A stretch of 64,000 nucleotides of DNA, from assembly GCA_028284415.1 (NCBI GenBank), contig JANQRU010000004.1:868001-932000 (forward strand), given 5' to 3'. The notes beneath the pieces were generated by a model, which saw nothing but the letters and a program-made list of their open reading frames with translations, did no database searches and was not told the origin of the DNA. A program made the translations under genes and the position numbers. Of the stretch, positions 1 to 64,000 are shown one piece after another; the first letter of the stretch is position 1; every line of letters begins with the position of its first letter. The stretch comes from Pyrinomonadaceae bacterium (GTDB lineage Bacteria; Acidobacteriota; Blastocatellia; Pyrinomonadales; Pyrinomonadaceae).

Positions 1-300
1 CCTCAAACATAAATCTAAAACCTGTCTTAACAACACAGGTGAGCCGTGGCAGCTAATTTCGATTACATCTTCGCCCGTAAATGATTGAGGAGCTTTGAAA
101 TAAGTGATTAAAGATTCATCAACTACATCACTAGTTTGTAAATCATAGATTTTTCTCAAATTAACATGGCGAGGTTTTGGATTAAATTTATCATCATTAA
201 CGAGTCTTTGGGTAATTTTTAGTGAATCAGCTCCGCTTAACCGCAGAACTCCGATTCCGCTTCTACCAAGAGGTGTTGCTAATGCGACAATTGTATCCAT
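1..300 (-). CDS. mnmE: tRNA modification GTPase MnmE (5' part only)
   Basis: The first 100 codons of a minus-strand gene running off the left edge of the window. The translation begins MDTIVALATPLGRSGIGVLR and contains FTGEDVIEISCHGSP, the hallmark of the N-terminal TrmE domain that binds the folate one-carbon donor. MnmE works with MnmG to build the cmnm5 group on wobble U34 of tRNAs. The GTPase domain and C-terminal Cys lie outside the window. It sits downstream of khpB, at the end of the conserved rpmH-rnpA-yidD-yidC-jag-mnmE order. The gap of about 90 bases to khpB contains an inverted repeat. Confidence 0.93.
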   Translation of the reverse strand, partial: MDTIVALATPLGRSGIGVLRLSGADSLKITQRLVNDDKFNPKPRHVNLRKIYDLQTSDVVDESLITYFKAPQSFTGEDVIEISCHGSPVLLRQVLDLCLR

Positions 301-313
301 AAAGACAAATAAG

Positions 314-379
314 CCCGCGAAATGTGAAAACACAAAAATGTTTAAAAATAACTTTTGAGTCTTTTAATTATTTCGCGGG
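314..379. repeat. 10-bp inverted repeat between khpB and mnmE
   Basis: CCCGCGAAAT (314-323) pairs perfectly with ATTTCGCGGG (370-379) across a 46-base AT-rich loop. It lies between the khpB stop and the mnmE start and is far more GC-rich than its surroundings. It could be an attenuator or processing hairpin. The long loop and lack of a following T tract argue against a simple terminator. Confidence 0.5.
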
Positions 380-393
380 ACAGTATAAAGAAA

Positions 394-846
394 CTACTTC
401 AAACGTACTTGTAAACGCCTATCTCTTCCTTCGCCAACCGATTCGGTTATGATGTCATCCTCGTTTTTTAGTGAGAGATGAATCATACGACGCTCGGTTG
501 CATTCAAAACTCCAAATTTGAACGGGATTCCTTTATCCCGAACATTTTTTGCGGCAAATTTTGCCATTACATTAAGTTCTGCTTTTCTCGTCTGTCTGAA
601 GCCATCAGCATCACAAATAATTCTGTGCTGACGTTCTAGTTCACGACCAAAAAGTTGAAACAAAAGCGTTTCAAAAGCATCAAGCATCTCGCCATTCTCG
701 TTCAAAGCAAAATGCACATCTTCACCACTTAAATTAATCAAGCAGCCTTCTTCATCTGACCATTCAACGGCAGCTTCTATATCAAAACCCAAATCTCCGA
801 GGATTTCATTCAAAAACACTTCTGAGTTTTCACAAATTTCGTTCAT
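394..846 (-). CDS. khpB: KhpB/Jag family RNA-binding protein (KH + R3H)
   Basis: 150 residues. The C-terminal half carries an R3H domain (NATERRMIHLSL then ESVGEGRDRRLQV), which binds single-stranded nucleic acid. The middle (about residues 50-85) fits the KH-like domain of the SpoIIIJ-associated Jag/KhpB family. The N-terminal Jag_N domain found in Bacillus is absent, so this is the short form. In Firmicutes KhpB pairs with KhpA and affects cell elongation and division. Its function in this lineage is unknown. The start lies 5 bases downstream of the yidC stop, so the two genes are almost certainly co-transcribed. Confidence 0.88.
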   Translation of the reverse strand: MNEICENSEVFLNEILGDLGFDIEAAVEWSDEEGCLINLSGEDVHFALNENGEMLDAFETLLFQLFGRELERQHRIICDADGFRQTRKAELNVMAKFAAKNVRDKGIPFKFGVLNATERRMIHLSLKNEDDIITESVGEGRDRRLQVRLK

Positions 847-851
847 AGTTT

Positions 852-2798
852 TTATGATGTAGCAGGTTTAGGCTTCTTGCGTAAAATTTCTTTTTTCTCT
901 TCCTTTTGTTCTTCGTCAGGTTCATCACCTTTATTCATGTAATTAATTATCATTTGCTGTGCAAACATAATGATGTTTCCGGTAAACCAGTAAAGAAGCA
1001 ATCCTGAAGGGGCTGACCACATTATCCAAAGCATCATTACAGGCATTATGTAAGTCATCATATTTTGCTGCATTTTTTGCTCAGGTGTGACGGCAGGTGC
1101 TGTCGGCGAAAACTTGAATGACAGAACCATCGAGATTGCAAAAGCAAATTCAAGGATGTGATACGGATCACCGGCAGATAAATCAGGTAACCAAAGGAAA
1201 GATTCTTGGCGGAAACCCAAGTAAATTGAGACGGTTATGTAAAGAGCAATCAAAAGAGGAAATTGGAGGATCATCGGCAGACAACCGCCAATTGGAACCG
1301 CTCCCTTCATCATTTTGATTTGTTCCATCTGCAATTCACGCATACGCGGATCATCCATTGGAACACCTTTTTTCTGCAATTCTTTTTGTTTATCCTGAAT
1401 CTCTTTTAATTTAGGTGCATTTTTAGATGCTTTCTTAAAAGATTTAGATGAATACCAACGGAAAGGGAAAAGCATCGAGTAAAACACCAATGTGAAAATA
1501 ATGATCGCAATACCGTAGTTATTTACAAAATTGTTCAAGAATTTCAGAACAATCAAAATTGGAACAGAAAGTGGGCGAGTAAAGAAGCTCAAGTAGCCAT
1601 AGTTGATAAATTCTTCTATATCTATTGTTCTACCGACAGCCTGAGAAAGCTTATCGTTATAAGTGTTTAGAACAAAATAATCTTTTGTTCCTGTATATAT
1701 TTTATTGGTTGCCCCGTCAGTATTTATTGGCACATAAGCTGTCATTAAATGCTTTGTAGTTTGTGTGCTTTGACTGCGGGTGATCCAAGCAATTATTCCA
1801 TCGTAAAACGGGCGAACTTCTTCTTCATAGCGAATCGAACGAAACTCTAAACCGTTAGTCTTTTTGTTAGGAATTGCCGCCATTGCGAAATAGGTATCAC
1901 CTATTCCTGCCCAATCAACCTCGCCCGGAACAGCAACAGAACCATTTCCGTTATCTTCGGTTATCGAAACTGCATATTCTCGATTTGCAGATTCATTTAC
2001 ATTGTAAACGCCTTCAGGTTCTACAGTATAAAATGTGTAACGATTTACTCCTTGATCTCCGATACTTGGTCCGATTAAAAGTTTTGTATTCGGAACTGGT
2101 TTATCATCTTTTGTAAGTTTTACAGATAAGTCCGCAATGTAGTTATTAGCATTGAATACAAAGGTTTTCGTTACATTTACGCCATTCGCTCCTTCGTAAG
2201 TAAAATCAACTTTCTTTGATTCATCCCCCTTGAGTTCAACTACTTCATCATCTACAGAAATGCTGTAATTCTTTTGATTGACTGTTTTATTGAGGTTTGC
2301 ATCTCCGGTTGAAAGCTGAAATGGAAACATATTTCTCTTTTTGCCTTCTTTGGAGATCAATTCAAGCGGGATTTTATTTTCTTTCGTCGAGCCATCTGCG
2401 TAGAGATTCTTTCTACTCTTTTCGTCTTCGGTGTCGTTCAACTTTAGAATCCAGCTGGTTGCAACAGCACCTTTGGTATCAAGTTTTGCTTCATAGAGAG
2501 GTGTTTTGATTGTAATGGTTTTATTCGGATTTTCTTCGGTTGCAGTATCAGACTCTTCTTCGGCTTTTTCAGCTTTTTCTGATTCTTCTTTTTTTACTTC
2601 TTCGGCAGTTTCTTTTTTCTCAGCGTTGGAATTTGCTTGTTGTGTTTGTGTAGCGTTCGTATTTGTATTCGCATTCGCCTGCTCTTCTTGAGTTGGTTCA
2701 GGAGCAAAGAAAAACATCCAGCCTGTCAATACCAACATCGACAGGACTGCTGCAAGTAAGAATCTTGATTGATTTTGTGGTTTGTTTTGGTCTTCCAT
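852..2798 (-). CDS. yidC: Membrane protein insertase YidC
   Basis: 648 residues, the long form typical of Gram-negative bacteria. There is one N-terminal membrane segment (about 12-31), then an acidic Glu/Lys/Thr/Asn-rich linker (about 40-95), a large periplasmic beta domain, and the conserved five-helix core from about residue 400 (NNYGIAIIIFTLVFYS, GGCLPMILQFPLLIALY, WSAPSGLLLYWFTGNI). It inserts and folds inner-membrane proteins alone or with SecYEG. Upstream yidD and downstream khpB are its usual partners. The low-complexity linker is longer than in E. coli YidC. Confidence 0.97.
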   Translation of the reverse strand: MEDQNKPQNQSRFLLAAVLSMLVLTGWMFFFAPEPTQEEQANANTNTNATQTQQANSNAEKKETAEEVKKEESEKAEKAEEESDTATEENPNKTITIKTPLYEAKLDTKGAVATSWILKLNDTEDEKSRKNLYADGSTKENKIPLELISKEGKKRNMFPFQLSTGDANLNKTVNQKNYSISVDDEVVELKGDESKKVDFTYEGANGVNVTKTFVFNANNYIADLSVKLTKDDKPVPNTKLLIGPSIGDQGVNRYTFYTVEPEGVYNVNESANREYAVSITEDNGNGSVAVPGEVDWAGIGDTYFAMAAIPNKKTNGLEFRSIRYEEEVRPFYDGIIAWITRSQSTQTTKHLMTAYVPINTDGATNKIYTGTKDYFVLNTYNDKLSQAVGRTIDIEEFINYGYLSFFTRPLSVPILIVLKFLNNFVNNYGIAIIIFTLVFYSMLFPFRWYSSKSFKKASKNAPKLKEIQDKQKELQKKGVPMDDPRMRELQMEQIKMMKGAVPIGGCLPMILQFPLLIALYITVSIYLGFRQESFLWLPDLSAGDPYHILEFAFAISMVLSFKFSPTAPAVTPEQKMQQNMMTYIMPVMMLWIMWSAPSGLLLYWFTGNIIMFAQQMIINYMNKGDEPDEEQKEEKKEILRKKPKPATS

Positions 2799-2837
2799 TT
2801 TTGGTTAGTGGTCAGTTTTTTTCTTAAACTGCCTTCT

Positions 2838-3047
2838 TTATTTCACAGGGTCATGTCCGCCTTCGCAGAAGGGTTGGCAACGACATATTCTTTTGACGCC
2901 CATCCAACTTCCGCGTATCGCACCATACTTTTCAACCGCTTGCATCGTGTATTCAGAGCAAGTTGGTGTAAAACGGCATGAAGGCGGCAAAAAAGGCGAT
3001 AGAAACGTCTTGTAAAGTTTCAACAAATCTAAAACTAAAAACTTCAT
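2838..3047 (-). CDS. yidD: YidD membrane protein insertion efficiency factor
   Basis: 69 residues with the complete DUF37/YidD signature: an amphipathic N-terminal helix, then CRFTPTCSEYTMQAVEKYG and a C-terminal CQPFCEGGHDPV. YidD is a small inner-surface membrane-associated protein that helps YidC-dependent insertion. It lies 22 bases after the rnpA stop and 39 bases before yidC, inside the same operon. Confidence 0.95.
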   Translation of the reverse strand: MKFLVLDLLKLYKTFLSPFLPPSCRFTPTCSEYTMQAVEKYGAIRGSWMGVKRICRCQPFCEGGHDPVK

Positions 3048-3069
3048 GTTCTAATTACCTTACGACGCC

Positions 3070-3609
3070 CTATTCGCCTTTGTTTAAATTCTTCTCTTCT
3101 TCTAACTCTACTTTCGCTAAGATTTTTTGAAAATCATCTTTCGCTTCCTGCATTTTTACCTTCAAAATGCTTCGTCTCGCGTTCAAAACCCAATCGTAAT
3201 TTTGTTTCAACTCAGCTAGTTTGGGTTTGCTTAAACGAAAGGCTTCCCGCAAAAGACGTTTCGCTCTGTTTCTTGAAACCGCTTTGCCGATAGCTTTTTT
3301 CGATGCTGTGATGCCTATACGCTGAAAAGACGTTTCTGACGGCATAATGAATGCTGTCATAAAACGCCCTTTGATCTTCACGCCTTCCGCATACACTTTG
3401 CGAAACTCTTTCGGCTTACGCAGACGATTCTGCTTTGGCAAGCGAAAGTTTTCTAATAGTGAAACGGCGTTAATCTCTTGCGTCCTTTTTTGCGACGACG
3501 CTTCAGTACGTTGCGTCCCGCTTTCGTTGACATTCTCTTGCGAAATCCGTGTTTCTTCGCTCTCTTGCGATTGTTTGGTTGAAATGTTCTTTTTGGCATA
3601 ACTACTCAT
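3070..3609 (-). CDS. rnpA: RNase P protein component with long N-terminal extension overlapping rpmH
   Basis: The protein subunit of RNase P, which helps the catalytic RNA mature tRNA 5' ends. The conserved part starts near residue 57 ([17 protein letters not shown]) and includes the diagnostic basic RNR helix ([21 protein letters not shown]). The preceding roughly 55 residues are polar, rich in Ser, Glu and Gln, and are read from the same DNA as rpmH in another frame. The ATG at 3609 is 10 bases before the rpmH ATG. GAGGT lies only one base upstream of this ATG, so initiation here is probably weak or coupled to rpmH. No good start with its own ribosome-binding site follows the rpmH stop; a TTG near residue 57 is the only alternative. 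The layout matches the one described in Thermus. Confidence 0.9.
3453..3599 (-). CDS. rpmH: 50S ribosomal protein L34, nested inside rnpA
   Basis: 48 residues beginning [20 protein letters not shown] and ending KRLTPFHY, a full-length bL34 with the invariant KRTFQP start and [10 protein letters not shown] tail. It is read one base out of frame with rnpA and lies completely within the rnpA coding region. GAGGT is 11 bases upstream of its ATG, a longish but workable spacing, so the shared site seems tuned to rpmH rather than rnpA. The stop falls at rnpA codon 52, just before the conserved RNase P domain begins. Identification rests on the family sequence and on the universal rpmH-rnpA order. 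Confidence 0.95.
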
Positions 3610-3636
3610 TACCTCACTAAAAAAGTGAAACTTTAG

Positions 3637-3665
3637 ATTTTATGGATAAATAGTGCAAATGTCAA
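3637..3665 (-). promoter_or_regulatory. Sigma-70 promoter of the rpmH-rnpA-yidDC operon
   Basis: On the minus strand a perfect -35 TTGACA (3660-3665) is followed by a 17-base spacer and TAAAAT (3637-3642). Transcription would start near 3630, leaving a leader of about 20-30 bases with GAGGT just before the overlapping rnpA and rpmH starts. The spacer contains TTATCCATA, one base from a consensus DnaA box. Confidence 0.78.
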
Positions 3666-3694
3666 AATGTAGTTGGTAAGTTTGTAGGCTAGAT

Positions 3695-4039
3695 TTACAG
3701 TTCATCCAAAAAGCTTGTACTAAATTGATAAATTAGTCTTTGTGCATTCGATATACTGGAATAATTTCTTTCATTTCCTCTAGGAATAATTAGAAGAATT
3801 TTCTCAATTTCTGTCTTTAATCTATTAACTTTATCTTCAAGAGACTTTGTATCTGAAATGTGGTGGAAGCCTTTCAAACCACATAAGTTATCGTATATTT
3901 CATAAGAAATTTCTAATCTTTTTCCTGCACCTTTCAGTTTTTTTAAAGTAATTCTAGCTCCCAAGCTATGTTCTTCATCCAATAAAGTTTTTCTACCAGA
4001 CTCTTTTGCTTTATGTATTGTGACTTTTTCCCAACTCAT
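3695..4039 (-). CDS. Hypothetical protein
   Basis: 114 residues, not recognised. It begins MSWEKVTIHKAKESGRKTLL, is basic, has a predicted helix at about 66-85 (SLEDKVNRLKTEIEKILLII) and has no membrane segment. Its ATG lies inside the last codons of purN (29-base overlap), suggesting translational coupling. It ends just upstream of the rpmH promoter, so it is the last gene of the purN transcript. Confidence 0.6.
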   Translation of the reverse strand: MSWEKVTIHKAKESGRKTLLDEEHSLGARITLKKLKGAGKRLEISYEIYDNLCGLKGFHHISDTKSLEDKVNRLKTEIEKILLIIPRGNERNYSSISNAQRLIYQFSTSFLDEL

Positions 4040-4634
4040 CTAGAATTGCTGTTCGCCCTTTTATTTTAAGATTTCCTGAAGCCACCTGTTTTACAGCCTC
4101 AACATATGCCTCGTGTTCATATTTTATAATTCGTTTTGAGAGTGTTTCCGCCGTGTCATTATCTTTTACTTCAACCGCTTTCTGCAAAATTATTGCTCCA
4201 TGGTCGAGGTGTTCATCTACAAAATGAACGGTGCAACCGGAAATTTTAACACCGTATTCAATTGCTTGTTCGTGAGCGTGTAAACCTTTGAAAGATGGAA
4301 GCAAACTTGGATGGATATTCAAAATTTTATTCGGGAAAGCTTTTACAAAATCACTTGAAAGCAGACGCATATAACCTGCAAGGCAAACCAACTCTACTTC
4401 GCGTTTTTTGAGTTCTGTAATTATCTCTGCATCGTGTTCTACACGTTTCCGCCCCTTTCGTGTAATAGGAAGTGTTTCTATTCCCAACGCTTTTGCCTTT
4501 TCTAAGCCTTTAGCTTTACTTTTATCGCTAATCACGACTGCTACTTCAGAGTTAGGAATCAAACCGCTCTGAACCGCTTCTGTGATCGCCACCATATTTG
4601 AACCGCGACCTGATATTAAAATTCCTATTTTCAT
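4011..4634 (-). CDS. purN: Phosphoribosylglycinamide formyltransferase (GART)
   Basis: 207 residues, full length. It transfers the formyl group of 10-formyl-THF to GAR in the third step of purine synthesis. The N-terminal LISGRGSNM loop binds the phosphoribosyl substrate. The catalytic trio Asn106, His108 and Asp144 is present (ILNIHPSLLPSFKG and DEHLDHGAII). The start directly abuts the stop of the upstream membrane glycosyltransferase, and the 3' end overlaps the 114-residue gene. purM, another purine gene, lies 5 kb away on the same strand but in a separate unit. Confidence 0.96.
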   Translation of the reverse strand: MKIGILISGRGSNMVAITEAVQSGLIPNSEVAVVISDKSKAKGLEKAKALGIETLPITRKGRKRVEHDAEIITELKKREVELVCLAGYMRLLSSDFVKAFPNKILNIHPSLLPSFKGLHAHEQAIEYGVKISGCTVHFVDEHLDHGAIILQKAVEVKDNDTAETLSKRIIKYEHEAYVEAVKQVASGNLKIKGRTAILDELGKSHNT

Positions 4635-6182
4635 CTATCTCCAAACCTTTAAACTATTCCAAATTTTCGGCAGAGGTTCCTTCAAATTCCTGCAAACCAG
4701 AATATTATATTTCTCATATTTCATTGAATACGGATGATTGACTTCCGCTTTTTCTTCGACACTTTCGCAGAAAGCTTCTGTGCTTTCTTTTTCTCCGCCG
4801 AGAACGATTATTACACTTCCGTCATAATCTCTAGGTCCCCACAAAAAATAACTCTGGTGCGGACTTATGGATTTCGGCAAACTGTATTTTTTGCCAAAGA
4901 GATCAATCGCCGCCGCCTGCCCGTAATTATTCGCATAGATTGCCGCTTTTTTTCTTTCTTCTTCCGGCAGAGAATTATAAACTTCCGCAACCTTTTCAGT
5001 CATCTCTTCCCAGCCGAACATATCTCCGAAAATTTGCGGCAGCGGTCCTTCGTGGCTGACTTCCGTTTTGGTTGAAGGAAGTCTGATTGCTCTGCTGTAT
5101 GCCCCAAATTTCTCGACGGGAAGAATCGGAAGCGACATTGGTGCAAGAATTGCTCCGGTAATTAAGATCAACAAGGGAAGTGCTACTTTAAATACTTTTC
5201 CAAACTTAAACCGCGACAAAAGATTTTCCCAAAATACACCGCCCGCTGCAAAAAGCATCGGATAGATCGGCGAGAGATAATAATGCTTTGCTTTGAAATA
5301 AATCATAAATCCGAGCGTTAAAAGATAGGCAATTCCAAGTGTGCGAAAGCGTTTTCCCTCTTTATCAAAAAGCAAAAACCAAAGTCCCGCCAGCCAAACG
5401 ATAGCGGTCAAAGGATGATGAATAATTATTTGCTGAAAGAAGAATTCGTGTGGTGCGAGAACGACATTTTTACCCGATTCGCTGACGCTCCGGAGAAGTT
5501 CGAGCGTCGCCCAATCGTTTTGATATTGCCAGATCAAGTTTGGCAAAAAGAGCAAAAAAGCAATTGCTCCCGCGAACCATAAGTTTTTGTTTGCAAACGC
5601 TTTGCGGTCTTGCGTCAGAAGCAATCCGATGACGAAAGCAAGCCCAAAAAAGACGAGCGAATGTTTGTTCATCAAACCTAATCCGGCAAACGCTCCGAAC
5701 AAAAACCAGTAATTTGGATTCTCACGTTTGACCGCCCAGATGTAACTCAAAACACAACCCATCCAAGAGATCGGCTCAAAGGTATTCATTCCCAAAAAAT
5801 TGTCAATCGTCAAATAGACTGGTGCGACCAAAACACAAAGACACGCAAGCAAAACTGCAAAATGTTTCCCGCCAAATTCTTTAACAAGAAAACCCGTCAG
5901 AAGAATCTTCAAAGCCCCCGACAACGCCGAGAAAAACCGAATAGCATAAAGCGATTCACCGAAAATGCTCTTGCTGAATTTTGCAATCCAAATACTTAGA
6001 GGAGCGTGGTCAGGATAACCCAGAGCGAGATGATTCGTGCTTTCCAGAAAATAGAGTTCATCCCGAAAATATCCGTATTGATTACCAACAAAGATAAAAA
6101 TAATCAATTTGGTAAGAGCAACGGCAAGGGCTATTGCAATTGGTCGTTTTAAAAAACTTCTTGTTTTTTCGGTCGTTTCCAT
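4635..6182 (-). CDS. GT39/ArnT-like membrane glycosyltransferase
   Basis: About 515 residues from the ATG at 6182. A multi-pass GT-C protein with many hydrophobic helices and the early extracytoplasmic motif YFRDELYFLESTNHLALGYP, whose acidic residues fit the catalytic Asp/Glu of PMT/ArnT-type enzymes using a polyprenyl-phosphate sugar. A soluble C-terminal domain follows (about 390-515). The frame stays open up to a TTG at 6257, but those 25 extra codons are encoded by a palindromic repeat. The ribosome-binding-like GAGAGG there directly abuts the TTG, so I prefer the ATG. Acceptor and sugar are unknown. It abuts purN, which is probably co-transcribed. Confidence 0.82.
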   Translation of the reverse strand: METTEKTRSFLKRPIAIALAVALTKLIIFIFVGNQYGYFRDELYFLESTNHLALGYPDHAPLSIWIAKFSKSIFGESLYAIRFFSALSGALKILLTGFLVKEFGGKHFAVLLACLCVLVAPVYLTIDNFLGMNTFEPISWMGCVLSYIWAVKRENPNYWFLFGAFAGLGLMNKHSLVFFGLAFVIGLLLTQDRKAFANKNLWFAGAIAFLLFLPNLIWQYQNDWATLELLRSVSESGKNVVLAPHEFFFQQIIIHHPLTAIVWLAGLWFLLFDKEGKRFRTLGIAYLLTLGFMIYFKAKHYYLSPIYPMLFAAGGVFWENLLSRFKFGKVFKVALPLLILITGAILAPMSLPILPVEKFGAYSRAIRLPSTKTEVSHEGPLPQIFGDMFGWEEMTEKVAEVYNSLPEEERKKAAIYANNYGQAAAIDLFGKKYSLPKSISPHQSYFLWGPRDYDGSVIIVLGGEKESTEAFCESVEEKAEVNHPYSMKYEKYNILVCRNLKEPLPKIWNSLKVWR

Positions 6183-6196
6183 TTTTTTGACTAAAA

Positions 6197-6303
6197 GGGG
6201 AGTGCAAGCATCTCTGCTTGCAAAGCACTCGTTTTTAAGCAAGCTAACCAAGTTCAAACCTCTCAGGTAATTAGCATTTGTGCAGGCAAGGAATTACACT
6301 CCC
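6197..6303. repeat. Dispersed palindromic repeat, two inverted half-units
   Basis: GGGAGTGCAAGCATCTCTGC followed by TTGCA (from 6198) is itself nearly palindromic, with GAGTGC (6200-6205) pairing with GCACTC (6225-6230). A second, inverted half-unit, TGCAGGCAAGGAATTACACT followed by CCC, ends at 6303. This GGGAGTG(C/T)A...TGC(T/C)TGCA type resembles intergenic palindromes common in Acidobacteriota genomes (from memory). It separates the PQQ dehydrogenase and GT39 genes and adds spurious codons to the GT39 frame. Confidence 0.6.
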
Positions 6304-6325
6304 AAATCATCATTTGTTCAGATTT

Positions 6326-8296
6326 TTACTTTTTCTTAATTCGAAATGCAACTAAATAGTCTCCTTCGCCAAAAACACCACTACCACCAACAGAAATCGC
6401 AACATATTGCTCACCATTGCTAAGTTGATAACTCATCGGAGTTGCTCTACCGCTTTCAGGAATCGGTCCTCGCCAGAGTTCTTTGCCTGTTTCAATGTCG
6501 TAAGCTTTTAACGAACGATCTAATGCTGCACCGATGAAAACTATGCCGCTCTCTGTTACCAGAGCACCTCCGAGATTTGGTGACCCCCACCCTTTGGGAA
6601 TTTTAGAAGCAAATTCTTTTGGCATAGGTCTTGTCATGGAACCAAGCGGAACATCCCATTTTTTCAGACCTGTTTTCAAATCAATCGCCACAAGCGAACC
6701 CCAAGGTGGTGGTGTACAAGGCAAACCTGAAGGACTCAAAAGCATTCGGCGACGCATAACATAAGGCGTCCCTCGCATCATGTTGTATTCATATTCATGT
6801 CCAAGCTTTTTATCTTCAACTCTATATTTTTCACGATCAAATTTCTCTCGCGGAATTAATTGCACCATTGCGGCGATTCGGTTAACGGGAACAACCGCTA
6901 TTTGTCTTTTAACATCTACTGAAACACCGCCCCAATGAGCACCTCCAATGTTTGAAGGTAAAACCAAAGTGCCTTCCACACTCGGCGGCGTGAAAATCCC
7001 CTCGTTGCGTAAGTCTTTCATTGCATTTTGACAATGTTCTTTATCTTTTTCAGTAATTCCCCAAACGTCTTTTACATCAAACTTATGCGGACTAAGAGGC
7101 GGAGTCAGTGCAGTAAAAGGTTGTGTTTTCCATGCTTGTTCTTTTGGAATCGTACTTGTGGGAACTTTTCTTTCTTCAACAGGAAATATTGGCTTTCCTG
7201 TTTCCCGATTAAGCACAAAAAGCATTCCCGTTTTTGTAGCCTGAAGAACTGCTGGAATTTTTTTGCCCTTATGCTTTATATCAACCAAAGCGGGCGGGGA
7301 AGCGTTGTCATAATCCCATAAATCGTGGTGCACAGTCTGAAAATGCCAAACCAATTTACCCGTTGATAGTTTTAGAGCAACAATAGAATTTGAATAACTA
7401 TTTTTCCCCAAACGCAAAACTCCATAATAATCAGGTGCGGCACTGCTTGTCGGTAAAAAAACCAAATCCCTTTTCGCATCAATCGAAATCGCTGACCAAA
7501 CATTTGCTCCGCCGGTTTTGTTTCCAAGTTTACCTTTCCATTCATTAAAAGCAGGATCTTTTGGGTCTTGTGGAATCGGATCCCAACTCCAGACAAGTTT
7601 TCCTGTTCTTGCATCAAAAGCTCTAACTTCACCACTTGCAGGATTTGGAAGAGTATTATCGGCGATGGAAGAACCGACAACTACTAAGCCATTTGCAGCA
7701 GCAGGCGGAGAAGTAAAAGTATAGGCTTGTTCTTCAAAAGGCGGGACACGTAAACCTTTTCTGAGATCAACGTAGCCTTTCTTTCCAAATTTTTCACAAG
7801 GCTTTCCATTCTTGGCGTCTAAAGCAATAAGTTGCGATTGAGCCGTCGCAATAAATATTTTTCTTCGACAAATGGCATTGTTGGGTAGTTTTTCGTCTAA
7901 CCAAGTTGAAACACCACGATTAGCAAAATCACCGTAAGTAACATCTCGTCTGATCTTCGGGTCAAACTCCCAAATTTTCTCGCCATTTGCAGGATTTAAA
8001 GCCATAACTCTGCCAAGCGGTGTACTTAAATACATTACACCCTCAACAACTATCGGAGTTGCTTGAAAAGATGCCCGCCGACGAGTTTTGTATTCAGGCT
8101 TAGTTTCTCCTGTTCGGAAAGTCCAGGCGACTGCAAGTTTTTCTATGTTCTTTTTAGTTATACCTTTTGCCGGTATGTAACGAGTTCCTTGCAAGTCACG
8201 TCCGTATGCTGTCCATTCAACTTTTTGGTTCTGAGAAATGGCTGAATCACAACCCAAAATAAAAACAAGGCTAAAAATCAATAAAAAGTTTTTCAT
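6326..8296 (-). CDS. PQQ-dependent dehydrogenase lipoprotein (glucose dehydrogenase-like)
   Basis: 656 residues. The N terminus is a lipoprotein signal (LLIFSLVFILGC, acylated Cys16), placing it in the periplasm. The rest is an eight-bladed quinoprotein propeller of the membrane glucose/quinate dehydrogenase type. Visible signatures are TAYGRDLQGTRYIPAKGI at the start, repeated tryptophan-docking blades (GKLVWSWDPI, GKLVWHFQTV), HHDLWDYD and GGAHWGG, and a C-terminal WGSPNLGGALVTESGIVFIG. It lacks the five N-terminal transmembrane helices of E. coli Gcd. Its substrate is unknown. No pqq synthesis genes are in the window, so PQQ must come from elsewhere. LytTR-like repeats lie just upstream. 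Confidence 0.88.
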   Translation of the reverse strand: MKNFLLIFSLVFILGCDSAISQNQKVEWTAYGRDLQGTRYIPAKGITKKNIEKLAVAWTFRTGETKPEYKTRRRASFQATPIVVEGVMYLSTPLGRVMALNPANGEKIWEFDPKIRRDVTYGDFANRGVSTWLDEKLPNNAICRRKIFIATAQSQLIALDAKNGKPCEKFGKKGYVDLRKGLRVPPFEEQAYTFTSPPAAANGLVVVGSSIADNTLPNPASGEVRAFDARTGKLVWSWDPIPQDPKDPAFNEWKGKLGNKTGGANVWSAISIDAKRDLVFLPTSSAAPDYYGVLRLGKNSYSNSIVALKLSTGKLVWHFQTVHHDLWDYDNASPPALVDIKHKGKKIPAVLQATKTGMLFVLNRETGKPIFPVEERKVPTSTIPKEQAWKTQPFTALTPPLSPHKFDVKDVWGITEKDKEHCQNAMKDLRNEGIFTPPSVEGTLVLPSNIGGAHWGGVSVDVKRQIAVVPVNRIAAMVQLIPREKFDREKYRVEDKKLGHEYEYNMMRGTPYVMRRRMLLSPSGLPCTPPPWGSLVAIDLKTGLKKWDVPLGSMTRPMPKEFASKIPKGWGSPNLGGALVTESGIVFIGAALDRSLKAYDIETGKELWRGPIPESGRATPMSYQLSNGEQYVAISVGGSGVFGEGDYLVAFRIKKK

Positions 8297-8334
8297 AGTT
8301 TATGAATTATTTCTCCAATATATGATTTAAATCT

Positions 8335-8362
8335 AGAATGAAAATTACATCTAAGAATGAAA
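8335..8362. promoter_or_regulatory. Direct repeat pair AGAATGAAA upstream of the PQQ dehydrogenase
   Basis: AGAATGAAA occurs at 8335-8343 and 8354-8362 (19-base period). On the transcribed strand this reads TTTCATTCT twice and shares the CATTC core with the stronger pair 70 bases further upstream. It may be a secondary or degenerate operator. Confidence 0.35.
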
Positions 8363-8411
8363 CCAACTTAGCACAGAAATTATTTATTAATTCGATAAAA
8401 TAAGAGTTTGG

Positions 8412-8441
8412 TATGAATGGCAAAGTTTTTGTGATGAATGG
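8412..8441. promoter_or_regulatory. Candidate LytTR operator, 9-12-9 direct repeat
   Basis: TATGAATGG (8412-8420) and GATGAATGG (8433-8441) are separated by exactly 12 bases, a 21-base period. Read toward the PQQ dehydrogenase gene they are CCATTCATC and CCATTCATA. LytTR regulators bind pairs of roughly 9-base direct repeats spaced about two helical turns apart; the E. coli YpdB site (GGCATTTCAT repeats, from memory) is similar. A LytTR gene ends only 24 bases away. The assignment of regulator to site is inferred. Confidence 0.5.
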
Positions 8442-8464
8442 AAAAGATTTTTAGTTCAGACTAT

Positions 8465-9331
8465 TTATTTTTGATTCATTGTGAGATCGAAATTTTTGAT
8501 ATTTCCTCTTGAAACAGGAACTAGAAAATCTAATTTATCGAATTCTAATTCGTATCCCGAAGCATTGCCAGAGACATTTGCTACTTTTTTTGTATTAACA
8601 AGAAAAGTTCTGTGAGTTCGAGTTATAAATTTGTGCGGTTTCAGTTGTTTTTCCAAATCTTTGAGCGAAAGCCTTACTAAATTTTTATCAATTTCATCCT
8701 TGTTTTCCGAATAAATTTCCACATAATTTCCATCAGCTTTGGCAATGAGAAACTTATTTAAATCTAAATCAAATTTGTCACTTTTAACATGGGTTTTAAT
8801 CGGAACTGTATTGACTATATCTGTACGAACTTTATGGTGAGCTTCGTTTGCAAGTTTTGTTTCCTTAATTTCTAAGTTAGAGAATCGGTAATAATTAACA
8901 ACTGTATAAAACAAGTAAAAAACGCCTCCAATTAGCCAAGCGTGAAAAATTTCTTCAATAAAATACTTCAATGAAAAATTATAAGGATTGTCGTAGATAA
9001 TATTCCGAATAAGGAATGCCCCTATTCCCATGAAAGAAGCCGCAAAAAAAACTGTTACTGTTTCCTTAAAAAGATTCCAGTCATTTTTTAATCTCCATTT
9101 TCGGGAGAAAAAATTAAAAATATTAAAGTACAGAAAAAAGGAAAAACCACCTGTAGCAGCTTGAATAATACAAAGTGTAAGATAGTTAAATTTATGCTCG
9201 GAAAAATTTACATTAAAAGGACGGAAGATATAAACGATAATAAAAATTGCCAGAAAAACTAAAAGTGAAATTCTCGGAAGTTTTTTTGTTGGAAAGCTGT
9301 AAGGATATGTTTCAAAAAATAAGTTTTTCAT
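8465..9331 (-). CDS. Membrane-anchored LytTR-family transcriptional regulator
   Basis: 288 residues. The first half has four hydrophobic segments (about 23-42, 50-72, 88-108 and 127-146). The second half is a LytTR DNA-binding domain (about 185-285) with the usual FLIAKADGNYVEIY, KPHKFITRTHRTFLVNTKKV and PVSRGNIKNF motifs. There is no receiver domain, so it probably senses something in or at the membrane and binds DNA directly. It lies just upstream of the PQQ dehydrogenase on the same strand, with candidate LytTR repeats in between. Its own start lies 42 bases downstream of the phosphatase gene stop. Confidence 0.87.
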   Translation of the reverse strand: MKNLFFETYPYSFPTKKLPRISLLVFLAIFIIVYIFRPFNVNFSEHKFNYLTLCIIQAATGGFSFFLYFNIFNFFSRKWRLKNDWNLFKETVTVFFAASFMGIGAFLIRNIIYDNPYNFSLKYFIEEIFHAWLIGGVFYLFYTVVNYYRFSNLEIKETKLANEAHHKVRTDIVNTVPIKTHVKSDKFDLDLNKFLIAKADGNYVEIYSENKDEIDKNLVRLSLKDLEKQLKPHKFITRTHRTFLVNTKKVANVSGNASGYELEFDKLDFLVPVSRGNIKNFDLTMNQK

Positions 9332-9373
9332 AGATCATAAAACCTTGATTTTAGAAAAATATGTCCTCTTTTT

Positions 9374-9862
9374 TTATTTGTCTGTAAATTTTTCCGCGAA
9401 CTTGTAAGCCCATTCTATTTGCTCATGAGTATCAGGAACAGGGAAACCTCTGGCATCTGAAATTTGTGAAAAAGCATCGTCAACGTCAACTCCTTTTAAG
9501 ACCAACAAACAACAAGCAATTAGCGAAGAGCGTCCGATCCCTGCAAAACAATGGCACGCAATTTTTTTATTTACTTCATAATAAGCTGAAAGTTTTTGAA
9601 CAAATTTATAAACGTCTTCAAAAGACTCCGGAATACTTCGGTCAATTATTGGAAAATTCAAGTAAGTAATTAAATTTGCTTTGCAATAAAATTCTTCTTT
9701 TTCCAATTCGAGCCTTTCAATTTCATGATCTTCAAGCATCGAAACAAGCACATCAACACCTTGTTCTTTCAAAGAAAAAATCTGACTCTCAAGAAGTCTT
9801 CCTCCATCAGGTCTTGGCATCGTCGCCAATTTTTCATTTGTCCAATAAATTTCTGCTTGCAT
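9374..9862 (-). CDS. Dual-specificity/tyrosine phosphatase-like protein
   Basis: 162 residues. The active-site loop HCFAGIGRSS gives the Cys-X5-Arg signature (Cys105, Arg111). Asp74 in PIIDRSIPES is placed like the general acid of this family. The fold resembles small bacterial DSP/CDKN3-type phosphatases. Its substrate is unknown; phosphotyrosine proteins or small phosphorylated molecules are both possible. It starts two bases past the purM stop and probably belongs to the NAT-purM-phosphatase transcript. Confidence 0.85.
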   Translation of the reverse strand: MQAEIYWTNEKLATMPRPDGGRLLESQIFSLKEQGVDVLVSMLEDHEIERLELEKEEFYCKANLITYLNFPIIDRSIPESFEDVYKFVQKLSAYYEVNKKIACHCFAGIGRSSLIACCLLVLKGVDVDDAFSQISDARGFPVPDTHEQIEWAYKFAEKFTDK

Positions 9863-9863
9863 A

Positions 9864-10901
9864 TTAAACTATTGAAACTTCTCGTTTTCCTTCAATAATT
9901 TTCCCTATTTCAAAACATTTGTCGCCTAAATTTTCGATGTGTGAAATTATTTGATCTTTATCATTTTCAGAACAAATAATCGTCATTCCAACTCCCATAT
10001 TAAAAGTGCGGAACATTTCCTTATCTTCGACGTTTCCAAGTTTTTGCATTAAGCCGAAAACGGGAAGTTCGTTCCAGGTTCCGCGTTTGATTTCGACAGC
10101 AGTATTTTCGGGTAAAACTCGCGGGATGTTTTCTAGTAATCCACCGCCAGTGATATGTGCGAGTCCTTTTATAACATCTTTAACTAATAAATCTTTTAAT
10201 ATCGGCAAGTAGCTTCTGTGCGGTGTAAGTAGAGTCTTTCCAACAGTTTCCCCGTTTAATTCTTCGGGTTTATCATCAACTGAAAAACCACCGATTTCGA
10301 AAAATAATTTCCTCGCTAGTGAATAACCATTTGTATGCAAACCCGTCGAAGGCAATCCTAAAATGACATCACCCGATTCGATATTTTCGCCTGTAATAAC
10401 TTTTGATTTATCAACAACTCCAACAATAAAACCTGCCAAATCGTATTCGCCGTCAGCATAAAATCCGGGCATTTCGGCTGTTTCACCGCCAAGCAAAACG
10501 CATCCGTTTTCTTTGCAAGCGATTGCCAACCCCTCTACAACCGAAGCAGTTACATCTGCCGAAAGTTTTCCCGTGGCAAAATAATCTAGAAAGAAAAGCG
10601 GTTTTGCACCTTGAACCAAAATATCGCCGACGCAATGATTTACGAGGTCTTGTCCGATTGTATTGTGAACATCAGTTTCAAACGCAAGTTTTAGTTTTGT
10701 CCCAACGCCGTCAGCGGAAGAAACTAGAATTGGATCAGACATTTCGGGAAATTTTGCGTCGAACATTCCGCCGAAACTGCCTATATTTGTTAAAGTTCGC
10801 TCGTTAAAAGTAGATTTTGCAAATCCGCTAATCTTTTTAACTGCTTCATTTGCGGTGTCTATTGAAACACCTGCGTCGGAATAAGAAACTGGTTTTGTCA
10901 T
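9864..10901 (-). CDS. purM: Phosphoribosylformylglycinamidine cyclo-ligase (AIR synthetase)
   Basis: 345 residues, full length. It closes FGAM into AIR using ATP, the fifth step of purine synthesis. Recognisable PurM features are SYSDAGVSIDTANEAV at the N terminus, SSADGVGTKLKLAF (substrate and ATP loop), DLVNHCVGDILVQGAKPLFF, and GGETAEMPGFY plus AHITGGGLLENIPR toward the C terminus. It lies in a minus-strand group with a phosphatase directly downstream and NAT upstream, not with other pur genes. Confidence 0.97.
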   Translation of the reverse strand: MTKPVSYSDAGVSIDTANEAVKKISGFAKSTFNERTLTNIGSFGGMFDAKFPEMSDPILVSSADGVGTKLKLAFETDVHNTIGQDLVNHCVGDILVQGAKPLFFLDYFATGKLSADVTASVVEGLAIACKENGCVLLGGETAEMPGFYADGEYDLAGFIVGVVDKSKVITGENIESGDVILGLPSTGLHTNGYSLARKLFFEIGGFSVDDKPEELNGETVGKTLLTPHRSYLPILKDLLVKDVIKGLAHITGGGLLENIPRVLPENTAVEIKRGTWNELPVFGLMQKLGNVEDKEMFRTFNMGVGMTIICSENDKDQIISHIENLGDKCFEIGKIIEGKREVSIV

Positions 10902-10955
10902 AATTATTTAGAGATTATAAACCGCTTATAAATTTTGACCAAAGGTTAAAATTAT

Positions 10956-11711
10956 TTATAGTTCAATGCCGAATTCTTTTTTCAAAATTTTGTTGAATTC
11001 TTCTTCGGAATTTACGTCAATTTCCGTCTTTTTGCCGTTTAAAGTCGTGATAAATTTCTTATCGGTCAAACTTTTTCTACCATCTTCCGTCATAACCGAA
11101 CAAACTTTTCCTTTTGTAAAATGTGAGTTTGTCGAGGTTTGATGGTAACTACACATTCCCGCAAACTCTTGCAGGTTGCGTTTTAGATTTTTGAAAATAT
11201 ATTCGCTGTCCCATTCATTCTCAGATTTTTTTACAACTTCCAAATATTCATCATCAAATTTTCTAATCAAAAATGTCCCATTTGCATCTTCTTGTTCAAT
11301 ATCTAAAACGAATTTGATAGGTTCAGCCGTAAAATCTCCAAAACCAACATCAACGAGATATTCTTGTCCGCCAAGTTTTGTCAAAATAGCTAAATGGTCA
11401 TATTCTTCGCCAAATTTTCTATCTTCAATGTGAACTCTTGCAGAGAGCATTTGGCTTTCAAACCCTATTTGATTTAGTAATTTATAAAAAAGCCCATTTA
11501 ATTCATAGCAAAATCCCCCACGTTTATTTTCTATAATCTTTGTATAAAAATCGTTGGCATTGAGGTTGATTGGATTTTTTAGGTGAATGTCTAAATTCTC
11601 AAATGGAATGCTTAATAAGTGATGTTTTTGTAATAACTTAAGATTTTTTAGATTCGGTGCAAGATCAGTATCTTTTATCTCGATTCTTTCCAAATACTTA
11701 TTTATATTCAT
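10956..11711 (-). CDS. nat: Arylamine N-acetyltransferase
   Basis: 251 residues, normal for bacterial NATs. The catalytic triad is visible as Cys68 (RGGFCYELN), His106 (YDHLAIL) and Asp121 (LVDVGFGD). The enzyme moves an acetyl group from acetyl-CoA to arylamines or hydrazines; some relatives act in amide-forming biosynthesis. The N-terminal SIPFENLDIHL motif is also typical. It is the first gene of the minus-strand group with purM and the phosphatase. The native substrate cannot be told from sequence. Confidence 0.93.
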   Translation of the reverse strand: MNINKYLERIEIKDTDLAPNLKNLKLLQKHHLLSIPFENLDIHLKNPINLNANDFYTKIIENKRGGFCYELNGLFYKLLNQIGFESQMLSARVHIEDRKFGEEYDHLAILTKLGGQEYLVDVGFGDFTAEPIKFVLDIEQEDANGTFLIRKFDDEYLEVVKKSENEWDSEYIFKNLKRNLQEFAGMCSYHQTSTNSHFTKGKVCSVMTEDGRKSLTDKKFITTLNGKKTEIDVNSEEEFNKILKKEFGIEL

Positions 11712-11759
11712 AATTGTAAAAGATTATACTTGAAATGTTTTTTGCCGAACAAAACTATA

Positions 11760-11789
11760 TTGACTAAAATCACCTGTGGCGTTTAGCAT
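11760..11789 (+). promoter_or_regulatory. Weak candidate promoter for the 11808 gene
   Basis: TTGACT (11760-11765) and TAGCAT (11784-11789) are separated by 18 bases, followed by GAGG close to the ATG at 11808. The -10 match is poor. It is the best sigma-70-like pair in this short divergent gap. Confidence 0.3.
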
Positions 11790-11807
11790 TTTGAAAGAGG
11801 AAAATTT

Positions 11808-12191
11808 ATGAGTTTTACTTTAATTGATGAGAGTTCAGAAAACTTTGAGTTTCGCTCGAACGTATGGAATTGGAAAGCGACGCTTGAGATCATCAAATCT
11901 TTTGATGTAATAAGCGAAGGAAAAATACGGCAGATGAGCAGTAATGCAACCGGCGTTTCGGTTACAAATGAAGAAGCTAAGATAGTTGGTGAGAAAATTC
12001 GCCAGAATATTTTGCCAAAATTAGAGCCAAATAAACGTATGTTTGCTGATCTAAGTATTACGGATAAGCCTGATGATGGCACAATCTACAAAGATGAAGA
12101 TGAGCAATGGAAAAATTACAGCGTAAATTACAACTATTTGGAGGAATTTTCCGAATTCTGTCTTAAATCTAAAGGTTTTCAGGTCTTTTAA
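11808..12191 (+). CDS. Hypothetical protein
   Basis: 127 residues, not recognised. Mixed alpha/beta composition with several acidic and aromatic residues (SSENFEFRSNVWNWKATLEI), and no signal peptide or membrane segment. A GAGG ribosome-binding site is well placed before the ATG. It ends 11 bases before the DUF445 gene on the same strand, so the two are probably co-transcribed. It is the first plus-strand gene after a long minus-strand block. Confidence 0.65.
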   Translation: MSFTLIDESSENFEFRSNVWNWKATLEIIKSFDVISEGKIRQMSSNATGVSVTNEEAKIVGEKIRQNILPKLEPNKRMFADLSITDKPDDGTIYKDEDEQWKNYSVNYNYLEEFSEFCLKSKGFQVF

Positions 12192-12202
12192 AAGTTTTAT
12201 AA

Positions 12203-13810
12203 ATGAATTTTCAAGAAACTTTATTTAATGAGCTTCCATATATGCTTCTCCTCATATTCATAGCCACTTTTCACGGCTATGGAGCAGCTTGGTTAGCAGT
12301 GAGAATGCTTTTCCGCCCACGGCGTCCTGTCAAATTATTAGGAATTACAGTTTTTCCGCAAGGAATGATTCCAAGACACAGGTCACGCATGGCAAATGCT
12401 ATCGGAAAAGCTGTCGGCGATGAATTAGTTTCACAAGAAACTGTTTTAGATGAATTATTTGAAAAAAAATTCCTACAAACAAGAATCCAGAAATTAGTAA
12501 ATTCCTACACAGATGAATTAGTTACAACAAATTATCCTTCTTTAATAGAATCTCTTCCTGAAAATTTACGTCAACCGATTTTGGATTCGATTGAATCTTT
12601 AGAAGAGAGAATAGGTAAGTATGTAGAAGGCGTAGTTCAAAGTGAAGAAACCGTAGATTCAGTCCAAGGCTTTGTCGAGCGAAGAGTTGATGAAGTTTTA
12701 TCACAGACAGTTTCAGAAGCATTTACTGACGAAACATATAATAAAATTTTAAACTTTGCCGAAACACGAGCGAGGACAATTGTTCGAGAACCTGCTTTAG
12801 AGAAAAAGATCAAAAAATTTATTAGTAAAAGAGTTGATGATTTAGCAAACACAGAAACTCCTCTAGCAGAAATGTTTACGGATAATGCTATTTCCCTATT
12901 AAAAGAAAAAGCAGTCGAGCAAATAGAACCGATAGTCCGTCAATTAGCTGATCTTGCAACTGAAGATCGCACCAAAAACCAAATAAGCTCTTTAATAAAA
13001 AAAGAAGTCCATAATTACTACGAAAATCTTCCTTTCATAAAAAAGATATTTGTCTCGCGCGAAAATTTATTAAAAGAAGTAGATGATTTAGTCGAGGAAA
13101 GTTTGCCGAAACGAATAGAAGAAACTCTTCAAGGGGATTTTTTCGCTGAGGAAGCAGAGGGTTTTATTAGTAAAACTATTGATAACACTCTCCAAAAACC
13201 TCTGCCCGCATTGATCGGACAGATTGCTCCTGAAAAACTTGAAAACATAAAGAGTCAATTAACAAAAAGTATTCTATCCGTTTTACAAAGCGATGAAATG
13301 CAAAATTCTATTTCGGCTTATTTAACAGATTCTCTAGAAAATTTCCGTCCACAAAAAATGCGGGATATTATATATTCAATTCATCCCGAAGCTTCAATAC
13401 AAATAAAAGAAACCCTTTCCAAGGGTTTAGTTACAGTTCTTAAAAACCAGGAAACAACTGAAATAATCCACTCAGTCTTATCAAAACAAATCCAATCCTT
13501 ATTACATACCCCTATTGGAAAACTCTCTGACCATATTGCTGAAGAAAAGGTTAGAAGTGCCGGAGAATCCTTAACCGAAACTATTATTGTAGCTGCCAGA
13601 CAGAAATTACCTGAAGCGATTAAAGAATTTGATATCGGTGGTGTTGTTAAGGATAAGGTAAACAACTATCCAGCAGAAAAACTCGAAGCTTTAGTTTTAT
13701 CCGTAGCAAAAGAACATTTAAGAACGATTGAATTATTCGGGGCTTTTTTAGGATTAATACTAGGATTAGGTCAAGCAGCTTTTCACTTATATACATCTTA
13801 CAACTGGTAA
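12203..13810 (+). CDS. DUF445 family membrane protein
   Basis: 535 residues. An N-terminal membrane segment (about 10-32) leads into the DUF445 signature (GYGAAWLAVRMLFRPRRPVKLLG then TVFPQGMIPRHRSRMANAIGKAVG). A long, highly charged helical region of repeated amphipathic units follows, and a second membrane segment lies near the C terminus (about 511-530). This topology is typical of the family (YheB/YjiN-like). The function is not established; an envelope-associated helical rod is inferred. It ends a small plus-strand unit with the 11808 gene. Confidence 0.8.
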   Translation: MNFQETLFNELPYMLLLIFIATFHGYGAAWLAVRMLFRPRRPVKLLGITVFPQGMIPRHRSRMANAIGKAVGDELVSQETVLDELFEKKFLQTRIQKLVNSYTDELVTTNYPSLIESLPENLRQPILDSIESLEERIGKYVEGVVQSEETVDSVQGFVERRVDEVLSQTVSEAFTDETYNKILNFAETRARTIVREPALEKKIKKFISKRVDDLANTETPLAEMFTDNAISLLKEKAVEQIEPIVRQLADLATEDRTKNQISSLIKKEVHNYYENLPFIKKIFVSRENLLKEVDDLVEESLPKRIEETLQGDFFAEEAEGFISKTIDNTLQKPLPALIGQIAPEKLENIKSQLTKSILSVLQSDEMQNSISAYLTDSLENFRPQKMRDIIYSIHPEASIQIKETLSKGLVTVLKNQETTEIIHSVLSKQIQSLLHTPIGKLSDHIAEEKVRSAGESLTETIIVAARQKLPEAIKEFDIGGVVKDKVNNYPAEKLEALVLSVAKEHLRTIELFGAFLGLILGLGQAAFHLYTSYNW

Positions 13811-13852
13811 GATTCTGTTTGAAAAATAATAAATCAAAGAAACTTAACAAAA

Positions 13853-13948
13853 ACAGAACGCAGATTTCACGGATTAGGCGAATGTTCGCGGATTTGTTCT
13901 GAAAAAAATATCTGTGAGAATCCGTGTAATCTGCGTTATCCGTGTTCT
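13853..13948. repeat. Dispersed inverted-repeat element (copy 1)
   Basis: The left arm (from 13853) reads ACAGAACGCAGATTTCACGG. The right arm reads AATCCGTGTAATCTGCGT, then TATCCGTGTTCT ending at 13948, which is roughly its inverse complement. A related element sits at 61381-61456. This resembles the widespread 'acgcagatt...atccgtgttct' intergenic repeats known from several phyla (from memory). It occupies part of a 338-base gap (13811-14148). The rest of the gap holds nothing I can name beyond the ribosome-binding site of the next gene. Confidence 0.6.
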
Positions 13949-14148
13949 ATATATCTGATTTATTCTTATTTCTTGAGTTTTCAAATAGCTTCTGAGAGAA
14001 ATACTCTAATGAATAACTTTTTACCCCTTTAAACTCCTACGAACAGCCAAATTGTAAAAAAAGTTAAATTTTGCTGAACTTTCTTGAATAAAAAAGCGTT
14101 TTGAAAAATGGTTGTAATTTTAAACAACAGGAGAATTTGGAGGAATAA

Positions 14149-14850
14149 ATGAAAAAAATTGGCTTAATCATATTTATATCAGCTCTTGTCGTAGGCGTAA
14201 TACTTGCAAATGTTTTCTCTTTTGGCGGTTTTTCAATTAAATCGCCTATTTCCATATCATTCGGAAAAGTAAAAGGGTCAGGCAATTATGTAACTGAGAC
14301 AAGGGAAGTTAGAGAATTTAGTAAAGTAAAAGTTGGTGGAGTATTTAAGGTTGAAATAATTGCCCAAAAAGACTTTGATGTAAAAATAGAGGCAGATGAC
14401 AATATAATTCCACTTATCAAAACTAGAGTACGCGGTAATACGTTAAAAATAGAACGTAGGAAAAGATTTTCCAGTAAAAACCCTGTAATAATCAAAATAT
14501 CCGCTCCAAACATTGAAGAGTTAGATATTTCGGGTGTAGCAAACACTAAAATTGAAAACTTGAATAATGAATCACTCAAAGTTGAGAGTAGCGGTGCATC
14601 CAGTGTTAAAGTTGCAGGAAATACACAGAATCTAAAAGTAGATATGAGTGGTGCAAGCCGTGTCAATACAGTTGATCTGAATTCAACAAATGCAAAGGTT
14701 GAGGGAAGTGGAGCCAGTAACATTAAATTGAATGTTGCTGAAAAATTAGACGTTAATCTTTCTGGAGCGAGTAACGCAAAATATAAAGGTTCACCAAATA
14801 CGATCAATAAAAGAACTTCCGGTGCAAGCAATATAAAAGAGATCAAATAA
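14149..14850 (+). CDS. DUF2807 (GIN domain) secreted or anchored protein
   Basis: 233 residues with one N-terminal hydrophobic segment (about 5-27), either a signal peptide or an anchor. The rest is a DUF2807/GIN beta-helix-like domain: VREFSKVKVGGVFKVEI at its start, then repeated short strands capped by SSGASSVK, MSGASRVN, SGASNIK and LSGASNAK about every 20-25 residues. The family is common in Bacteroidota and Acidobacteriota and has no firm function. A strong GGAGG ribosome-binding site precedes the start and a perfect terminator follows. It stands alone immediately before the dnaA region. Confidence 0.85.
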   Translation: MKKIGLIIFISALVVGVILANVFSFGGFSIKSPISISFGKVKGSGNYVTETREVREFSKVKVGGVFKVEIIAQKDFDVKIEADDNIIPLIKTRVRGNTLKIERRKRFSSKNPVIIKISAPNIEELDISGVANTKIENLNNESLKVESSGASSVKVAGNTQNLKVDMSGASRVNTVDLNSTNAKVEGSGASNIKLNVAEKLDVNLSGASNAKYKGSPNTINKRTSGASNIKEIK

Positions 14851-14871
14851 AAAGAAACTGAATCATCTGGT

Positions 14872-14912
14872 AAAAAAGAACGACTGAATAAAACTTCAGT
14901 CGTTCTTTTTTT
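14872..14912 (+). terminator. Rho-independent terminator after the DUF2807 gene
   Basis: A perfect 14-base stem, AAAGAACGACTGAA (14875-14888) with TTCAGTCGTTCTTT (14895-14908), a six-base loop and a T tract. The A tract before the stem lets it work on the opposite strand too. It isolates dnaA from the upstream gene. Confidence 0.9.
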
Positions 14913-15058
14913 GTAAAAAACAAAGATTTTGAAATCTACACAGAAGCTTATTTACAGAAAAAATTTGAGAATGAGAGTATTTTCTACAACCGAAAAAACC
15001 TCTCAAGTTCCTGTCTTATAAAGGCTTTTTGAGTTTAAAAAATGTTTATTTTAAAACC

Positions 15059-15370
15059 TGTGGATAACTACTTGCATTTCTTCAAATTATCTGATAATCT
15101 TTGTCCGTTTCAGTAGTTAAAAAACCTTGTAAGTTATTGAAAATAAAACACTTAAAGTTTTACTTTAACTTTTAAGCACTTTTCCACAAACCTGTGGAAA
15201 ACTCTGTGGAAAACTTTTGTAAATTGCTTTAATAAATCCTCGAAAGTTACCAAAACAGAACAACTTAAAACGTTTGCATTTAATAAGTTCTTTAGACGTT
15301 TTAGAACTATTCCCCCAAGAGCCACCTGCTTAAAAGTTCGAAATACATATAAAGAAGAGTTTGTGGAGAA
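15059..15370. other. Upstream DnaA-box cluster in the dnaA leader
   Basis: In the 464-base gene-free stretch 14913-15376 there is a consensus TGTGGATAA at 15059-15067. TTTTCCACA lies at 15180-15188, TGTGGAAAA at 15193-15201 and again at 15205-15213, and a variant TGTGGAGAA at 15362-15370 overlaps the dnaA ribosome-binding site. An 8-base inverted repeat TAAAACGT/ACGTTTTA spans 15266-15303. The boxes fit autoregulation of dnaA and a second half of a bipartite origin. No convincing -35/-10 pair was found. Confidence 0.75.
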
Positions 15371-15376
15371 TATCTA

Positions 15377-16831
15377 ATGGAATCGTCAAGAGAAAATAAA
15401 AATGTTTGGGATAACATTCTTCAATCAGTAGAAAAACGTCTTAATCGTCAAATATTTGATGCATGGTTTCTCCCAATACAATTTGAAGGATTTGATGAAA
15501 ATGAAAAAGTCTTAAAGTTAAAAGCAAGCCAAATCAACCGCGATTGGATAAACACAAACTATTCAGACCTAATCTCACAAACTTTAACGGAACTTGATCT
15601 AAACCACTATCGCCTCGCGTGGGAAGTAGAGGAATCCGATATGGAAGAAGAAGATTATCCGGATGATATGCTCGGGCTTTTCGAAAGTACAGAAAGTAAA
15701 AATGAAGAGACAAGTCAGCAAAAGGAATTAGATTTTCTTGAAAATTCAAAACCTAATCCCGTTCCGCAAAAAAACAAATCAACACATTTTGTAGATATTG
15801 AACCAATAGAAAACTCCCTTAATAGCAAATATACATTTGATAAATTCGTCGTCGGTTCATGTAATCAATTTGCACATGCAGCAGCTGAAGCAGTTGCAGA
15901 AGCACCCGGTAAAACTTACAACCCAATGTTTATATATGGTGGCGTTGGTCTTGGGAAAACACATTTGATGCACGCAACAGGTCATGCTATCAGACAAAGA
16001 AATCGTCATCTAAGAGTTGCATACATTTCCGCAGAGAAATTTATGAACGAACTAATTAATGCAATTCGCTATGACAAAACCCAGACTTTCCGCGAAAAAT
16101 ATCGTTCGATAGATGTACTTTTAATGGACGATGTTCAATTTATGGCTGGAAAGGAAAGAACACAGGAAGAATTTTTCCACACGTTTAATGCTTTACATAA
16201 TGAACAAAAACAGATTGTTATAACCTCTGATTGCCCACCGAGGGAAATTCCTACATTAGAAGAAAGACTTCATTCACGATTTGAATGGGGACTGATCGCA
16301 GACATTGAACCACCGGATTTAGAAACCAAAGTTGCAATTCTCAAAAGAAAAGCAGATATGGATGGTGTTGATCTGCCAGATGAAATTGCATTTTTTATTG
16401 CGAGCAAAGTTAAAAGTAACATACGTGAGTTGGAAGGTTCGCTTGTCAGACTTGTTGCAATTTCTTCACTGCGCGGTTTACCAATTTCCAAAATGCTGGC
16501 TCAGGATGCACTTAAAAATATTATTGATAGTGAGCAACCTGAAGGCGTAACAATGGATAAAATTATTGAGACTGTTGCGGATGAATATGACCTCTCAATT
16601 GATGAGATAAAATCCAAAAATAATTCACGACAAATTGCCGTTCCAAGACAGGTTGCAATGTATCTCTGCAAGCGCCTGACCGACCATAGTTTTCCACAAA
16701 TCGGAAAAGCCTTTGGAGGCAAACATCACACGACTGTTATACACTCAGTTGACAAGATTGAGAACCTAATTAAGGAAGATAGAAATTTCCACAGGGTTGT
16801 GAGTGAACTTATAGATAATCTTTGCAGTTAA
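15377..16831 (+). CDS. dnaA: Chromosomal replication initiator DnaA
   Basis: 484 residues with all four domains. Domain I is about 1-85 (VWDNILQSVEKRLNRQIFDAW). A short acidic domain II linker follows (about 86-148). AAA+ domain III has Walker A GGVGLGKTH (188-196), Walker B LLMDDVQFM and a sensor at TSDCPP. The C-terminal DNA-binding domain IV carries the family signature (KRLTDHSFPQIGKAFGGKHH then TTVIHSV). It binds DnaA boxes and melts the origin. GTGGAG with an eight-base spacing precedes the ATG. DnaA-box clusters lie on both sides of the gene, the downstream one next to trio motifs. Confidence 0.99.
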   Translation: MESSRENKNVWDNILQSVEKRLNRQIFDAWFLPIQFEGFDENEKVLKLKASQINRDWINTNYSDLISQTLTELDLNHYRLAWEVEESDMEEEDYPDDMLGLFESTESKNEETSQQKELDFLENSKPNPVPQKNKSTHFVDIEPIENSLNSKYTFDKFVVGSCNQFAHAAAEAVAEAPGKTYNPMFIYGGVGLGKTHLMHATGHAIRQRNRHLRVAYISAEKFMNELINAIRYDKTQTFREKYRSIDVLLMDDVQFMAGKERTQEEFFHTFNALHNEQKQIVITSDCPPREIPTLEERLHSRFEWGLIADIEPPDLETKVAILKRKADMDGVDLPDEIAFFIASKVKSNIRELEGSLVRLVAISSLRGLPISKMLAQDALKNIIDSEQPEGVTMDKIIETVADEYDLSIDEIKSKNNSRQIAVPRQVAMYLCKRLTDHSFPQIGKAFGGKHHTTVIHSVDKIENLIKEDRNFHRVVSELIDNLCS

Positions 16832-17107
16832 TTAAAATTTGTTAAACAAGAAAGCATCGAAAGATTTCCACAGATTTGGAAATCTTTTTGTTTTTTCAAA
16901 GCTATTTATTTCCAATAATTAAACAAGATTTATCCACTTTTCCACAGATTGTTGAAAACTTTATCTGTGGAAATTTAGGAAAACTTTTAAAACGTCAATT
17001 TTTTTCCACAGGTCAAAGAGTTTTCCACATATTTTCCACAGGGTTTGTGGATACGCAAGTTATTTGTATCCAATAAATTAACCGACTTATCCACTTTTCC
17101 ACAGGCA

Positions 17108-17122
17108 CTACTACTACTACTA
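17108..17122 (+). other. DnaA-trio array (five CTA repeats)
   Basis: Five uninterrupted CTA triplets begin four bases after the last DnaA box (17095-17103). On the complementary strand they read 3'-GAT-5', the trio that guides the DnaA filament onto single-stranded DNA. Their position between box and AT-rich region is as expected for an active unwinding element. Confidence 0.85.
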
Positions 17123-17160
17123 AAAAATATATAATATTTTAAATTAATTAATAGTAGTAA
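17123..17160 (+). other. AT-rich DNA unwinding region
   Basis: 38 bases with only two G and no C, running from the trio array through TATATAATATTTTAAATTAA to TAGTAGTAA. Two TAG triplets at 17152-17157 are trio-like units on the other strand and face the main array across the A/T stretch. Confidence 0.8.
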
Positions 17161-17196
17161 AAAGAGCAGCAAAATTTAATGTAAAATATAAAGAAT

Positions 17197-17592
17197 ATGA
17201 AAAGGAAAATTCTGTTACTAATGATATCTATAATTATATTTGGTTGTTCAAATTCAATTTCCGACAACGAAAAAATTGTCAAATTTTCAGATGGAAAATC
17301 AGTCAAAATAAATTATGAAATCAGGGACATTGAAGACAACGAAAAAGTTCTAGTAGTTGAATACAAAAATGAAGAAAAAGTAACCAAAGAGAAAACTGTT
17401 GAAAATCAAGTTTTGGAAATTTGGAAAGCTGTAGAGAATGAAGCTAACAAATTGGAAATTGAAGAAGGAATTATCAAATACGAATATTTTGCAGGTGAAA
17501 ATAAAAAGACAAAAGAAGCAGTATTTAAACCAATTTTATTTAGTGCAGAAAAAATAGAAAACGGGACTTGGAAAATTCGCAAAGTTAATTAA
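17197..17592 (+). CDS. Small lipoprotein of unknown function
   Basis: 131 residues. The N terminus is a lipoprotein signal (MKRKILLLMISIIIFGCSNS, acylated Cys17), so the mature part of about 115 residues is outside the inner membrane. The remainder is rich in Lys and Glu and has no family I recognise. It lies between oriC and dnaN, where many genomes have no gene, and ends 44 bases before the dnaN ATG. It may share the dnaN promoter or provide its own. Confidence 0.75.
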   Translation: MKRKILLLMISIIIFGCSNSISDNEKIVKFSDGKSVKINYEIRDIEDNEKVLVVEYKNEEKVTKEKTVENQVLEIWKAVENEANKLEIEEGIIKYEYFAGENKKTKEAVFKPILFSAEKIENGTWKIRKVN

Positions 17593-17636
17593 AATAGTAG
17601 GACACTTAAAACAAGAATTTGGGAGCAAACAAAGAT

Positions 17637-18818
17637 ATGGAATTTGTAATCAAACAAAACGCCTTAAAAGAAGAACTAGGATTTGTACAGGGCATTGTAG
17701 AAAAAAAATCTACGATTCCGGTTCTTTCAAATATTTTAATTGAATCGGTCGGAGAAAATACCATTCGCATTGTCGGAACGGATTTGGATGTAACGATTCG
17801 TTGTGAAGCGGACGCAGATATTAAAGAGACTGGTTCAATGTGCATACAGGCACGCAAACTTTTTGATATTGTCAGACTTCTTCCCGATGCAGATGTTCAT
17901 TTCAAAAAAGATGAAAATGAATGGGTTAAATTAACTTGCCAAAAATCAAAGTTCAGACTAGCCGGTGTTTCCCGAGATCAATTCCCCGAAGTTCCCGAAT
18001 TCAAATCCGCACCGATGTCGCTTTCGGCAGAGATTTTCAATAATTTTATCCACAACACAAGTTTTGCAATTACCAATGAGCAATCACGTTTTACACTTTC
18101 AGGTGCAAAATTTATGATCGAGAACGGCACAGCCCGAATGGTTACGACCGACGGACACCGACTTGCTTACATTGAAAGGAATATCGGAACACCAAGTGAA
18201 GATGCGATGGATGCCTTAATTCCGAAAAAAGCCCTGACCGAACTTACAAAAATCTCAAGAGGCTCAGAAGGCGATGTGAGTTTTGGCGAGGATGCAAACC
18301 ATATCTACTTCGAGGTTGAAGGCAGACTTTTAATCACACGAAAACTTTCAGGGACATTTCCGAATTATGAAATGGTTATTCCCAAAGATAATGACAAGAC
18401 AGTCACTTTTGATCTAGAGGATATGAAGCGTGCAGTCGCCCGTGTTGCTCTTATGGCAGATGAAAGGACTCGTTCAGTACGTCTGACGATAAAAGACGGC
18501 GAAATCGAAGTAGGAGCTCAAAGCAGCGAAGAAGGTGAAGCCAATGAGAGAGTTTCAGCTGATTACTCAGGCGAAGAAGTCCAGATCGGTTTCAATTCCC
18601 AATACTTGCAAGAATTTCTAAATAACGTAAGTGCCGTTGAAACTGAAGTCCAAGAAGTCGAAAAAGAAACCGACGGAGAAAAAGTAAAAGTAAAAGAGGG
18701 TGGCGGCAGACCACGAATTTCATTTGAATTCAAAGACGGCAATGCCCAAACCCAAATGCGAATCGCCGGCGACACAGAATACGATTACAAATACATCGTA
18801 ATGCCTTTGAGAATATGA
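17637..18818 (+). CDS. dnaN: DNA polymerase III beta subunit (sliding clamp)
   Basis: 393 residues from the ATG at 17637 (MEFVIKQNALKEELGFVQGI). An in-frame TTG at 17619 would add six residues and is less likely, because GGGAG lies between the two. Three clamp domains are evident (KKSTIPVLSNILIES, FTLSGAKFMIENGTARMVTTDGHR, YIVMPLRI at the C terminus). The clamp is a ring that tethers polymerase to DNA. A charged insert at about 337-360 (EVEKETDGEKVKVKEGGGR) in the third domain is not usual and makes the protein longer than typical clamps of about 370 residues. Confidence 0.98.
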   Translation: MEFVIKQNALKEELGFVQGIVEKKSTIPVLSNILIESVGENTIRIVGTDLDVTIRCEADADIKETGSMCIQARKLFDIVRLLPDADVHFKKDENEWVKLTCQKSKFRLAGVSRDQFPEVPEFKSAPMSLSAEIFNNFIHNTSFAITNEQSRFTLSGAKFMIENGTARMVTTDGHRLAYIERNIGTPSEDAMDALIPKKALTELTKISRGSEGDVSFGEDANHIYFEVEGRLLITRKLSGTFPNYEMVIPKDNDKTVTFDLEDMKRAVARVALMADERTRSVRLTIKDGEIEVGAQSSEEGEANERVSADYSGEEVQIGFNSQYLQEFLNNVSAVETEVQEVEKETDGEKVKVKEGGGRPRISFEFKDGNAQTQMRIAGDTEYDYKYIVMPLRI

Positions 18819-18832
18819 TTTGGGGGTACTAA

Positions 18833-19006
18833 ATGAATAATTTTACAATTTACGTACTGGCGATCATAGGAGGTTTTTATATAGTTAAGCTTATAATTAA
18901 AGATTTAGAATTAGGAAATATCAGGTTAGTTTTTGAAAGCAAAGAAAAACTTTCAAAAAAGATAGAAAATAAGCCTCAAAATTCTAAACTTAAAATTAAT
19001 AATTGA
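18833..19006 (+). CDS. Small single-pass membrane protein
   Basis: 57 residues with one hydrophobic segment at about 4-22 (FTIYVLAIIGGFYIVKLII) and a basic tail (EKLSKKIENKPQNSKLK). GGGGGT lies five bases before the ATG and an intrinsic terminator follows the stop, so the frame looks real. It starts 14 bases after dnaN and is probably co-transcribed. No family recognised. Confidence 0.65.
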   Translation: MNNFTIYVLAIIGGFYIVKLIIKDLELGNIRLVFESKEKLSKKIENKPQNSKLKINN

Positions 19007-19009
19007 CTC

Positions 19010-19044
19010 AAAGCGTTTTGCAATTTTTGGCAAAACGCTTTTTT
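19010..19044 (+). terminator. Terminator of the dnaN unit
   Basis: AAAGCGTTTTGC (19010-19021) pairs with GCAAAACGCTTT (19030-19041) around an eight-base loop and runs into TTTTTT. It directly follows the stop of the 57-residue gene. Confidence 0.9.
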
Positions 19045-19097
19045 CCAAAAAAGATAGTATCTAAATCTCAAATGTATGTAATTCAAAGACTTGCATA

Positions 19098-19919
19098 TTA
19101 AAGATGTTTAGTATTTTTGTTGAATTGATAATCTTTACAATTGTCTTCTTTTACAACTCCTCTTTTTTCATTATGCGTACGAATAATTTCACGAGTTTCC
19201 ACATATTTTTTAATGCTATCTCTCATAGATTTAGCATATATAGATTTAGGATATTTTTTAATAATACTTCGTATCTCATTTAAAGTGTCTTCATCACAAC
19301 TGCGATAATCTAGGATTCCGCTTGATTGAATAAAATAACCAAGATCACTGCGATTTTTTAGTAAGTCCCAAACTTTTAAATTGTTTCCTGTCGGTTTTTT
19401 TATTTTTACAGAGATAGGAAGAGTTTCAATTAAAAAAACTTTCTTTTTATTAGGAAGTATTAATTTGGCTTTAATTAAATAATTTCCGGACTTTGAAAAA
19501 GCAAAATTTGACATAATAACGTCTTTATAAAGGGGGCTATCTTTCACATAATTTGGTATTCTATTCCAAAGAATTTTTTCAGAGAATTGCCGTGATATAT
19601 TTGGTGTCAACCAGCCTGAAGAGTCTTTAATTGGTCCGTGGCTTCGATATTTTTTGAAACTTTCATTCTCGTAAGCTATAGAAATTTGTAAAGAAGAAGT
19701 TCTTCGAGTTAATCCACGATGAAAATTTTTTTTCTCTGTGTTATTTGTTACTTGAAATTGCAAATTAACTATTTCGCCTAAAAAATAGTTTTTCTTTGAT
19801 AATCTTATTTCGATGCTAACATCAGATTTACTGCTAATGTAAGTTTGTGAGTATATGTTTGATGAAAATAGAAATATAGCAAATAGTATTGTTTGTGAGA
19901 TTTTAATTGAAATTTTCAT
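19098..19919 (-). CDS. Secreted hypothetical protein
   Basis: 273 residues with a cleavable signal peptide (ILFAIFLFSSNIYSQ). Residues of about 30-175 look like an immunoglobulin-type beta domain (SIEIRLSKKNYFLGEIVNLQFQVTNN followed by several strands). The C-terminal part is helical and charged (about 195-265). No family is certain. It starts five bases after the asnB stop and is probably the last gene of the minus-strand polysaccharide unit. Confidence 0.7.
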   Translation of the reverse strand: MKISIKISQTILFAIFLFSSNIYSQTYISSKSDVSIEIRLSKKNYFLGEIVNLQFQVTNNTEKKNFHRGLTRRTSSLQISIAYENESFKKYRSHGPIKDSSGWLTPNISRQFSEKILWNRIPNYVKDSPLYKDVIMSNFAFSKSGNYLIKAKLILPNKKKVFLIETLPISVKIKKPTGNNLKVWDLLKNRSDLGYFIQSSGILDYRSCDEDTLNEIRSIIKKYPKSIYAKSMRDSIKKYVETREIIRTHNEKRGVVKEDNCKDYQFNKNTKHL

Positions 19920-19924
19920 AAGTT

Positions 19925-21844
19925 TTACTCCAAAAATTCACGTATCCAAAGCTCTAGTGTAAGTAATTGAAAGACTTGTAAATTATAATCTTCTTTTCCA
20001 GATTGATTAAGTTCGACAATTCTTTGTACCTCTTTTGCATCGAATAAGCCTCTTTTTTTTACACTCTCTTCCGAAAGCAGATCATCAATCATTGGTTTTA
20101 AGTTCGTGCGAATCCAAGAGCGAATCGGGGCGGAAAAACCAGCTTTCTTCCTCCAAATTATTTCTTTTGGGAGAACTTTTTCAACTGCTTTTTTTAGAAT
20201 ATATTTTCTTTTTAATCCCTTTATTTTAAGATTTGCAGGGATTTTTTCAGTTAGAGAAACTAATTCGTGATTTAAAAAAGGAACTCGAACTTCTAAATTT
20301 GCCGCCATAGAGGTTTTGTCAGTTGTGTCCAAATTTAGGGCAGGCATAAATGTTTTAAAATCAACATATAACAGACGATTTAAAGGAGAAATATTCTTGC
20401 AATTTTCAAAATACTGCTTGTGATATTTGTAAGCATCGAAATTTCCAAATTCATCTTTCAAGTTGTAAGAGTATAGATTGGATTTCATCGAATCGGTAAA
20501 ATAGGTTCCGAAACCCATGTAGCGTTCTTCAAAAGAAAGGGCGGCAGACTTAGCAAACTTTTTGGCATTTCGCATTGGTGCAGTAAATTTTCCCTTAACT
20601 CCCCCATAAAGCAATTTATCGAGAGATTTCATCAACGGGGAGCGAACGGTGGTTGGTATAAAATCAGCTTTTCCTGCAAGTTGCATAGCTAATTGTCTTG
20701 GGTAACCGGCAAAAATCTCATCGCCACCCATTCCCGAAAGCATCACCTTTAATTTTTGGCGGGATTGCTCTGAAATCAAATAAGAAGGAATCGCCATATC
20801 AATCACCGGAGCATCCATATGATATATGAGCTTTGGCAAAAGTTCGGTTAAGTCAGGTGTTTGCAAAGTTTCGTTATACTCTATCGGCAGAATCTCAGCT
20901 AACTTCCGTGACCATTCGACATCATCGGGAATTATGTCAAATTCCAAATCTTGCTGCGAAATTGCCGTTGTGTACGTGGAAACCTTTTGTTTTGAATGCT
21001 TTATCATTAAAGCTACGATTGAAGAAGAATCAACCCCGCCGGAAAGAAATGCTCCAAGCGGAACATCGGAGATCATCTCCATTTTTGTAACTTTATCTAG
21101 AGTTTCAAACGTCTGATCACGCCAATAATTTTCGCTTTTGCTCGATTTATCTTCTTTAGAAAAATCCAAATCCCACCATTCCTTTGTTGTAATTTCTCTA
21201 TTTTTCCAAACAAGAAAATGTGCTGGAGGAAGTTGGTAAATATTTTTAAAAAGCGTATGTGGTGGGACTGTCCAAAGAAATGTTAAAAACTGATTTAAGC
21301 CTTCTAAATCTAATTCGGCTTTAATCAATTTGGAAGCCAAAATAGCTTTAATTTCCGATGCGAATACAAATTGATTGCCAATTTTTGAGTAATACAATGG
21401 CTTGATTCCTGCACGATCTCTAACAAGTATGAGAGTTTTTTCCAGTTCGTCCCAAATCGCAAAGGCAAACATCCCGTTGAGTTTGTCCAAACAATCTATT
21501 CCCCATTGTTGAAAGGCTTTAACTAAAACTTCTGTATCACAATCAGTTTTGAATTTATGACCTTTTGCTTCCAGTTCGTCTTGAATTTCTTTGTAGTTAT
21601 AAATTTCGCCGTTGTATGTGAGGGTAAATCTTTTATCATCGGAGAAAAAAGGCTGATGTCCAGCAGGGGTTGGGTCAAGAATTGAAAGTCTGCGGTGTCC
21701 TAAACAGGTTTTAAGTTGTTCATTTCCAAACTCTTGTGAAATGAAAACGCCTTCATCATCAAATCCGCGATGCTCTATTTTTTTTAGCATTTCAGGAATG
21801 ATATTTTCAGGATGTTGTGTAATTAAACCTGCAATTCCGCACAT
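19925..21844 (-). CDS. asnB: Asparagine synthetase, glutamine-hydrolysing
   Basis: 639 residues. The N-terminal class II glutaminase domain begins MCGIAGLI, so Cys2 is the nucleophile once Met1 is removed. The synthetase domain has the PP-loop LGAFLSGGVDSSSIVAL and a later LSGMGGDEIFAGYPRQ. It lies among glycosyltransferases, as AsnB-like enzymes in polysaccharide loci often do, where they may amidate sugar acids or precursors instead of serving asparagine supply. Eight bases separate it from the upstream GT4 gene. Confidence 0.93.
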   Translation of the reverse strand: MCGIAGLITQHPENIIPEMLKKIEHRGFDDEGVFISQEFGNEQLKTCLGHRRLSILDPTPAGHQPFFSDDKRFTLTYNGEIYNYKEIQDELEAKGHKFKTDCDTEVLVKAFQQWGIDCLDKLNGMFAFAIWDELEKTLILVRDRAGIKPLYYSKIGNQFVFASEIKAILASKLIKAELDLEGLNQFLTFLWTVPPHTLFKNIYQLPPAHFLVWKNREITTKEWWDLDFSKEDKSSKSENYWRDQTFETLDKVTKMEMISDVPLGAFLSGGVDSSSIVALMIKHSKQKVSTYTTAISQQDLEFDIIPDDVEWSRKLAEILPIEYNETLQTPDLTELLPKLIYHMDAPVIDMAIPSYLISEQSRQKLKVMLSGMGGDEIFAGYPRQLAMQLAGKADFIPTTVRSPLMKSLDKLLYGGVKGKFTAPMRNAKKFAKSAALSFEERYMGFGTYFTDSMKSNLYSYNLKDEFGNFDAYKYHKQYFENCKNISPLNRLLYVDFKTFMPALNLDTTDKTSMAANLEVRVPFLNHELVSLTEKIPANLKIKGLKRKYILKKAVEKVLPKEIIWRKKAGFSAPIRSWIRTNLKPMIDDLLSEESVKKRGLFDAKEVQRIVELNQSGKEDYNLQVFQLLTLELWIREFLE

Positions 21845-21852
21845 GTTTAGAT

Positions 21853-22938
21853 TTATAGTTTTTTATAAACTTGCAAATATTCTTCAGCAATGTTTTTAGG
21901 TAAAAGCGACTTTCCAAATTCCAAGTTATTTTTGCTGATTGACTGTCTTAATTTTTTATTTTCAATTATTTCAATGATTTTATTTGCAATATTCTCGGGA
22001 TTAGATGTGCAAGCCAGATAATACTTTCCGTTTTCAAGAAAATCTTTTGCTGCACGAAATTTAGTCGAAACTATCGGCATCCCAATTGCCAAAGCTTTGA
22101 AAAAGACATTCGGAAAACCTTCACCGTATTTAGTTGGAAAAATTAAAATATCACTTTCGAAAAAGTATTTTTCAACCTCTTTTTCTGGAATATAACCTGT
22201 AAATTTTATTTCAAGTTCTAAATTTAATTCTCTCACTAAAATTTCAGCTTTTTTTCTGATTTCACCATCACCAATACAATGTAAAATGAAGCTATAACCT
22301 TTATCTTTAATTATCTTACAAGCTGTAATAGTTTCGAGTAAACATTTATTGGGAACAAAACGAGCGACAAAAATTAAGTCAAAAGTTTCATCTTTTTCTT
22401 TGTGTTTCTGACTAAAATTATTAGATAAACTTTGATGGATAGTAATCGTATTTTTAACAAAGTAAAACTTTCCTTTTTCAAACCCCAAACACTCAAAGTT
22501 GGTTAATTCATCAGTTGTATGAATCCCAAATCCATCTGCTTTTTTGGCAATGTACTTTATCAAAAAGCGAATAAAAATATTCGTATCAAAAAAATCCTGA
22601 GCTTCAGAACCGTGAAATTTGAAAAACACTTTTGTCTTTTTCGGATTCATTATAAAAAGCGAAAATGAATCCCGTAAAATTGTTTTTAAATCGAAAGCAC
22701 TATTTAAGTGAAGCACATCAAAGTTATTATTTTTCAGTAGCTTGCGAAAACGAAAAGCTGTTTTCCACACTCGTTTGATTCTTTCAAAAAAAGGCGTCGG
22801 CTTTTCCTTATCACCGTAAACATAGGTTTTTTCAACAACCTCCACACCTAATTCCCGCAAAGCTTCGACAAAAGGCGGTTCGCTGGAAATAGGACCTCCC
22901 CAAGAATCTTTGCTTGGCATACCGATAAGGATTTTCAT
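21853..22938 (-). CDS. GT4-family glycosyltransferase
   Basis: 361 residues, GT-B fold. The N-terminal nucleotide-like domain begins MKILIGMPSKDSWGGPISSEPP. The C-terminal sugar-nucleotide half includes LIFVARFVPNKCLLETI, LHCIGDGE and the GT4 EX7E-like region (FPTKYGEGFPNVFFKALAIGM). It probably adds a sugar in cytoplasmic assembly of a surface glycan. Donor and acceptor unknown. It lies between galE and asnB on the minus strand. Confidence 0.88.
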   Translation of the reverse strand: MKILIGMPSKDSWGGPISSEPPFVEALRELGVEVVEKTYVYGDKEKPTPFFERIKRVWKTAFRFRKLLKNNNFDVLHLNSAFDLKTILRDSFSLFIMNPKKTKVFFKFHGSEAQDFFDTNIFIRFLIKYIAKKADGFGIHTTDELTNFECLGFEKGKFYFVKNTITIHQSLSNNFSQKHKEKDETFDLIFVARFVPNKCLLETITACKIIKDKGYSFILHCIGDGEIRKKAEILVRELNLELEIKFTGYIPEKEVEKYFFESDILIFPTKYGEGFPNVFFKALAIGMPIVSTKFRAAKDFLENGKYYLACTSNPENIANKIIEIIENKKLRQSISKNNLEFGKSLLPKNIAEEYLQVYKKL

Positions 22939-22953
22939 TTTTTTAGACTAAAA

Positions 22954-23922
22954 TTAGTTCTTGTCTTTTTGCCACTTCCATGCAGTTTCTATAATTTTTT
23001 CCAGTTGCGAATACTTAGGTTTCCATCCGAGAACGTTTCGAGCTTTTTGTGAGTTCGCAACAAGTTTAGAAGGGTCACCATCGCGTTTAGGTTCAATCTT
23101 GGACTTTATTGTTTTGCCAATTACTTTCTCGGCTGTTTCAACTACTTGTTTTACCGAATAACCATCTCCATTTCCGAGATTAAAAAATTCGGATTTTCCT
23201 CCGTTGAAGAGATATTCTAAAGCAAGAATATGAGCTTGACTTAAATCAGAAACGTGTATGTAATCACGGATCGCTGTTCCGTCTGGAGTTGGATAATCAT
23301 CACCATAAATTGATATATACTCTTTCTTTCCTTGTGCTACTTGTAAAATCAGCGGGATTAAATGAGTTTCAGGATCGTGTCTCTCGCCAAGCTCTTCGTC
23401 TGCACCACTGGCGTTAAAATACCTTAACGCAACAAATTTTAATCCATAAGCATCGTCGTAACTACTCAGTATTCTTTCGACCATAAACTTTGACCAGCCA
23501 TATGGATTTGTGGGGTTTTGTGGATGTTTTTCGTCAATGGGCAAATACTTAGGCTCTCCATAGGTAGAGCAGGTTGAGGAAAAAACAAATTTATTTATTT
23601 CATTTTCTATTAAAACATCTAAAAGATTTATTGTTTGGGACACATTATTTTGAAAATACTTTTTTGGTTCCTTGACAGATTCTCCAACATAAGCGAATGC
23701 AGAAAAATGGATACAAGAAGTAATATTATTTTCATCTATTATCCTTCTTAAGAGATTTTTGTCTCCTACATTACCTTTGTAAAAAACAGCATCTTTATCA
23801 AGTGCGTCAAGATAACCATTTGTTAGATTGTCTATAACTATTACTTTTTTTTTATTTTTAAGTAAATCTCGGACTGTGATGCTGCCGATGTATCCAGCAC
23901 CACCTGTGACTAAAACAGACAT
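22954..23922 (-). CDS. galE: UDP-glucose 4-epimerase
   Basis: 322 residues, an extended short-chain dehydrogenase. It has the NAD-binding GGAGYIGS start, Ser and Tyr-X3-Lys in [10 protein letters not shown] and [11 protein letters not shown], and substrate-side motifs [11 protein letters not shown] and [14 protein letters not shown]. It interconverts UDP-glucose and UDP-galactose (or the GlcNAc pair), supplying donor sugars for the neighbouring transferases. It is 22 bases after the upstream GT4 gene. Confidence 0.94.
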
Positions 23923-23944
23923 ATATTTGTTACGAAAAACAGAA

Positions 23945-25132
23945 TTATTTTAATTTTAAGATAGAATCTTCGTCCTTTTTGTTGGAATTTTCAAGAAAGC
24001 CTGTATTGTGTGAAAAGTCTTTTATCAGTCCTTCATACAGGGTTTTTAAGCTTTTTATATGAGACTCTATGCTAAAGTTTTGAACTGCAAATTTATAAGC
24101 TAAATCAACACTTTTTTCTCTCAAATCCTCGTTCTTTAGCAGTTTCAAAGTTTTATTCGAAAGTTCTTCATAATTTTTGGTTTGAAAGATTTCTGCACAT
24201 TTTCCATCATTTGTTACTTCAAGTAATGGCGGAATATCAGAAACAATTAAAGGAACTTTTGCGAGCATCGCTTCAGTTACGGAAATCGGTAAACCTTCAG
24301 CGAGCGAAGAGAATACAAATAAATCCAGCGAAGCTAAAATATCAGGCACATCATCTCTTCCACCCAAAAAGAAAACTTTTTCGCCAATACCATTTTCATC
24401 GCAAAATTTAACGCATTCGTCAAAATTTTCTTCACCACCTTCACTAACTTTGCCGACGAATATAAAAATTGCGTTCTTATATGCTTCAAAAACTTTTGGC
24501 AAAGCCTTACAAACAGTCATCTGATCTTTGGTTTTATCGGGGCGAAAATTAGCAATCATTCCTAAAAGCAAACTATTTTCATCAAAACCTAATTCTTCCT
24601 TTATAGAGTTTCCTGAGGGATCAAGTCTTTTTTCATCAACTCCGTTGTAAATCAGGTAAAAATTTTTACTTGTATCTAATCCCAATTCTTTTCTGAGCCA
24701 AGGAAATAAACTTCGACTTACTGAAATGTTAGCATCCATTTTCGGAGCTAAGAATTTAGCAGCTAAGCGATTTTTTTTACCCTTAATAAATCCCTCATGA
24801 GTTAAAACATGTTTTATATTTTTTAATCCTAAAGTGGCTAAATACAGATGCAATGCCTCGACAGGCTGATAACTGTGGACAACTTCTATTTTATGTTCTT
24901 TGATTATTTTTCTGAATTGCCAAACCAAGTTAATATCAATTGGAAGGTCGCGTTGAAGAGAAATAAACTTAATTTGAAGATTTTCAAAATCAGATTTCAA
25001 ATCTCCACTGCCACTTGCAACAAAAGTTATGTCAATACCGAATTTCTTAGCATTCCGACATACGTCCAAAACACGGGTTTCCGCCCCTCCTCGATTTAAT
25101 GAATCTAGCGTATATAAAACCTTCATCACCAT
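23945..25132 (-). CDS. GT4-family glycosyltransferase
   Basis: 395 residues. [21 protein letters not shown] is the classic N-terminal GT4 motif. The C-terminal half shows [58 protein letters not shown] (split here only for description) with the EX7E catalytic region. The start could also be the ATG two codons later (25126), which has better spacing to AGAG. First gene of the minus-strand unit, divergent from the GT2 gene at 25204. Sugar specificity unknown. Confidence 0.88.
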
Positions 25133-25138
25133 AATCTC

Positions 25139-25169
25139 TTGACATTTATAGTCTCTTGAGTGCTAATAA
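25139..25169 (+). promoter_or_regulatory. Candidate promoter for the plus-strand polysaccharide genes
   Basis: A perfect TTGACA (25139-25144) and an extended -10 TGCTAATAA (25161-25169) lie in the 71-base divergent gap. The 19-base spacer is longer than ideal, which the TG extension may offset. Confidence 0.42.
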
Positions 25170-25203
25170 AGAGTCTATTTTAATCCTATAAATAAATTAC
25201 AAG

Positions 25204-26169
25204 ATGCCTGAAATTTCAGTTGTAATTCCTTCTTACAATCATGCACCTTTTATAGAAAGGACTTTGCGTTCCATTTATGCACAAACTTTTTTACCGAAGA
25301 AGTTGATTGTAATTGATGATGGTTCAAAAGACGAGTCAGTGCAAATTATTGAGAGGGTTTTGAAAGAGTGTACTTTTGAAACCGAATTTATTGCTAGAGA
25401 AAATCGAGGGCTTTGTAAAACATTAAACGAGGGACTTGCGAAAGCTGAGGGAAATTATTTTGCTTATATAGGTTCTGATGATTTATGGTTACCGAAATTT
25501 TTAGAAGAAAGTATAAAACTTCTAGAAAAGCGTCCAAAAGCAGTTTTATCTTTCGGACATGCTTTTGTAATAGATGAAGATGATTTTATATATGATAAAA
25601 CCAATAATTGGTTAGAATTTGCCGATGGAAATTTATTACCACAACTCTTGAGGGGAAGAATTTTTTCGAGTCCGAGTGTTGTTTATCGCAGAAGTGCTTT
25701 AGAAAAACATAAATGGAATGAAGATGCTCGGCTCGAAGATTATGAAATGTATCTAAAACTCACGACAGAAGGTGAATTTGCTCAATTAGATCAGGTTTTA
25801 TGTGCTTGGCGACAACATTCTTCTAATACAAGTAGTCAATATGCAAACATGTTTCCTGAATTTATTGAAGCACAGAACCGAGTGGCAAATCTTTTAGAGA
25901 TTTCACCAAGAGAACTAGCTCAAATTCAAGATAAATTGAAATTTCAGTCGGTCGAAGAATTTGTTAGATATGGAAACCGTCGTGAAGCCATTCCTTTAAT
26001 GTTGAAAAACTTAAGGGGAGTGAAATCATTAAAACAATTTGTCAATTTGCTACTACGTGTAAGCTTTCCACAAAGTCTTTATCAATGGAACAGAGAAAGA
26101 AAAAAAAGAAATGGAATAAAAAAATATGGCAATGTAAGGGATTTATTTAAGAATTCTTTAAATATCTAA
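25204..26169 (+). CDS. GT2-family glycosyltransferase
   Basis: 321 residues, GT-A fold. It starts with the family motif ISVVIPSYNHAPFIERTLRS, followed by LIVIDDGSKDESVQ, ARENRGLCKTLNEGLAKA and the DXD-equivalent YIGSDDLWLP. The acceptor-side motif LEDYEMYLKL is present. A basic C-terminal tail may contact the membrane. First plus-strand gene of the locus, immediately before the Crp/Fnr-type regulator. Confidence 0.9.
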   Translation: MPEISVVIPSYNHAPFIERTLRSIYAQTFLPKKLIVIDDGSKDESVQIIERVLKECTFETEFIARENRGLCKTLNEGLAKAEGNYFAYIGSDDLWLPKFLEESIKLLEKRPKAVLSFGHAFVIDEDDFIYDKTNNWLEFADGNLLPQLLRGRIFSSPSVVYRRSALEKHKWNEDARLEDYEMYLKLTTEGEFAQLDQVLCAWRQHSSNTSSQYANMFPEFIEAQNRVANLLEISPRELAQIQDKLKFQSVEEFVRYGNRREAIPLMLKNLRGVKSLKQFVNLLLRVSFPQSLYQWNRERKKRNGIKKYGNVRDLFKNSLNI

Positions 26170-26203
26170 ATGCTTAATGTTTTCTCAAGCTGAGGTGTAT
26201 TTT

Positions 26204-26929
26204 ATGCAAGAATTAGCGGTCATTAAATCGAAAAATCTCATTCTCAACTCATTAATTAACAATGAATTTAATGAAATCTCAAATAAGACTGAAGAAATTG
26301 ATATGCCTCTGGGGGAAGTTCTTTATTATCCAAATGAAAAGTTGGAATATGTTTATTTTCCTCTGACCAGTGTAATTTCTATTGTGACATTATTAGAAAA
26401 TGGCTCAGGCATTGAATCAGGAATTATTGGCAGGGAAGGAGTTTCCGGAGCGTCAGTTGTTTTAACCGAAGACTCTACTTCTTTTTCGGAAGCAACAGTC
26501 CAACTTAGTGGAAGTGGGCTGAGAATGAAAGTAGATGATTTCAAATACTTTTTTGAAGAGAGTAAAAATTTTAGAAAATCAGTGTTAAATTATATTCATT
26601 CATTTATTACCCAAATCTCACAAAATGCAGCATGCCTTTCCTACCACAGCATTGAGAAACTTTTAGCACGTTGGCTATTAATGTTTAATGATCGCTCGGA
26701 AGAAGGTGTTATGGATATGACACAGGAGTTTATTGCACAGATGTTGGGAGTCCATCGCCCAAGTGTCAGTAAAAATGCTAATAAATTGCAAAAACTTGAA
26801 CTGATAAATTATAACCGTGGAGCAATTAACATATTGGACAGAAATGCTTTAGAAGCTTACTCTTGCGAATGTTATGAGACTATCAATAGTGCCTTAAGTC
26901 GTTACTTAAAACTTAGAGAAAATAAATAA
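26204..26929 (+). CDS. Crp/Fnr-family transcriptional regulator
   Basis: 241 residues from the ATG at 26204, preceded by GAGGT seven bases upstream. An in-frame ATG at 26177 lacks such a site. An N-terminal cyclic-nucleotide-binding-like barrel (LGEVLYYPNEKLEYVYFPLTSVIS, GREGVSGAS) lacks the usual phosphate-binding Arg cassette. The C-terminal winged helix has the recognition segment MTQEFIAQMLGVHRPSVSKN. No Fnr-type cysteine cluster is visible. Its position between glycosyltransferase and exporter genes suggests local control, but that is inference. Confidence 0.87.
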   Translation: MQELAVIKSKNLILNSLINNEFNEISNKTEEIDMPLGEVLYYPNEKLEYVYFPLTSVISIVTLLENGSGIESGIIGREGVSGASVVLTEDSTSFSEATVQLSGSGLRMKVDDFKYFFEESKNFRKSVLNYIHSFITQISQNAACLSYHSIEKLLARWLLMFNDRSEEGVMDMTQEFIAQMLGVHRPSVSKNANKLQKLELINYNRGAINILDRNALEAYSCECYETINSALSRYLKLRENK

Positions 26930-26995
26930 AAATTCCTTATGTAACCTAGCAGACAGACCTTTTAATTATAATTATTCTAAAATCGTATTGAATTC

Positions 26996-27023
26996 AAAAT
27001 AACCTCAAATTTGAAGTTATTTT
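26996..27023. terminator. AT-rich 28-base palindrome
   Basis: AAAATAACCTCAAA (26996-27009) is followed directly by TTTGAAGTTATTTT (27010-27023), a palindrome with one mismatched pair. It lies 67 bases after the regulator gene stop and ends in T residues, so a bidirectional terminator is likely. It is the first of three inverted repeats in the 375-base gene-free stretch 26930-27304. Confidence 0.5.
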
Positions 27024-27043
27024 GTGTTCAAAACAAGGGGAAT

Positions 27044-27175
27044 GGGAGATGAGTAAATTTATCTCCCTACTTCTCAATGTTTATTACTCACACTAGAGCA
27101 GATTGTTTTTTTTGTTCATATAATATTAAATCATTCACCTTTTAATATTTGTGGCTTCTAAAAAACAATCTGCTC
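27044..27175. repeat. Structured leader before the ABC exporter: hairpin plus nested 16-bp inverted repeat
   Basis: GGGAGAT (27044-27050) pairs with ATCTCCC (27061-27067). Then GAGCAGATTGTTTTTT (27096-27111) pairs perfectly with AAAAAACAATCTGCTC (27160-27175). Inside that loop AATATTAAA (27122-27130) pairs with TTTAATATT (27141-27149). The 80-base unit could be a small non-autonomous element with terminal inverted repeats or a folded leader RNA. No target-site duplication is visible. Confidence 0.55.
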
Positions 27176-27304
27176 GCTTTTCTGATTGATAAGCAACACA
27201 ATCTCACACAATCTCCTTTATTAATTTTTGAAATATACTCGCCCCTCGTTTTTTGTTATATTCTTTACCGCATATCCAGCAACTTTAATCTATAAATTTT
27301 CTGA

Positions 27305-28141
27305 ATGTCGGAAACATCAAAAAGCGAATACACATTCAAAATAAAACCTGAAGAATCCTGGCTTAGAATTGATTTGAAAGAGCTGTGGCAATATCGGGAA
27401 GTTTTTTATTTACTGGTTTGGAGAGATTTAAAGGTTCGGTATAAACAAACATTGCTTGGAGTTTTATGGGTTATTTTACAACCAGTTATAGCTACCTTGA
27501 TACTCACAGTTATTTTTACAAAATTTGGTGGTATTGAAACAGGCGGGACACCATATGTACTCTTTGCCTTCAGTGGATTTGTTATTTGGATGTACGTAAA
27601 TACATCGGTTTCACAAGCGAGCAATAGTCTGGTTTACCATGAACAACTTGTTACTAAGATATACTTTCCAAGAATGTTTGTTCCGGCGTCATCTGTTGGC
27701 TCAGGTTTGCCTGATTTGTTTTTGACACTCCTAATTTTATTTGTAGCAATGCTTTTTTACGGAGTTTTATTAACTTGGAAAATTTTGCTTGTTCCTTTAT
27801 TTTTGTTTTTCGCTTTACTTGTGGCTCTTTCGATGAGTTTATTAATTTCATCGCTTAACGTCCGTTTCCGTGATGTTAAATTTATTATTCCATTTTTATT
27901 ACAGGTTTGGATGTTTGCATCGCCTATTTTTTATCCCTTAGGTTGGGTACCCGAAAGATTTCAACCAATTTTTGCTATAAATCCAATAACCGGATTACTT
28001 GAGGGTTTCAGGTATGTTTTGTTTGGAAATGAGTTAAATTGGGTAGTTTTAGGAATATCAATCATTTCCACCATACTGATATTAGTTTTATCAATTTTCG
28101 TTTTTAGGAAAATGGAGGATGATTTCGCTGACTTACTATAG
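27305..28141 (+). CDS. wzm: ABC-2 polysaccharide exporter permease (Wzm-like)
   Basis: 278 residues, six hydrophobic helices. The N-terminal cytoplasmic helix has LWQYREVFYLLVWRDLKVRYKQT, and WVILQPVIATLILTVIF follows, both typical of Wzm/TagG/KpsM permeases. The last helices contain the family FASPIFYPLGWVPE region. It forms the channel that moves a finished undecaprenyl-linked glycan across the inner membrane with the ATPase encoded next. Confidence 0.92.
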   Translation: MSETSKSEYTFKIKPEESWLRIDLKELWQYREVFYLLVWRDLKVRYKQTLLGVLWVILQPVIATLILTVIFTKFGGIETGGTPYVLFAFSGFVIWMYVNTSVSQASNSLVYHEQLVTKIYFPRMFVPASSVGSGLPDLFLTLLILFVAMLFYGVLLTWKILLVPLFLFFALLVALSMSLLISSLNVRFRDVKFIIPFLLQVWMFASPIFYPLGWVPERFQPIFAINPITGLLEGFRYVLFGNELNWVVLGISIISTILILVLSIFVFRKMEDDFADLL

Positions 28142-28149
28142 TTTCTAAT

Positions 28150-29424
28150 ATGAAGATTATAGAAATCAAAAATTTATCCAAAAAATACTTTTTGCGTTCG
28201 GGAAATAGGAAAACGACGTTAAGAGATGTTGCCCTTGGTATGTTCGATTTCTTAAAAAATAAAGAAAAAAAAAAGGTCTTGTGGGCATTAAAAAATATAA
28301 ATTTAGAGATTGAAGATGGCGAAACTGTCGGAATAATCGGTAATAACGGAGCAGGAAAATCTACTTTACTAAAAATACTTTCTAGGATAATTAAGCCAAC
28401 AAGTGGCGAAGCTACTCTACACGGACGAACAGGGAGTCTTTTGGAAGTTGGAACAGGCTTTCACAGAGAACTTTCAGGACGCGAAAATATTTTCTTAAAT
28501 GGTGCGATTCTCGGAATGAAACGCAGAGAAATCGAAAAAAAATATGACCAAATTGTTGCTTTTTCCGAGATAGAAGAATTTCTTGAAACACCAATTAAAC
28601 ATTATTCCAGCGGAATGTTCACACGCTTAGCTTTTTCAGTCGCTGCACATCTTGATCCTGAAATTCTTATCGTTGATGAAATTCTCGCAGTTGGTGATTT
28701 AGCTTTTCAACGAAAATGTTTAAGAAAAATGCGAGACATAAATGAAAAGGGGCGAACAATCCTTTTTGTTTCGCATAATATGCAAGCTATAACAAGACTT
28801 TGCAAACGTGCAATTTGGATAAATAACGGTGAAATTCAAATGGATAGCAATGCAGAAGATGTTGTCGGCACATATCTTAGCTCGCAATTGAAAACCTCGG
28901 CAAGAAAATCTTGGAATGACTTGGAAAATGCTCCGGGTAATAACACTGCAAAACTACTAGAAGTTGGTGTCTGTAATGAAAGGGGAGAAAACGCTTCGAC
29001 TTTTGATATACGAAAACCAATTTTAGTCGAAATGGTTTATAAGGTCTTACAAAATGAAAGAGTGCTGATGCCCAGCTTACAGATTTTCAATGATCAAGGA
29101 ATATGTGTTTTTACTTCCCACGATTTAGATGAAGAATGGCGGTACAGAAAACGCTTAAAGGGAACCTACAGAAGCTATGCGAAAATTCCTGCAAATTTTT
29201 TAGCAGAAGGGAACTTTTTTGTAGCAGTGTCTGCTACAACTTATGAACCTCTTACTGAACATTTTAATGAAAAAGATGTTGCGGCATTTTTAGTTACAGA
29301 TAGTCTAGAAGGTGATTCAGCAAGAGGTGATTATGCCGGACCTATGGATGGAATAATCAGACCTATTTTGAATTGGGAAACTTTTGTGGAAGAAAAATCA
29401 GGAAGAGTAATTGATGATAAGTAA
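28150..29424 (+). CDS. wzt: ABC polysaccharide exporter ATPase with C-terminal Wzt-type domain
   Basis: 424 residues. The nucleotide-binding domain (about 1-245) has Walker A GNNGAGKST, signature HYSSGMFTRLAFSVA and Walker B EILIVDEILAVGD. Residues of about 270-405 form an extra beta domain like Wzt_C, which recognises the chain end of O-antigens carrying a terminal modification. Methyltransferases directly downstream could make that end cap. Eight bases separate it from the permease gene. Confidence 0.92.
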   Translation: MKIIEIKNLSKKYFLRSGNRKTTLRDVALGMFDFLKNKEKKKVLWALKNINLEIEDGETVGIIGNNGAGKSTLLKILSRIIKPTSGEATLHGRTGSLLEVGTGFHRELSGRENIFLNGAILGMKRREIEKKYDQIVAFSEIEEFLETPIKHYSSGMFTRLAFSVAAHLDPEILIVDEILAVGDLAFQRKCLRKMRDINEKGRTILFVSHNMQAITRLCKRAIWINNGEIQMDSNAEDVVGTYLSSQLKTSARKSWNDLENAPGNNTAKLLEVGVCNERGENASTFDIRKPILVEMVYKVLQNERVLMPSLQIFNDQGICVFTSHDLDEEWRYRKRLKGTYRSYAKIPANFLAEGNFFVAVSATTYEPLTEHFNEKDVAAFLVTDSLEGDSARGDYAGPMDGIIRPILNWETFVEEKSGRVIDDK

Positions 29425-30274
29425 AGACTTTAATCCTTTAGATCATCCCGTTTGTTTAGATTTTCCTATCTGGATGGAGAAGACAGCTTGGGCAGAACAT
29501 ATTCCGTTTGGAATGTATCTTATTTCGGCTTTTCGTCCAAAAACTTTTGTAGAGTTAGGAACATATCATGGAGTTTCTTACTTCGCTTTTTGTCAGGCAG
29601 TGAAAGCTTTGAATTTAAATGCAAAATGTTATGCCGTCGATACATGGCAAGGTGATGAACACGCAGGAAAAATAGAAAAGAGCATCTTACCAAAACTTGA
29701 GGAACATAATTCATCTTTTTATTCAGATTTTTCTCAACTTTTACAAAAAACATTTGATGAGGCACAAAAAGATTTTGCTGATGGTTCCATTGATTTATTG
29801 CATATAGATGGATTTCATACTTATGAAGCAGTTAGGCATGATTTTGAAAATTGGTTACCAAAGATGTCTGATCGAGGAATCGTCTTGTTCCATGATGTAA
29901 ATGTAAGAGAAAGAGATTTCGGAGTATATAAACTTTGGGATGAACTTTGTAAAAACTACAAAAATTTTACATTTTTACACGGATACGGTCTGGGAGTTTT
30001 AGCTGTTGGTGGTGAAACTCCAGAAAATTTAAAACATCTCTTTGATGTTGATGAAAAAGAAACAAAGTTGCTTCAACATTTTTTTCATCAGTATGGTATG
30101 CGAATCGAAGCAGTTAATGATATTCGGTCGTCGGAATATATAAAGTATTTGGATAGAAAGGAAGGTAGTTTGACAAAGCGACGTTTAGCAAATGCATATA
30201 GAATATTGAAAGAAAAAGGTATTAGTGGTTTATTGGGAAAAGTGAAAGAAAAAATAAATGAACCTTCTAAATAA
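29414..30274 (+). CDS. Class I SAM methyltransferase (Methyltransf_24 type)
   Basis: 286 residues from the ATG at 29414, which overlaps the end of wzt by 11 bases. The SAM motif is TFVELGTYHGVSYFAF, followed by AVDTWQGDEHAG, and the later LLHIDGFHTYEAVRHDF fits the family acid. Such enzymes occur in O-antigen loci and may methylate a sugar; next to a Wzt with a C-terminal domain, chain-end capping is plausible. A TTG one codon earlier is the only other start. Confidence 0.82.
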   Translation: MISKDFNPLDHPVCLDFPIWMEKTAWAEHIPFGMYLISAFRPKTFVELGTYHGVSYFAFCQAVKALNLNAKCYAVDTWQGDEHAGKIEKSILPKLEEHNSSFYSDFSQLLQKTFDEAQKDFADGSIDLLHIDGFHTYEAVRHDFENWLPKMSDRGIVLFHDVNVRERDFGVYKLWDELCKNYKNFTFLHGYGLGVLAVGGETPENLKHLFDVDEKETKLLQHFFHQYGMRIEAVNDIRSSEYIKYLDRKEGSLTKRRLANAYRILKEKGISGLLGKVKEKINEPSK

Positions 30275-31967
30275 AATCAATGCTGCTTTTATAACTTGGC
30301 AAAAATATGGTCTAAGTAGTTTTATAACTCATCTAAAGTTTCAGTTTCTTTCATTAGAACAAAAATTTGTCTATCAAAAGTGGATCCAAGAAAATGATGC
30401 ATTGAGTAATGAAAAACGTAAAAATCTTCTTCAACAGATAGATGAATTCTCTCACAAGCCCTTAATTTCTATAATTTTGCCCGTTTACAACATTGAAGAA
30501 AAATGGCTTCGTTTATGTATCGAATCAGTTAAAAAACAAATTTATGTAAATTGGGAACTTTGTGTAGCAGATGATTGTTCTTCAAATCCGCAAGTTCACA
30601 AGGTTTTGGAGGAATACAAAAAAGAAGATAAACGAATAAAGGTTGTATTTCGCAAAGAAAACGGGCACATTTCTGCCGCATCAAATTCTGCACTTGATCT
30701 TGTAACAGGTGAATTTACGGTGCTTTTAGATCATGATGATGAACTTTCTGAACACGCACTATTCTACGTTGCTAGAGAGTTAAATGATTTTCCTGAAACG
30801 GATATGATTTATTCTGATGAGGATCTCATAAATGAAAATGGAAGGCGTTTTGCTCCGAAATTTAAGCCTGATTGGAGTCAAGATTTATTTTATTCTACGA
30901 ATTTAATTACACACCTTTCTGGCTATCGAACAGAGGTTTTACAAAAAGTCGGTGGTTTTAAGGTAGGTTTGGAAGGAAGTCAAGATTATGATTTAGCTTT
31001 ACGAGTAATTGAAGAAATTTCGGAAGAAAAAATTCGACACATACCTAAAATTCTTTATCATTGGCGAGTAATATCAGGTTCGGTAGCAATGAGTGGTGAT
31101 GAAAAACCCTATGCACATGATGCTGCACGCAAAGCAATCGCTAGCCATTTGAAAAGAATTGGTAAAGAGGCAAAGGTTGTCCGAACCGTACATAATCTTC
31201 ATCGTGTCTGCTATGAGTTACCTAAAAAACTGCCAAGGATTAGTTTGATTTTAGCGACGGCTAGAAAGCTTGAGTCTGCCAAACAAGCATCAGAAAAGTT
31301 AAATGAAGAAACTGATTATGAAAACCTTGAGGTCAAACTAGTTTCTTTTGAAAATGGAAATAGAGCTGAAAAATATAATCAAATAGTAGCCGAAACTTCT
31401 GGTGAGATTTTGTGTTTTATTGATGTGGACTTTAAGCCTTTATCAAAAGTTTGGCTGAAAGAGTTAGTCAGTTTTGCATTACAGAAAGAGATAGGTGCTG
31501 TTGGTGCGAAAACTTTATCGCCTCAGAATTCAGTTGTGGGGAGCAGTTTACTCGTTGGGATAAATAATTTGATAGGTATTGCTCATCATCACTTTCCGAG
31601 AGAGAGAGATGGACATATTACACGTAATAGAATAATTGGAAACTTCTCAGCTGTTTCAATTTCTACTTTGGCAACTAGGCGGGAAGTTTTCGAAAAAATG
31701 GATGGTTTCGACGAAAAGAATTTTCCAAACAGGTTTTTTGACGTGGATTATTGTTTAAGGTTATGGAATAAAAAGATGCGAGTTGTCTTCACACCATATG
31801 CTGAACTTATTCAGACTAATAAAAAAGGGTTTGTGAAAACAAAGGAAGCGGTAGCACAATTAGAATTTCAAAAGTTCAGACAAAAATGGCAAAAATATAT
31901 TGAAAATGACCCGTTTCATAATCCGAATCTATCTAAGAAAAACGGACATTTTTTTATTAACAGATAA
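30258..31967 (+). CDS. Two-domain GT2 glycosyltransferase
   Basis: 569 residues. The first GT-A domain (about 70-300) has LISIILPVYNIEEKWLRLCI, VADDCSSNPQVHKVLEEY and the metal-binding LLDHDDELSEHALFY. A second, more divergent domain (about 330-540) has ISLILATARKLESAKQ and CFIDVDFKPLSK. The N-terminal 65 residues are helical and resemble the start of other O-antigen GT2s. The start overlaps the methyltransferase gene by 17 bases. It may add two residues in turn; substrate unknown. Confidence 0.88.
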   Translation: MNLLNKINAAFITWQKYGLSSFITHLKFQFLSLEQKFVYQKWIQENDALSNEKRKNLLQQIDEFSHKPLISIILPVYNIEEKWLRLCIESVKKQIYVNWELCVADDCSSNPQVHKVLEEYKKEDKRIKVVFRKENGHISAASNSALDLVTGEFTVLLDHDDELSEHALFYVARELNDFPETDMIYSDEDLINENGRRFAPKFKPDWSQDLFYSTNLITHLSGYRTEVLQKVGGFKVGLEGSQDYDLALRVIEEISEEKIRHIPKILYHWRVISGSVAMSGDEKPYAHDAARKAIASHLKRIGKEAKVVRTVHNLHRVCYELPKKLPRISLILATARKLESAKQASEKLNEETDYENLEVKLVSFENGNRAEKYNQIVAETSGEILCFIDVDFKPLSKVWLKELVSFALQKEIGAVGAKTLSPQNSVVGSSLLVGINNLIGIAHHHFPRERDGHITRNRIIGNFSAVSISTLATRREVFEKMDGFDEKNFPNRFFDVDYCLRLWNKKMRVVFTPYAELIQTNKKGFVKTKEAVAQLEFQKFRQKWQKYIENDPFHNPNLSKKNGHFFINR

Positions 31968-31968
31968 T

Positions 31969-32763
31969 ATGGTTGGAAAGGTTCTTGAAATTTACAAATC
32001 AGTAGGCATTAAAGGTCTTACAAAGATTATTTATAGACGGGTATTTCCGAAAAGAGCCAAGAGTTTTCCGCTTTGCAAGCAAATTATTTCAGGCAGAAAG
32101 GGGTTAGAAATTGGTGGCTTAAGTAGCGTTTTTCAAAGAAAAACGGGAATCTTACCTATTTATCCACTTGTTAAAAAGCTAGATAATTGTAATTTTTCCG
32201 GCACTACTATTTGGGAAGAAGAGATTTCTGAAGGACAAACATTTCAATATGATGATAAACAGTCTCCAGGCAATCAATATATTTCAGAAGCTACGGATTT
32301 ATCTATGATTGATTCCTCACAATATGATTTTGTCCTCTCATCCCATGTCATAGAACACATAGCTAATCCCTTGCAAGCGTTATCAGAATGGCTCCGCGTT
32401 TTAAAGAAGGAAGGCTATATGATTTTGCTGATTCCCGATAAAGAAGGAACTTTTGATCACAGAAGAAAAGTTACATCCCTTGAACATTTAATAGAAGATT
32501 TCGAAAATGAGACAAAAGAGGACGATTTAACACATTTACCCGAGATTTTGGAATTCCACGACTTAGAAAGAAGCCCAGAAATAAGTGATTTTGCTGAATT
32601 TAAGGCAAGATCAGAGAAAAACTTTGAGAATAGAGGTTTGCATCATCACGTTTTTGACAAAGAACTTGTTGTTCAACTGCTATCGCATCTAAATCTCAAA
32701 ATACTTGCTATAGAAAAAGTAAAACCTTTTCACATTATTGCCGTAGTTCAAAAGGTATCTTAA
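31969..32763 (+). CDS. SAM-dependent methyltransferase-like protein
   Basis: 264 residues from the ATG at 31969, one base after the preceding stop. The frame is open further upstream, but that part overlaps the GT2 gene. GRKGLEIGGLSSVFQ aligns with the SAM-binding motif, and YDFVLSSHVIEHIANPLQAL with LRVLKKEGYMILLIPDKEG gives the acceptor-side pattern of Methyltransf_11. Last gene of the plus-strand polysaccharide operon. It faces the SRPBCC gene tail to tail with 11 bases between. Confidence 0.8.
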   Translation: MVGKVLEIYKSVGIKGLTKIIYRRVFPKRAKSFPLCKQIISGRKGLEIGGLSSVFQRKTGILPIYPLVKKLDNCNFSGTTIWEEEISEGQTFQYDDKQSPGNQYISEATDLSMIDSSQYDFVLSSHVIEHIANPLQALSEWLRVLKKEGYMILLIPDKEGTFDHRRKVTSLEHLIEDFENETKEDDLTHLPEILEFHDLERSPEISDFAEFKARSEKNFENRGLHHHVFDKELVVQLLSHLNLKILAIEKVKPFHIIAVVQKVS

Positions 32764-32774
32764 ATTCTTCAAAT

Positions 32775-33257
32775 TTAAGCGGCTTGTTTTATAAATCTTT
32801 TTTCTGGTTGCAGTATTTGAGAAACAGTTTTTTGGCGGTAGTCAAATATATAGTCTAATTCTCGCTTTACATACCAATGCATTAAGTCGCCAAAAGGTTC
32901 GAAAGGAAGTCGATAGCGAACTTCATCAATAATGTCCGTACCGCCGTTAATATTTTCAGTAAAAGTATGACGATGAATCCATTGTTTGTAGGGGCTTTTT
33001 AGAGCTTCATCTGTAAAAGCATATGGAGGATTCCACTCGGAAATTAGTGTTTGCCAAGAAATTGGAAAGCCACGGAGCTTTAATTTGTAGTCAATTAGAG
33101 TTCCTTTTTTTATGTTTATTGGTTGTGGTGTTGTGATGCGAAATTTTAATTCCGGTGGGGTGATTTGCTCAAGATTTCCTGCATCAGCAAAAAAATCAAA
33201 AGTTTTTTCAATTGGTAAGTCTAAAGTTAATTTTCTTATTAAAATATGTTCTGCCAT
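32775..33257 (-). CDS. SRPBCC-family ligand-binding protein
   Basis: 160 residues from the ATG at 33257 (MAEHILIRKLTLDLPIEKTF); the frame extends to a TTG at 33305. The pattern PIEKTFDFFADAGNLEQITPPELKF, then a WQTLISEW strand and VRYRLPFEPFGDLMHWYV at the C-terminal helix, is the START/polyketide-cyclase-like fold often annotated 'CDP-paratose 2-epimerase' or cell-division inhibitor-like. The ligand is unknown. Confidence 0.8.
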   Translation of the reverse strand: MAEHILIRKLTLDLPIEKTFDFFADAGNLEQITPPELKFRITTPQPINIKKGTLIDYKLKLRGFPISWQTLISEWNPPYAFTDEALKSPYKQWIHRHTFTENINGGTDIIDEVRYRLPFEPFGDLMHWYVKRELDYIFDYRQKTVSQILQPEKRFIKQAA

Positions 33258-33331
33258 TTTCCCTAAACCTTGCTCGTAAAATTGCTTATATAAATAGCTT
33301 GGCAAAATGGCAGAAGAAAATCAATTCCGAT

Positions 33332-33907
33332 TTATTTTACAGTCTTTAAATATTTATTTGGCAAAGGATTATTAGGTGACTCGGCTTGCCAATAAATACT
33401 TATAATCCACCAACGCTTACCATCATTTAAGAGTTGGAAGCTATTTATTCCACGCAAAAATGGCTTTTCATCGGAGAGACTGTTTCTGCCTTCGTAGGTT
33501 GAAAAAACGTGGGCAATGTTACCAAATGTTTCCACCCGTCGAGCAATCTCTTTTTCATAAAAACCATTCTGCATCATAAAAGGTTCAGACTGCTTTATAT
33601 ATTCTTCAGGTGTAAAGGCTTTAGCTCCTGTAACTTTTGTACTTTGGTTAGTTCCGGTCGGAATAAGGCGTGCATCAGGATGAAAAAGTGAACGAAATCT
33701 ATTCCAATTTCTTTTCTCATTTTTTCCACCGGAAATCACGTCATAGGTAGCTTTGATTATTCCTTCAACCGATGAAACATCTTTTGAATCAACTTTGTAA
33801 GCTTCCTTTTTATCGGTTTCGGAATGCTTCTCTTTGTTATCTTGAGCCATAGCTGTAAAAGCTAAAACAAAAACGATTAAGCAAATAAAGATGAAATTTT
33901 TTCTCAT
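33332..33907 (-). CDS. Secreted NTF2-like (SnoaL/DUF4440 type) protein
   Basis: 191 residues with a signal peptide (FIFICLIVFVLAFTAMAQ). The mature part has the NTF2-like cone fold pattern: a helical start (VEGIIKATYDVISG), LFHPDARLIPTG, then strands ending GINSFQLLNDGKRWWIISIYW. It is likely periplasmic. These domains bind small molecules or act as enzymes; nothing here points to one. It lies eight bases after the zinc-ribbon membrane gene. Confidence 0.8.
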   Translation of the reverse strand: MRKNFIFICLIVFVLAFTAMAQDNKEKHSETDKKEAYKVDSKDVSSVEGIIKATYDVISGGKNEKRNWNRFRSLFHPDARLIPTGTNQSTKVTGAKAFTPEEYIKQSEPFMMQNGFYEKEIARRVETFGNIAHVFSTYEGRNSLSDEKPFLRGINSFQLLNDGKRWWIISIYWQAESPNNPLPNKYLKTVK

Positions 33908-33915
33908 AATATCGT

Positions 33916-34449
33916 TTAATTACGTCCAAAAAAGGCTTTGGTTTCAGGTTTTAACCAAAAAATCAAAAGAGGAATAGTTGCAGGCATAAAACAACAACTT
34001 GTTAAACCAATTGCAATGAATACAATTCCGACTATCCAATTCCAAGGTTTTCGGGGAAGTAAAAGAGCAATTGCAAATGCAATTGCAAAAGGGATACCTA
34101 CCACGAGACAAACTATCCCATTTATGATTAACTCACTTGCTTCATAAATGTTAGTATATTGAGAAGCATATATTACAATGGCGCCGAACACCGAGACGAT
34201 AAGATAGAGGGTTGCCATGAAACCCACATAAACTCGATACCAAAAAAAGGTTTTTTTCCCAAGTTCATTATCTTGAGGAATGTTATTTAAAGTCCCGGTC
34301 GAAAATGCTTGAGCTTGAAAAGTTTCTTCTATCGGAACTGAAACTTGAGCCGTTTGCGGTAAATCCTTGAGAGTATTTCCGCAACGATGACAGTTTTCTG
34401 CCGTTAAAAGATTTACTAAATTACACTTCGGACAACGTAAGCCATTCAT
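33916..34449 (-). CDS. Zinc-ribbon multi-pass membrane protein
   Basis: 177 residues. A four-Cys zinc ribbon opens the protein (CPKCNLVNLLTAENCHRCG, Cys6, 9, 20 and 23). Three or four hydrophobic segments fill residues of about 75-170. The ribbon would face the cytoplasm. No specific family recognised. It is divergent from the HerA-like gene. Confidence 0.72.
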   Translation of the reverse strand: MNGLRCPKCNLVNLLTAENCHRCGNTLKDLPQTAQVSVPIEETFQAQAFSTGTLNNIPQDNELGKKTFFWYRVYVGFMATLYLIVSVFGAIVIYASQYTNIYEASELIINGIVCLVVGIPFAIAFAIALLLPRKPWNWIVGIVFIAIGLTSCCFMPATIPLLIFWLKPETKAFFGRN

Positions 34450-34646
34450 AAAATTATTTCTCTAAATATTAAAAAATCTATCCAGTTCAATTGTCGTGTA
34501 TTTCCTCAAAAAAAAACAAGTTTTTTCTTAAAACATAAATTATCGGCAATTACAGAATTAAATTTCGTTTGTTTCAGTTTGAAGGAAGCAAAGCTTATAG
34601 TAATATTGGCACAAATCCAATAAACATCCCCCCAAATATAAGAAAT

Positions 34647-36170
34647 ATGGCAGAACCAATTTTAATCGCAAAAAATAGTGAGAGAGAATTAAATCTTTTG
34701 CCCGATATGGCAAACAGACACGGACTTATCGCAGGAGCAACCGGAACAGGTAAAACTGTTACTTTGCAGACACTTGCCGAAGGATTTAGTCAGATAGGCG
34801 TGCCGGTCTTTATGGCTGACATCAAAGGTGATCTGACAGGAATTAGCGAAGCGGGTGGTGGACATGAAAAGGTCAATGAAAGACTGGAAATGTTGGGTTT
34901 CACGGATTTTCCATTTGAAGGAACACCGACCACTGTTTGGGACATCTTTGGTGAAAGCGGACATCCTTTGCGGGCAACGATCTCCGAAATGGGACCAATT
35001 TTATTAAGTCGAGTTTTGCAATTAAATGATACGCAAACGGCTGTCTTAAATCTGACTTTCAAGATCGCTGATGAAAACGGATTGTTATTGTTGGATTTCA
35101 AAGATCTGCGTTCGATGCTTCAGTATGTGGCGGAAAATTCAAAGGAATTTTCAACCGATTACGGAAACGTTTCAAAAGCCACGATCGGAGCGATTCAGCG
35201 TTCTTTGATCGAACTGGAACAACAGGGAGCAGAACAATTTTTCGGTGAACCAGCCGTGCAATTGGTTGATTTTATGCAGACAGTCAGCGGGAAAGGAATT
35301 GTAAATATTCTTGCGGCTGACAAATTGATAAATTCACCAAAACTTTATTCAACATTCTTGCTTTGGCTTTTATCCGAACTCTTTGAAATGTTGCCTGAAG
35401 CAGGTGATATGGACAAACCGAAAATGGTTTTCTTTTTTGACGAAGCACATCTTCTTTTTGAAGATACTCCAAAAGCTTTGGTCGAAAAAATTGAGCAGGT
35501 CGTTCGCTTGATTCGCTCAAAAGCCGTCGGAGTTTATTTCATAACCCAAAATCCGATGGATGTTCCCGAAGATATTCTTGGGCAGCTTGGAAACCGTGTT
35601 CAGCATGCTCTGCGTGCTTTTACGCCAAAAGATCAAAAAGCAGTTAAATCAGCCGCTCAGACCTTCCGCGAGAATCCTGAATTGGATGTTGAGGCAGCGA
35701 TCACGGAATTAGGAGTTGGAGAAGCTTTGGTTTCATTTTTGGATGAAAAAGGAACCCCTGGAATTGTTGAAAGAGCATACATTATGCCTCCGCATAGCCA
35801 GATCGGACCGATCACGCCTGAGCAAAGGAAGGCTCTGATAGATAATTCCATCGTTGCCGGACACTATGAAGAAGTTTACGATCGCGAATCCGCTTACGAG
35901 CTTTTAATTGCTAAGGCTGAAGCCGCCGCGAAAGAAGCCGAAGAATTAGCCAAAAAGGAAGCGGCTGCTGAAGAAGCGGAAAAGAAAGCCAAAGAAGAAG
36001 CTAAAGCGAAAAAATCTAGTCGGAGCGACAGCACAGCAGGTGCATTCGCGAAAAGTGCAGCTCGTGCAATCGGAAGCAATCTTGGCAGACAATTAGTTCG
36101 CGGTGTTTTAGGAGGCTTATTGGGAGGCTCAACTTCAAGAAAACGCAAAAAATCTTCATCTTGGTGGTAA
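34647..36170 (+). CDS. HerA-like/DUF853 hexameric ATPase
   Basis: 507 residues from the ATG at 34647 ([19 protein letters not shown]); an upstream TTG at 34569 is less likely. It has Walker A GATGTGKT, Walker [14 protein letters not shown], and an arginine region [20 protein letters not shown] typical of FtsK-HerA helicases. The C-terminal part is a long Glu/Ala/Lys helix, then a Ser/Arg/Gly tail ending [10 protein letters not shown]. Archaeal HerA works with NurA in end resection; the role of bacterial DUF853 is less clear. It stands alone, with no nurA-like gene beside it. Confidence 0.87.
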
Positions 36171-36190
36171 TCAGGATTTTTTTGATAAAA

Positions 36191-36230
36191 AAGGTATATA
36201 GTTCAAATATTAGTTTGAGCTATATACCTT
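36191..36230. terminator. Bidirectional terminator
   Basis: AAGGTATATAGTTCAAA (36191-36207) and TTTGAGCTATATACCTT (36214-36230) form a 17-base stem with one G-U-type mismatch and a six-base loop, flanked by A and T runs. It lies between the convergent HerA-like and nuclease genes. Confidence 0.88.
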
Positions 36231-36235
36231 TAGCA

Positions 36236-37153
36236 TTATCTTGAATCAACCCTCATCTCTAAAACATTTTGTAAATTCTTAGGTAGAACACTCAAAAAAT
36301 CAAAACCTGTTTTTTGTTCAATGTTCCGAACACTTGTTTTGTAGTCCCGCCAGTTGTCATCCCTAATTCCATTTTTATTTGGCATATCAACGGCGATCAC
36401 ACGGGTTGATGAATCAATCCCCGAATTTCTTGATACAGCAACGATTATTTTCCAGCAATTTGTGGGAACTGTAACGGTTCGCCGCAGTTTCGATTTTTCC
36501 CCGTAGCAGCCCGAATAAATGAACAAATCGTTATTTCTCCGAGCCAGACTGCGGGAATATCTTTCCAGTTTTTCCCAAGGTCCTTGATTTAAGTCGGGCG
36601 TCTGCGGAGTCATATTTGTCATTAAAAAGGTCGAACTATTTGCTTCACGACTCTTTGTTCTGTCGGCTGAAGGAACAATGTGTCCACGATTATAGCCGCT
36701 TCTCGTATAATAACTCGGAAAAATATTCTTCCAATTCTTAGGCAATCTATTATCAGGACGGAAATTGTTTTGTCGTTCAACCCCACCTAAATCTTCTTTG
36801 GTTAATTGCCACGCCACCCAATTTGGAATCGCCTTACTTCGATTGTAAGAAAGGGCGTAATGGTTATTTATCAAAAGATAGTTGTTAGAAAAAATAGGAT
36901 TTGCTCTTGCACTACTCGGATTTCCAAGAGCGAGATAAGTTCTTTCGGCTTCCGAAGTTGTTTGAGGTTGTTTTGCAGTAGGTAATTTTACAGGCGGTAA
37001 GGTTTTATTTGTTTCCTCAGGTTTTTCAGGAATTGGATCGTTAATTTCGGCGAGCTTTTCATTGATTTTGGGTGCAATCCAAGCACAAAAAGCAATTGCT
37101 CCGATGAGCAATAAAACCGCAATAATCCCGCCGATTGTGACACCTTTTTTCAT
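36236..37153 (-). CDS. DNA/RNA non-specific endonuclease, membrane anchored
   Basis: 305 residues. An N-terminal hydrophobic segment (about 6-26) is followed by a Pro/Glu/Thr-rich linker (about 38-70) and a NUC domain. The catalytic block is YNRGHIVPSADRTKS, with the general-base His, and TNMTPQTPDLNQGPWEKLE provides the metal-binding Asn. This matches NucA of cyanobacteria more closely than Serratia nuclease. It probably degrades DNA and RNA outside the cytoplasm. No inhibitor gene (NuiA-like) is adjacent. Confidence 0.9.
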   Translation of the reverse strand: MKKGVTIGGIIAVLLLIGAIAFCAWIAPKINEKLAEINDPIPEKPEETNKTLPPVKLPTAKQPQTTSEAERTYLALGNPSSARANPIFSNNYLLINNHYALSYNRSKAIPNWVAWQLTKEDLGGVERQNNFRPDNRLPKNWKNIFPSYYTRSGYNRGHIVPSADRTKSREANSSTFLMTNMTPQTPDLNQGPWEKLERYSRSLARRNNDLFIYSGCYGEKSKLRRTVTVPTNCWKIIVAVSRNSGIDSSTRVIAVDMPNKNGIRDDNWRDYKTSVRNIEQKTGFDFLSVLPKNLQNVLEMRVDSR

Positions 37154-37248
37154 AATTCACAGATTAGAAAAAGTTTAGCATTCGTAAATGTTTCTTGGCT
37201 AATAGCTGTTAGCTTCTGCATACTTGTTAAGTTAAAATAAAAGATTCA

Positions 37249-38334
37249 ATGAGCGACAAAATTCATTTAATAGGGCTTAACAAGGATGAACTTGCCAAAT
37301 TTGTATTGAAAATCGGCGAGCCAAAATATCGTGCATCGCAAATTTTCAAAGGCTTGCACGAAAGACGTTTAAGACAAATTGAAGAGATCACAGATTTACC
37401 AAAAAGTTTTCGTGAAAAGTTAAATGAAACCTCCACAACATCAACTCTAGAAGTTGAATCTCGATATGTTTCAGAAGATGGAACGCGTAGATTTTTGATG
37501 AAAACTCACGATGGTTATCCGGTTGAAACGGTTTTCATACCGACCGAAAAACGCGACACAATTTGTTTTTCATCGCAATCGGGATGCCCTTTGAAATGTG
37601 ATTTTTGTTTAACGGCAAAACTAGGGCTTCTTAGAAATTTAACTGTCGGCGAAATTATTGAACAGATCGTTATTGTCTTAAATGATGTTTACGGAGAGGC
37701 AAATGAAACACCGCACGGGACAAATCTAGTTGCAATGGGAGCAGGTGAGCCTTTTTTGAATTTTGAAAACTTAATCAAAGCCATCGAAATTATGTCCGAA
37801 GAAGATGGACTTTTTATCGTGCCAAATCGAATAACAGTTTCAACTGCTGGGATTGTTCCAAAAATTTACGAATTTGCGAAATTAGAAAAACGTCCGCACT
37901 TGGCAATTTCTTTGTCAGCACCGAATGATGAATTGCGGGATAAATTAATGCCCATAAATAAAAAATGGGACATCGAAGAATTACTCCAAGCTGCAAAAGA
38001 ATTTCAAAATTCTTTGCGAAAAGGAGAAAGATTTACATTTGAATACGTACTGCTTGGTGGGATAAACGATTCTGTCGAACACGCTCTGGATTTAGCAAAA
38101 CTACTGAAAAAATACAATTTAACTCGCGTAAAAATAAATTTGATTCCACATAATTCCGCCGAACCTCTCGAATACAAACCGACAAGTTGGGACCAGGTTG
38201 AAAAGTTCAAAAAGACCTTAGAAGAAAATGGTGTTTCGGCTTATGTCCGAACTCCTAGAGGCAGAGATATTTTTGCCGCCTGTGGACAGCTTGCGGCTAA
38301 AAGTGAGCCAAATTTAGTGCAAATTGCGAATTGA
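37249..38334 (+). CDS. rlmN: Dual-specificity RNA methyltransferase RlmN
   Basis: 361 residues. The radical-SAM cluster motif is Cys113-X3-Cys117-X2-Cys120 (SGCPLKCDFCLTAKLG). The resting methyl-carrying Cys near the C terminus is in IFAACGQLAA. Other RlmN blocks are PKYRASQIFKGLHE at the start and NLVAMGAGEPFLNFEN in the middle. It methylates C2 of A2503 in 23S rRNA and A37 of some tRNAs. Confidence 0.95.
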   Translation: MSDKIHLIGLNKDELAKFVLKIGEPKYRASQIFKGLHERRLRQIEEITDLPKSFREKLNETSTTSTLEVESRYVSEDGTRRFLMKTHDGYPVETVFIPTEKRDTICFSSQSGCPLKCDFCLTAKLGLLRNLTVGEIIEQIVIVLNDVYGEANETPHGTNLVAMGAGEPFLNFENLIKAIEIMSEEDGLFIVPNRITVSTAGIVPKIYEFAKLEKRPHLAISLSAPNDELRDKLMPINKKWDIEELLQAAKEFQNSLRKGERFTFEYVLLGGINDSVEHALDLAKLLKKYNLTRVKINLIPHNSAEPLEYKPTSWDQVEKFKKTLEENGVSAYVRTPRGRDIFAACGQLAAKSEPNLVQIAN

Positions 38335-38346
38335 CCTTAAATATTT

Positions 38347-38877
38347 ATGGAAATACTAATTCTCGGAGGCATACTCGTTGCGATAATGGTTGTTGTCTCC
38401 ACAAAAATAAAAAAATCAGCTGCGGCAGCTTATGAGCCTGAAGTTATTGAAAAAGATGATTTCAAAATCAAAAAGGCAGAGGGATTTCTCTATCCGCTGA
38501 GAGATGAACCTGATTATCCATTTGAGGCATATTCAAAACTCTATGGCGAAAGATCAACCCGAAACATTTGGCGTGCGAGAATTCGTCTTAGAATAACGGA
38601 TGGTTTGCATCTGCAAAAATTGATCAAAGAAGTAAAGGGAAGCAAAGAAAAATTCATATCGCAGAAGAATTTGAATGATTTGCCGGAGGGGCAAAAGGGA
38701 ACAATTTTGCGAACTGAAAAAACAGAGGACGAAGTAGATTACAAAGTTTTTAGAAAAATTGTCCAAAGCAAAAAACAGGGCAAAACTTACGAACTCAGAA
38801 CGACAATGTTGGAACCTTACAGCGATGAATATACTCACAGAGCTTGCCAAATGATGGAAAGCTTTGAAGTTAAATAA
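38347..38877 (+). CDS. Hypothetical membrane-anchored protein
   Basis: 176 residues, not recognised. One N-terminal membrane segment (about 2-20), then a soluble mixed domain rich in Lys and Glu with Tyr-containing stretches (FLYPLRDEPDYPFEAYSKLYG). It begins 12 bases after rlmN and is probably co-transcribed. Nothing indicates a function. Confidence 0.65.
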   Translation: MEILILGGILVAIMVVVSTKIKKSAAAAYEPEVIEKDDFKIKKAEGFLYPLRDEPDYPFEAYSKLYGERSTRNIWRARIRLRITDGLHLQKLIKEVKGSKEKFISQKNLNDLPEGQKGTILRTEKTEDEVDYKVFRKIVQSKKQGKTYELRTTMLEPYSDEYTHRACQMMESFEVK

Positions 38878-38982
38878 GAAAAGAGAATTTGAAATATCGG
38901 CAAAATATATTCAAACTAATTAATAAACACAAGCATCTTGAAAAAGAGCAGGAATAAATTTCTCAAAAAAGCAATTATATAA

Positions 38983-39453
38983 ATGATTATGAAAAAATAT
39001 CTTTTTATCGGTTTGTTTTTTGCACTTGGACTTTTCTTTATTGGCGAAGCAAATGCTCAAAGCGTAAGCGGTTCTATTAGCAAAGCACGCAAAGGGAAAA
39101 TTGCCCGCGGATATGTTGTTTTAAAAATTCCGGGTGGACTTCATGTAAATTCCTATCGTCCAAGATCGGAATACGCAATACCGACTCGTGTAACTGTTTC
39201 AAGTGGTTCGAGAGGAGTTAGAGCTTATGGAGTTACATATCCTCCGGGAAAGACCCGTCGTTTTTCTTTTTCGGACACACCGATAAATGTCTATGAAGGA
39301 CGCGTTGTTTTTGGCTTTAAGGTAAGAGTTCCAAGTAATTATCGCGGAAGCACGATTCGTGTGAAAGCAAATGTTCGCTATCAAGCTTGTACAGATGAAG
39401 TTTGCTATCCACCAAAAACAAAATCGGTTTGGATAACTGCCAGAGTTAGATGA
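38983..39453 (+). CDS. Stand-alone DsbD N-terminal (alpha) domain-like secreted protein
   Basis: 156 residues with a signal peptide (LFIGLFFALGLFFIGEANAQ). The mature part resembles the periplasmic immunoglobulin-like alpha domain of DsbD: GGLHVNSYRPR, TYPPGKTRRFSFSD, and the cysteine pair YQACTDEVCYPP, which in DsbD passes electrons to partners. The transmembrane and C-terminal thioredoxin domains of DsbD are absent, so its own reductant would have to come from another protein. The next gene overlaps it with ATGA. Confidence 0.8.
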   Translation: MIMKKYLFIGLFFALGLFFIGEANAQSVSGSISKARKGKIARGYVVLKIPGGLHVNSYRPRSEYAIPTRVTVSSGSRGVRAYGVTYPPGKTRRFSFSDTPINVYEGRVVFGFKVRVPSNYRGSTIRVKANVRYQACTDEVCYPPKTKSVWITARVR

Positions 39454-39944
39454 AGCGTCTCCACAAAATAGTTTTTTACACATTTTTAGTTTCGACTATT
39501 TCAATTTTAGCCTTTGCTTTTTGGATCTTTTCGGAAGAACCCAACAAAGAACAGATTGCAAAGGCTTTTCCTTTAGATTCCTATCAAGTATTTACGAAAG
39601 GAAAGAATGTAACCTTGTATTTTTTAGAGCCTTCTCAAAAAAACCAAAAAAAAGAAACTTTTCATAAATATACTGTTCTAGAAAAAACAGAAATTAAAGA
39701 GAAAAGTTTTCAAAGTTTCCTCAAAAACTCATTTATAAAATCAATTACAAATAAAGAATCTAAATGCTTTAATCCAAGACACGGACTTCGTATATCAGAT
39801 GGAAAGCAAAAATTAGATATAATTATTTGCTTTGAATGCTCTAATTTTAAAACCTATTACAAAGACAAAGAAGGTTTTGGGTCAATAAACGAAGATACAA
39901 AAACTTTATTTAGTAATGTTTTGGAAACACCCGAATCTCCTTAA
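39450..39944 (+). CDS. Hypothetical protein with N-terminal membrane segment
   Basis: 164 residues. Its ATG overlaps the stop of the DsbD-alpha-like gene (ATGA), a sign of coupling. One hydrophobic segment (about 8-28) is followed by a soluble Lys-rich domain. Several Cys occur near the end (SKCFNPRHGL and IIICFECSNFK), but no thioredoxin motif is present. Not recognised. It overlaps the convergent DUF1570 gene by four bases. Confidence 0.6.
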   Translation: MKRLHKIVFYTFLVSTISILAFAFWIFSEEPNKEQIAKAFPLDSYQVFTKGKNVTLYFLEPSQKNQKKETFHKYTVLEKTEIKEKSFQSFLKNSFIKSITNKESKCFNPRHGLRISDGKQKLDIIICFECSNFKTYYKDKEGFGSINEDTKTLFSNVLETPESP

Positions 39945-42301
39945 AGTTCAAACCCTTTCGGTACAAACTCCAAAGCTATCGCCTCTCCTTCATCTTCTTT
40001 TTTGTTATCAGGTCGATAGGTAAAAACAGTCGTTACCGACGGAAACTTAAAACCGCATCGTAACTGTATTTGTCCCATATCTCTGGTAAATCCTCTAATC
40101 ATTACGTTTTGAGGGTTTTTAGTTTTTAGTTTAAAGATTTGTTCTCCAATTTTGATGCGAAATACGACATTATTGCGTTTGCATTCGATGCTTTCAGCAA
40201 TTCCAACAGCACGTTTTTCACCTGCTTGAATTTTTCTCAGAGAGTCTTTAATACTTTGTATCATCAGCTTTTTCTGACGATCTTCCATCTCTTTGCTAAT
40301 GATAACAACAGGTTTTTCGGAGGCGATTTCTTTATCTGATTTGAATTCAAAAAACTCAGGAACAAAATCAATTCTCGTAATCGTTCCATCTGTTTTTGTA
40401 TTGTTTTCTTTGCGATAGGTAATTACGCTATGGACATCCTTCAAATCTACATCACAACCGATTACTTTCTGCGTGGCAGAATCTGTATGTGCCATCAAAG
40501 CTAATGATTGAAAATCTTTACTGGTAAGAGTTAAAGTCGTAAATTCGGATTTTATATCGTAAATGACTTTACCCGAAACACAATCAATCTTTTGTATGTA
40601 ACCCAAAACCCATGCTTCATCTTTTTTAGGTTTTTCGAGTATTCGATTGATATTGAATACCTCTTTTTCTTGCTTGATTTTTTTAATTTCTTCCTCACTT
40701 AAATCTTCTTCACGAACAACTTTTGGAGCAGGAGAATTATTTCGATTAGCTCTCGGTGGTCTCGACTGAGAAGAATTATTTCTCGCAACTTGCTGTTCAA
40801 TGTTTTGAATGCTTTTTAGAAGATTTTGCGAACTGGCACGAATTGATGGATCAGTTGCATTTTTAATTAATTTTTCAGCAACTTTTTTTGCTTCTTTATA
40901 TTTTTCTTGTCTTAGATAGATTTGAGCAAGTTGGAGAAGTGAATTTGTGTCCCCTGGCTTTAAGGAAAGACTTTGATTTAAGAGTTTAACCGATTCATCT
41001 AAGTTCTCATCGCTAACTAAATTGATAAATGCTAAAAGAGAATAACTCCTTGTAAATCTCGGTTTTATTTCAATTGCTTTTCTTAGAGCCATTCTCATTT
41101 TTTCCACTTTTTCTTTCGGAAAGCTGGAAACATATCCAAAGTCCCTAGTTCCTTCGCGACTTAAAACGTATGCGTAATTGTAGAGAACAAGATGATTATT
41201 TTGATCGCTAGCAACGGCTTTTTCTAGATAATTTTTTGCTTCATCAAATTTTCCTTGCCGCATTTTAACAAGTCCGAGAGCGGTATTTGCAAGACTATGG
41301 TTTTCATCTAACGCGAGAGATTTTTTTAGGTAAACTTCTGCATCTGCGGGTTCATTTGTATGATATAAGAGGTCACCAAGATAAGCATTGGCATCAGCTT
41401 CAGAAAGTGTTGTAACAGACATTTCCGTATCAAATATCAACGGTTCTTTAAATGTTATAAGTGTAGTTTTAAAAACCCTTTTTTTGGCATATCTTTTGAG
41501 GATCTTCTCCATTTCCTCATAATCCATTTTGAAGACTTTTTTAAATGCTTCTTCAGGATCAACATCTCTCAAAACCAAACTGAGAAAATTGTTCAAAGCA
41601 GCATTATTAGCACCACCATTTCCTTGAATCAGATAATGAATCAAAGCCCAAGCCTGTGCATAAAAGACACTTCGGGAATGATTAGCATTTTGGTGAAGCG
41701 AATAATTATCCACCTTAAAAAAATCTCTCAAAGGAATTAAATTATATCGTTGGAGAAGTCGTAGATGATTGTTTTGTAAACCACCAAGAGTTACCTTTCT
41801 GTCATCCTTTATGCTAAATGTTTGATAGTATTCAGCGAGACCTTCATTAAACCAAGGTGGAACCTCCGTTTTTCCAAAATTTGTGTCTAACAGATAATGA
41901 ACATATTCGTGAAAAATAGTTCCATAAGTATCATTTATATCGCCATCGGTAGATAGAGTTATGTAATTAACGTCTTCTCCGGGTTGGAAATATCCTGCAA
42001 TCCATTTATCTGCTTCGCCTTTGGCATTTTTGGGCTTAAAAGGTTTGTAAGATTTAGAGTTTTTGAAAACAACTACATTGGTTTGAATACCAGAGTTAAA
42101 TTTTACATTTGGAAATAGTTTTCCAAAAACCTCCCGAAATTGTTCGAGTTTAGTCGCAACTTTGCGTATGTTTTTCTCTTTTGCATCACCGATTAAAAAG
42201 AAATTTTTTGAGCGAACGCTTATCCATTCATCTTTGGCAAGAGTTGGTATAGAAAAAAGCAGAACAAAAATCAGCGTGAGATACAAATAACGTAACTTCA
42301 T
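39941..42301 (-). CDS. DUF1570/peptidase MA-like protein with TPR repeats
   Basis: 786 residues with a signal peptide. The N-terminal half has a gluzincin-type active site: HEYVH (two metal His, general-base Glu) followed at a distance by PPWFNEGLAEYYQTF with the third ligand Glu. TPR units follow at about 280-510 (ANAYLGDLLYHTNEPADAEVYLKKSL and further repeats). A C-terminal beta region carries repeated 'DCVSGKVIYDI'-like and 'ECKRNNVVFRI'-like strands. The protein is secreted; substrate unknown. Confidence 0.85.
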   Translation of the reverse strand: MKLRYLYLTLIFVLLFSIPTLAKDEWISVRSKNFFLIGDAKEKNIRKVATKLEQFREVFGKLFPNVKFNSGIQTNVVVFKNSKSYKPFKPKNAKGEADKWIAGYFQPGEDVNYITLSTDGDINDTYGTIFHEYVHYLLDTNFGKTEVPPWFNEGLAEYYQTFSIKDDRKVTLGGLQNNHLRLLQRYNLIPLRDFFKVDNYSLHQNANHSRSVFYAQAWALIHYLIQGNGGANNAALNNFLSLVLRDVDPEEAFKKVFKMDYEEMEKILKRYAKKRVFKTTLITFKEPLIFDTEMSVTTLSEADANAYLGDLLYHTNEPADAEVYLKKSLALDENHSLANTALGLVKMRQGKFDEAKNYLEKAVASDQNNHLVLYNYAYVLSREGTRDFGYVSSFPKEKVEKMRMALRKAIEIKPRFTRSYSLLAFINLVSDENLDESVKLLNQSLSLKPGDTNSLLQLAQIYLRQEKYKEAKKVAEKLIKNATDPSIRASSQNLLKSIQNIEQQVARNNSSQSRPPRANRNNSPAPKVVREEDLSEEEIKKIKQEKEVFNINRILEKPKKDEAWVLGYIQKIDCVSGKVIYDIKSEFTTLTLTSKDFQSLALMAHTDSATQKVIGCDVDLKDVHSVITYRKENNTKTDGTITRIDFVPEFFEFKSDKEIASEKPVVIISKEMEDRQKKLMIQSIKDSLRKIQAGEKRAVGIAESIECKRNNVVFRIKIGEQIFKLKTKNPQNVMIRGFTRDMGQIQLRCGFKFPSVTTVFTYRPDNKKEDEGEAIALEFVPKGFEL

Positions 42302-42390
42302 TTATAGGAGCCTCCAAGGTGGTTTAGTGGGTGAATATTATAATTGATTTAGTTGTAAGGTCAATAAATTTGCTAAAAATCGGAAGAAAG

Positions 42391-43245
42391 TTATCTTCCA
42401 ATTACAGACATCAAACGCCCTGTTTTCCCGTATTTTTTCTTTTCTACACGGTATGAGAAGAATAAATCAGTGCTTTTCATTGTGCAGAAAGGTGCTGTGT
42501 ATATGTTTTCTACTTTAATGCCAAGGTTCAAAAGTTGGTCTCTGTTAGCAAGATGCAAATCTATGAGGGCGTGACCTTCTCGGGTTTTTGTAAAAAGTTT
42601 TTGGCTATTGGAAAAGTTTTTTGTAAAGGCATCAATTACCTCTTGACCGATTTCGTATCTTTCGCAGGTTGCTGCAGGACCGATGGCACAAATCAAATCT
42701 TCTGCGTTTGTTCCATACTCGTTTTTCATTTTTTCAATTGCTTTGATAACAATTGATTCTACAGTCCCTCGCCAACCTGCATGAACAGCGGAAAATGCAC
42801 CTGTTTTGGTATCTCCAATTAAAACAGGAACGCAATCAGCAGTTTTTACACCAACTAGCAAATTCAGTAAGTCAGAGATGATTCCATCATATTTTTCTTC
42901 CGTGTTTTTTGCTTCTTCTGAATCGGAAACTTTTTTAACACCATCCCCATGAACCTGCCAAACGGTTGTTAAATCAAAATCACCTTTAAAAACATTCAAA
43001 AAACGGCGACGATTTTCCGCAATATTTTCATCTGAATCTTCGCCAAAACCTGCCAAATTCAAATCATTCTCAGGAAAAGGCGAAACACCACCAAGCCTCG
43101 TTGAAAACCCATTTGTAAAACCGTTTTCTTCCAAAGCCTTACAAACCAAAACCTTAACCCCATTCTTTTCTCGCCAATAAAACCCAAAATCTGATAAAGT
43201 TTCATCGGATGCATCTGAAGGCAGATAATCTACTTTTGAAGACAT
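42391..43245 (-). CDS. pgeF: Peptidoglycan editing factor PgeF (YfiH, multicopper-like)
   Basis: 284 residues from the ATG at 43245. It has the YfiH metal ligands: FSTRLGGVSPFPENDLN, VWQVHGDGV, VGVKTADCVPVLI and AVHAGWRGT, with the metal Cys in the ADC motif and His in VHAGW. The family removes L-Ser-containing peptides misincorporated into peptidoglycan, and relatives have purine-nucleoside oxidase or phosphorylase activity. Its start is four bases from that of divergent acpS. Frames with earlier ATGs exist, but they would run into acpS. Confidence 0.9.
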   Translation of the reverse strand: MSSKVDYLPSDASDETLSDFGFYWREKNGVKVLVCKALEENGFTNGFSTRLGGVSPFPENDLNLAGFGEDSDENIAENRRRFLNVFKGDFDLTTVWQVHGDGVKKVSDSEEAKNTEEKYDGIISDLLNLLVGVKTADCVPVLIGDTKTGAFSAVHAGWRGTVESIVIKAIEKMKNEYGTNAEDLICAIGPAATCERYEIGQEVIDAFTKNFSNSQKLFTKTREGHALIDLHLANRDQLLNLGIKVENIYTAPFCTMKSTDLFFSYRVEKKKYGKTGRLMSVIGR

Positions 43246-43249
43246 ATTT

Positions 43250-43636
43250 ATGATACTTTCCATTGGCACAGACATAATTGAAGTTTACCGCATACGTGAA
43301 ACTATCGAAAGAACACCGCGTTTTATTGAGCGTGTTTTTACAGAAAAAGAGCGTGAATATTGCGATAGCAAAGGTGCATCCGCCGCACAATCATATGCCG
43401 GACGGTTTGCCGCCAAAGAAGCATTTCTAAAAGCTCTGAGAACGGGCTGGCGTGGAAAGATAACTTGGCAAGATATTGAAATTGAAAATGACGAAATGGG
43501 AGTTCCAAGTTTTAATATAAGGAATGAAGCAAAAAAAATATTAGATGAATTGGGAGCAAATAGTATTCATCTTTCTATCTCTCATACATCCGAACACGCT
43601 ACGGCTCAAGTTATCTTAGAGAGAGTGGGGGAGTGA
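43250..43636 (+). CDS. acpS: Holo-[acyl-carrier-protein] synthase
   Basis: 128 residues. MILSIGTDIIEVYRIRETIE carries Asp8, and YAGRFAAKEAFLKALRTG carries the second metal-binding Glu; both are typical of the small trimeric AcpS. It transfers 4'-phosphopantetheine from CoA to ACP. The normal length and canonical N terminus fix the start, leaving only four bases to the divergent pgeF start. Confidence 0.95.
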   Translation: MILSIGTDIIEVYRIRETIERTPRFIERVFTEKEREYCDSKGASAAQSYAGRFAAKEAFLKALRTGWRGKITWQDIEIENDEMGVPSFNIRNEAKKILDELGANSIHLSISHTSEHATAQVILERVGE

Positions 43637-43687
43637 GAAGGAAAGATAAATATACTTTTATGAAGAATTCAGTATTTAGCAAATCGG

Positions 43688-43832
43688 CTATCTATTAGGT
43701 TCGAAAATCATTTTTACAAGTTGCTCAATAAGCAAGTCGCAATCCGCATCTAGTTTTTCAAAAATTTCTTTTGGAACCAACAGTTTGCTTAAAAGAGACT
43801 TTTTATTATATCTAAAATTTACTTTTTACCAT
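43688..43832 (-). pseudogene. Possible frameshifted small gene
   Basis: On the minus strand the ATG at 43832 gives MVKSKF then a stop. A single-base shift joins a frame that continues RYNKKSLLSKLLVPKEIFEK and ends LLIEQLVKMIFEPNR at 43688, giving about 48 residues with natural-looking composition. No ribosome-binding site is evident. It may be a decayed small gene or chance. The stretch 43637-43864 has nothing else I can name. Confidence 0.25.
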
Positions 43833-43864
43833 TTGGTGGAGTTTAAGAAAATGCTTTCATTAAA

Positions 43865-45718
43865 TTACCTCATAAATTTTCGCCGTAGAGCCAAAGCCAA
43901 AAGTGCAAGTTGAGTCGGAGTAAAAATTATTTCGAGCGAGTAAATGAGTGTTGCTAAGAGACCATCAGGTTTTGGTTCAGGTCTCTGCAAAGTCATTACT
44001 TGCAAACTGTAAGCAAGAAATTCTTCAATCCCTTTTAAAGAGTCTTTTTCAAAGTTACCAAACAGATAATAAAGCAAAGCAAAAATCGGACAAATCAAAA
44101 TGAACCAAAATAAAGCCCTTATCCAACTCTCACCATAGAAACTTGTGATTCGATAAAGCCAGTGAATAAAGAAATCGCCACTTCTGCGGAAAATTCCAAA
44201 AGAATTTATTGGCGGATTGGCTTTGTCTTTTTCATCGTTTGAACCACTAAAACGTCTTTTTAACTTTTCATTTTCGGGAATTAAGTCGTTTATCCAATTT
44301 GAAATCTTTTCTTTTTTCTCAAGCCATCCTGTTTCAAAAGCCATTTTACGGAAGTTTGAAGCATCTTCATAAATGCGATTATTCTCAGCATTTTCAGCTA
44401 GTTGCCGACAGGCAATTGAAAGTAATTTATAGGGGGTTGGGATTTTGCGGGTTTTTAAATTTTGAATCTCATTTTCTATATCCTTTTTACTTCCTGTGTG
44501 ATTTTCCCATTGACAAGCCGTAAAAATAAATTTTCGTGAATCCGTGTTTACAAACCAGCTTGGAAGTAAGCGAACTGTATGAAAAGACACTTTCTCATCT
44601 TTCTTTATTCTAGTGTCTTGCAAATCTAAAGATACCTTATCAGAAAAAATCACTTGTTTATCCATTCCTTTAAACGCAAAATAACCAGCAAATATTGAGT
44701 CTTGAAACGATACGTGATTATGAAAATGTGTTAGATAAAAAGAAGTAATAGATTCTTCTTCAAAAGTGACTTGAGAAAAGTTTGCGTGTGCCAAAAATCC
44801 TGCATTGTCAAACGAGGTTCTTTGAGAAAATGTTGAGAAGTGAAAAGAGGCAAATTTGTGAAAACACGTTCTTTTAAAGTTAACTGTGCCATTAAATATT
44901 GTCGAATTAAAAACTGCTCCGCTTTCAAATTGAACTAAGTAAAAATCAACTTCTGAATTAAATTTAGCGGAATGGAAATATACTTTTTCTCTAAATATTG
45001 TAGGGTCAAATTTTGCTAGTTTGTCAAACTTTGCTGAATGAAAATTGGTTTTCCCTTGGTATTCTCTTGCAGTTAATCTAGCTTCTCCATTAAATATAGT
45101 TGAGGCAAAGTTAGTATCTGCTTTAAAAGTTACATTAAAAAAATCAGCCAAGTCTGCAAATCTTGACCCAGAAAAGCTTACCTTACAAAATTCAGCTTCT
45201 TGGAAACTAACATCTCCATTGAATTTTGTATTTTCAAAATTCGCTTCTTCAAGAAAAAATGATTGAAAAAAACTAGCATTTCCATGAAACTTTGCATTTG
45301 TAAAATGAACTTTTTTCAAAAAAATTGTATTACTAAAACTAGCATTATCTAAAAATACAGCATTACTAAAATCAGAATTTACTTTAATCTCTTCTTCTTG
45401 GTAATCAGACAACGTAAAATTAGATGTAAAACAAACAAATCTGAAATCGTATGAAGTTTTGGAAAGCAGATTGTGCTTTTTATCTTTATTTTTTAGTTTA
45501 TTAAAGATTTCAATTTTCCTGTCAATTTCGTTTATTCTTTTTTTTACTGCAGTATTAAATTCATTTTTGTTTTTATTTTCATCAGGATAGTGGAACAGAC
45601 AATACTCTTTTGCTTCAAACTCACCATATCTTTCTAAATCCTGACAAACATTTTTCCGAATATCATCTTTTTTATGCTCATTAATTCCTTTCACAACATA
45701 ACATTTAAATTCTGACAT
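43865..45718 (-). CDS. Pentapeptide-repeat protein with C-terminal membrane domain
   Basis: 617 residues. After a charged N-terminal region (about 1-85), residues of about 95-330 are pentapeptide repeats (A(N/D)(L/F)XX type): FSNAVFLDNASFSNTIFLKK, FTNAKFHGNASFFQS and AKFDKLAKFDPTIF. These should form a right-handed quadrilateral beta-helix. The C-terminal part has two hydrophobic segments (about 528-550 and 590-608) with a short loop, as in other pentapeptide proteins fused to an ion-channel-like pore. Role unknown. Confidence 0.82.
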   Translation of the reverse strand: MSEFKCYVVKGINEHKKDDIRKNVCQDLERYGEFEAKEYCLFHYPDENKNKNEFNTAVKKRINEIDRKIEIFNKLKNKDKKHNLLSKTSYDFRFVCFTSNFTLSDYQEEEIKVNSDFSNAVFLDNASFSNTIFLKKVHFTNAKFHGNASFFQSFFLEEANFENTKFNGDVSFQEAEFCKVSFSGSRFADLADFFNVTFKADTNFASTIFNGEARLTAREYQGKTNFHSAKFDKLAKFDPTIFREKVYFHSAKFNSEVDFYLVQFESGAVFNSTIFNGTVNFKRTCFHKFASFHFSTFSQRTSFDNAGFLAHANFSQVTFEEESITSFYLTHFHNHVSFQDSIFAGYFAFKGMDKQVIFSDKVSLDLQDTRIKKDEKVSFHTVRLLPSWFVNTDSRKFIFTACQWENHTGSKKDIENEIQNLKTRKIPTPYKLLSIACRQLAENAENNRIYEDASNFRKMAFETGWLEKKEKISNWINDLIPENEKLKRRFSGSNDEKDKANPPINSFGIFRRSGDFFIHWLYRITSFYGESWIRALFWFILICPIFALLYYLFGNFEKDSLKGIEEFLAYSLQVMTLQRPEPKPDGLLATLIYSLEIIFTPTQLALLALALRRKFMR

Positions 45719-46008
45719 TTATGAAAGTTCTCCTTGCAGTTCCATGAGGTAAAGATAACAAATGAATAGCAAAATGAAAGCTAAACACATTAAGTTTAGA
45801 AACCTCTTAACATTCTCCTCTGAGTGAATTTAAAGGAGACTGTTAATATAGAAAGTTAGTATTACATTGAAAATAAAAACACAGTTGAATATAGAGGACA
45901 AATTTGAAGACTAGCAAAGCGGTCGATATGTTCTTAAAAAATTAAGCTTTGGATTTATCTTCGAGAGTAGTCAAATTATTTCTTCCTGTCTCTTGATCCC
46001 TTAATTTC

Positions 46009-46551
46009 TTAATTCCCACTATCTTTCTTCTCAGATGGTGGAATAACTACTTCGCTTGGAAATGAATCTGGGGATGTATGCAGATGTAGAACTTTCCAAT
46101 CCTTGCCGAATTTCTTAAATATAAGTGTCATGCGTCCGGTTGATTGTTCTAATTCGCCTTTGAATTCCTGAGTTTGCTTCCATTTGCAGGAAACGTAAGC
46201 ACTTGTTGGACTGAGGATTTCTATTCGCAAGCCAGTGATTTCCAAATTTACATTTGAGCGATTTGTGTAAGAAGATTTTCGATTGTTGTACATATTTTCC
46301 CAACCGATCGTTGCTGAGCCGTTGTAGTTAAAAAACAGGGTTTTAGGGTTTTTGTGATAGACGCTCATAACCTTTTCGGCATCAACCTGTTTTATGCCTT
46401 CAACTAATTTGTCAAAGGTGGCTTGGACTTCTTTTTCTTTGGCTTTCGCAAGTGCAATCGCACGGGCTTTCGCTTTACTCGATTTTTGTGCGTAACCTGC
46501 GAAAGAAAATGTTAGAATAATAAATAAAGCGTATGTAAAAAATTTGGTCAT
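46009..46551 (-). CDS. Secreted NTF2-like (DUF4440) protein
   Basis: 180 residues. Signal peptide about 1-21 (TYALFIILTFSFAGYAQ), then an Ala/Lys-rich helix (about 22-45) and an NTF2-like domain (VEGIKQVDAEKVMSVYHKN, GWENMYNNRKSS and FGKDWKVLHLHTSP). It is similar in plan to the 33332 gene. The function is unknown. The 290-base gap to the pentapeptide gene (45719-46008) shows no further gene or clear regulatory site. Confidence 0.78.
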   Translation of the reverse strand: MTKFFTYALFIILTFSFAGYAQKSSKAKARAIALAKAKEKEVQATFDKLVEGIKQVDAEKVMSVYHKNPKTLFFNYNGSATIGWENMYNNRKSSYTNRSNVNLEITGLRIEILSPTSAYVSCKWKQTQEFKGELEQSTGRMTLIFKKFGKDWKVLHLHTSPDSFPSEVVIPPSEKKDSGN

Positions 46552-46653
46552 TTGTTTGTTTGAACCTCGTGTAAAATTTAATTTTGGTTAGAATTTAAAC
46601 TCAAAATTATTTAGTTGCAATAGTTTTGAGCAAAGTTTTAAGGAAAAAAAGCT

Positions 46654-47280
46654 ATGTCACAGAAATTTGATTGTCCTTCGTGTTCTGAACCGATAATTTT
46701 TCAAGGTGGTGATTCACTTTTTCAGACCTGCAAATCCTGTAATGCTCCGGTGATCGTGCCTTCGGAATTTCTCTATAAAAAGGAAGAACAATTGGCATCG
46801 GAAGATTTTGCAAGTTTAACAAATGATAAATCGGTAGATGTTGAGCAGGTCACAAATGAATTAACGCCGGGTAAAAATCCTCCTAAGTCTGCCGACTCGG
46901 TAGAATCTTTTGATCCGGAGGTGAGAATCGAAAAGTTTGAGGTTTATCAGGAAAAGATCGGCACGGATGCGGTCGGGACTAAAAAAGCAGTTGACGAGAT
47001 TATTTCGCCAAGAGAGGAAGTTAATTTTAGTGCGAACGCTCCTTATGCAAGTCCTTTTGTGCAGAAGAAAAAGCCGCCTGTTCGAAAACCGCAAAAGCAA
47101 CAAAAGTCACAGTTAAATCCTACTTTAGTGAGAATTCAAAATGAATTACAAACGGGTGATAAGATCGAAGCAATCAAAATCTTTCGCAGCAGATACAATA
47201 CGGGATTACGCGAAGCCAAAGAGGCGGTCGAAGCGATAGAACGCGGTGAAAGAATAGATATTTCCAAGTATTTGAGTTGA
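46654..47280 (+). CDS. Zinc-ribbon protein with L7/L12-like C-terminal domain (copy 1)
   Basis: 208 residues. Residues 1-40 form a zinc ribbon with Cys7, 10, 26 and 29 (CPSC ... CKSC). A long low-complexity linker follows (about 45-155). The last roughly 50 residues (IQNELQTGDKIEAIKIFRSR then GLREAKEAVEAIERGE) match the helical hairpin of the ribosomal L7/L12 C-terminal domain, the part that contacts translation factors. The GLREAKEAVE segment is diagnostic. It is 13 bases upstream of a paralogue with the same Cys spacing. Function unknown. Confidence 0.8.
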   Translation: MSQKFDCPSCSEPIIFQGGDSLFQTCKSCNAPVIVPSEFLYKKEEQLASEDFASLTNDKSVDVEQVTNELTPGKNPPKSADSVESFDPEVRIEKFEVYQEKIGTDAVGTKKAVDEIISPREEVNFSANAPYASPFVQKKKPPVRKPQKQQKSQLNPTLVRIQNELQTGDKIEAIKIFRSRYNTGLREAKEAVEAIERGERIDISKYLS

Positions 47281-47293
47281 TCGGAGTAAAGTT

Positions 47294-47788
47294 ATGAGTA
47301 TCGAATTTCAATGTCCATCTTGTTTAAGACGTTTGTATTATGAGAATGGCGAATCGCCTTTTCAGACCTGCCATCATTGCAAGGGAAAAATTATTGTACC
47401 TTCGACAGTAGTCCATCAGGTCGAAATAGAAAATGAAAAACCGACCGAATATGCCTTGCGTGAACAAAGAGATCTAAAACTCGCAGAGATTCAAAATGAA
47501 CTTAACGCAGGCAGAAAGATAGAGGCGATAAAAAACTTCCGCGAAACTTTTGGTTCGGACTTAAGAACTGCAAAAGACGCGATTGATCGCTTGGAGGCAA
47601 ATAAAAATGTGCATATTTCACAAACTGCACTCCGCGAAAATTATTCAGCCCTGCAAGAACACACTTCGCCAATGACATCTCAAAATAGTCTTGCCAAACA
47701 AGGCGAACAGCCAAAAATCATGCAACTCATAATGACACTGATCTACATTGCCATCGGTGTAGCCATTTTCTTTTGGTTGATGGATTAA
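47294..47788 (+). CDS. Zinc-ribbon protein with L7/L12-like domain and membrane anchor (copy 2)
   Basis: 164 residues. The same zinc ribbon (Cys7, 10, 26, 29) leads quickly into an L7/L12-like hairpin at about 66-101 (IQNELNAGRKIEAIKNFRET then DLRTAKDAIDRLEANK). A single C-terminal membrane helix follows (about 145-162), so the ribbon and hairpin face the cytoplasm at the membrane. It lacks the long linker of copy 1. The two form a tandem duplication that then diverged. The SAM methyltransferase begins at the next base. Confidence 0.8.
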   Translation: MSIEFQCPSCLRRLYYENGESPFQTCHHCKGKIIVPSTVVHQVEIENEKPTEYALREQRDLKLAEIQNELNAGRKIEAIKNFRETFGSDLRTAKDAIDRLEANKNVHISQTALRENYSALQEHTSPMTSQNSLAKQGEQPKIMQLIMTLIYIAIGVAIFFWLMD

Positions 47789-48436
47789 ATGAAAACAAGC
47801 GAAGTCAAAACTTATTATGATAACTTTGGCAAAAAGCAGGATTGGCAAGGATTTTACGAAAATAAAGCGATAAATACACTCATTGAAAACAGCGATTTTC
47901 AAAAGGCTAAGTCTATTTTTGAATTCGGCTTCGGAACAGGAAAATTTGCTAAAGATTTATTTGAAAAATACTTCTCAGATGACTGTAAATATATCGGAAT
48001 TGACCTAAGCGAAACGATGTTTGCAATCGCTTCCGAAAGATTAAAGCCTTTCAAGGAAAGTGCAAAAGTCCAAATCTCTGATGGCTCTACAAACTTAGAA
48101 TTTCCCGATAACCATTTTGACCGATTTGTTTCAAATTACGTTTTGGATATTTTAAGCGACGAAGAAATCTCAAAAATTTTTTCAGAAGCAAAGCGTATTT
48201 TGTTCAGAGACGGTTTATTTTCCTTAACAAGTCTTGCCTGCGGCGAAGGCTTTATTTCAAAACAAGTTTCCAACATTTGGGAAAGTGTTCATAAAATAAA
48301 ACCAACTCTCGTCGGTGGCTGTCGCCCGCTGGATTTGATTGATTTTGTTGACGAAAAAGATTGGGAAATCAAACATCATTTCAAAATAAATAGCTTCGGA
48401 ATAACTTCGGAAGTTTTAGTTTTAAGAAATCCATAA
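47789..48436 (+). CDS. Class I SAM-dependent methyltransferase
   Basis: 215 residues. SAM motif I is KSIFEFGFGTGKFAKDL, with YIGIDLSETMFAIASERL as motif II and FPDNHFDRFVSNYVLDIL for the acceptor-side loop. It resembles small-molecule and ubiquinone/menaquinone-type methyltransferases. It starts directly after the stop of the L7/L12-like membrane gene, so co-expression is likely. Substrate unknown. Confidence 0.85.
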   Translation: MKTSEVKTYYDNFGKKQDWQGFYENKAINTLIENSDFQKAKSIFEFGFGTGKFAKDLFEKYFSDDCKYIGIDLSETMFAIASERLKPFKESAKVQISDGSTNLEFPDNHFDRFVSNYVLDILSDEEISKIFSEAKRILFRDGLFSLTSLACGEGFISKQVSNIWESVHKIKPTLVGGCRPLDLIDFVDEKDWEIKHHFKINSFGITSEVLVLRNP

Positions 48437-48543
48437 ATCTTTGTCTGCAACAGACTTTAAAGACTATAAAGAACAAAAAATTTTCGTTCTCGACAAAATT
48501 CGATTATAATCTGCCAACAAAAGTCGCGTTAGGAGAGATTTAT

Positions 48544-48888
48544 ATGTCTCAACTTATTATAAATGAACGCCAAGCGGGGGAATTTGTTGTTTTAGATTTA
48601 GAAGGCAATATTCTTTTCGGAGAAAGAACATCATCGCTTAGAAGAGCGATTCGACGACTCATCAGTGAAGGTAAAAAGAAAATCTCTTTGAATCTAAAAG
48701 ATGTGTCTTATGTCGATTCAGGAGGAATAGGCGAGTTTATCTCAGCTCTAACTGCGATTAATAGAGAAGAAAATGGACATCTAAAACTCCTAAACCCAAA
48801 TGAAAAAATTTACAGACTCTTAGAAATTTCTAAGCTTCATTCCATATTTGATATTTCTCGCGATGAAAATAGTGCTGTAGGTGGTTAA
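48544..48888 (+). CDS. STAS-domain anti-sigma factor antagonist
   Basis: 114 residues, a single STAS domain. The phosphorylation-site segment LKDVSYVDSGGIGEFISAL puts a conserved Ser at 59. Such proteins (SpoIIAA/RsbV type) bind anti-sigma kinases when unphosphorylated. No partner kinase or sigma factor is near. The ribosome-binding site GGAGAG precedes the ATG, and a hairpin terminator begins at the stop. Confidence 0.9.
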   Translation: MSQLIINERQAGEFVVLDLEGNILFGERTSSLRRAIRRLISEGKKKISLNLKDVSYVDSGGIGEFISALTAINREENGHLKLLNPNEKIYRLLEISKLHSIFDISRDENSAVGG

Positions 48889-48927
48889 ATCATCTCGAAA
48901 AAAGTGGTGTCTTTTTAGAGATGATTT
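48887..48927. terminator. Bidirectional terminator between STAS and secreted gene
   Basis: AAATCATCTC (48887-48896) pairs with GAGATGATTT (48918-48927), and the inner A-run and CTTTTT extend the stem around TGGTGT. The arms overlap both convergent stop codons, so it serves both transcripts. Confidence 0.82.
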
Positions 48928-49427
48928 CATTTCTTATTTATTTTGTCATTTTTCTTTTTTCCCAACTTTTCAGGCACTGTAAATGCTTTTGTTCTAACGC
49001 TACGTCGTTTAGAAATGACATCCCAAAAAATAATATCAATTCTATGAGTTTTAGCTGGTAAAGAAATTATTTTAGTATATTTTGTCTTAGTAAATTTGAT
49101 TTTGTTTAGTTCAGATTCATTTGCAAATATCGAAATTTCATTTTCAAAAGTTATTTTTTCTTGAGTAACATTAAGAATTCGAGCATACATTTTAATCTTT
49201 GCTTCATAATTCGTTTTTGATTTTTTAAAGGCAATATCTTTATTTTTTACTTCGACTATAAATTCCGTAAGAATTCTTCCATCTTCCGATTTCAAATATT
49301 TGACATCAAGATCAAACTCAAGAGGTTCTTTTTTTAGATTAGCACTCTCTCTTGATTTATAACTTTGAGCATGAATAGATAAAGAAAAACAAAACAAAGC
49401 TAAGACTAGGCAAACAAAAGGACGCAT
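48927..49427 (-). CDS. Secreted hypothetical protein
   Basis: 166 residues from the ATG at 49427, which has GGAG nine bases upstream. The frame extends to 49541 over the end of the DUF885 gene, but that part is improbable. Signal peptide about 1-21 (MRPFVCLVLALFCFSLSIHAQ). The mature domain is beta-rich with many Lys (FDLDVKYLKSEDGRILTEF, VEVKNKDIAFKK). It may be related to the beta domains found in Acidobacteriota GWxTD proteins, but the tie is weak. Confidence 0.68.
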   Translation of the reverse strand: MRPFVCLVLALFCFSLSIHAQSYKSRESANLKKEPLEFDLDVKYLKSEDGRILTEFIVEVKNKDIAFKKSKTNYEAKIKMYARILNVTQEKITFENEISIFANESELNKIKFTKTKYTKIISLPAKTHRIDIIFWDVISKRRSVRTKAFTVPEKLGKKKNDKINKK

Positions 49428-49479
49428 AACAGAATTCTCCTGAAAACTATTATTATCATCATCTCTTTTGGTAGTTGTT

Positions 49480-51252
49480 CTACTCAGCCACTTTCTTTTG
49501 CTTCGCAATCCATTCATCAACATTCTTTTCCAAAATATCAAGCGGAACTGCTCCGGATAGAAGGACTACATCGTGAAATTCCCGCAGGTCAAACTTATCG
49601 CCTAATTCTCTGGCGGCTTTAAATCGCAGTTCTTTTATTTTTAGTTCACCGATTTTGTAGGCGAGTGCTTGTCCGGGCATTGAGATGTAGCGGTCAATTT
49701 CGTTGATTATGTCGAGTTCGGATTTTGGTGCGTTGGCTTTGAAGAAGTCTATTGCACGTTGGCGATCCCATTTGAAGTAGTGCATTCCTGTGTCAACGAC
49801 GAGGCGGATTGCACGCCACATTTCGTAAGTTAATTGTCCGAATTTGTCGTATGGATCATCATATAGTCCCATATCTTCGCCGAGATACTCAGAGTACAAT
49901 CCCCAACCCTCGACGAATGCTGTGTAACCGCCGAATTTGCGGAAGTTTGGAACTTCGCCGAGTTCTTGTTGGAGAGCGATTTGCAAGTGGTGTCCGGGAA
50001 CGGCTTCATGAATTGAAAGTGCCATCATTTCCCATTTTGGACGGGTTTCGGGTTTATATAAATTGACGTAATAATATCCCGGACGCGAACCGTCAGCTGC
50101 CGGGCGATTGTAGTATGCGGTCGTTGTATCTGGAGCGATTTGATCTGGAATTGGAATAACTCCATATGGCATACGCGGCATTGTTTTGATAACTTTGACA
50201 ACTTCCGGGTCTATGCGTTTTGAGATCGCCCGATAGGCTTTGAGTAATTCTTCCGGCGTTTTGTAATAGTATTTCGGATCGGTACGGAGATGTGTGAAAA
50301 ACGCTTGCAAATCACCCTTGAATCCGACTTTTTCACGAATCTTTTCCATTTCCGCACGGATTCTTTTTACTTCCGATACACCTTTTTCATGAATCTCTTT
50401 TGGAGTCATGTCTGTCGTTGTAAAAGAGCGTGCGAGATATGAATAATACTGTTCGCCATCGGGGCGTTGCCAAACGCCTGCTTTCGGATAAGCGGCTGGC
50501 AGATATTCATTGACAAAAAATTCTTTGAGTTTTTTGTACGAGGGAATTACTTTGTTGGAGATCGTCAATTTTGCTTCGCCGATAAGTTCTTTTTTGTCCG
50601 AATCAGAAAAATCTTTTGGAAATCGCTTGAAAACAGCATAGAAAGGACTATCTTCGGGGTTCTCGACGATTTGAGCATCAATCTGTGCGGGGACACGTTC
50701 TAAAACCTTCTTTGCCCACATAATTCTTTGGCGTTTGCCCTCTTTCATCAAAGCGATTGTTTGATCCATTCTTTGCGGAAATTTACTGAGACGTGTAAGC
50801 CAATCTTTATAATCTTGAACTGTTTTGAGCGGAACAAAACGTGCAGTTTGTTGAGCGGTTTGAATACCGCCACGCTGATTTATCGGAAGTAGAAAAGTTT
50901 TGTATTTGTGAGCTTCGATGTTTCCTTCATATTGTTTTTTGAAGAGATCGTAATTAAGTTTGTCAGAAACAGATAACTTCGAGCGATCAATTTTTTTGAT
51001 CTTTTCGAGGACTTTTATGTTTTCTTTATGCCTTGCTTCAATTGCTTGCAAACTGTTGTCAGTCCATTCGGTGTTGTATCTTTTATCTCCCTGCGAAGAG
51101 GCAAACGTCGGACTGTTTTTCAAAGCCCTTTCCCACTCCGCATCAAAAAGTGCATAGAGCTGTTTGGTGGCTTCGGAATTATTTGATTTGTTTTGGGCAA
51201 ATGTGGGCGTAAAACTTAGAAAAACCACAAATAAAAATACAAAAAATTTCAT
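49480..51252 (-). CDS. DUF885-family secreted protein (peptidase-like)
   Basis: 590 residues with a signal peptide (FVFLFVVFLSFTPTFAQ). The DUF885 metal-site motif HEAVPGHHLQIALQQE is present, followed by AFVEGWGLYSEYLGED and the downstream Arg/Asp region (MWRAIRLVVDTGMHYFKW then RQRAIDFF). The HEXXGHH-like arrangement suggests a zinc carboxypeptidase-like fold. It probably acts in the periplasm; substrate unknown. It is the last gene before a strong hairpin on its upstream side. Confidence 0.88.
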   Translation of the reverse strand: MKFFVFLFVVFLSFTPTFAQNKSNNSEATKQLYALFDAEWERALKNSPTFASSQGDKRYNTEWTDNSLQAIEARHKENIKVLEKIKKIDRSKLSVSDKLNYDLFKKQYEGNIEAHKYKTFLLPINQRGGIQTAQQTARFVPLKTVQDYKDWLTRLSKFPQRMDQTIALMKEGKRQRIMWAKKVLERVPAQIDAQIVENPEDSPFYAVFKRFPKDFSDSDKKELIGEAKLTISNKVIPSYKKLKEFFVNEYLPAAYPKAGVWQRPDGEQYYSYLARSFTTTDMTPKEIHEKGVSEVKRIRAEMEKIREKVGFKGDLQAFFTHLRTDPKYYYKTPEELLKAYRAISKRIDPEVVKVIKTMPRMPYGVIPIPDQIAPDTTTAYYNRPAADGSRPGYYYVNLYKPETRPKWEMMALSIHEAVPGHHLQIALQQELGEVPNFRKFGGYTAFVEGWGLYSEYLGEDMGLYDDPYDKFGQLTYEMWRAIRLVVDTGMHYFKWDRQRAIDFFKANAPKSELDIINEIDRYISMPGQALAYKIGELKIKELRFKAARELGDKFDLREFHDVVLLSGAVPLDILEKNVDEWIAKQKKVAE

Positions 51253-51325
51253 AGGTCAATAACTTTCCTCACAATAATGATTTAGATTTTAGAAGTTAGA
51301 ATACAATAAATATCGAAGTTGAAGC

Positions 51326-51359
51326 AAAAAAGAGGATGCAAGAATGCATCCTCTTTTTT
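51326..51359 (-). terminator. Strong terminator of the thermonuclease-like gene
   Basis: A perfect 15-base stem, AAAAAAGAGGATGCA (51326-51340) with TGCATCCTCTTTTTT (51345-51359), and a four-base loop AGAA. On the minus strand the T run follows the hairpin, directly downstream of the gene ending at 51379. Confidence 0.92.
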
Positions 51360-51378
51360 CCATTATTTATAGTTGTTT

Positions 51379-52563
51379 TTATTTCAATTTACTTAATAAT
51401 CGTTGGATTTTTTTGAAAAAGGCTCCACTTACTTCACCACGATATTTTCCTAAACTAAATTTTAATTTTTTTGCCTTTTGGACAGCTTCTATATCTTTTG
51501 CATCGAGTCTGTAACCGATTATTTCTTGAACTCCCGATGAAATTTTTTTCACAGACCTTCGGGCTCCAATTGATTGAAATTTTTTGTTGTCTGCAAAAAC
51601 TGTTAAAACTGATGCGTCAGCAAGGTTTTCCTCAGGAGACTCAGATATAAGAGAAAGAACATACTGATTATATTTAGTCCCTTTACTCCCATTTGAGTAA
51701 TTATAAATTAGCATTCCAAAAATATTTTGACTGCCTTTTTTACTTCTAAGTTCTAGTTTGGTGAGCCGAGTTGCTACGTAACCATAGTCTTTTATTGAAT
51801 CGTAACCAGTAATAGGCTCATAAGAGTTTGATGCGTCTGTTTTGTCAAGCAAATCTGCGATTGAGATTAATTGTTTATAGCCGCTTACATCAGCCCACAT
51901 ATTTACATTCTCATTTGCCCTTTGCCTTTCTTCGGCAGTCAGACGTGTGTGAACCGAATATGTTTTCGCACGCTTTTGATTCTTTCCTTGTCCCTTTGCT
52001 AGAAGTTTAGCTTCGTCTTTCTTGCGTTTCTCTTCTTTTTTGCGTTCTTCTTCCTGTCTGCGTTTCTCTTCTTTTTCCGCACGGAATTCCCAAGCGGGTT
52101 TTAAGTTTGTGACTGACCAGATTCCGCGTTTTTCGGCTTTTGCTTGCGATTCGATACTTCTATAAGCTTCAACTTCGGAGTCATCTTGCCCTTTTATATT
52201 GGCAACTGCATACCAAGCTGCTCCGTCGCGCACCATTTGTTGACTTATGTCCACGCCGTTTAAGACGACCCGCCCAACCGTTTTGGTTTCGGAAAAGCCT
52301 CTGGGTTTGAATTCTACAACCTGATTTAGAAGAAGTTTCTTGAGATGATCTTTAACTACTTGATGCAGTTTTTGTTCAGGCTCGGGAACTTCGATGTGTT
52401 GCAATTCAAGAGTAATTTTAACTCCCCTTTGCGGTTCGACAACGACAGTTCTTCCGTCAACTATTTCCACAACTCTGCCTTGATAAGTATTAACTTGAGC
52501 AAAATTTAAGGTCGAAAAAAGAAACGTAAATATAAGAGCGAGAGCTAATTTTGAGTTTTTCAT
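51379..52563 (-). CDS. Secreted thermonuclease-like protein (SNase fold)
   Basis: 394 residues with a signal peptide (LALALIFTFLFSTLNFAQ). Residues of about 27-145 match the staphylococcal nuclease fold (YQGRVVEIVDGRTVVVEP, HIEVPEPEQ, GRVVLNGVDISQQMVRDGAAWY). The catalytic Arg-Glu-Arg set is not clearly kept, since the usual DTPE segment reads EVPEPE. A basic helical linker (about 170-190) and a C-terminal region of no known family follow. It may bind nucleic acid or be catalytically weak. It starts six bases after the response regulator stop. Confidence 0.8.
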   Translation of the reverse strand: MKNSKLALALIFTFLFSTLNFAQVNTYQGRVVEIVDGRTVVVEPQRGVKITLELQHIEVPEPEQKLHQVVKDHLKKLLLNQVVEFKPRGFSETKTVGRVVLNGVDISQQMVRDGAAWYAVANIKGQDDSEVEAYRSIESQAKAEKRGIWSVTNLKPAWEFRAEKEEKRRQEEERKKEEKRKKDEAKLLAKGQGKNQKRAKTYSVHTRLTAEERQRANENVNMWADVSGYKQLISIADLLDKTDASNSYEPITGYDSIKDYGYVATRLTKLELRSKKGSQNIFGMLIYNYSNGSKGTKYNQYVLSLISESPEENLADASVLTVFADNKKFQSIGARRSVKKISSGVQEIIGYRLDAKDIEAVQKAKKLKFSLGKYRGEVSGAFFKKIQRLLSKLK

Positions 52564-52569
52564 AAATTT

Positions 52570-53973
52570 TTAGCGAGTTGTTAGATCATATTCGCGCAGG
52601 CGTCGGTAAAGTGTTGAAGGTGAAATTCCTAACAGTTCGGCAGTTTTACCGCGATGCCAGCCTGTTTTTTCTAAAGCACTGATGATTTGTTGTTTTTCGA
52701 CATCTTTTAAGTTTGTTGGATTAGATGCTACAGGTGCATTCTGGAAATTATTTGCAGTGTTTTCCTGTGGAGCGTTATAGCTTACTGAAACGCTTGGTTC
52801 ATTTGTGTTGAAAACAACTTCGGGTGGCAATTCTTTATTTGTAATTTTTCCGTTATCAGCAAGTAAAATCGCACGCTCTAAGCAGTTACGAAGCTGGCGG
52901 ACATTTCCTCTCCAGCTGTAAGATTTCAGAGATTCGATCGCCTGTTCGGTTAGTTCAGGGGCATTGATTCCAGCAATTTTTTCCAGTAAATGTTGGGCGA
53001 GTGGTTCGATGTCTTCGCGTCTTTCGCGCAGGGGTGGAATGTGAATTTCAAAACTGTTAATACGATAAAGCAAATCTGAGCGAAAAACTCCTTCGGCGAT
53101 AGATTGTTGCGGATTACGGTTTGTAGCAGCAACCAGACGCACATCCACCTCAACTTTTTTCACACCACCGACGCGGAAAAATGTCCGTGTTTCCAAAGCA
53201 CGCAAAAGTTTTGACTGAAGTTGCGAAGGCATTTCCATAACTTCATCAAGAAAAAGAGTTCCTTTATCGGCGATCTCAAAAAGACCTAATTTGCGATTTT
53301 TCGCACCGGAGAATGCTCCTGCCTCGTGTCCAAAAAGTTCTGATTCGAGAAGCGAATCTTGCAGAGCAGCACAGTTCAGATCAATAAATGTAGAATCCGC
53401 ACGGTTACTTAAACGATGGATTGCTTGAGCAATTAGTTCTTTACCCGTTCCCGATTCACCCGTAACTAAAACTGATGTGTCAGAAGGAGCAACTCTCTGC
53501 ACAAGTCGCAAAACTTCTTTCATCTGTGGTGATTCGGCAATTATTTCAGGGATGTTTTCGTGGCTTCGCTGAACGTGAGCTTTTAATCTTTGGTTATCTA
53601 TCTTTAATTGTTGTTTTTCGGCGGCTTGTGTGACGAGTGCGGCTAATTCGGTAATGCGGTAAGGTTTTGTCAGATAGTCATACGCACCAAGTTTCATTGC
53701 TTCGATGGCGGTTTCGACAGTTGCCTGACCTGTCAGCATTATGACCTCGGGCGGATTCTGAAGCTTTTCCCGCAAACGTCGTAGCAACCCCATTCCGTCG
53801 AGTCTAGGCATATCAATATCGCTCAAAAGCACATCAAAATCTTTTTCTTCAAGCAAAGTCCAAGCTTCTTCGCCGTTTGTGGCAACCTCAACTTCATGTC
53901 CCTGACGTGACATTTCTTTTTGCACGACAAGCCGTAAATTTTTTTCGTCATCAACAACTAATAGTTTTGCCAT
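52570..53973 (-). CDS. NtrC-family sigma-54-dependent response regulator
   Basis: 467 residues. The receiver domain (1-120) has acidic residues VVDDE and phospho-acceptor Asp52. The AAA+ domain (about 145-380) has Walker A GESGTGKE. The loop that normally reads GAFTGA is GAFSGA here (FGHEAGAFSGAKNRK), and Walker B is GTLFLDEVMEM. A Fis-type helix-turn-helix (KTAELLGISPSTLYRRL) ends the protein. It activates sigma-54 promoters when phosphorylated, most likely by the histidine kinase encoded 42 bases upstream. Confidence 0.94.
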   Translation of the reverse strand: MAKLLVVDDEKNLRLVVQKEMSRQGHEVEVATNGEEAWTLLEEKDFDVLLSDIDMPRLDGMGLLRRLREKLQNPPEVIMLTGQATVETAIEAMKLGAYDYLTKPYRITELAALVTQAAEKQQLKIDNQRLKAHVQRSHENIPEIIAESPQMKEVLRLVQRVAPSDTSVLVTGESGTGKELIAQAIHRLSNRADSTFIDLNCAALQDSLLESELFGHEAGAFSGAKNRKLGLFEIADKGTLFLDEVMEMPSQLQSKLLRALETRTFFRVGGVKKVEVDVRLVAATNRNPQQSIAEGVFRSDLLYRINSFEIHIPPLRERREDIEPLAQHLLEKIAGINAPELTEQAIESLKSYSWRGNVRQLRNCLERAILLADNGKITNKELPPEVVFNTNEPSVSVSYNAPQENTANNFQNAPVASNPTNLKDVEKQQIISALEKTGWHRGKTAELLGISPSTLYRRLREYDLTTR

Positions 53974-54015
53974 AATTTTTAGAGTCCTGAGTCTTGAGTC
54001 AAATAAATTTATGAA

Positions 54016-55659
54016 CTAAGACTTTCTGGGTAAGTAAATCGTAAAGGTTGTGCCTTTGCCGATGTTTGAGCGAACATTTAGACGTCCGCCGTGGTCTGTG
54101 ATTATGCCGTAGCAGACGGCTAAACCAAGTCCTGTGCCTTTGCCGACTTCTTTAGTCGTAAAGAAAGGTTCGAAGATTTTTGAAACGTCTTCGGATTTGA
54201 TACCGATGCCTGTATCTCGAACTTCGAGAACGATGCGTCTTCTTTCTGCGAAAGCTTTGAAGGTAAGTTTTCCGCCATCGGGCATCGCATCAATTGCATT
54301 TGTAGCAAGTGCGATAATCGCTTGCTGGATCAAGCCTTCATCTGCTTTAACAAGAGGCATATCCTCGTCGATCTCCAGATTAAATTCGATGTTATCGCCT
54401 CTTTTTTGGTGTTTGAGAAGATTGGCGGAAGATTTGATAACCTCGCCTAAATCTATTTCGTGCCGATTTCCTGTCCGAACGCGACTAAAATCTAAAAGTC
54501 CCGTTGTAATTGTTTTACAACGGAAAGCTTCGCTTCTGATTAAACCAAGATATTCACTTAGATCTTCTACATCATCGGATTTTCCAAAAGCTCCTTCTTC
54601 AACTCTTGATTCGAGAGCTTCTGCACAGGCGGAAATTGTTGCCAGCGGGTTATTTATTTCGTGAACTACACCTGCCGCAAGTCTTCCTACTGCCGCGAGC
54701 TTTTCTGCACGTCCGACAGCGTGAATTGCTTCGACCCTTACGGTCACATCCTCGCCAACGGTGATAACGTGTGTTACTTCACCTTTTTCATTGTGCATTG
54801 GAATTTTGCTGACAAGCCAGTGTTTTGTGTGACCTTCATCATCGGTTGTTTTTTGTTCGATGCGTTCGATTTTTCCTGTTTTAAAAGCTCTTTCGAATTC
54901 GTCGCTTAATTTGCCTTTTGGATATTTTGATAAAACTTCAAAAACATTTCGTCCGATGACAGCATCTCTGGGCATTCCTTGGATTCCGATTTCACGGTGT
55001 CTGTTCCAGACGACGATGTTGTAATCCCTGTCAATCACATACAAAGAAACGGGAAGAGTGTCCAAAACCGCTTCGGTAAATTTTCTGTGTTCTTCTTTGG
55101 CTTGGTTGATGGAGTTATTGAGAGTTGATTCGTAATGAGAGGTTAGATTTATACTCATCGCGGTCATTTGTGTTGCCGCGTCAATAAGTCTTTCAAGATT
55201 AGGCGTGCAATCCTCTTTTTCTTTGAAAGCAACGATTATCGCACCTTTTACTTCACCTTCAATGTGAATTGGCGAGATGTACTCGATCTTATGTTTTTTT
55301 TCTTGAAAGAAAAACTGCTTTCGATTGGTCGTTTCAAAAGATACTTGCGGAGGAAGAAGTTCCACCCATCTTTTGAACTTTTGCCTTTCAAAATTATCAG
55401 AACCTTTTTCGCCATCTTCGTCAAAAACACTACAAACTAAACCGATGTGTTCGAGTTCAACCGCAACCGCACACAAATCAGCCCCCACGCCAATCTGAAT
55501 TGCTTCAGCAACGCGAGATGCAACTTTTTTAGGATGGACAGCAAAAAGCAGACTTCTACCTAAATCGGTTATAAATTTTAACTCTGAAGAAGAATCTGCT
55601 ACCTTCCCCTTCGGGAAAAAAACTTCGACTCCCTTATTATTTTCGTTTGGGGATAACAT
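54016..55659 (-). CDS. Sensor histidine kinase (GAF-like, PAS, HisKA, HATPase)
   Basis: 547 residues from the ATG at 55659. A TTG at 55749 is preceded by AGGAG but very closely, and would add 30 residues. An N-terminal GAF-like domain (about 20-180), a PAS domain (about 195-310: ALYVIDRDYNIVVWNRHRE-like) and a HisKA H-box VVHEINNPLATISACAEAL follow. The HATPase N box is ALATNAIDAMPDGG and the G boxes are DTGIGIKSEDVSKIFEPFFT and GKGTGLGLAV. No membrane segments are seen, so it senses a cytoplasmic signal. It is cognate by position to the NtrC-type regulator. Confidence 0.9.
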   Translation of the reverse strand: MLSPNENNKGVEVFFPKGKVADSSSELKFITDLGRSLLFAVHPKKVASRVAEAIQIGVGADLCAVAVELEHIGLVCSVFDEDGEKGSDNFERQKFKRWVELLPPQVSFETTNRKQFFFQEKKHKIEYISPIHIEGEVKGAIIVAFKEKEDCTPNLERLIDAATQMTAMSINLTSHYESTLNNSINQAKEEHRKFTEAVLDTLPVSLYVIDRDYNIVVWNRHREIGIQGMPRDAVIGRNVFEVLSKYPKGKLSDEFERAFKTGKIERIEQKTTDDEGHTKHWLVSKIPMHNEKGEVTHVITVGEDVTVRVEAIHAVGRAEKLAAVGRLAAGVVHEINNPLATISACAEALESRVEEGAFGKSDDVEDLSEYLGLIRSEAFRCKTITTGLLDFSRVRTGNRHEIDLGEVIKSSANLLKHQKRGDNIEFNLEIDEDMPLVKADEGLIQQAIIALATNAIDAMPDGGKLTFKAFAERRRIVLEVRDTGIGIKSEDVSKIFEPFFTTKEVGKGTGLGLAVCYGIITDHGGRLNVRSNIGKGTTFTIYLPRKS

Positions 55660-55864
55660 TTTTCTAAAATAAGTTATGACAAACTTTTGGAAGAATCTGT
55701 CATCTGAAATGAGGTGGGAATGGGCAATTCTTTGAGGTAAGAAATGCAAAAACTCCTATTTATAAATTAAAACAATTTTTAACATTTTGTCAACGGTTTA
55801 AACTGTTTTTCAGGCTTATATTTGACAGGGAAGCCAAACTAATAAAAAATCAGTCGAATTCAAT

Positions 55865-56563
55865 ATGAAAAACCCTCTGCAAAAACTCAAAAAAAACTTC
55901 ATCTTCCCAATGATTTTTTTGTTGGTTTTTCTATCATTTTTTAATCAAATAAAAGCTCAGGAGATAGTTGATAAAACTGTTGCAACGGTCAGCGATGGCG
56001 TCAGAACGGAATTAATAACCTATTCAGATTTGCTTTGGCAATTAGCTTTAGTTCCCGAAGTTCAGCTTGCTCCTCCAAGTTCCGATGATTTAAACAGAGC
56101 TTTACAAGTCATTATAAGACAGAGGCTTATCGCTCTAGAGGCAGAAAGACTTCCAAGAGCAGAACCAAAAGAAGAGGAAGTTAATAAAGAGATTCGGCGT
56201 GTGTTAAATCTTTTTTCATCAACCTCAGAATTTGTCAGACGTTTGAATATAGTTGGGTTTAAATCTATTCGGGATGAGAATTTTCAGAGAATTATGCGAC
56301 AGCGCGTGGCAACTGAAAAATATATAGAGTTTCGTTTTCGCTCTTTTGTAGTAATAACCCCAGAAGACGAAAAAAATTACTATCAAAATGTTTTCACTCC
56401 GGACTTTCGCCGCCGCAATCCGGGACTTTTGCTTCCGCCATTTGATGAAGTTCGCTCGCAAATAAATACAATCCTGACCGAACAAAAAGTAGAAAGCGAA
56501 CTTGAATCATTTCTGGATAATGCCCAATCAAGAGCTGAAATTGTTACCTTAAGTGAGGTTTAG
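55865..56563 (+). CDS. SurA N-terminal-like periplasmic chaperone domain protein
   Basis: 232 residues with a signal peptide (IFLLVFLSFFNQIKAQ). The mature helical domain begins EIVDKTVATVSDGVRTELITYSD, like the N-terminal chaperone region of SurA, and ends with a C-terminal helix. No parvulin domain (no HEXXH-like GDLG block) is present, so peptidyl-prolyl isomerase activity is not expected. It may guide outer-membrane proteins. It overlaps the convergent ppk2 gene by four bases. Confidence 0.75.
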   Translation: MKNPLQKLKKNFIFPMIFLLVFLSFFNQIKAQEIVDKTVATVSDGVRTELITYSDLLWQLALVPEVQLAPPSSDDLNRALQVIIRQRLIALEAERLPRAEPKEEEVNKEIRRVLNLFSSTSEFVRRLNIVGFKSIRDENFQRIMRQRVATEKYIEFRFRSFVVITPEDEKNYYQNVFTPDFRRRNPGLLLPPFDEVRSQINTILTEQKVESELESFLDNAQSRAEIVTLSEV

Positions 56564-57429
56564 CCGCCATTTTGCAAAATCTCTTTTGCGTCTTTTAATC
56601 TTTCCATATGGTCGTCATCTACCTGCGGATATTGCAGATCAAGCGATTCCAGTTTTTGTGCAATGACTTCAGAAATTGCCATTCGTGCGAACCATTTGTG
56701 GTCAGCAGGAATTACATACCAAGGTGAATTTGCGGAAGAGGTATTTTGGAGAGCGTCGGTATAAACATTCTGATAATCATTCCAGTAACCTCTTTCTTTT
56801 AAGTCAGCAGTTGAAAATTTCCAGTTCTTTTCAGGAGTATGAATACGAGCTAAAAAACGTCTTTTTTGTTCATCTTTGGAGAGGTTTAAGAAAAATTTAA
56901 CTACCCGTGTTCCATTTTCAAAGAGATATTTTTCAAAATTACGAATTTGTTCAAAACGCTGTTCCCAGATATTTGGATCATGCTTGATTTCTCTGGGTAA
57001 TTGACTAGATGCCAAAATTGCAGGATGAACTCGAACAACTAAAACATCCTCGTAATACGAACGATTGAAAATTCCGATTCGTCCTTTTTCGGGAAGAGCT
57101 TTCATACAACGCCACAAATATCCGTGATCTCTTTCTTCTGCTGAGGGTTTTTTGAATGAAAAAACTTGTGTCCCTTGCGGGTTTAGACCGCTCATGACGT
57201 GACGAATCGCACCGTCTTTACCGGCGGCATCCATCGCCTGAAAGATTATGAGAAGAGCGTAGCGATTGTGTGCATAAAGGACTTTTTGTAATTTCCTGAG
57301 GCGTTTGATGTTCTTCTTTAAATCTTTAACAGCGAAGGTTTTCTCTGTATAATCTGCTGTAAAATCTGTCTGATGGTTTTTTAGATTAAGCTTTTTGCCT
57401 TCCGGTACACGGAATTTTTCAATATTCAT
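56560..57429 (-). CDS. ppk2: Polyphosphate kinase 2 family protein
   Basis: 289 residues from the ATG at 57429, which has GGAG seven bases upstream. The frame extends to 57579 but the added part is not PPK2-like. Walker A is QAMDAAGKDGAIR; further family marks are GIFNRSYYEDVLVVRVHP with the lid Arg and VKFFLNLSKDEQKRRF. PPK2 enzymes use polyphosphate to phosphorylate nucleotides (NDP or NMP, or the reverse). The class cannot be fixed from sequence alone. Confidence 0.93.
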   Translation of the reverse strand: MNIEKFRVPEGKKLNLKNHQTDFTADYTEKTFAVKDLKKNIKRLRKLQKVLYAHNRYALLIIFQAMDAAGKDGAIRHVMSGLNPQGTQVFSFKKPSAEERDHGYLWRCMKALPEKGRIGIFNRSYYEDVLVVRVHPAILASSQLPREIKHDPNIWEQRFEQIRNFEKYLFENGTRVVKFFLNLSKDEQKRRFLARIHTPEKNWKFSTADLKERGYWNDYQNVYTDALQNTSSANSPWYVIPADHKWFARMAISEVIAQKLESLDLQYPQVDDDHMERLKDAKEILQNGG

Positions 57430-57469
57430 AAAATCTCCAGAAAAATTTTTACCAATAAGATTAACATAA

Positions 57470-58708
57470 ATGAACGTAGATAAATCAAGAATAAAAGAGG
57501 CTTTATTAGGCAAGAACAGAAAATTAATTATCTTTTTTGCTGTTTTTGCTTTAACCGTTAATTGCTTAACGCTCACCATTTATCCCCAGACTAAACTAGT
57601 TCCACACAAAATTAATCTGAAAAATGGGAAATCGTTTAATCTAAGAATGCCTGCGAATTACGAGATAATTCCGGCGGCAGAAGGTTTGAAACGTGTGCGT
57701 TTTTTTGCAAAAGCTCCTGATGGAAGAATTTTTGTAACGGATATGTTTAATCTGACCGACAACACTAAAGGAAAAGTTTATACTCTTGATGATTTTGATG
57801 AAGAAACGGGAAAATTTGGAAAGGTTTTAACTTATATGTCACAACTTAAAAACCCCAATAGCATTGCATTTTACACAGACGAAAACGGGCAGGATTGGTT
57901 TTATCTGGCAGAAACACACCAACTCACACGCCGAAAATTTATAAAAGGAGAAGAAAAACCGACTGACAAAGAACCGAAAGTTTTGGCTACATTTCCGGAT
58001 TATGGTTTGAGCTATAAATACGGCGGCTGGCATCTGACGAGAACAGTTCTTGTTGGCGGAAATGGGAAAATTTATGTTTCGGTCGGTTCGAGTTGTAATG
58101 CTTGCAGAGAGAAACGCAGCGAGCCTTTTCGGGCAACGATCTTAGAAATGAATCCAGATGGTTCAGGGCAAAGAATTTATGCAAGGGGATTAAGAAACGC
58201 GGTCGGAATGCTTTGGTTGGGTAGATATTTGTTTGTGACGAATCATGGTTCGGATCATCTCGGTAAAAATAAACCTGATGATACATTTTATGCTGTTCGG
58301 CGTGGGAGAGATTATGGATGGGCAAGATGTTATCAATATCGGGGACGAATTTATAAAGACCGTTTTATAAAAGATCGCCGAAGTTGTCGCGGCGTGCCTC
58401 GGTCATATTCTTGGTTCAAAGCTCATTCTTCGGCGATGGGGTTTGATTATTTTGGCGAAGAAACTAACGATACATACATCAAAAATTCATTTTTAATTGC
58501 ACTTCACGGCTCGACGGATAAAACGGTCGGACGTGGTTATAAAGTCGTGATAGTTAGAAAAGGGCAAAGACACAAAGATTTTATAACAGGATTTTTGCAG
58601 GGCAGAAATGTTTACGGTCGCCCTCTAGACATTTTCAAAATGACACCTGATTCATTTCTCCTGAGTGATGACCACGGAGGCGTTGTTTATTACGTAAGGA
58701 AAAAATAA
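57470..58708 (+). CDS. Secreted glucose/sorbosone dehydrogenase-like protein (paralogue 1)
   Basis: 412 residues with a hydrophobic export signal (about 17-38). The mature part is a six-bladed beta-propeller of the GSDH/L-sorbosone dehydrogenase type: LKRVRFFAKAPDGRIFVTDM, LKNPNSIAFYTD and FYLAETHQLTRRKF, with the family Arg/His in the YARGLRNAVGM region and DHLGKNKPDDTFY. Cys pairs in GSSCNACREK may form a disulfide. PQQ-dependent oxidation of a sugar or aldehyde is expected. It is followed 140 bases later by a close paralogue. No pqq genes are nearby. Confidence 0.85.
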   Translation: MNVDKSRIKEALLGKNRKLIIFFAVFALTVNCLTLTIYPQTKLVPHKINLKNGKSFNLRMPANYEIIPAAEGLKRVRFFAKAPDGRIFVTDMFNLTDNTKGKVYTLDDFDEETGKFGKVLTYMSQLKNPNSIAFYTDENGQDWFYLAETHQLTRRKFIKGEEKPTDKEPKVLATFPDYGLSYKYGGWHLTRTVLVGGNGKIYVSVGSSCNACREKRSEPFRATILEMNPDGSGQRIYARGLRNAVGMLWLGRYLFVTNHGSDHLGKNKPDDTFYAVRRGRDYGWARCYQYRGRIYKDRFIKDRRSCRGVPRSYSWFKAHSSAMGFDYFGEETNDTYIKNSFLIALHGSTDKTVGRGYKVVIVRKGQRHKDFITGFLQGRNVYGRPLDIFKMTPDSFLLSDDHGGVVYYVRKK

Positions 58709-58848
58709 TTTGAGAGGTTATTAAACAGGCTTAGAAAGTAGATTTTATAAATAGAAATCCCCCCAAATCTACACAATCTGTGAAATTTTTGTGCTATTTA
58801 ATGTTTAATTCTCTTCAAGAAACAAAAAATTGAATAAAAAAACTTGTA

Positions 58849-60036
58849 ATGAAAACCTCTTTAGCTTTAATTCTGATCTCAGTTTTTCTCCAAATCTCAG
58901 TTTTTGGAGAAATCAAACTTGTTCCTCAAAAAATCGAACTGACAAACGGCAAAGTGTTTACATTAAATTTGCCCGAAGAATATGAAATCATCCCTGCGTT
59001 TGAAAATTTACGTCGCATAAGATTTTTAGCAAAAGCACCAGACGGCAGAATTTTTGTAACAGATATGCAGGATATGAGTGATAACAAACGCGGTAAAGTG
59101 TATATTCTAGAAGATTTTGATAAAAAAACGGGAAAATTCGGAAAGGTTATAACCTTTTTAGACAGATTGCGAAACCCAAACAGTATTGCCTTTTACACAG
59201 ATCTGTTTGGAAGACACTGGTTTTATGTTGCAGAAACTCATCAATTAACCCGCTATCGCTACAAAAAAAATACCAACATCCCAATTACTAATCCTCAACT
59301 CGTCGCACGTTTTCCAGCTTATGGACGCAGTTATAAATATGGCAGTTGGCACTTAACTCGCACAATTGCTTTTTCACCAGACCGCAAACTTTACGTTTCA
59401 ATTGGTTCAAGTTGTAATTCCTGCATTGAAAAAGAAAGAATGCGGGCGACCGTCTTAGAAATGAAACCTGATGGGAGCAATTTGCGTTATTTTGTAAAAG
59501 GTTTGCGAAACGCGGTTGGATTAAAATGGGTCAATAACGGGCTTTATGCAACAAATATGGGAGTTGACCATTTGGGCAAAGATGAACCTGATGACACATT
59601 TTATAAATTAGAAGAAAATGCAGATTACGGTTGGTCATTTTGCTACCAAATTAACGGAAAAATAACGCATGACCCGAAGTACGAATTACCCGATCTGCCA
59701 CCGCCAAATTGTAGCGTCGTTCCAAAATCTTTTGCATATTTTCCGGCTCATAGTGCAGCGATTGGATTTGATTATTTCGATGAGAAAGCTTCGGAAGAGT
59801 ATTTGAAAGATTCTTTTTTGGTTGCTTTGCACGGCTCGACAAACAGAAAAGACGGACGCGGCTATAAAGTAATTGCTCTACAGAAAGACGGAAAGCAAAA
59901 AGATTTTTTGACAGGTTTTCTTGAAGGGCAGAATGTTTACGGTCGCCCATGTGACATTATGAAATTGGATGATGACTCTTTTCTTTTAACTGACGATTAC
60001 AGCGGAGTCATATATTTGGTTAGAAAAAGACTCTGA
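58849..60036 (+). CDS. Secreted glucose/sorbosone dehydrogenase-like protein (paralogue 2)
   Basis: 395 residues with a signal peptide (LALILISVFLQISVFGE). Very similar to the preceding protein through its whole length: LRRIRFLAKAPDGRIFVTDM, LRNPNSIAFYTDLFGRHWFY, GSSCNSCIEKERM and VKGLRNAVGLKW. The two Cys of the CNSC pair are kept, the C-terminal YLVRKR is kept, and the blade insert differs (DPKYELPDLPPPNC). The pair must be a recent tandem duplication. The 140-base gap between them holds no gene. Confidence 0.85.
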   Translation: MKTSLALILISVFLQISVFGEIKLVPQKIELTNGKVFTLNLPEEYEIIPAFENLRRIRFLAKAPDGRIFVTDMQDMSDNKRGKVYILEDFDKKTGKFGKVITFLDRLRNPNSIAFYTDLFGRHWFYVAETHQLTRYRYKKNTNIPITNPQLVARFPAYGRSYKYGSWHLTRTIAFSPDRKLYVSIGSSCNSCIEKERMRATVLEMKPDGSNLRYFVKGLRNAVGLKWVNNGLYATNMGVDHLGKDEPDDTFYKLEENADYGWSFCYQINGKITHDPKYELPDLPPPNCSVVPKSFAYFPAHSAAIGFDYFDEKASEEYLKDSFLVALHGSTNRKDGRGYKVIALQKDGKQKDFLTGFLEGQNVYGRPCDIMKLDDDSFLLTDDYSGVIYLVRKRL

Positions 60037-60103
60037 GTGGGCATTTACAAACAATAAGTGGTAAATTAGGAATATAATTTAGTCTTTATCGGTTTATCTT
60101 TAT

Positions 60104-61249
60104 ATGAATATAGGAATTACGGTTTATCCGACCTATGGTGGAAGCGGAATTGTTGGTTCGGAAATAGGTAGGGAATTGGCGGATAACGGTCACAATGTTC
60201 ACTTTATTTCGTCAGCTCTGCCAACCCGTCTTACAGAACTTAATGAGCGTGTTCATTTTCACGAAGTTGAAATGATGAACTATCCGCTCTTTGAGCACCA
60301 ACCTTACGATCTGGCTCTAGCAACTAAAATGGCAACGGTCGTGCGTTCAGAGAATCTTGATTTGTTACATGTTCACTATGCGATTCCTCATTCTATTTCA
60401 GCAATCCTTGCAAGAGAATCAATAAAGCAAAAGCGTTATGTGCCGGTCATTACAACCTTGCACGGCACAGACATAACACTTGTCGGAGCTGATAGAAGTT
60501 ATCTTCCAATCACAAAATATGGTCTTCAACAATCTGACGGCGTTACAGCTGTCTCCAGATTCCTAAAGCAAGCGACCATCGAAACTTTTGATTTTGATGA
60601 GATAGAAGTGATTCCAAACTTTATCTGTCCAAATTATTATCAGAGAAACTTTGATCTACCGCTTAGAAAAGAGCTTGTTAATGACGGCGAAAAATTACTC
60701 GTTCACGTTTCAAATTTCCGCCCTGTAAAACGTCCGCAAGATTGCATCGAAGTAGCCGCAAAAGTTCGGGGGAAGGGGGGAAACGTAAGACTCGTAATGG
60801 TTGGTGACGGACCCGAACGTTCAGCTTGCGAATACAGGGCAGAACAGCTCGGCATCAAAGAATACACGGACTTTGTTGGTAAACGTGATAACATTGCTGA
60901 TTATTTAGCGGTTGCAGATATTTTCCTCCTTCCCTCGGAATCAGAATCCTTTGGATTAGCCGCACTCGAAGCACAAGCTTGCGAAGTTCCTGTAATTGCT
61001 TCAAGAATCGGTGGAATTCCCGAGGTCGTAACTGACAAGGAAACAGGTTTTTTGAGTGATGTTGAAGATACGGAAAAAATGAGTGAAGACACTTTGAGAC
61101 TGCTAAATGATGATGAAATGAGAAGGGCATTTGGAGAAAGAGCCAGAGAATTGGCAGTTTTGCGATATAGTGCAACGGAGATAATCCCGCAATATCTTAA
61201 GTTTTATGAAAAGATTTTAGGAGAAGCTAGATCAGCAAGTGCAACATAA
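60104..61249 (+). CDS. bshA: N-acetyl-alpha-D-glucosaminyl L-malate synthase BshA
   Basis: 381 residues, GT4 GT-B fold. The family start MNIGITVYPTYGGSGIVGSE and LHVHYAIPHSISAILARE are typical of BshA, and the C-terminal ESESFGLAALEAQACEVPV carries the EX7E pair. It joins UDP-GlcNAc and L-malate in the first step of bacillithiol synthesis. A small membrane protein gene overlaps its end. bshB and bshC are not in the window, though a PIG-L family gene of a different, secreted type lies 2 kb downstream. Confidence 0.92.
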   Translation: MNIGITVYPTYGGSGIVGSEIGRELADNGHNVHFISSALPTRLTELNERVHFHEVEMMNYPLFEHQPYDLALATKMATVVRSENLDLLHVHYAIPHSISAILARESIKQKRYVPVITTLHGTDITLVGADRSYLPITKYGLQQSDGVTAVSRFLKQATIETFDFDEIEVIPNFICPNYYQRNFDLPLRKELVNDGEKLLVHVSNFRPVKRPQDCIEVAAKVRGKGGNVRLVMVGDGPERSACEYRAEQLGIKEYTDFVGKRDNIADYLAVADIFLLPSESESFGLAALEAQACEVPVIASRIGGIPEVVTDKETGFLSDVEDTEKMSEDTLRLLNDDEMRRAFGERARELAVLRYSATEIIPQYLKFYEKILGEARSASAT

Positions 61250-61385
61250 AGAAGAGATCAAAAACGAAGAAGTAATCGAAGATAAACCGGATTCCTGGTG
61301 GAACAAAGTTTATCTTTCAGTGTTTATATACACAATTTTAATAATTTCTTTATTAGCAACTTTTTCTTGGTATTTTTCCAAATAG
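61239..61385 (+). CDS. Small membrane protein, overlapping the bshA 3' end
   Basis: 48 residues starting at a GTG that overlaps the last codons of bshA by 11 bases (GGAG is about 18 bases upstream, so translation may be coupled). An acidic/basic N-terminal stretch (HKEEIKNEEVIEDKPDSWW) is followed by one membrane helix (VYLSVFIYTILIISLLATFSWYF, about 25-47). It may be a small accessory to the symporter encoded downstream, but nothing proves that. Confidence 0.6.
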   Translation: MQHKEEIKNEEVIEDKPDSWWNKVYLSVFIYTILIISLLATFSWYFSK

Positions 61386-61456
61386 AACACAGATTAAACA
61401 GATTACGCGAATTCCCGCGGATTTTTTATAAATATCCATGAAACCTGTATTCTATT
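61381..61456. repeat. Dispersed inverted-repeat element (copy 2)
   Basis: AATAGAACACAG at the left end pairs imperfectly with CTGTATTCTATT at the right end. The centre contains ACGCGAATTCCCGCGGATTT. It resembles the element at 13853-13948 in its ...AGAAC(A/G)CAGATT... arm. Its left end overlaps the stop of the small membrane protein, so a transcription-ending role is possible. Confidence 0.55.
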
Positions 61457-61530
61457 CATCTTTAGCAATATTTTAGTTGGCAAATTGAAAACCGACTTCT
61501 AAATAACAAAACTTTCCCCAAAATAAATCT

Positions 61531-63207
61531 ATGAGATGGCTTGATTGGATAATTGTCTTTGCATACTTAGCGTATGTCATTTGGGACGGAATCCGTCTGA
61601 CCAAAGGCAGTAATAATATCGAAGGATTTTTCCTTGCGAATCGAAGCATGCCTTGGTGGGCAGTTGGGCTTTCGGTAATGGCGACGCAAGCTTCAGCCAT
61701 CACGCTTGTTGGTACAACGGGACAGGGCTATGACGATGGAATGCGTTTTGTGCAATTTTATTACGCACTGCCGATTGCGATGATAATTCTGTGCGTTACG
61801 GTCGTGCCGTTTTTTCATAAGGCAAAAGTTTATACGGCTTATGAGTATTTAGAAAATCGTTTTGATGCGAAAACTCGAACGCTAACGAGCTTTTTCTTTT
61901 TGCTATCGAGAGGTTTGGGGGTTGGTGTAATTATCGCTGCTCCTTCTGTGATTCTCTCAATCATCTTAGGTTGGAGCGAAATAATAACGATTTTTGCCAT
62001 CGGTTTAACAACTATTTTTTACACGATGTTTGGTGGAATCCAAGCCGTAACTTGGACAGATGTTAAACAGATGATACTCGTTTTTGCGAGTCTTGGCGTT
62101 GCCTTCTTCGTAATCCTGAGCAATTTTCCTGAAGGTGTTTCATTTACAGATGGGTTAAATCTGGCAGGTGCGAACGGGAAATTGACAACTGTTAATACGG
62201 AATTTGATTTAACGGAAAAATACACTATTTGGTCAGGATTGATTGCGGCTTTATTTTTGTTTTTGTCATATTTCGGTTGTGACCAAAGCCAAGTGCAGAG
62301 GTATCTAACAGCAAAATCGGTAGATGAAGGGAGAACATCCCTTTTAATGTCAGCATTTTTAAAAATACCAATGCAGGCTTTGATTTTGCTGATTGGTGTG
62401 ATGGTTTTTATTTTTTATCAATTCCAATCTCCGCCGATGATCTTCAAAGAAAATGAAGTTACGCAAGCAAAACAGATTAATGCGACCGAATATAATCGCT
62501 TGGAAAGTGAATACAAAGTTGTTCACTCCGAACGTAACAAAGCCGCTCTCAACTATTTAGAAAAGAAAAAACAGGGAAATCAGACAGAGGTTGAAAAATC
62601 ACGTAAAGAATACGTAAAAGCGAGCAAAGACTTCACAGAAAAACGCAAAGAAGCAAAAGAATTCATCAAAAAAACAAATGATGATGCAAAGTTTAATGAT
62701 GTAAATTACATTTTCCCAACCTTCATAATTTCCTATATGCCAATCGGTTTAGTCGGTTTGCTAATTGCGGCGATCTTTGCGGCGGCGATGTCGAGTATCT
62801 CTTCGGAACTCAATGCACTTGCAACAGCGACAACCATAGATTTTTACAAACGACATTTTAATCCTGACGGAACTGACAAACAGTATGTTTTATTCGGAAG
62901 ATTAGCGACATTGGCTTGGGGATTATTGGCGTGCGTAGTAGCAATGTATGCAACCAATCTTGGTTCATTGATCGAAGTCGTTAATAAATTTGGTTCATTC
63001 TTTTACGGTTCGATTTTAGGTGTTTTTGTTCTCGCCATTGGAATTAAGCGTGCGAGAGCAAGAGGTGCTTTTTTCGGACTTTTGATTGGAATGGCATTTA
63101 TTGGAATTGTAAGTAATTACACAGATATAGCGTTTCTCTGGTTTAATGTTGTTGGCTGTGTCGTAACGGTTGTGGCAGGATATTTGATTAGTCTTACAAC
63201 TGAATAA
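61531..63207 (+). CDS. Sodium:solute symporter (SSS family)
   Basis: 558 residues, about 13 hydrophobic helices. Family blocks include [40 protein letters not shown] and [12 protein letters not shown]. The helix pair around [22 protein letters not shown] gives the Na+ site in the second half. A charged hydrophilic loop (about 300-395) with Lys/Glu-rich heptads is an insertion beyond the common fold and likely faces the cytoplasm. Transported solute unknown. It starts 75 bases after the preceding repeat. Confidence 0.9.
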
Positions 63208-63210
63208 GGT

Positions 63211-63346
63211 TTAACCGCAAAGGTTGCGGAGGTCGCAAAGTTTTTTATGTTTACTAAATTATATTATCAAGGTTTTGGTCTGAAAATTCGCTTCAAGTTA
63301 TCCACCATTTCTTTACTTTGCGTTCTTAGCGTCCTTTGCGGTTCAA
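63211..63346. repeat. Inverted repeat with arms AACCGCAAAGG
   Basis: The left arm (63211-63240) begins TTAACCGCAAAGG. The right arm (63316-63346), CTTTGCGTTCTTAGCGTCC followed by TTTGCGGTTCAA, is its imperfect inverse complement. Repeats of this kind are common in several bacterial phyla (from memory). The right arm is in frame with, and forms, the hydrophobic core of the signal peptide of the downstream PIG-L protein. Confidence 0.62.
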
Positions 63347-64000
63347 TTTCTGCACAAGTTCAGCCGATTTATGATCGTGGTGCGATGGGATTGGGACAGA
63401 TGCTCAAGCGTTTGAATAATACGAAACGTGTGATGCACATTGCGGCTCATCCTGACGATGAAGATTCGGGTTTACTTGCATATCTGGCGAGAGGCGAAAA
63501 CGCTCGGACGGTTTATTTATCTTTGACGAGAGGCGACGGTGGGCAAAATGTCATCGGTCCCGAATTGTTTGAACCGCTCGGAATTATACGCACGGAAGAA
63601 CTTTTGCAAGCGAGAACTCTCGACGGTGCGGAACAGCTTTTTACGAGAGCTTTCGATTTTGGTTTTTCAAAGACTTTGGCAGAAACAAGAGCAAAGTGGG
63701 ATGAAGAAAAAGTTAAATGCGATGTTGTCAGAGCAATTCGTTCTTTTCGACCACAGGTTGTAATTTCAAGGTTTTCTGGAACTCCAAATGACGGACACGG
63801 ACATCATCAGTTTTCGGGTTATTTAACTCCAATTGCAATAGAAGCAGCCGCCGATAAAAATCAATGCAAAGATGCAGGAATGCCTTGGCAGGTTTTGAAA
63901 TTTTACGTCGGACAAAGTTTCAGAAGCCGAGAAGAACCGCAACTGAAAATCAACACAGGAAAATACGATTCTCTGCTTGGGCGTTCATACTTTGAAATCG
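63247..64000 (+). CDS. Secreted PIG-L family deacetylase (3' end outside window)
   Basis: 251 full codons, open through the right edge. Signal peptide about 1-36 (STISLLCVLSVLCGSISAQ), encoded partly by a repeat arm. The mature part begins VQPIYDRGAMGLGQMLKR. AHPDDE (residues 67-72) is the zinc-binding motif of LmbE/PIG-L proteins, and RFSGTPNDGHGHHQFSG carries the second metal His. The long extracellular form is typical of Acidobacteriota and acts on N-acetyl sugars or an unknown amide. It is not the cytoplasmic BshB of bacillithiol synthesis, despite being near bshA. Confidence 0.88.
   Translation, partial: MFTKLYYQGFGLKIRFKLSTISLLCVLSVLCGSISAQVQPIYDRGAMGLGQMLKRLNNTKRVMHIAAHPDDEDSGLLAYLARGENARTVYLSLTRGDGGQNVIGPELFEPLGIIRTEELLQARTLDGAEQLFTRAFDFGFSKTLAETRAKWDEEKVKCDVVRAIRSFRPQVVISRFSGTPNDGHGHHQFSGYLTPIAIEAAADKNQCKDAGMPWQVLKFYVGQSFRSREEPQLKINTGKYDSLLGRSYFEI

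Follow-up and report, generated by a model that had tools for sequence, protein, structure and literature searches.

The window analysed here is the whole stretch of DNA, 64,000 nt in length. A sodium:solute symporter gene (SSF, Pfam PF00474) occupies positions 61531..63207 of the plus strand. It is followed on the same strand by a PIG-L deacetylase gene (Pfam PF02585, E 1.1e-14), which starts at the ATG at 63247, 39 nt beyond the SSF gene, and runs past the window end (63247..64000). The full-length PIG-L protein in the genome has 928 amino acids, and the two genes also adjoin each other in several relatives. A repeat search of the window placed an inverted repeat at this junction, with arms at 63210..63241 and 63315..63346 that are 32 nt each and 78% complementary, separated by a spacer of 73 nt (63242..63314). 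All three segments were read on the plus strand. The left arm, TTTAACCGCAAAGGTTGCGGAGGTCGCAAAGT, lies upstream of the PIG-L start and ends 5 nt before the ATG, which is itself within the spacer. An earlier note on this DNA had assigned the left arm and spacer to the start region, and this is where they are. The spacer codes the n-region MFTKLYYQGFGLKIRFKLSTISL of a predicted leader, MFTKLYYQGFGLKIRFKLSTISLLCVLSVLCGSISA (63247..63354, plus strand), which was delimited using the ORF, the orthologs and hydropathy and precedes the Q of the QVQPIYD motif, which is conserved. In frame in the PF02585 ORF, the right arm encodes LCVLSVLCGS, which forms the leader's hydrophobic core. For this one gene the repeat appears to have been recruited as coding sequence, as the earlier note had proposed. 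Rfam covariance models produced no match to positions 60000-64000 of the window up to E 1.

The arms belong to a dispersed family. Family arms are built of tandem 9-mers, CTTTGCGnn, with outer ends AACCGC...GCGGTT, and paired arms face each other. The spacers between paired arms differ in length and sequence and are not conserved between copies. When the pattern AACCGCAAAGGnnGCnnAGGnCGCAAAG was matched to the window, the left arm had 0 mismatches and the right arm 1, and two such matches were found in 0/100 window shuffles. Arms were counted genome-wide using pattern searches. In the host genome a three-unit pattern gave 12 matches and its reversed control none, while a two-unit pattern gave 40 matches compared with 8 for the control. 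The shuffles and the three-unit counts place the match between these arms and the family far beyond chance, and both the inverted repeat and the dispersed family suspected from the window alone are real. In our judgement ∼27 of the 30 places fetched from the 5-Mb host genome are real arms.

The best 11-residue Kyte-Doolittle window of the PIG-L leader scored 2.86, and 1.29 once the arm-coded residues were removed. Leader hydropathy across 12 orthologs was 2.28-3.44. Shuffling the right arm in place gave a mean hydropathy of 1.61; 25% of the shuffles ran into a stop codon, and 1.2% of the stop-free shuffles reached 2.86. The drop without the arm and the low shuffle mean identify the right arm as the provider of the leader core. 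With respect to the criteria for Sec signals of the SPase I type, the n-region ends in K/R and is followed by a hydrophobic core within the ortholog range. By inspection, a small residue precedes the cleavage point (marked by an arrow) in ISA↓Q, where orthologs keep A or S before the Q. The cleavage motif, SA↓QVQPIYD, lies at the 3' edge of the right arm or slightly beyond it and is conserved in repeat-free orthologs. The right arm had been credited with the core and the cleavage region together. The first half of that claim stands, while the second fails, and by comparison of the sequences the arm contributes the hydrophobic core, but the predicted cleavage site comes from outside it. The orthologs have no arms, and their leaders are unrelated but end in the same AQVRPIYD motif. 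Since orthologs without the repeat already have signal peptides, the repeat was not the source of export. On the evidence of these alignments, what the repeat appears to have done is rebuild the core of a pre-existing signal peptide, not create export.

The only Shine-Dalgarno (SD)-like motif near ATG 63247 is GGAGG (63228..63232, plus strand), inside the left arm and separated from the ATG by a gap of 14 nt. No in-frame ATG, GTG or TTG occurs between 63247 and the mature domain, so there is no later start of these three kinds with its own signal, the finding that the earlier note had named as contrary to its proposal. A CTG at 63280 is an alternative start that gives a compact leader of 25 amino acids, MKIRFKLSTISLLCVLSVLCGSISA, with AAGG 7 nt upstream as read by eye. 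The predicted start at ATG 63247 is not fully settled, given the long SD gap and the possible use of CTG 63280, but the role of the arm is independent of the choice. We infer that translation begins at ATG 63247 and that the leader is exported and then cleaved.

Coding potential was assessed in 72 distinct arms. On the CTTTGCG strand, frames 0 and 1 were open and hydrophobic in 72/72 (means 2.25 and 2.15), and the opposite strand was hydrophilic in the same analysis. A hydrophobic helix is therefore inherent to the arm frame, as had been suggested.

We consider it probable that a PIG-L gene whose product was already secreted received a copy of the dispersed hairpin repeat across its 5' end, and that the right arm of this copy now codes the signal-peptide core. 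The right arm, in frame in the leader, would have become the core, the spacer would have supplied the n-region, and both the mature protein and the site of cleavage would be ancestral. A signal peptide requires little beyond a hydrophobic helix. Since two of the three frames on the arm strand read as a stop-free hydrophobic helix, co-option has a simple reason, and the arm could have been tolerated or selected.

The distance from the SSF stop codon to the cleavage point between A and Q is 144 nt here and 80 nt at locus L026, from the same genus. It is 55-77 nt at L028, L030, L032, L045 and L049, 136 nt at L035, 189 nt at L051, 254 nt at L031, and 1296 nt at L025, where other DNA lies between. 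The excess over L026, 64 nt, equals both arms summed and not the 137-nt unit, and the leader minus the arm has no hydrophobic core left. Insertion of the arms only into a working leader is thus not a full account, and to judge from these distances replacement or later remodelling must have been involved. We infer that insertion or replacement, and not drift, brought the arm here.

Two other explanations bear directly on the leader. In the first, the arms act as RNA or DNA structure, the hairpin hiding the ribosome site and controlling translation while the hydrophobic codons are incidental. Consistent with this, folding of the mRNA region gave -40 kcal/mol (z -3.5), the start codon lying in the loop and GGAGG being part of the stem, and the repeat family is mostly intergenic. 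However, folding is expected of any inverted repeat, regulation by the hairpin is no more than a possibility, and the h-region still requires the right arm. We regard this explanation as unlikely, though translation control by the hairpin can be compatible with coding co-option, our preferred explanation. In the second, point substitutions drifted the leader into an arm-like sequence by convergence, motifs such as FASFA and LCVLC being suited to signal peptides. A look-alike of this kind is known. The closest look-alike found elsewhere is an amidohydrolase-like leader containing CTTTGCGTCCTTTGCG, present in two genomes (L264, L265), but it was rejected as a second case of co-option since the ortholog L273 aligns to it ungapped and lacks the motif, and it is probably convergent. 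The amidohydrolase-like motif consists of two units, and no partner for it was seen, whereas the PIG-L motif spans three units (28 nt, one mismatch) and is paired with an inverted arm outside the coding region. The host genome also has many further copies of the arm. Convergence at PIG-L is therefore very improbable.

The co-opted arm comes from a family that is widely but unevenly spread. Exact three-unit arms were found in at least 116 stretches in a scan of a wider collection, and the matches listed include Cyanobacteria, Chloroflexi, Acidobacteria, Planctomycetes, Verrucomicrobia, Bacteroidetes, Proteobacteria, Methylomirabilota and Hydrogenedentes, along with the archaeon Methanoperedens. 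Within its own phylum the family is patchy, with exact three-unit arms in 2/396 genomes and near-exact ones in 5/60 relatives, the host being included in both counts. A loose search for partner arms had a high control rate (57/116), and its partner counts were not used. At E 0.05 the arm consensus matched one plasmid (Calothrix), at no listed feature, and had no match in phages. Searching plasmid proteins with PIG-L added nothing, and a literature search by arm sequences returned nothing related. Two genomes contain related families of intergenic hairpins (L257/L258 in one, L251-L255 in the other) with conserved flanks, ATGATTCGTGAATTCGTGGCTGC... and AGT[CA]AAGT[CT]TTGAA[TC]CG..., which suggests, from the flank sequences, recent multiplication within those genomes. 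Arm arrays in alternating orientations, with up to six exact arms in ∼260 nt, were seen at L129 and L072 (Anaerolineae MAG).

Copies were then classified by position, using gene calls from our own ORF picker and no trained gene finder, so that the counts are approximate. Among the matches listed, 100/113 non-edge copies from other genomes were intergenic. Four of the 113 were called as sense N-terminal arms, and these are start-site overshoots or doubtful ORFs. At L087 and L147 the proper ATG comes after the arm, L145, in GC-rich DNA, resembles an antisense ORF, and at L161 just a TTG precedes the arm; none was accepted as an arm-coded leader. This left 0/113 convincing leaders among the matches listed. 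PIG-L was the sole leader case among the ∼27 arms of the host genome, where the earlier note had called for a count of copies at the 5' ends of secreted genes. A screen of 396 genomes for ATGA plus two units mostly retrieved short ORFs within intergenic elements, plus look-alikes, the amidohydrolase-like gene (L264, L265) being the best real gene among them; in a peptidase-like leader (L262) and a lipoprotein-like leader (L259) short two-unit matches were all that was found. That the repeat acts as a carrier that distributes export signals to genes, an idea raised by its two intrinsically hydrophobic, stop-free frames, is extremely unlikely with no convincing leader among the 113 copies listed from elsewhere, one among ∼27 host arms, and an ATGA-plus-arm screen dominated by intergenic-element ORFs. 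Although the repeat occurs in many phyla, its co-option as a leader is rare, and PIG-L looks like a one-off.

Other in-gene copies code TAKDAKTAK-like linkers or tails. An oxidoreductase-like gene (L014/L178) reads in frame through a whole arm-spacer-arm pair, which forms part of a loop (LTAKDAENAK...NFATFAVENFDK). This loop is short in most relatives, the exception being L179, which has its own long insert of unrelated appearance. In a MetH-like gene (L012/L189) the arm lies in a variable linker. Both gene names were given by eye from sequence. Several MetH-like relatives (L190-L198) carry Ala/Glu-rich stretches (TAEGAENAE etc.) at the position of the arm, and from their composition these are perhaps decayed older copies. 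Two genes end in arm-coded C-terminal tails. At L311, L326, L097 and L134 the 3' end of a gene overlaps an arm, which encodes a tail such as LTAKDAKTAKNL followed by a stop; all three frames are open on that tail-coding strand, and in-gene copies on it mostly use the TAK one. In-frame copies within otherwise conserved genes thus comprise the oxidoreductase-like loop, the MetH-like linker, the two tails and the PIG-L leader. It is conceivable, at a slim chance, that all of this belongs together: a cross-phylum hairpin family of tandem 9-mers, for which no mover is known, would serve as a frame-safe coding insert, giving a hydrophobic helix from one strand and an Ala/Lys helix (TAKDAKTAK) from the other, and its PIG-L copy would act as signal core and, at the same time, as a stem-hidden ribosome site that controls translation.

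The PIG-L leader is a concrete case in which non-coding repeat DNA was turned into part of the export signal of a bacterial protein, and the census bounds how often this happens. For the repeat family itself, with its arms of tandem 9-mers, no mobilising enzyme is obvious.

REP and REPIN elements have short inverted arms dispersed between genes and are associated with RAYT transposases. The CTTTGCGnn family resembles them in its short inverted arms scattered between genes, while its spacers are strongly variable. Arms flanked Y1_Tnp at 0/6 PF01797 matches in the host genome, and the MPNHxH motif was found at 0/116 loci among the matches listed. Mobilisation by a RAYT was rejected, as the Y1 transposases of the host genome have no flanking arms.

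The nearest architecture found is in Geobacter metallireducens, where paired sites on opposite strands, at variable distance, consist of three tandem TCTCCGTS[Y] units of ∼9 nt; the class 1-3 sites were called unique to that genome (PMC2700814). The unit sequence differs from that of the CTTTGCGnn arms, and the likeness is architectural. Rickettsia palindromic elements (RPEs) are in-frame inserts in many Rickettsia genes (PMC10969869). Like the CTTTGCGnn family they are palindromic, lie in frame inside protein genes and are tolerated in variable regions, but they are ∼150 bp long and often in genes, whereas CTTTGCGnn copies are mostly intergenic, and the likeness is one of description. In Yersinia pestis the predicted signal peptide of YPO1552 contains an RU-2 repeat, and homologs of this protein have unrelated leaders (Delihas 2007, PMC2759123). 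RU-2 codes residues 1-30 of YPO1552, whereas the PIG-L arm codes the core alone, and the repeat sequence and host differ. The event is nevertheless of the same kind, and to what was already known from Yersinia RU-2 and the Rickettsia RPEs the PIG-L leader adds another case.
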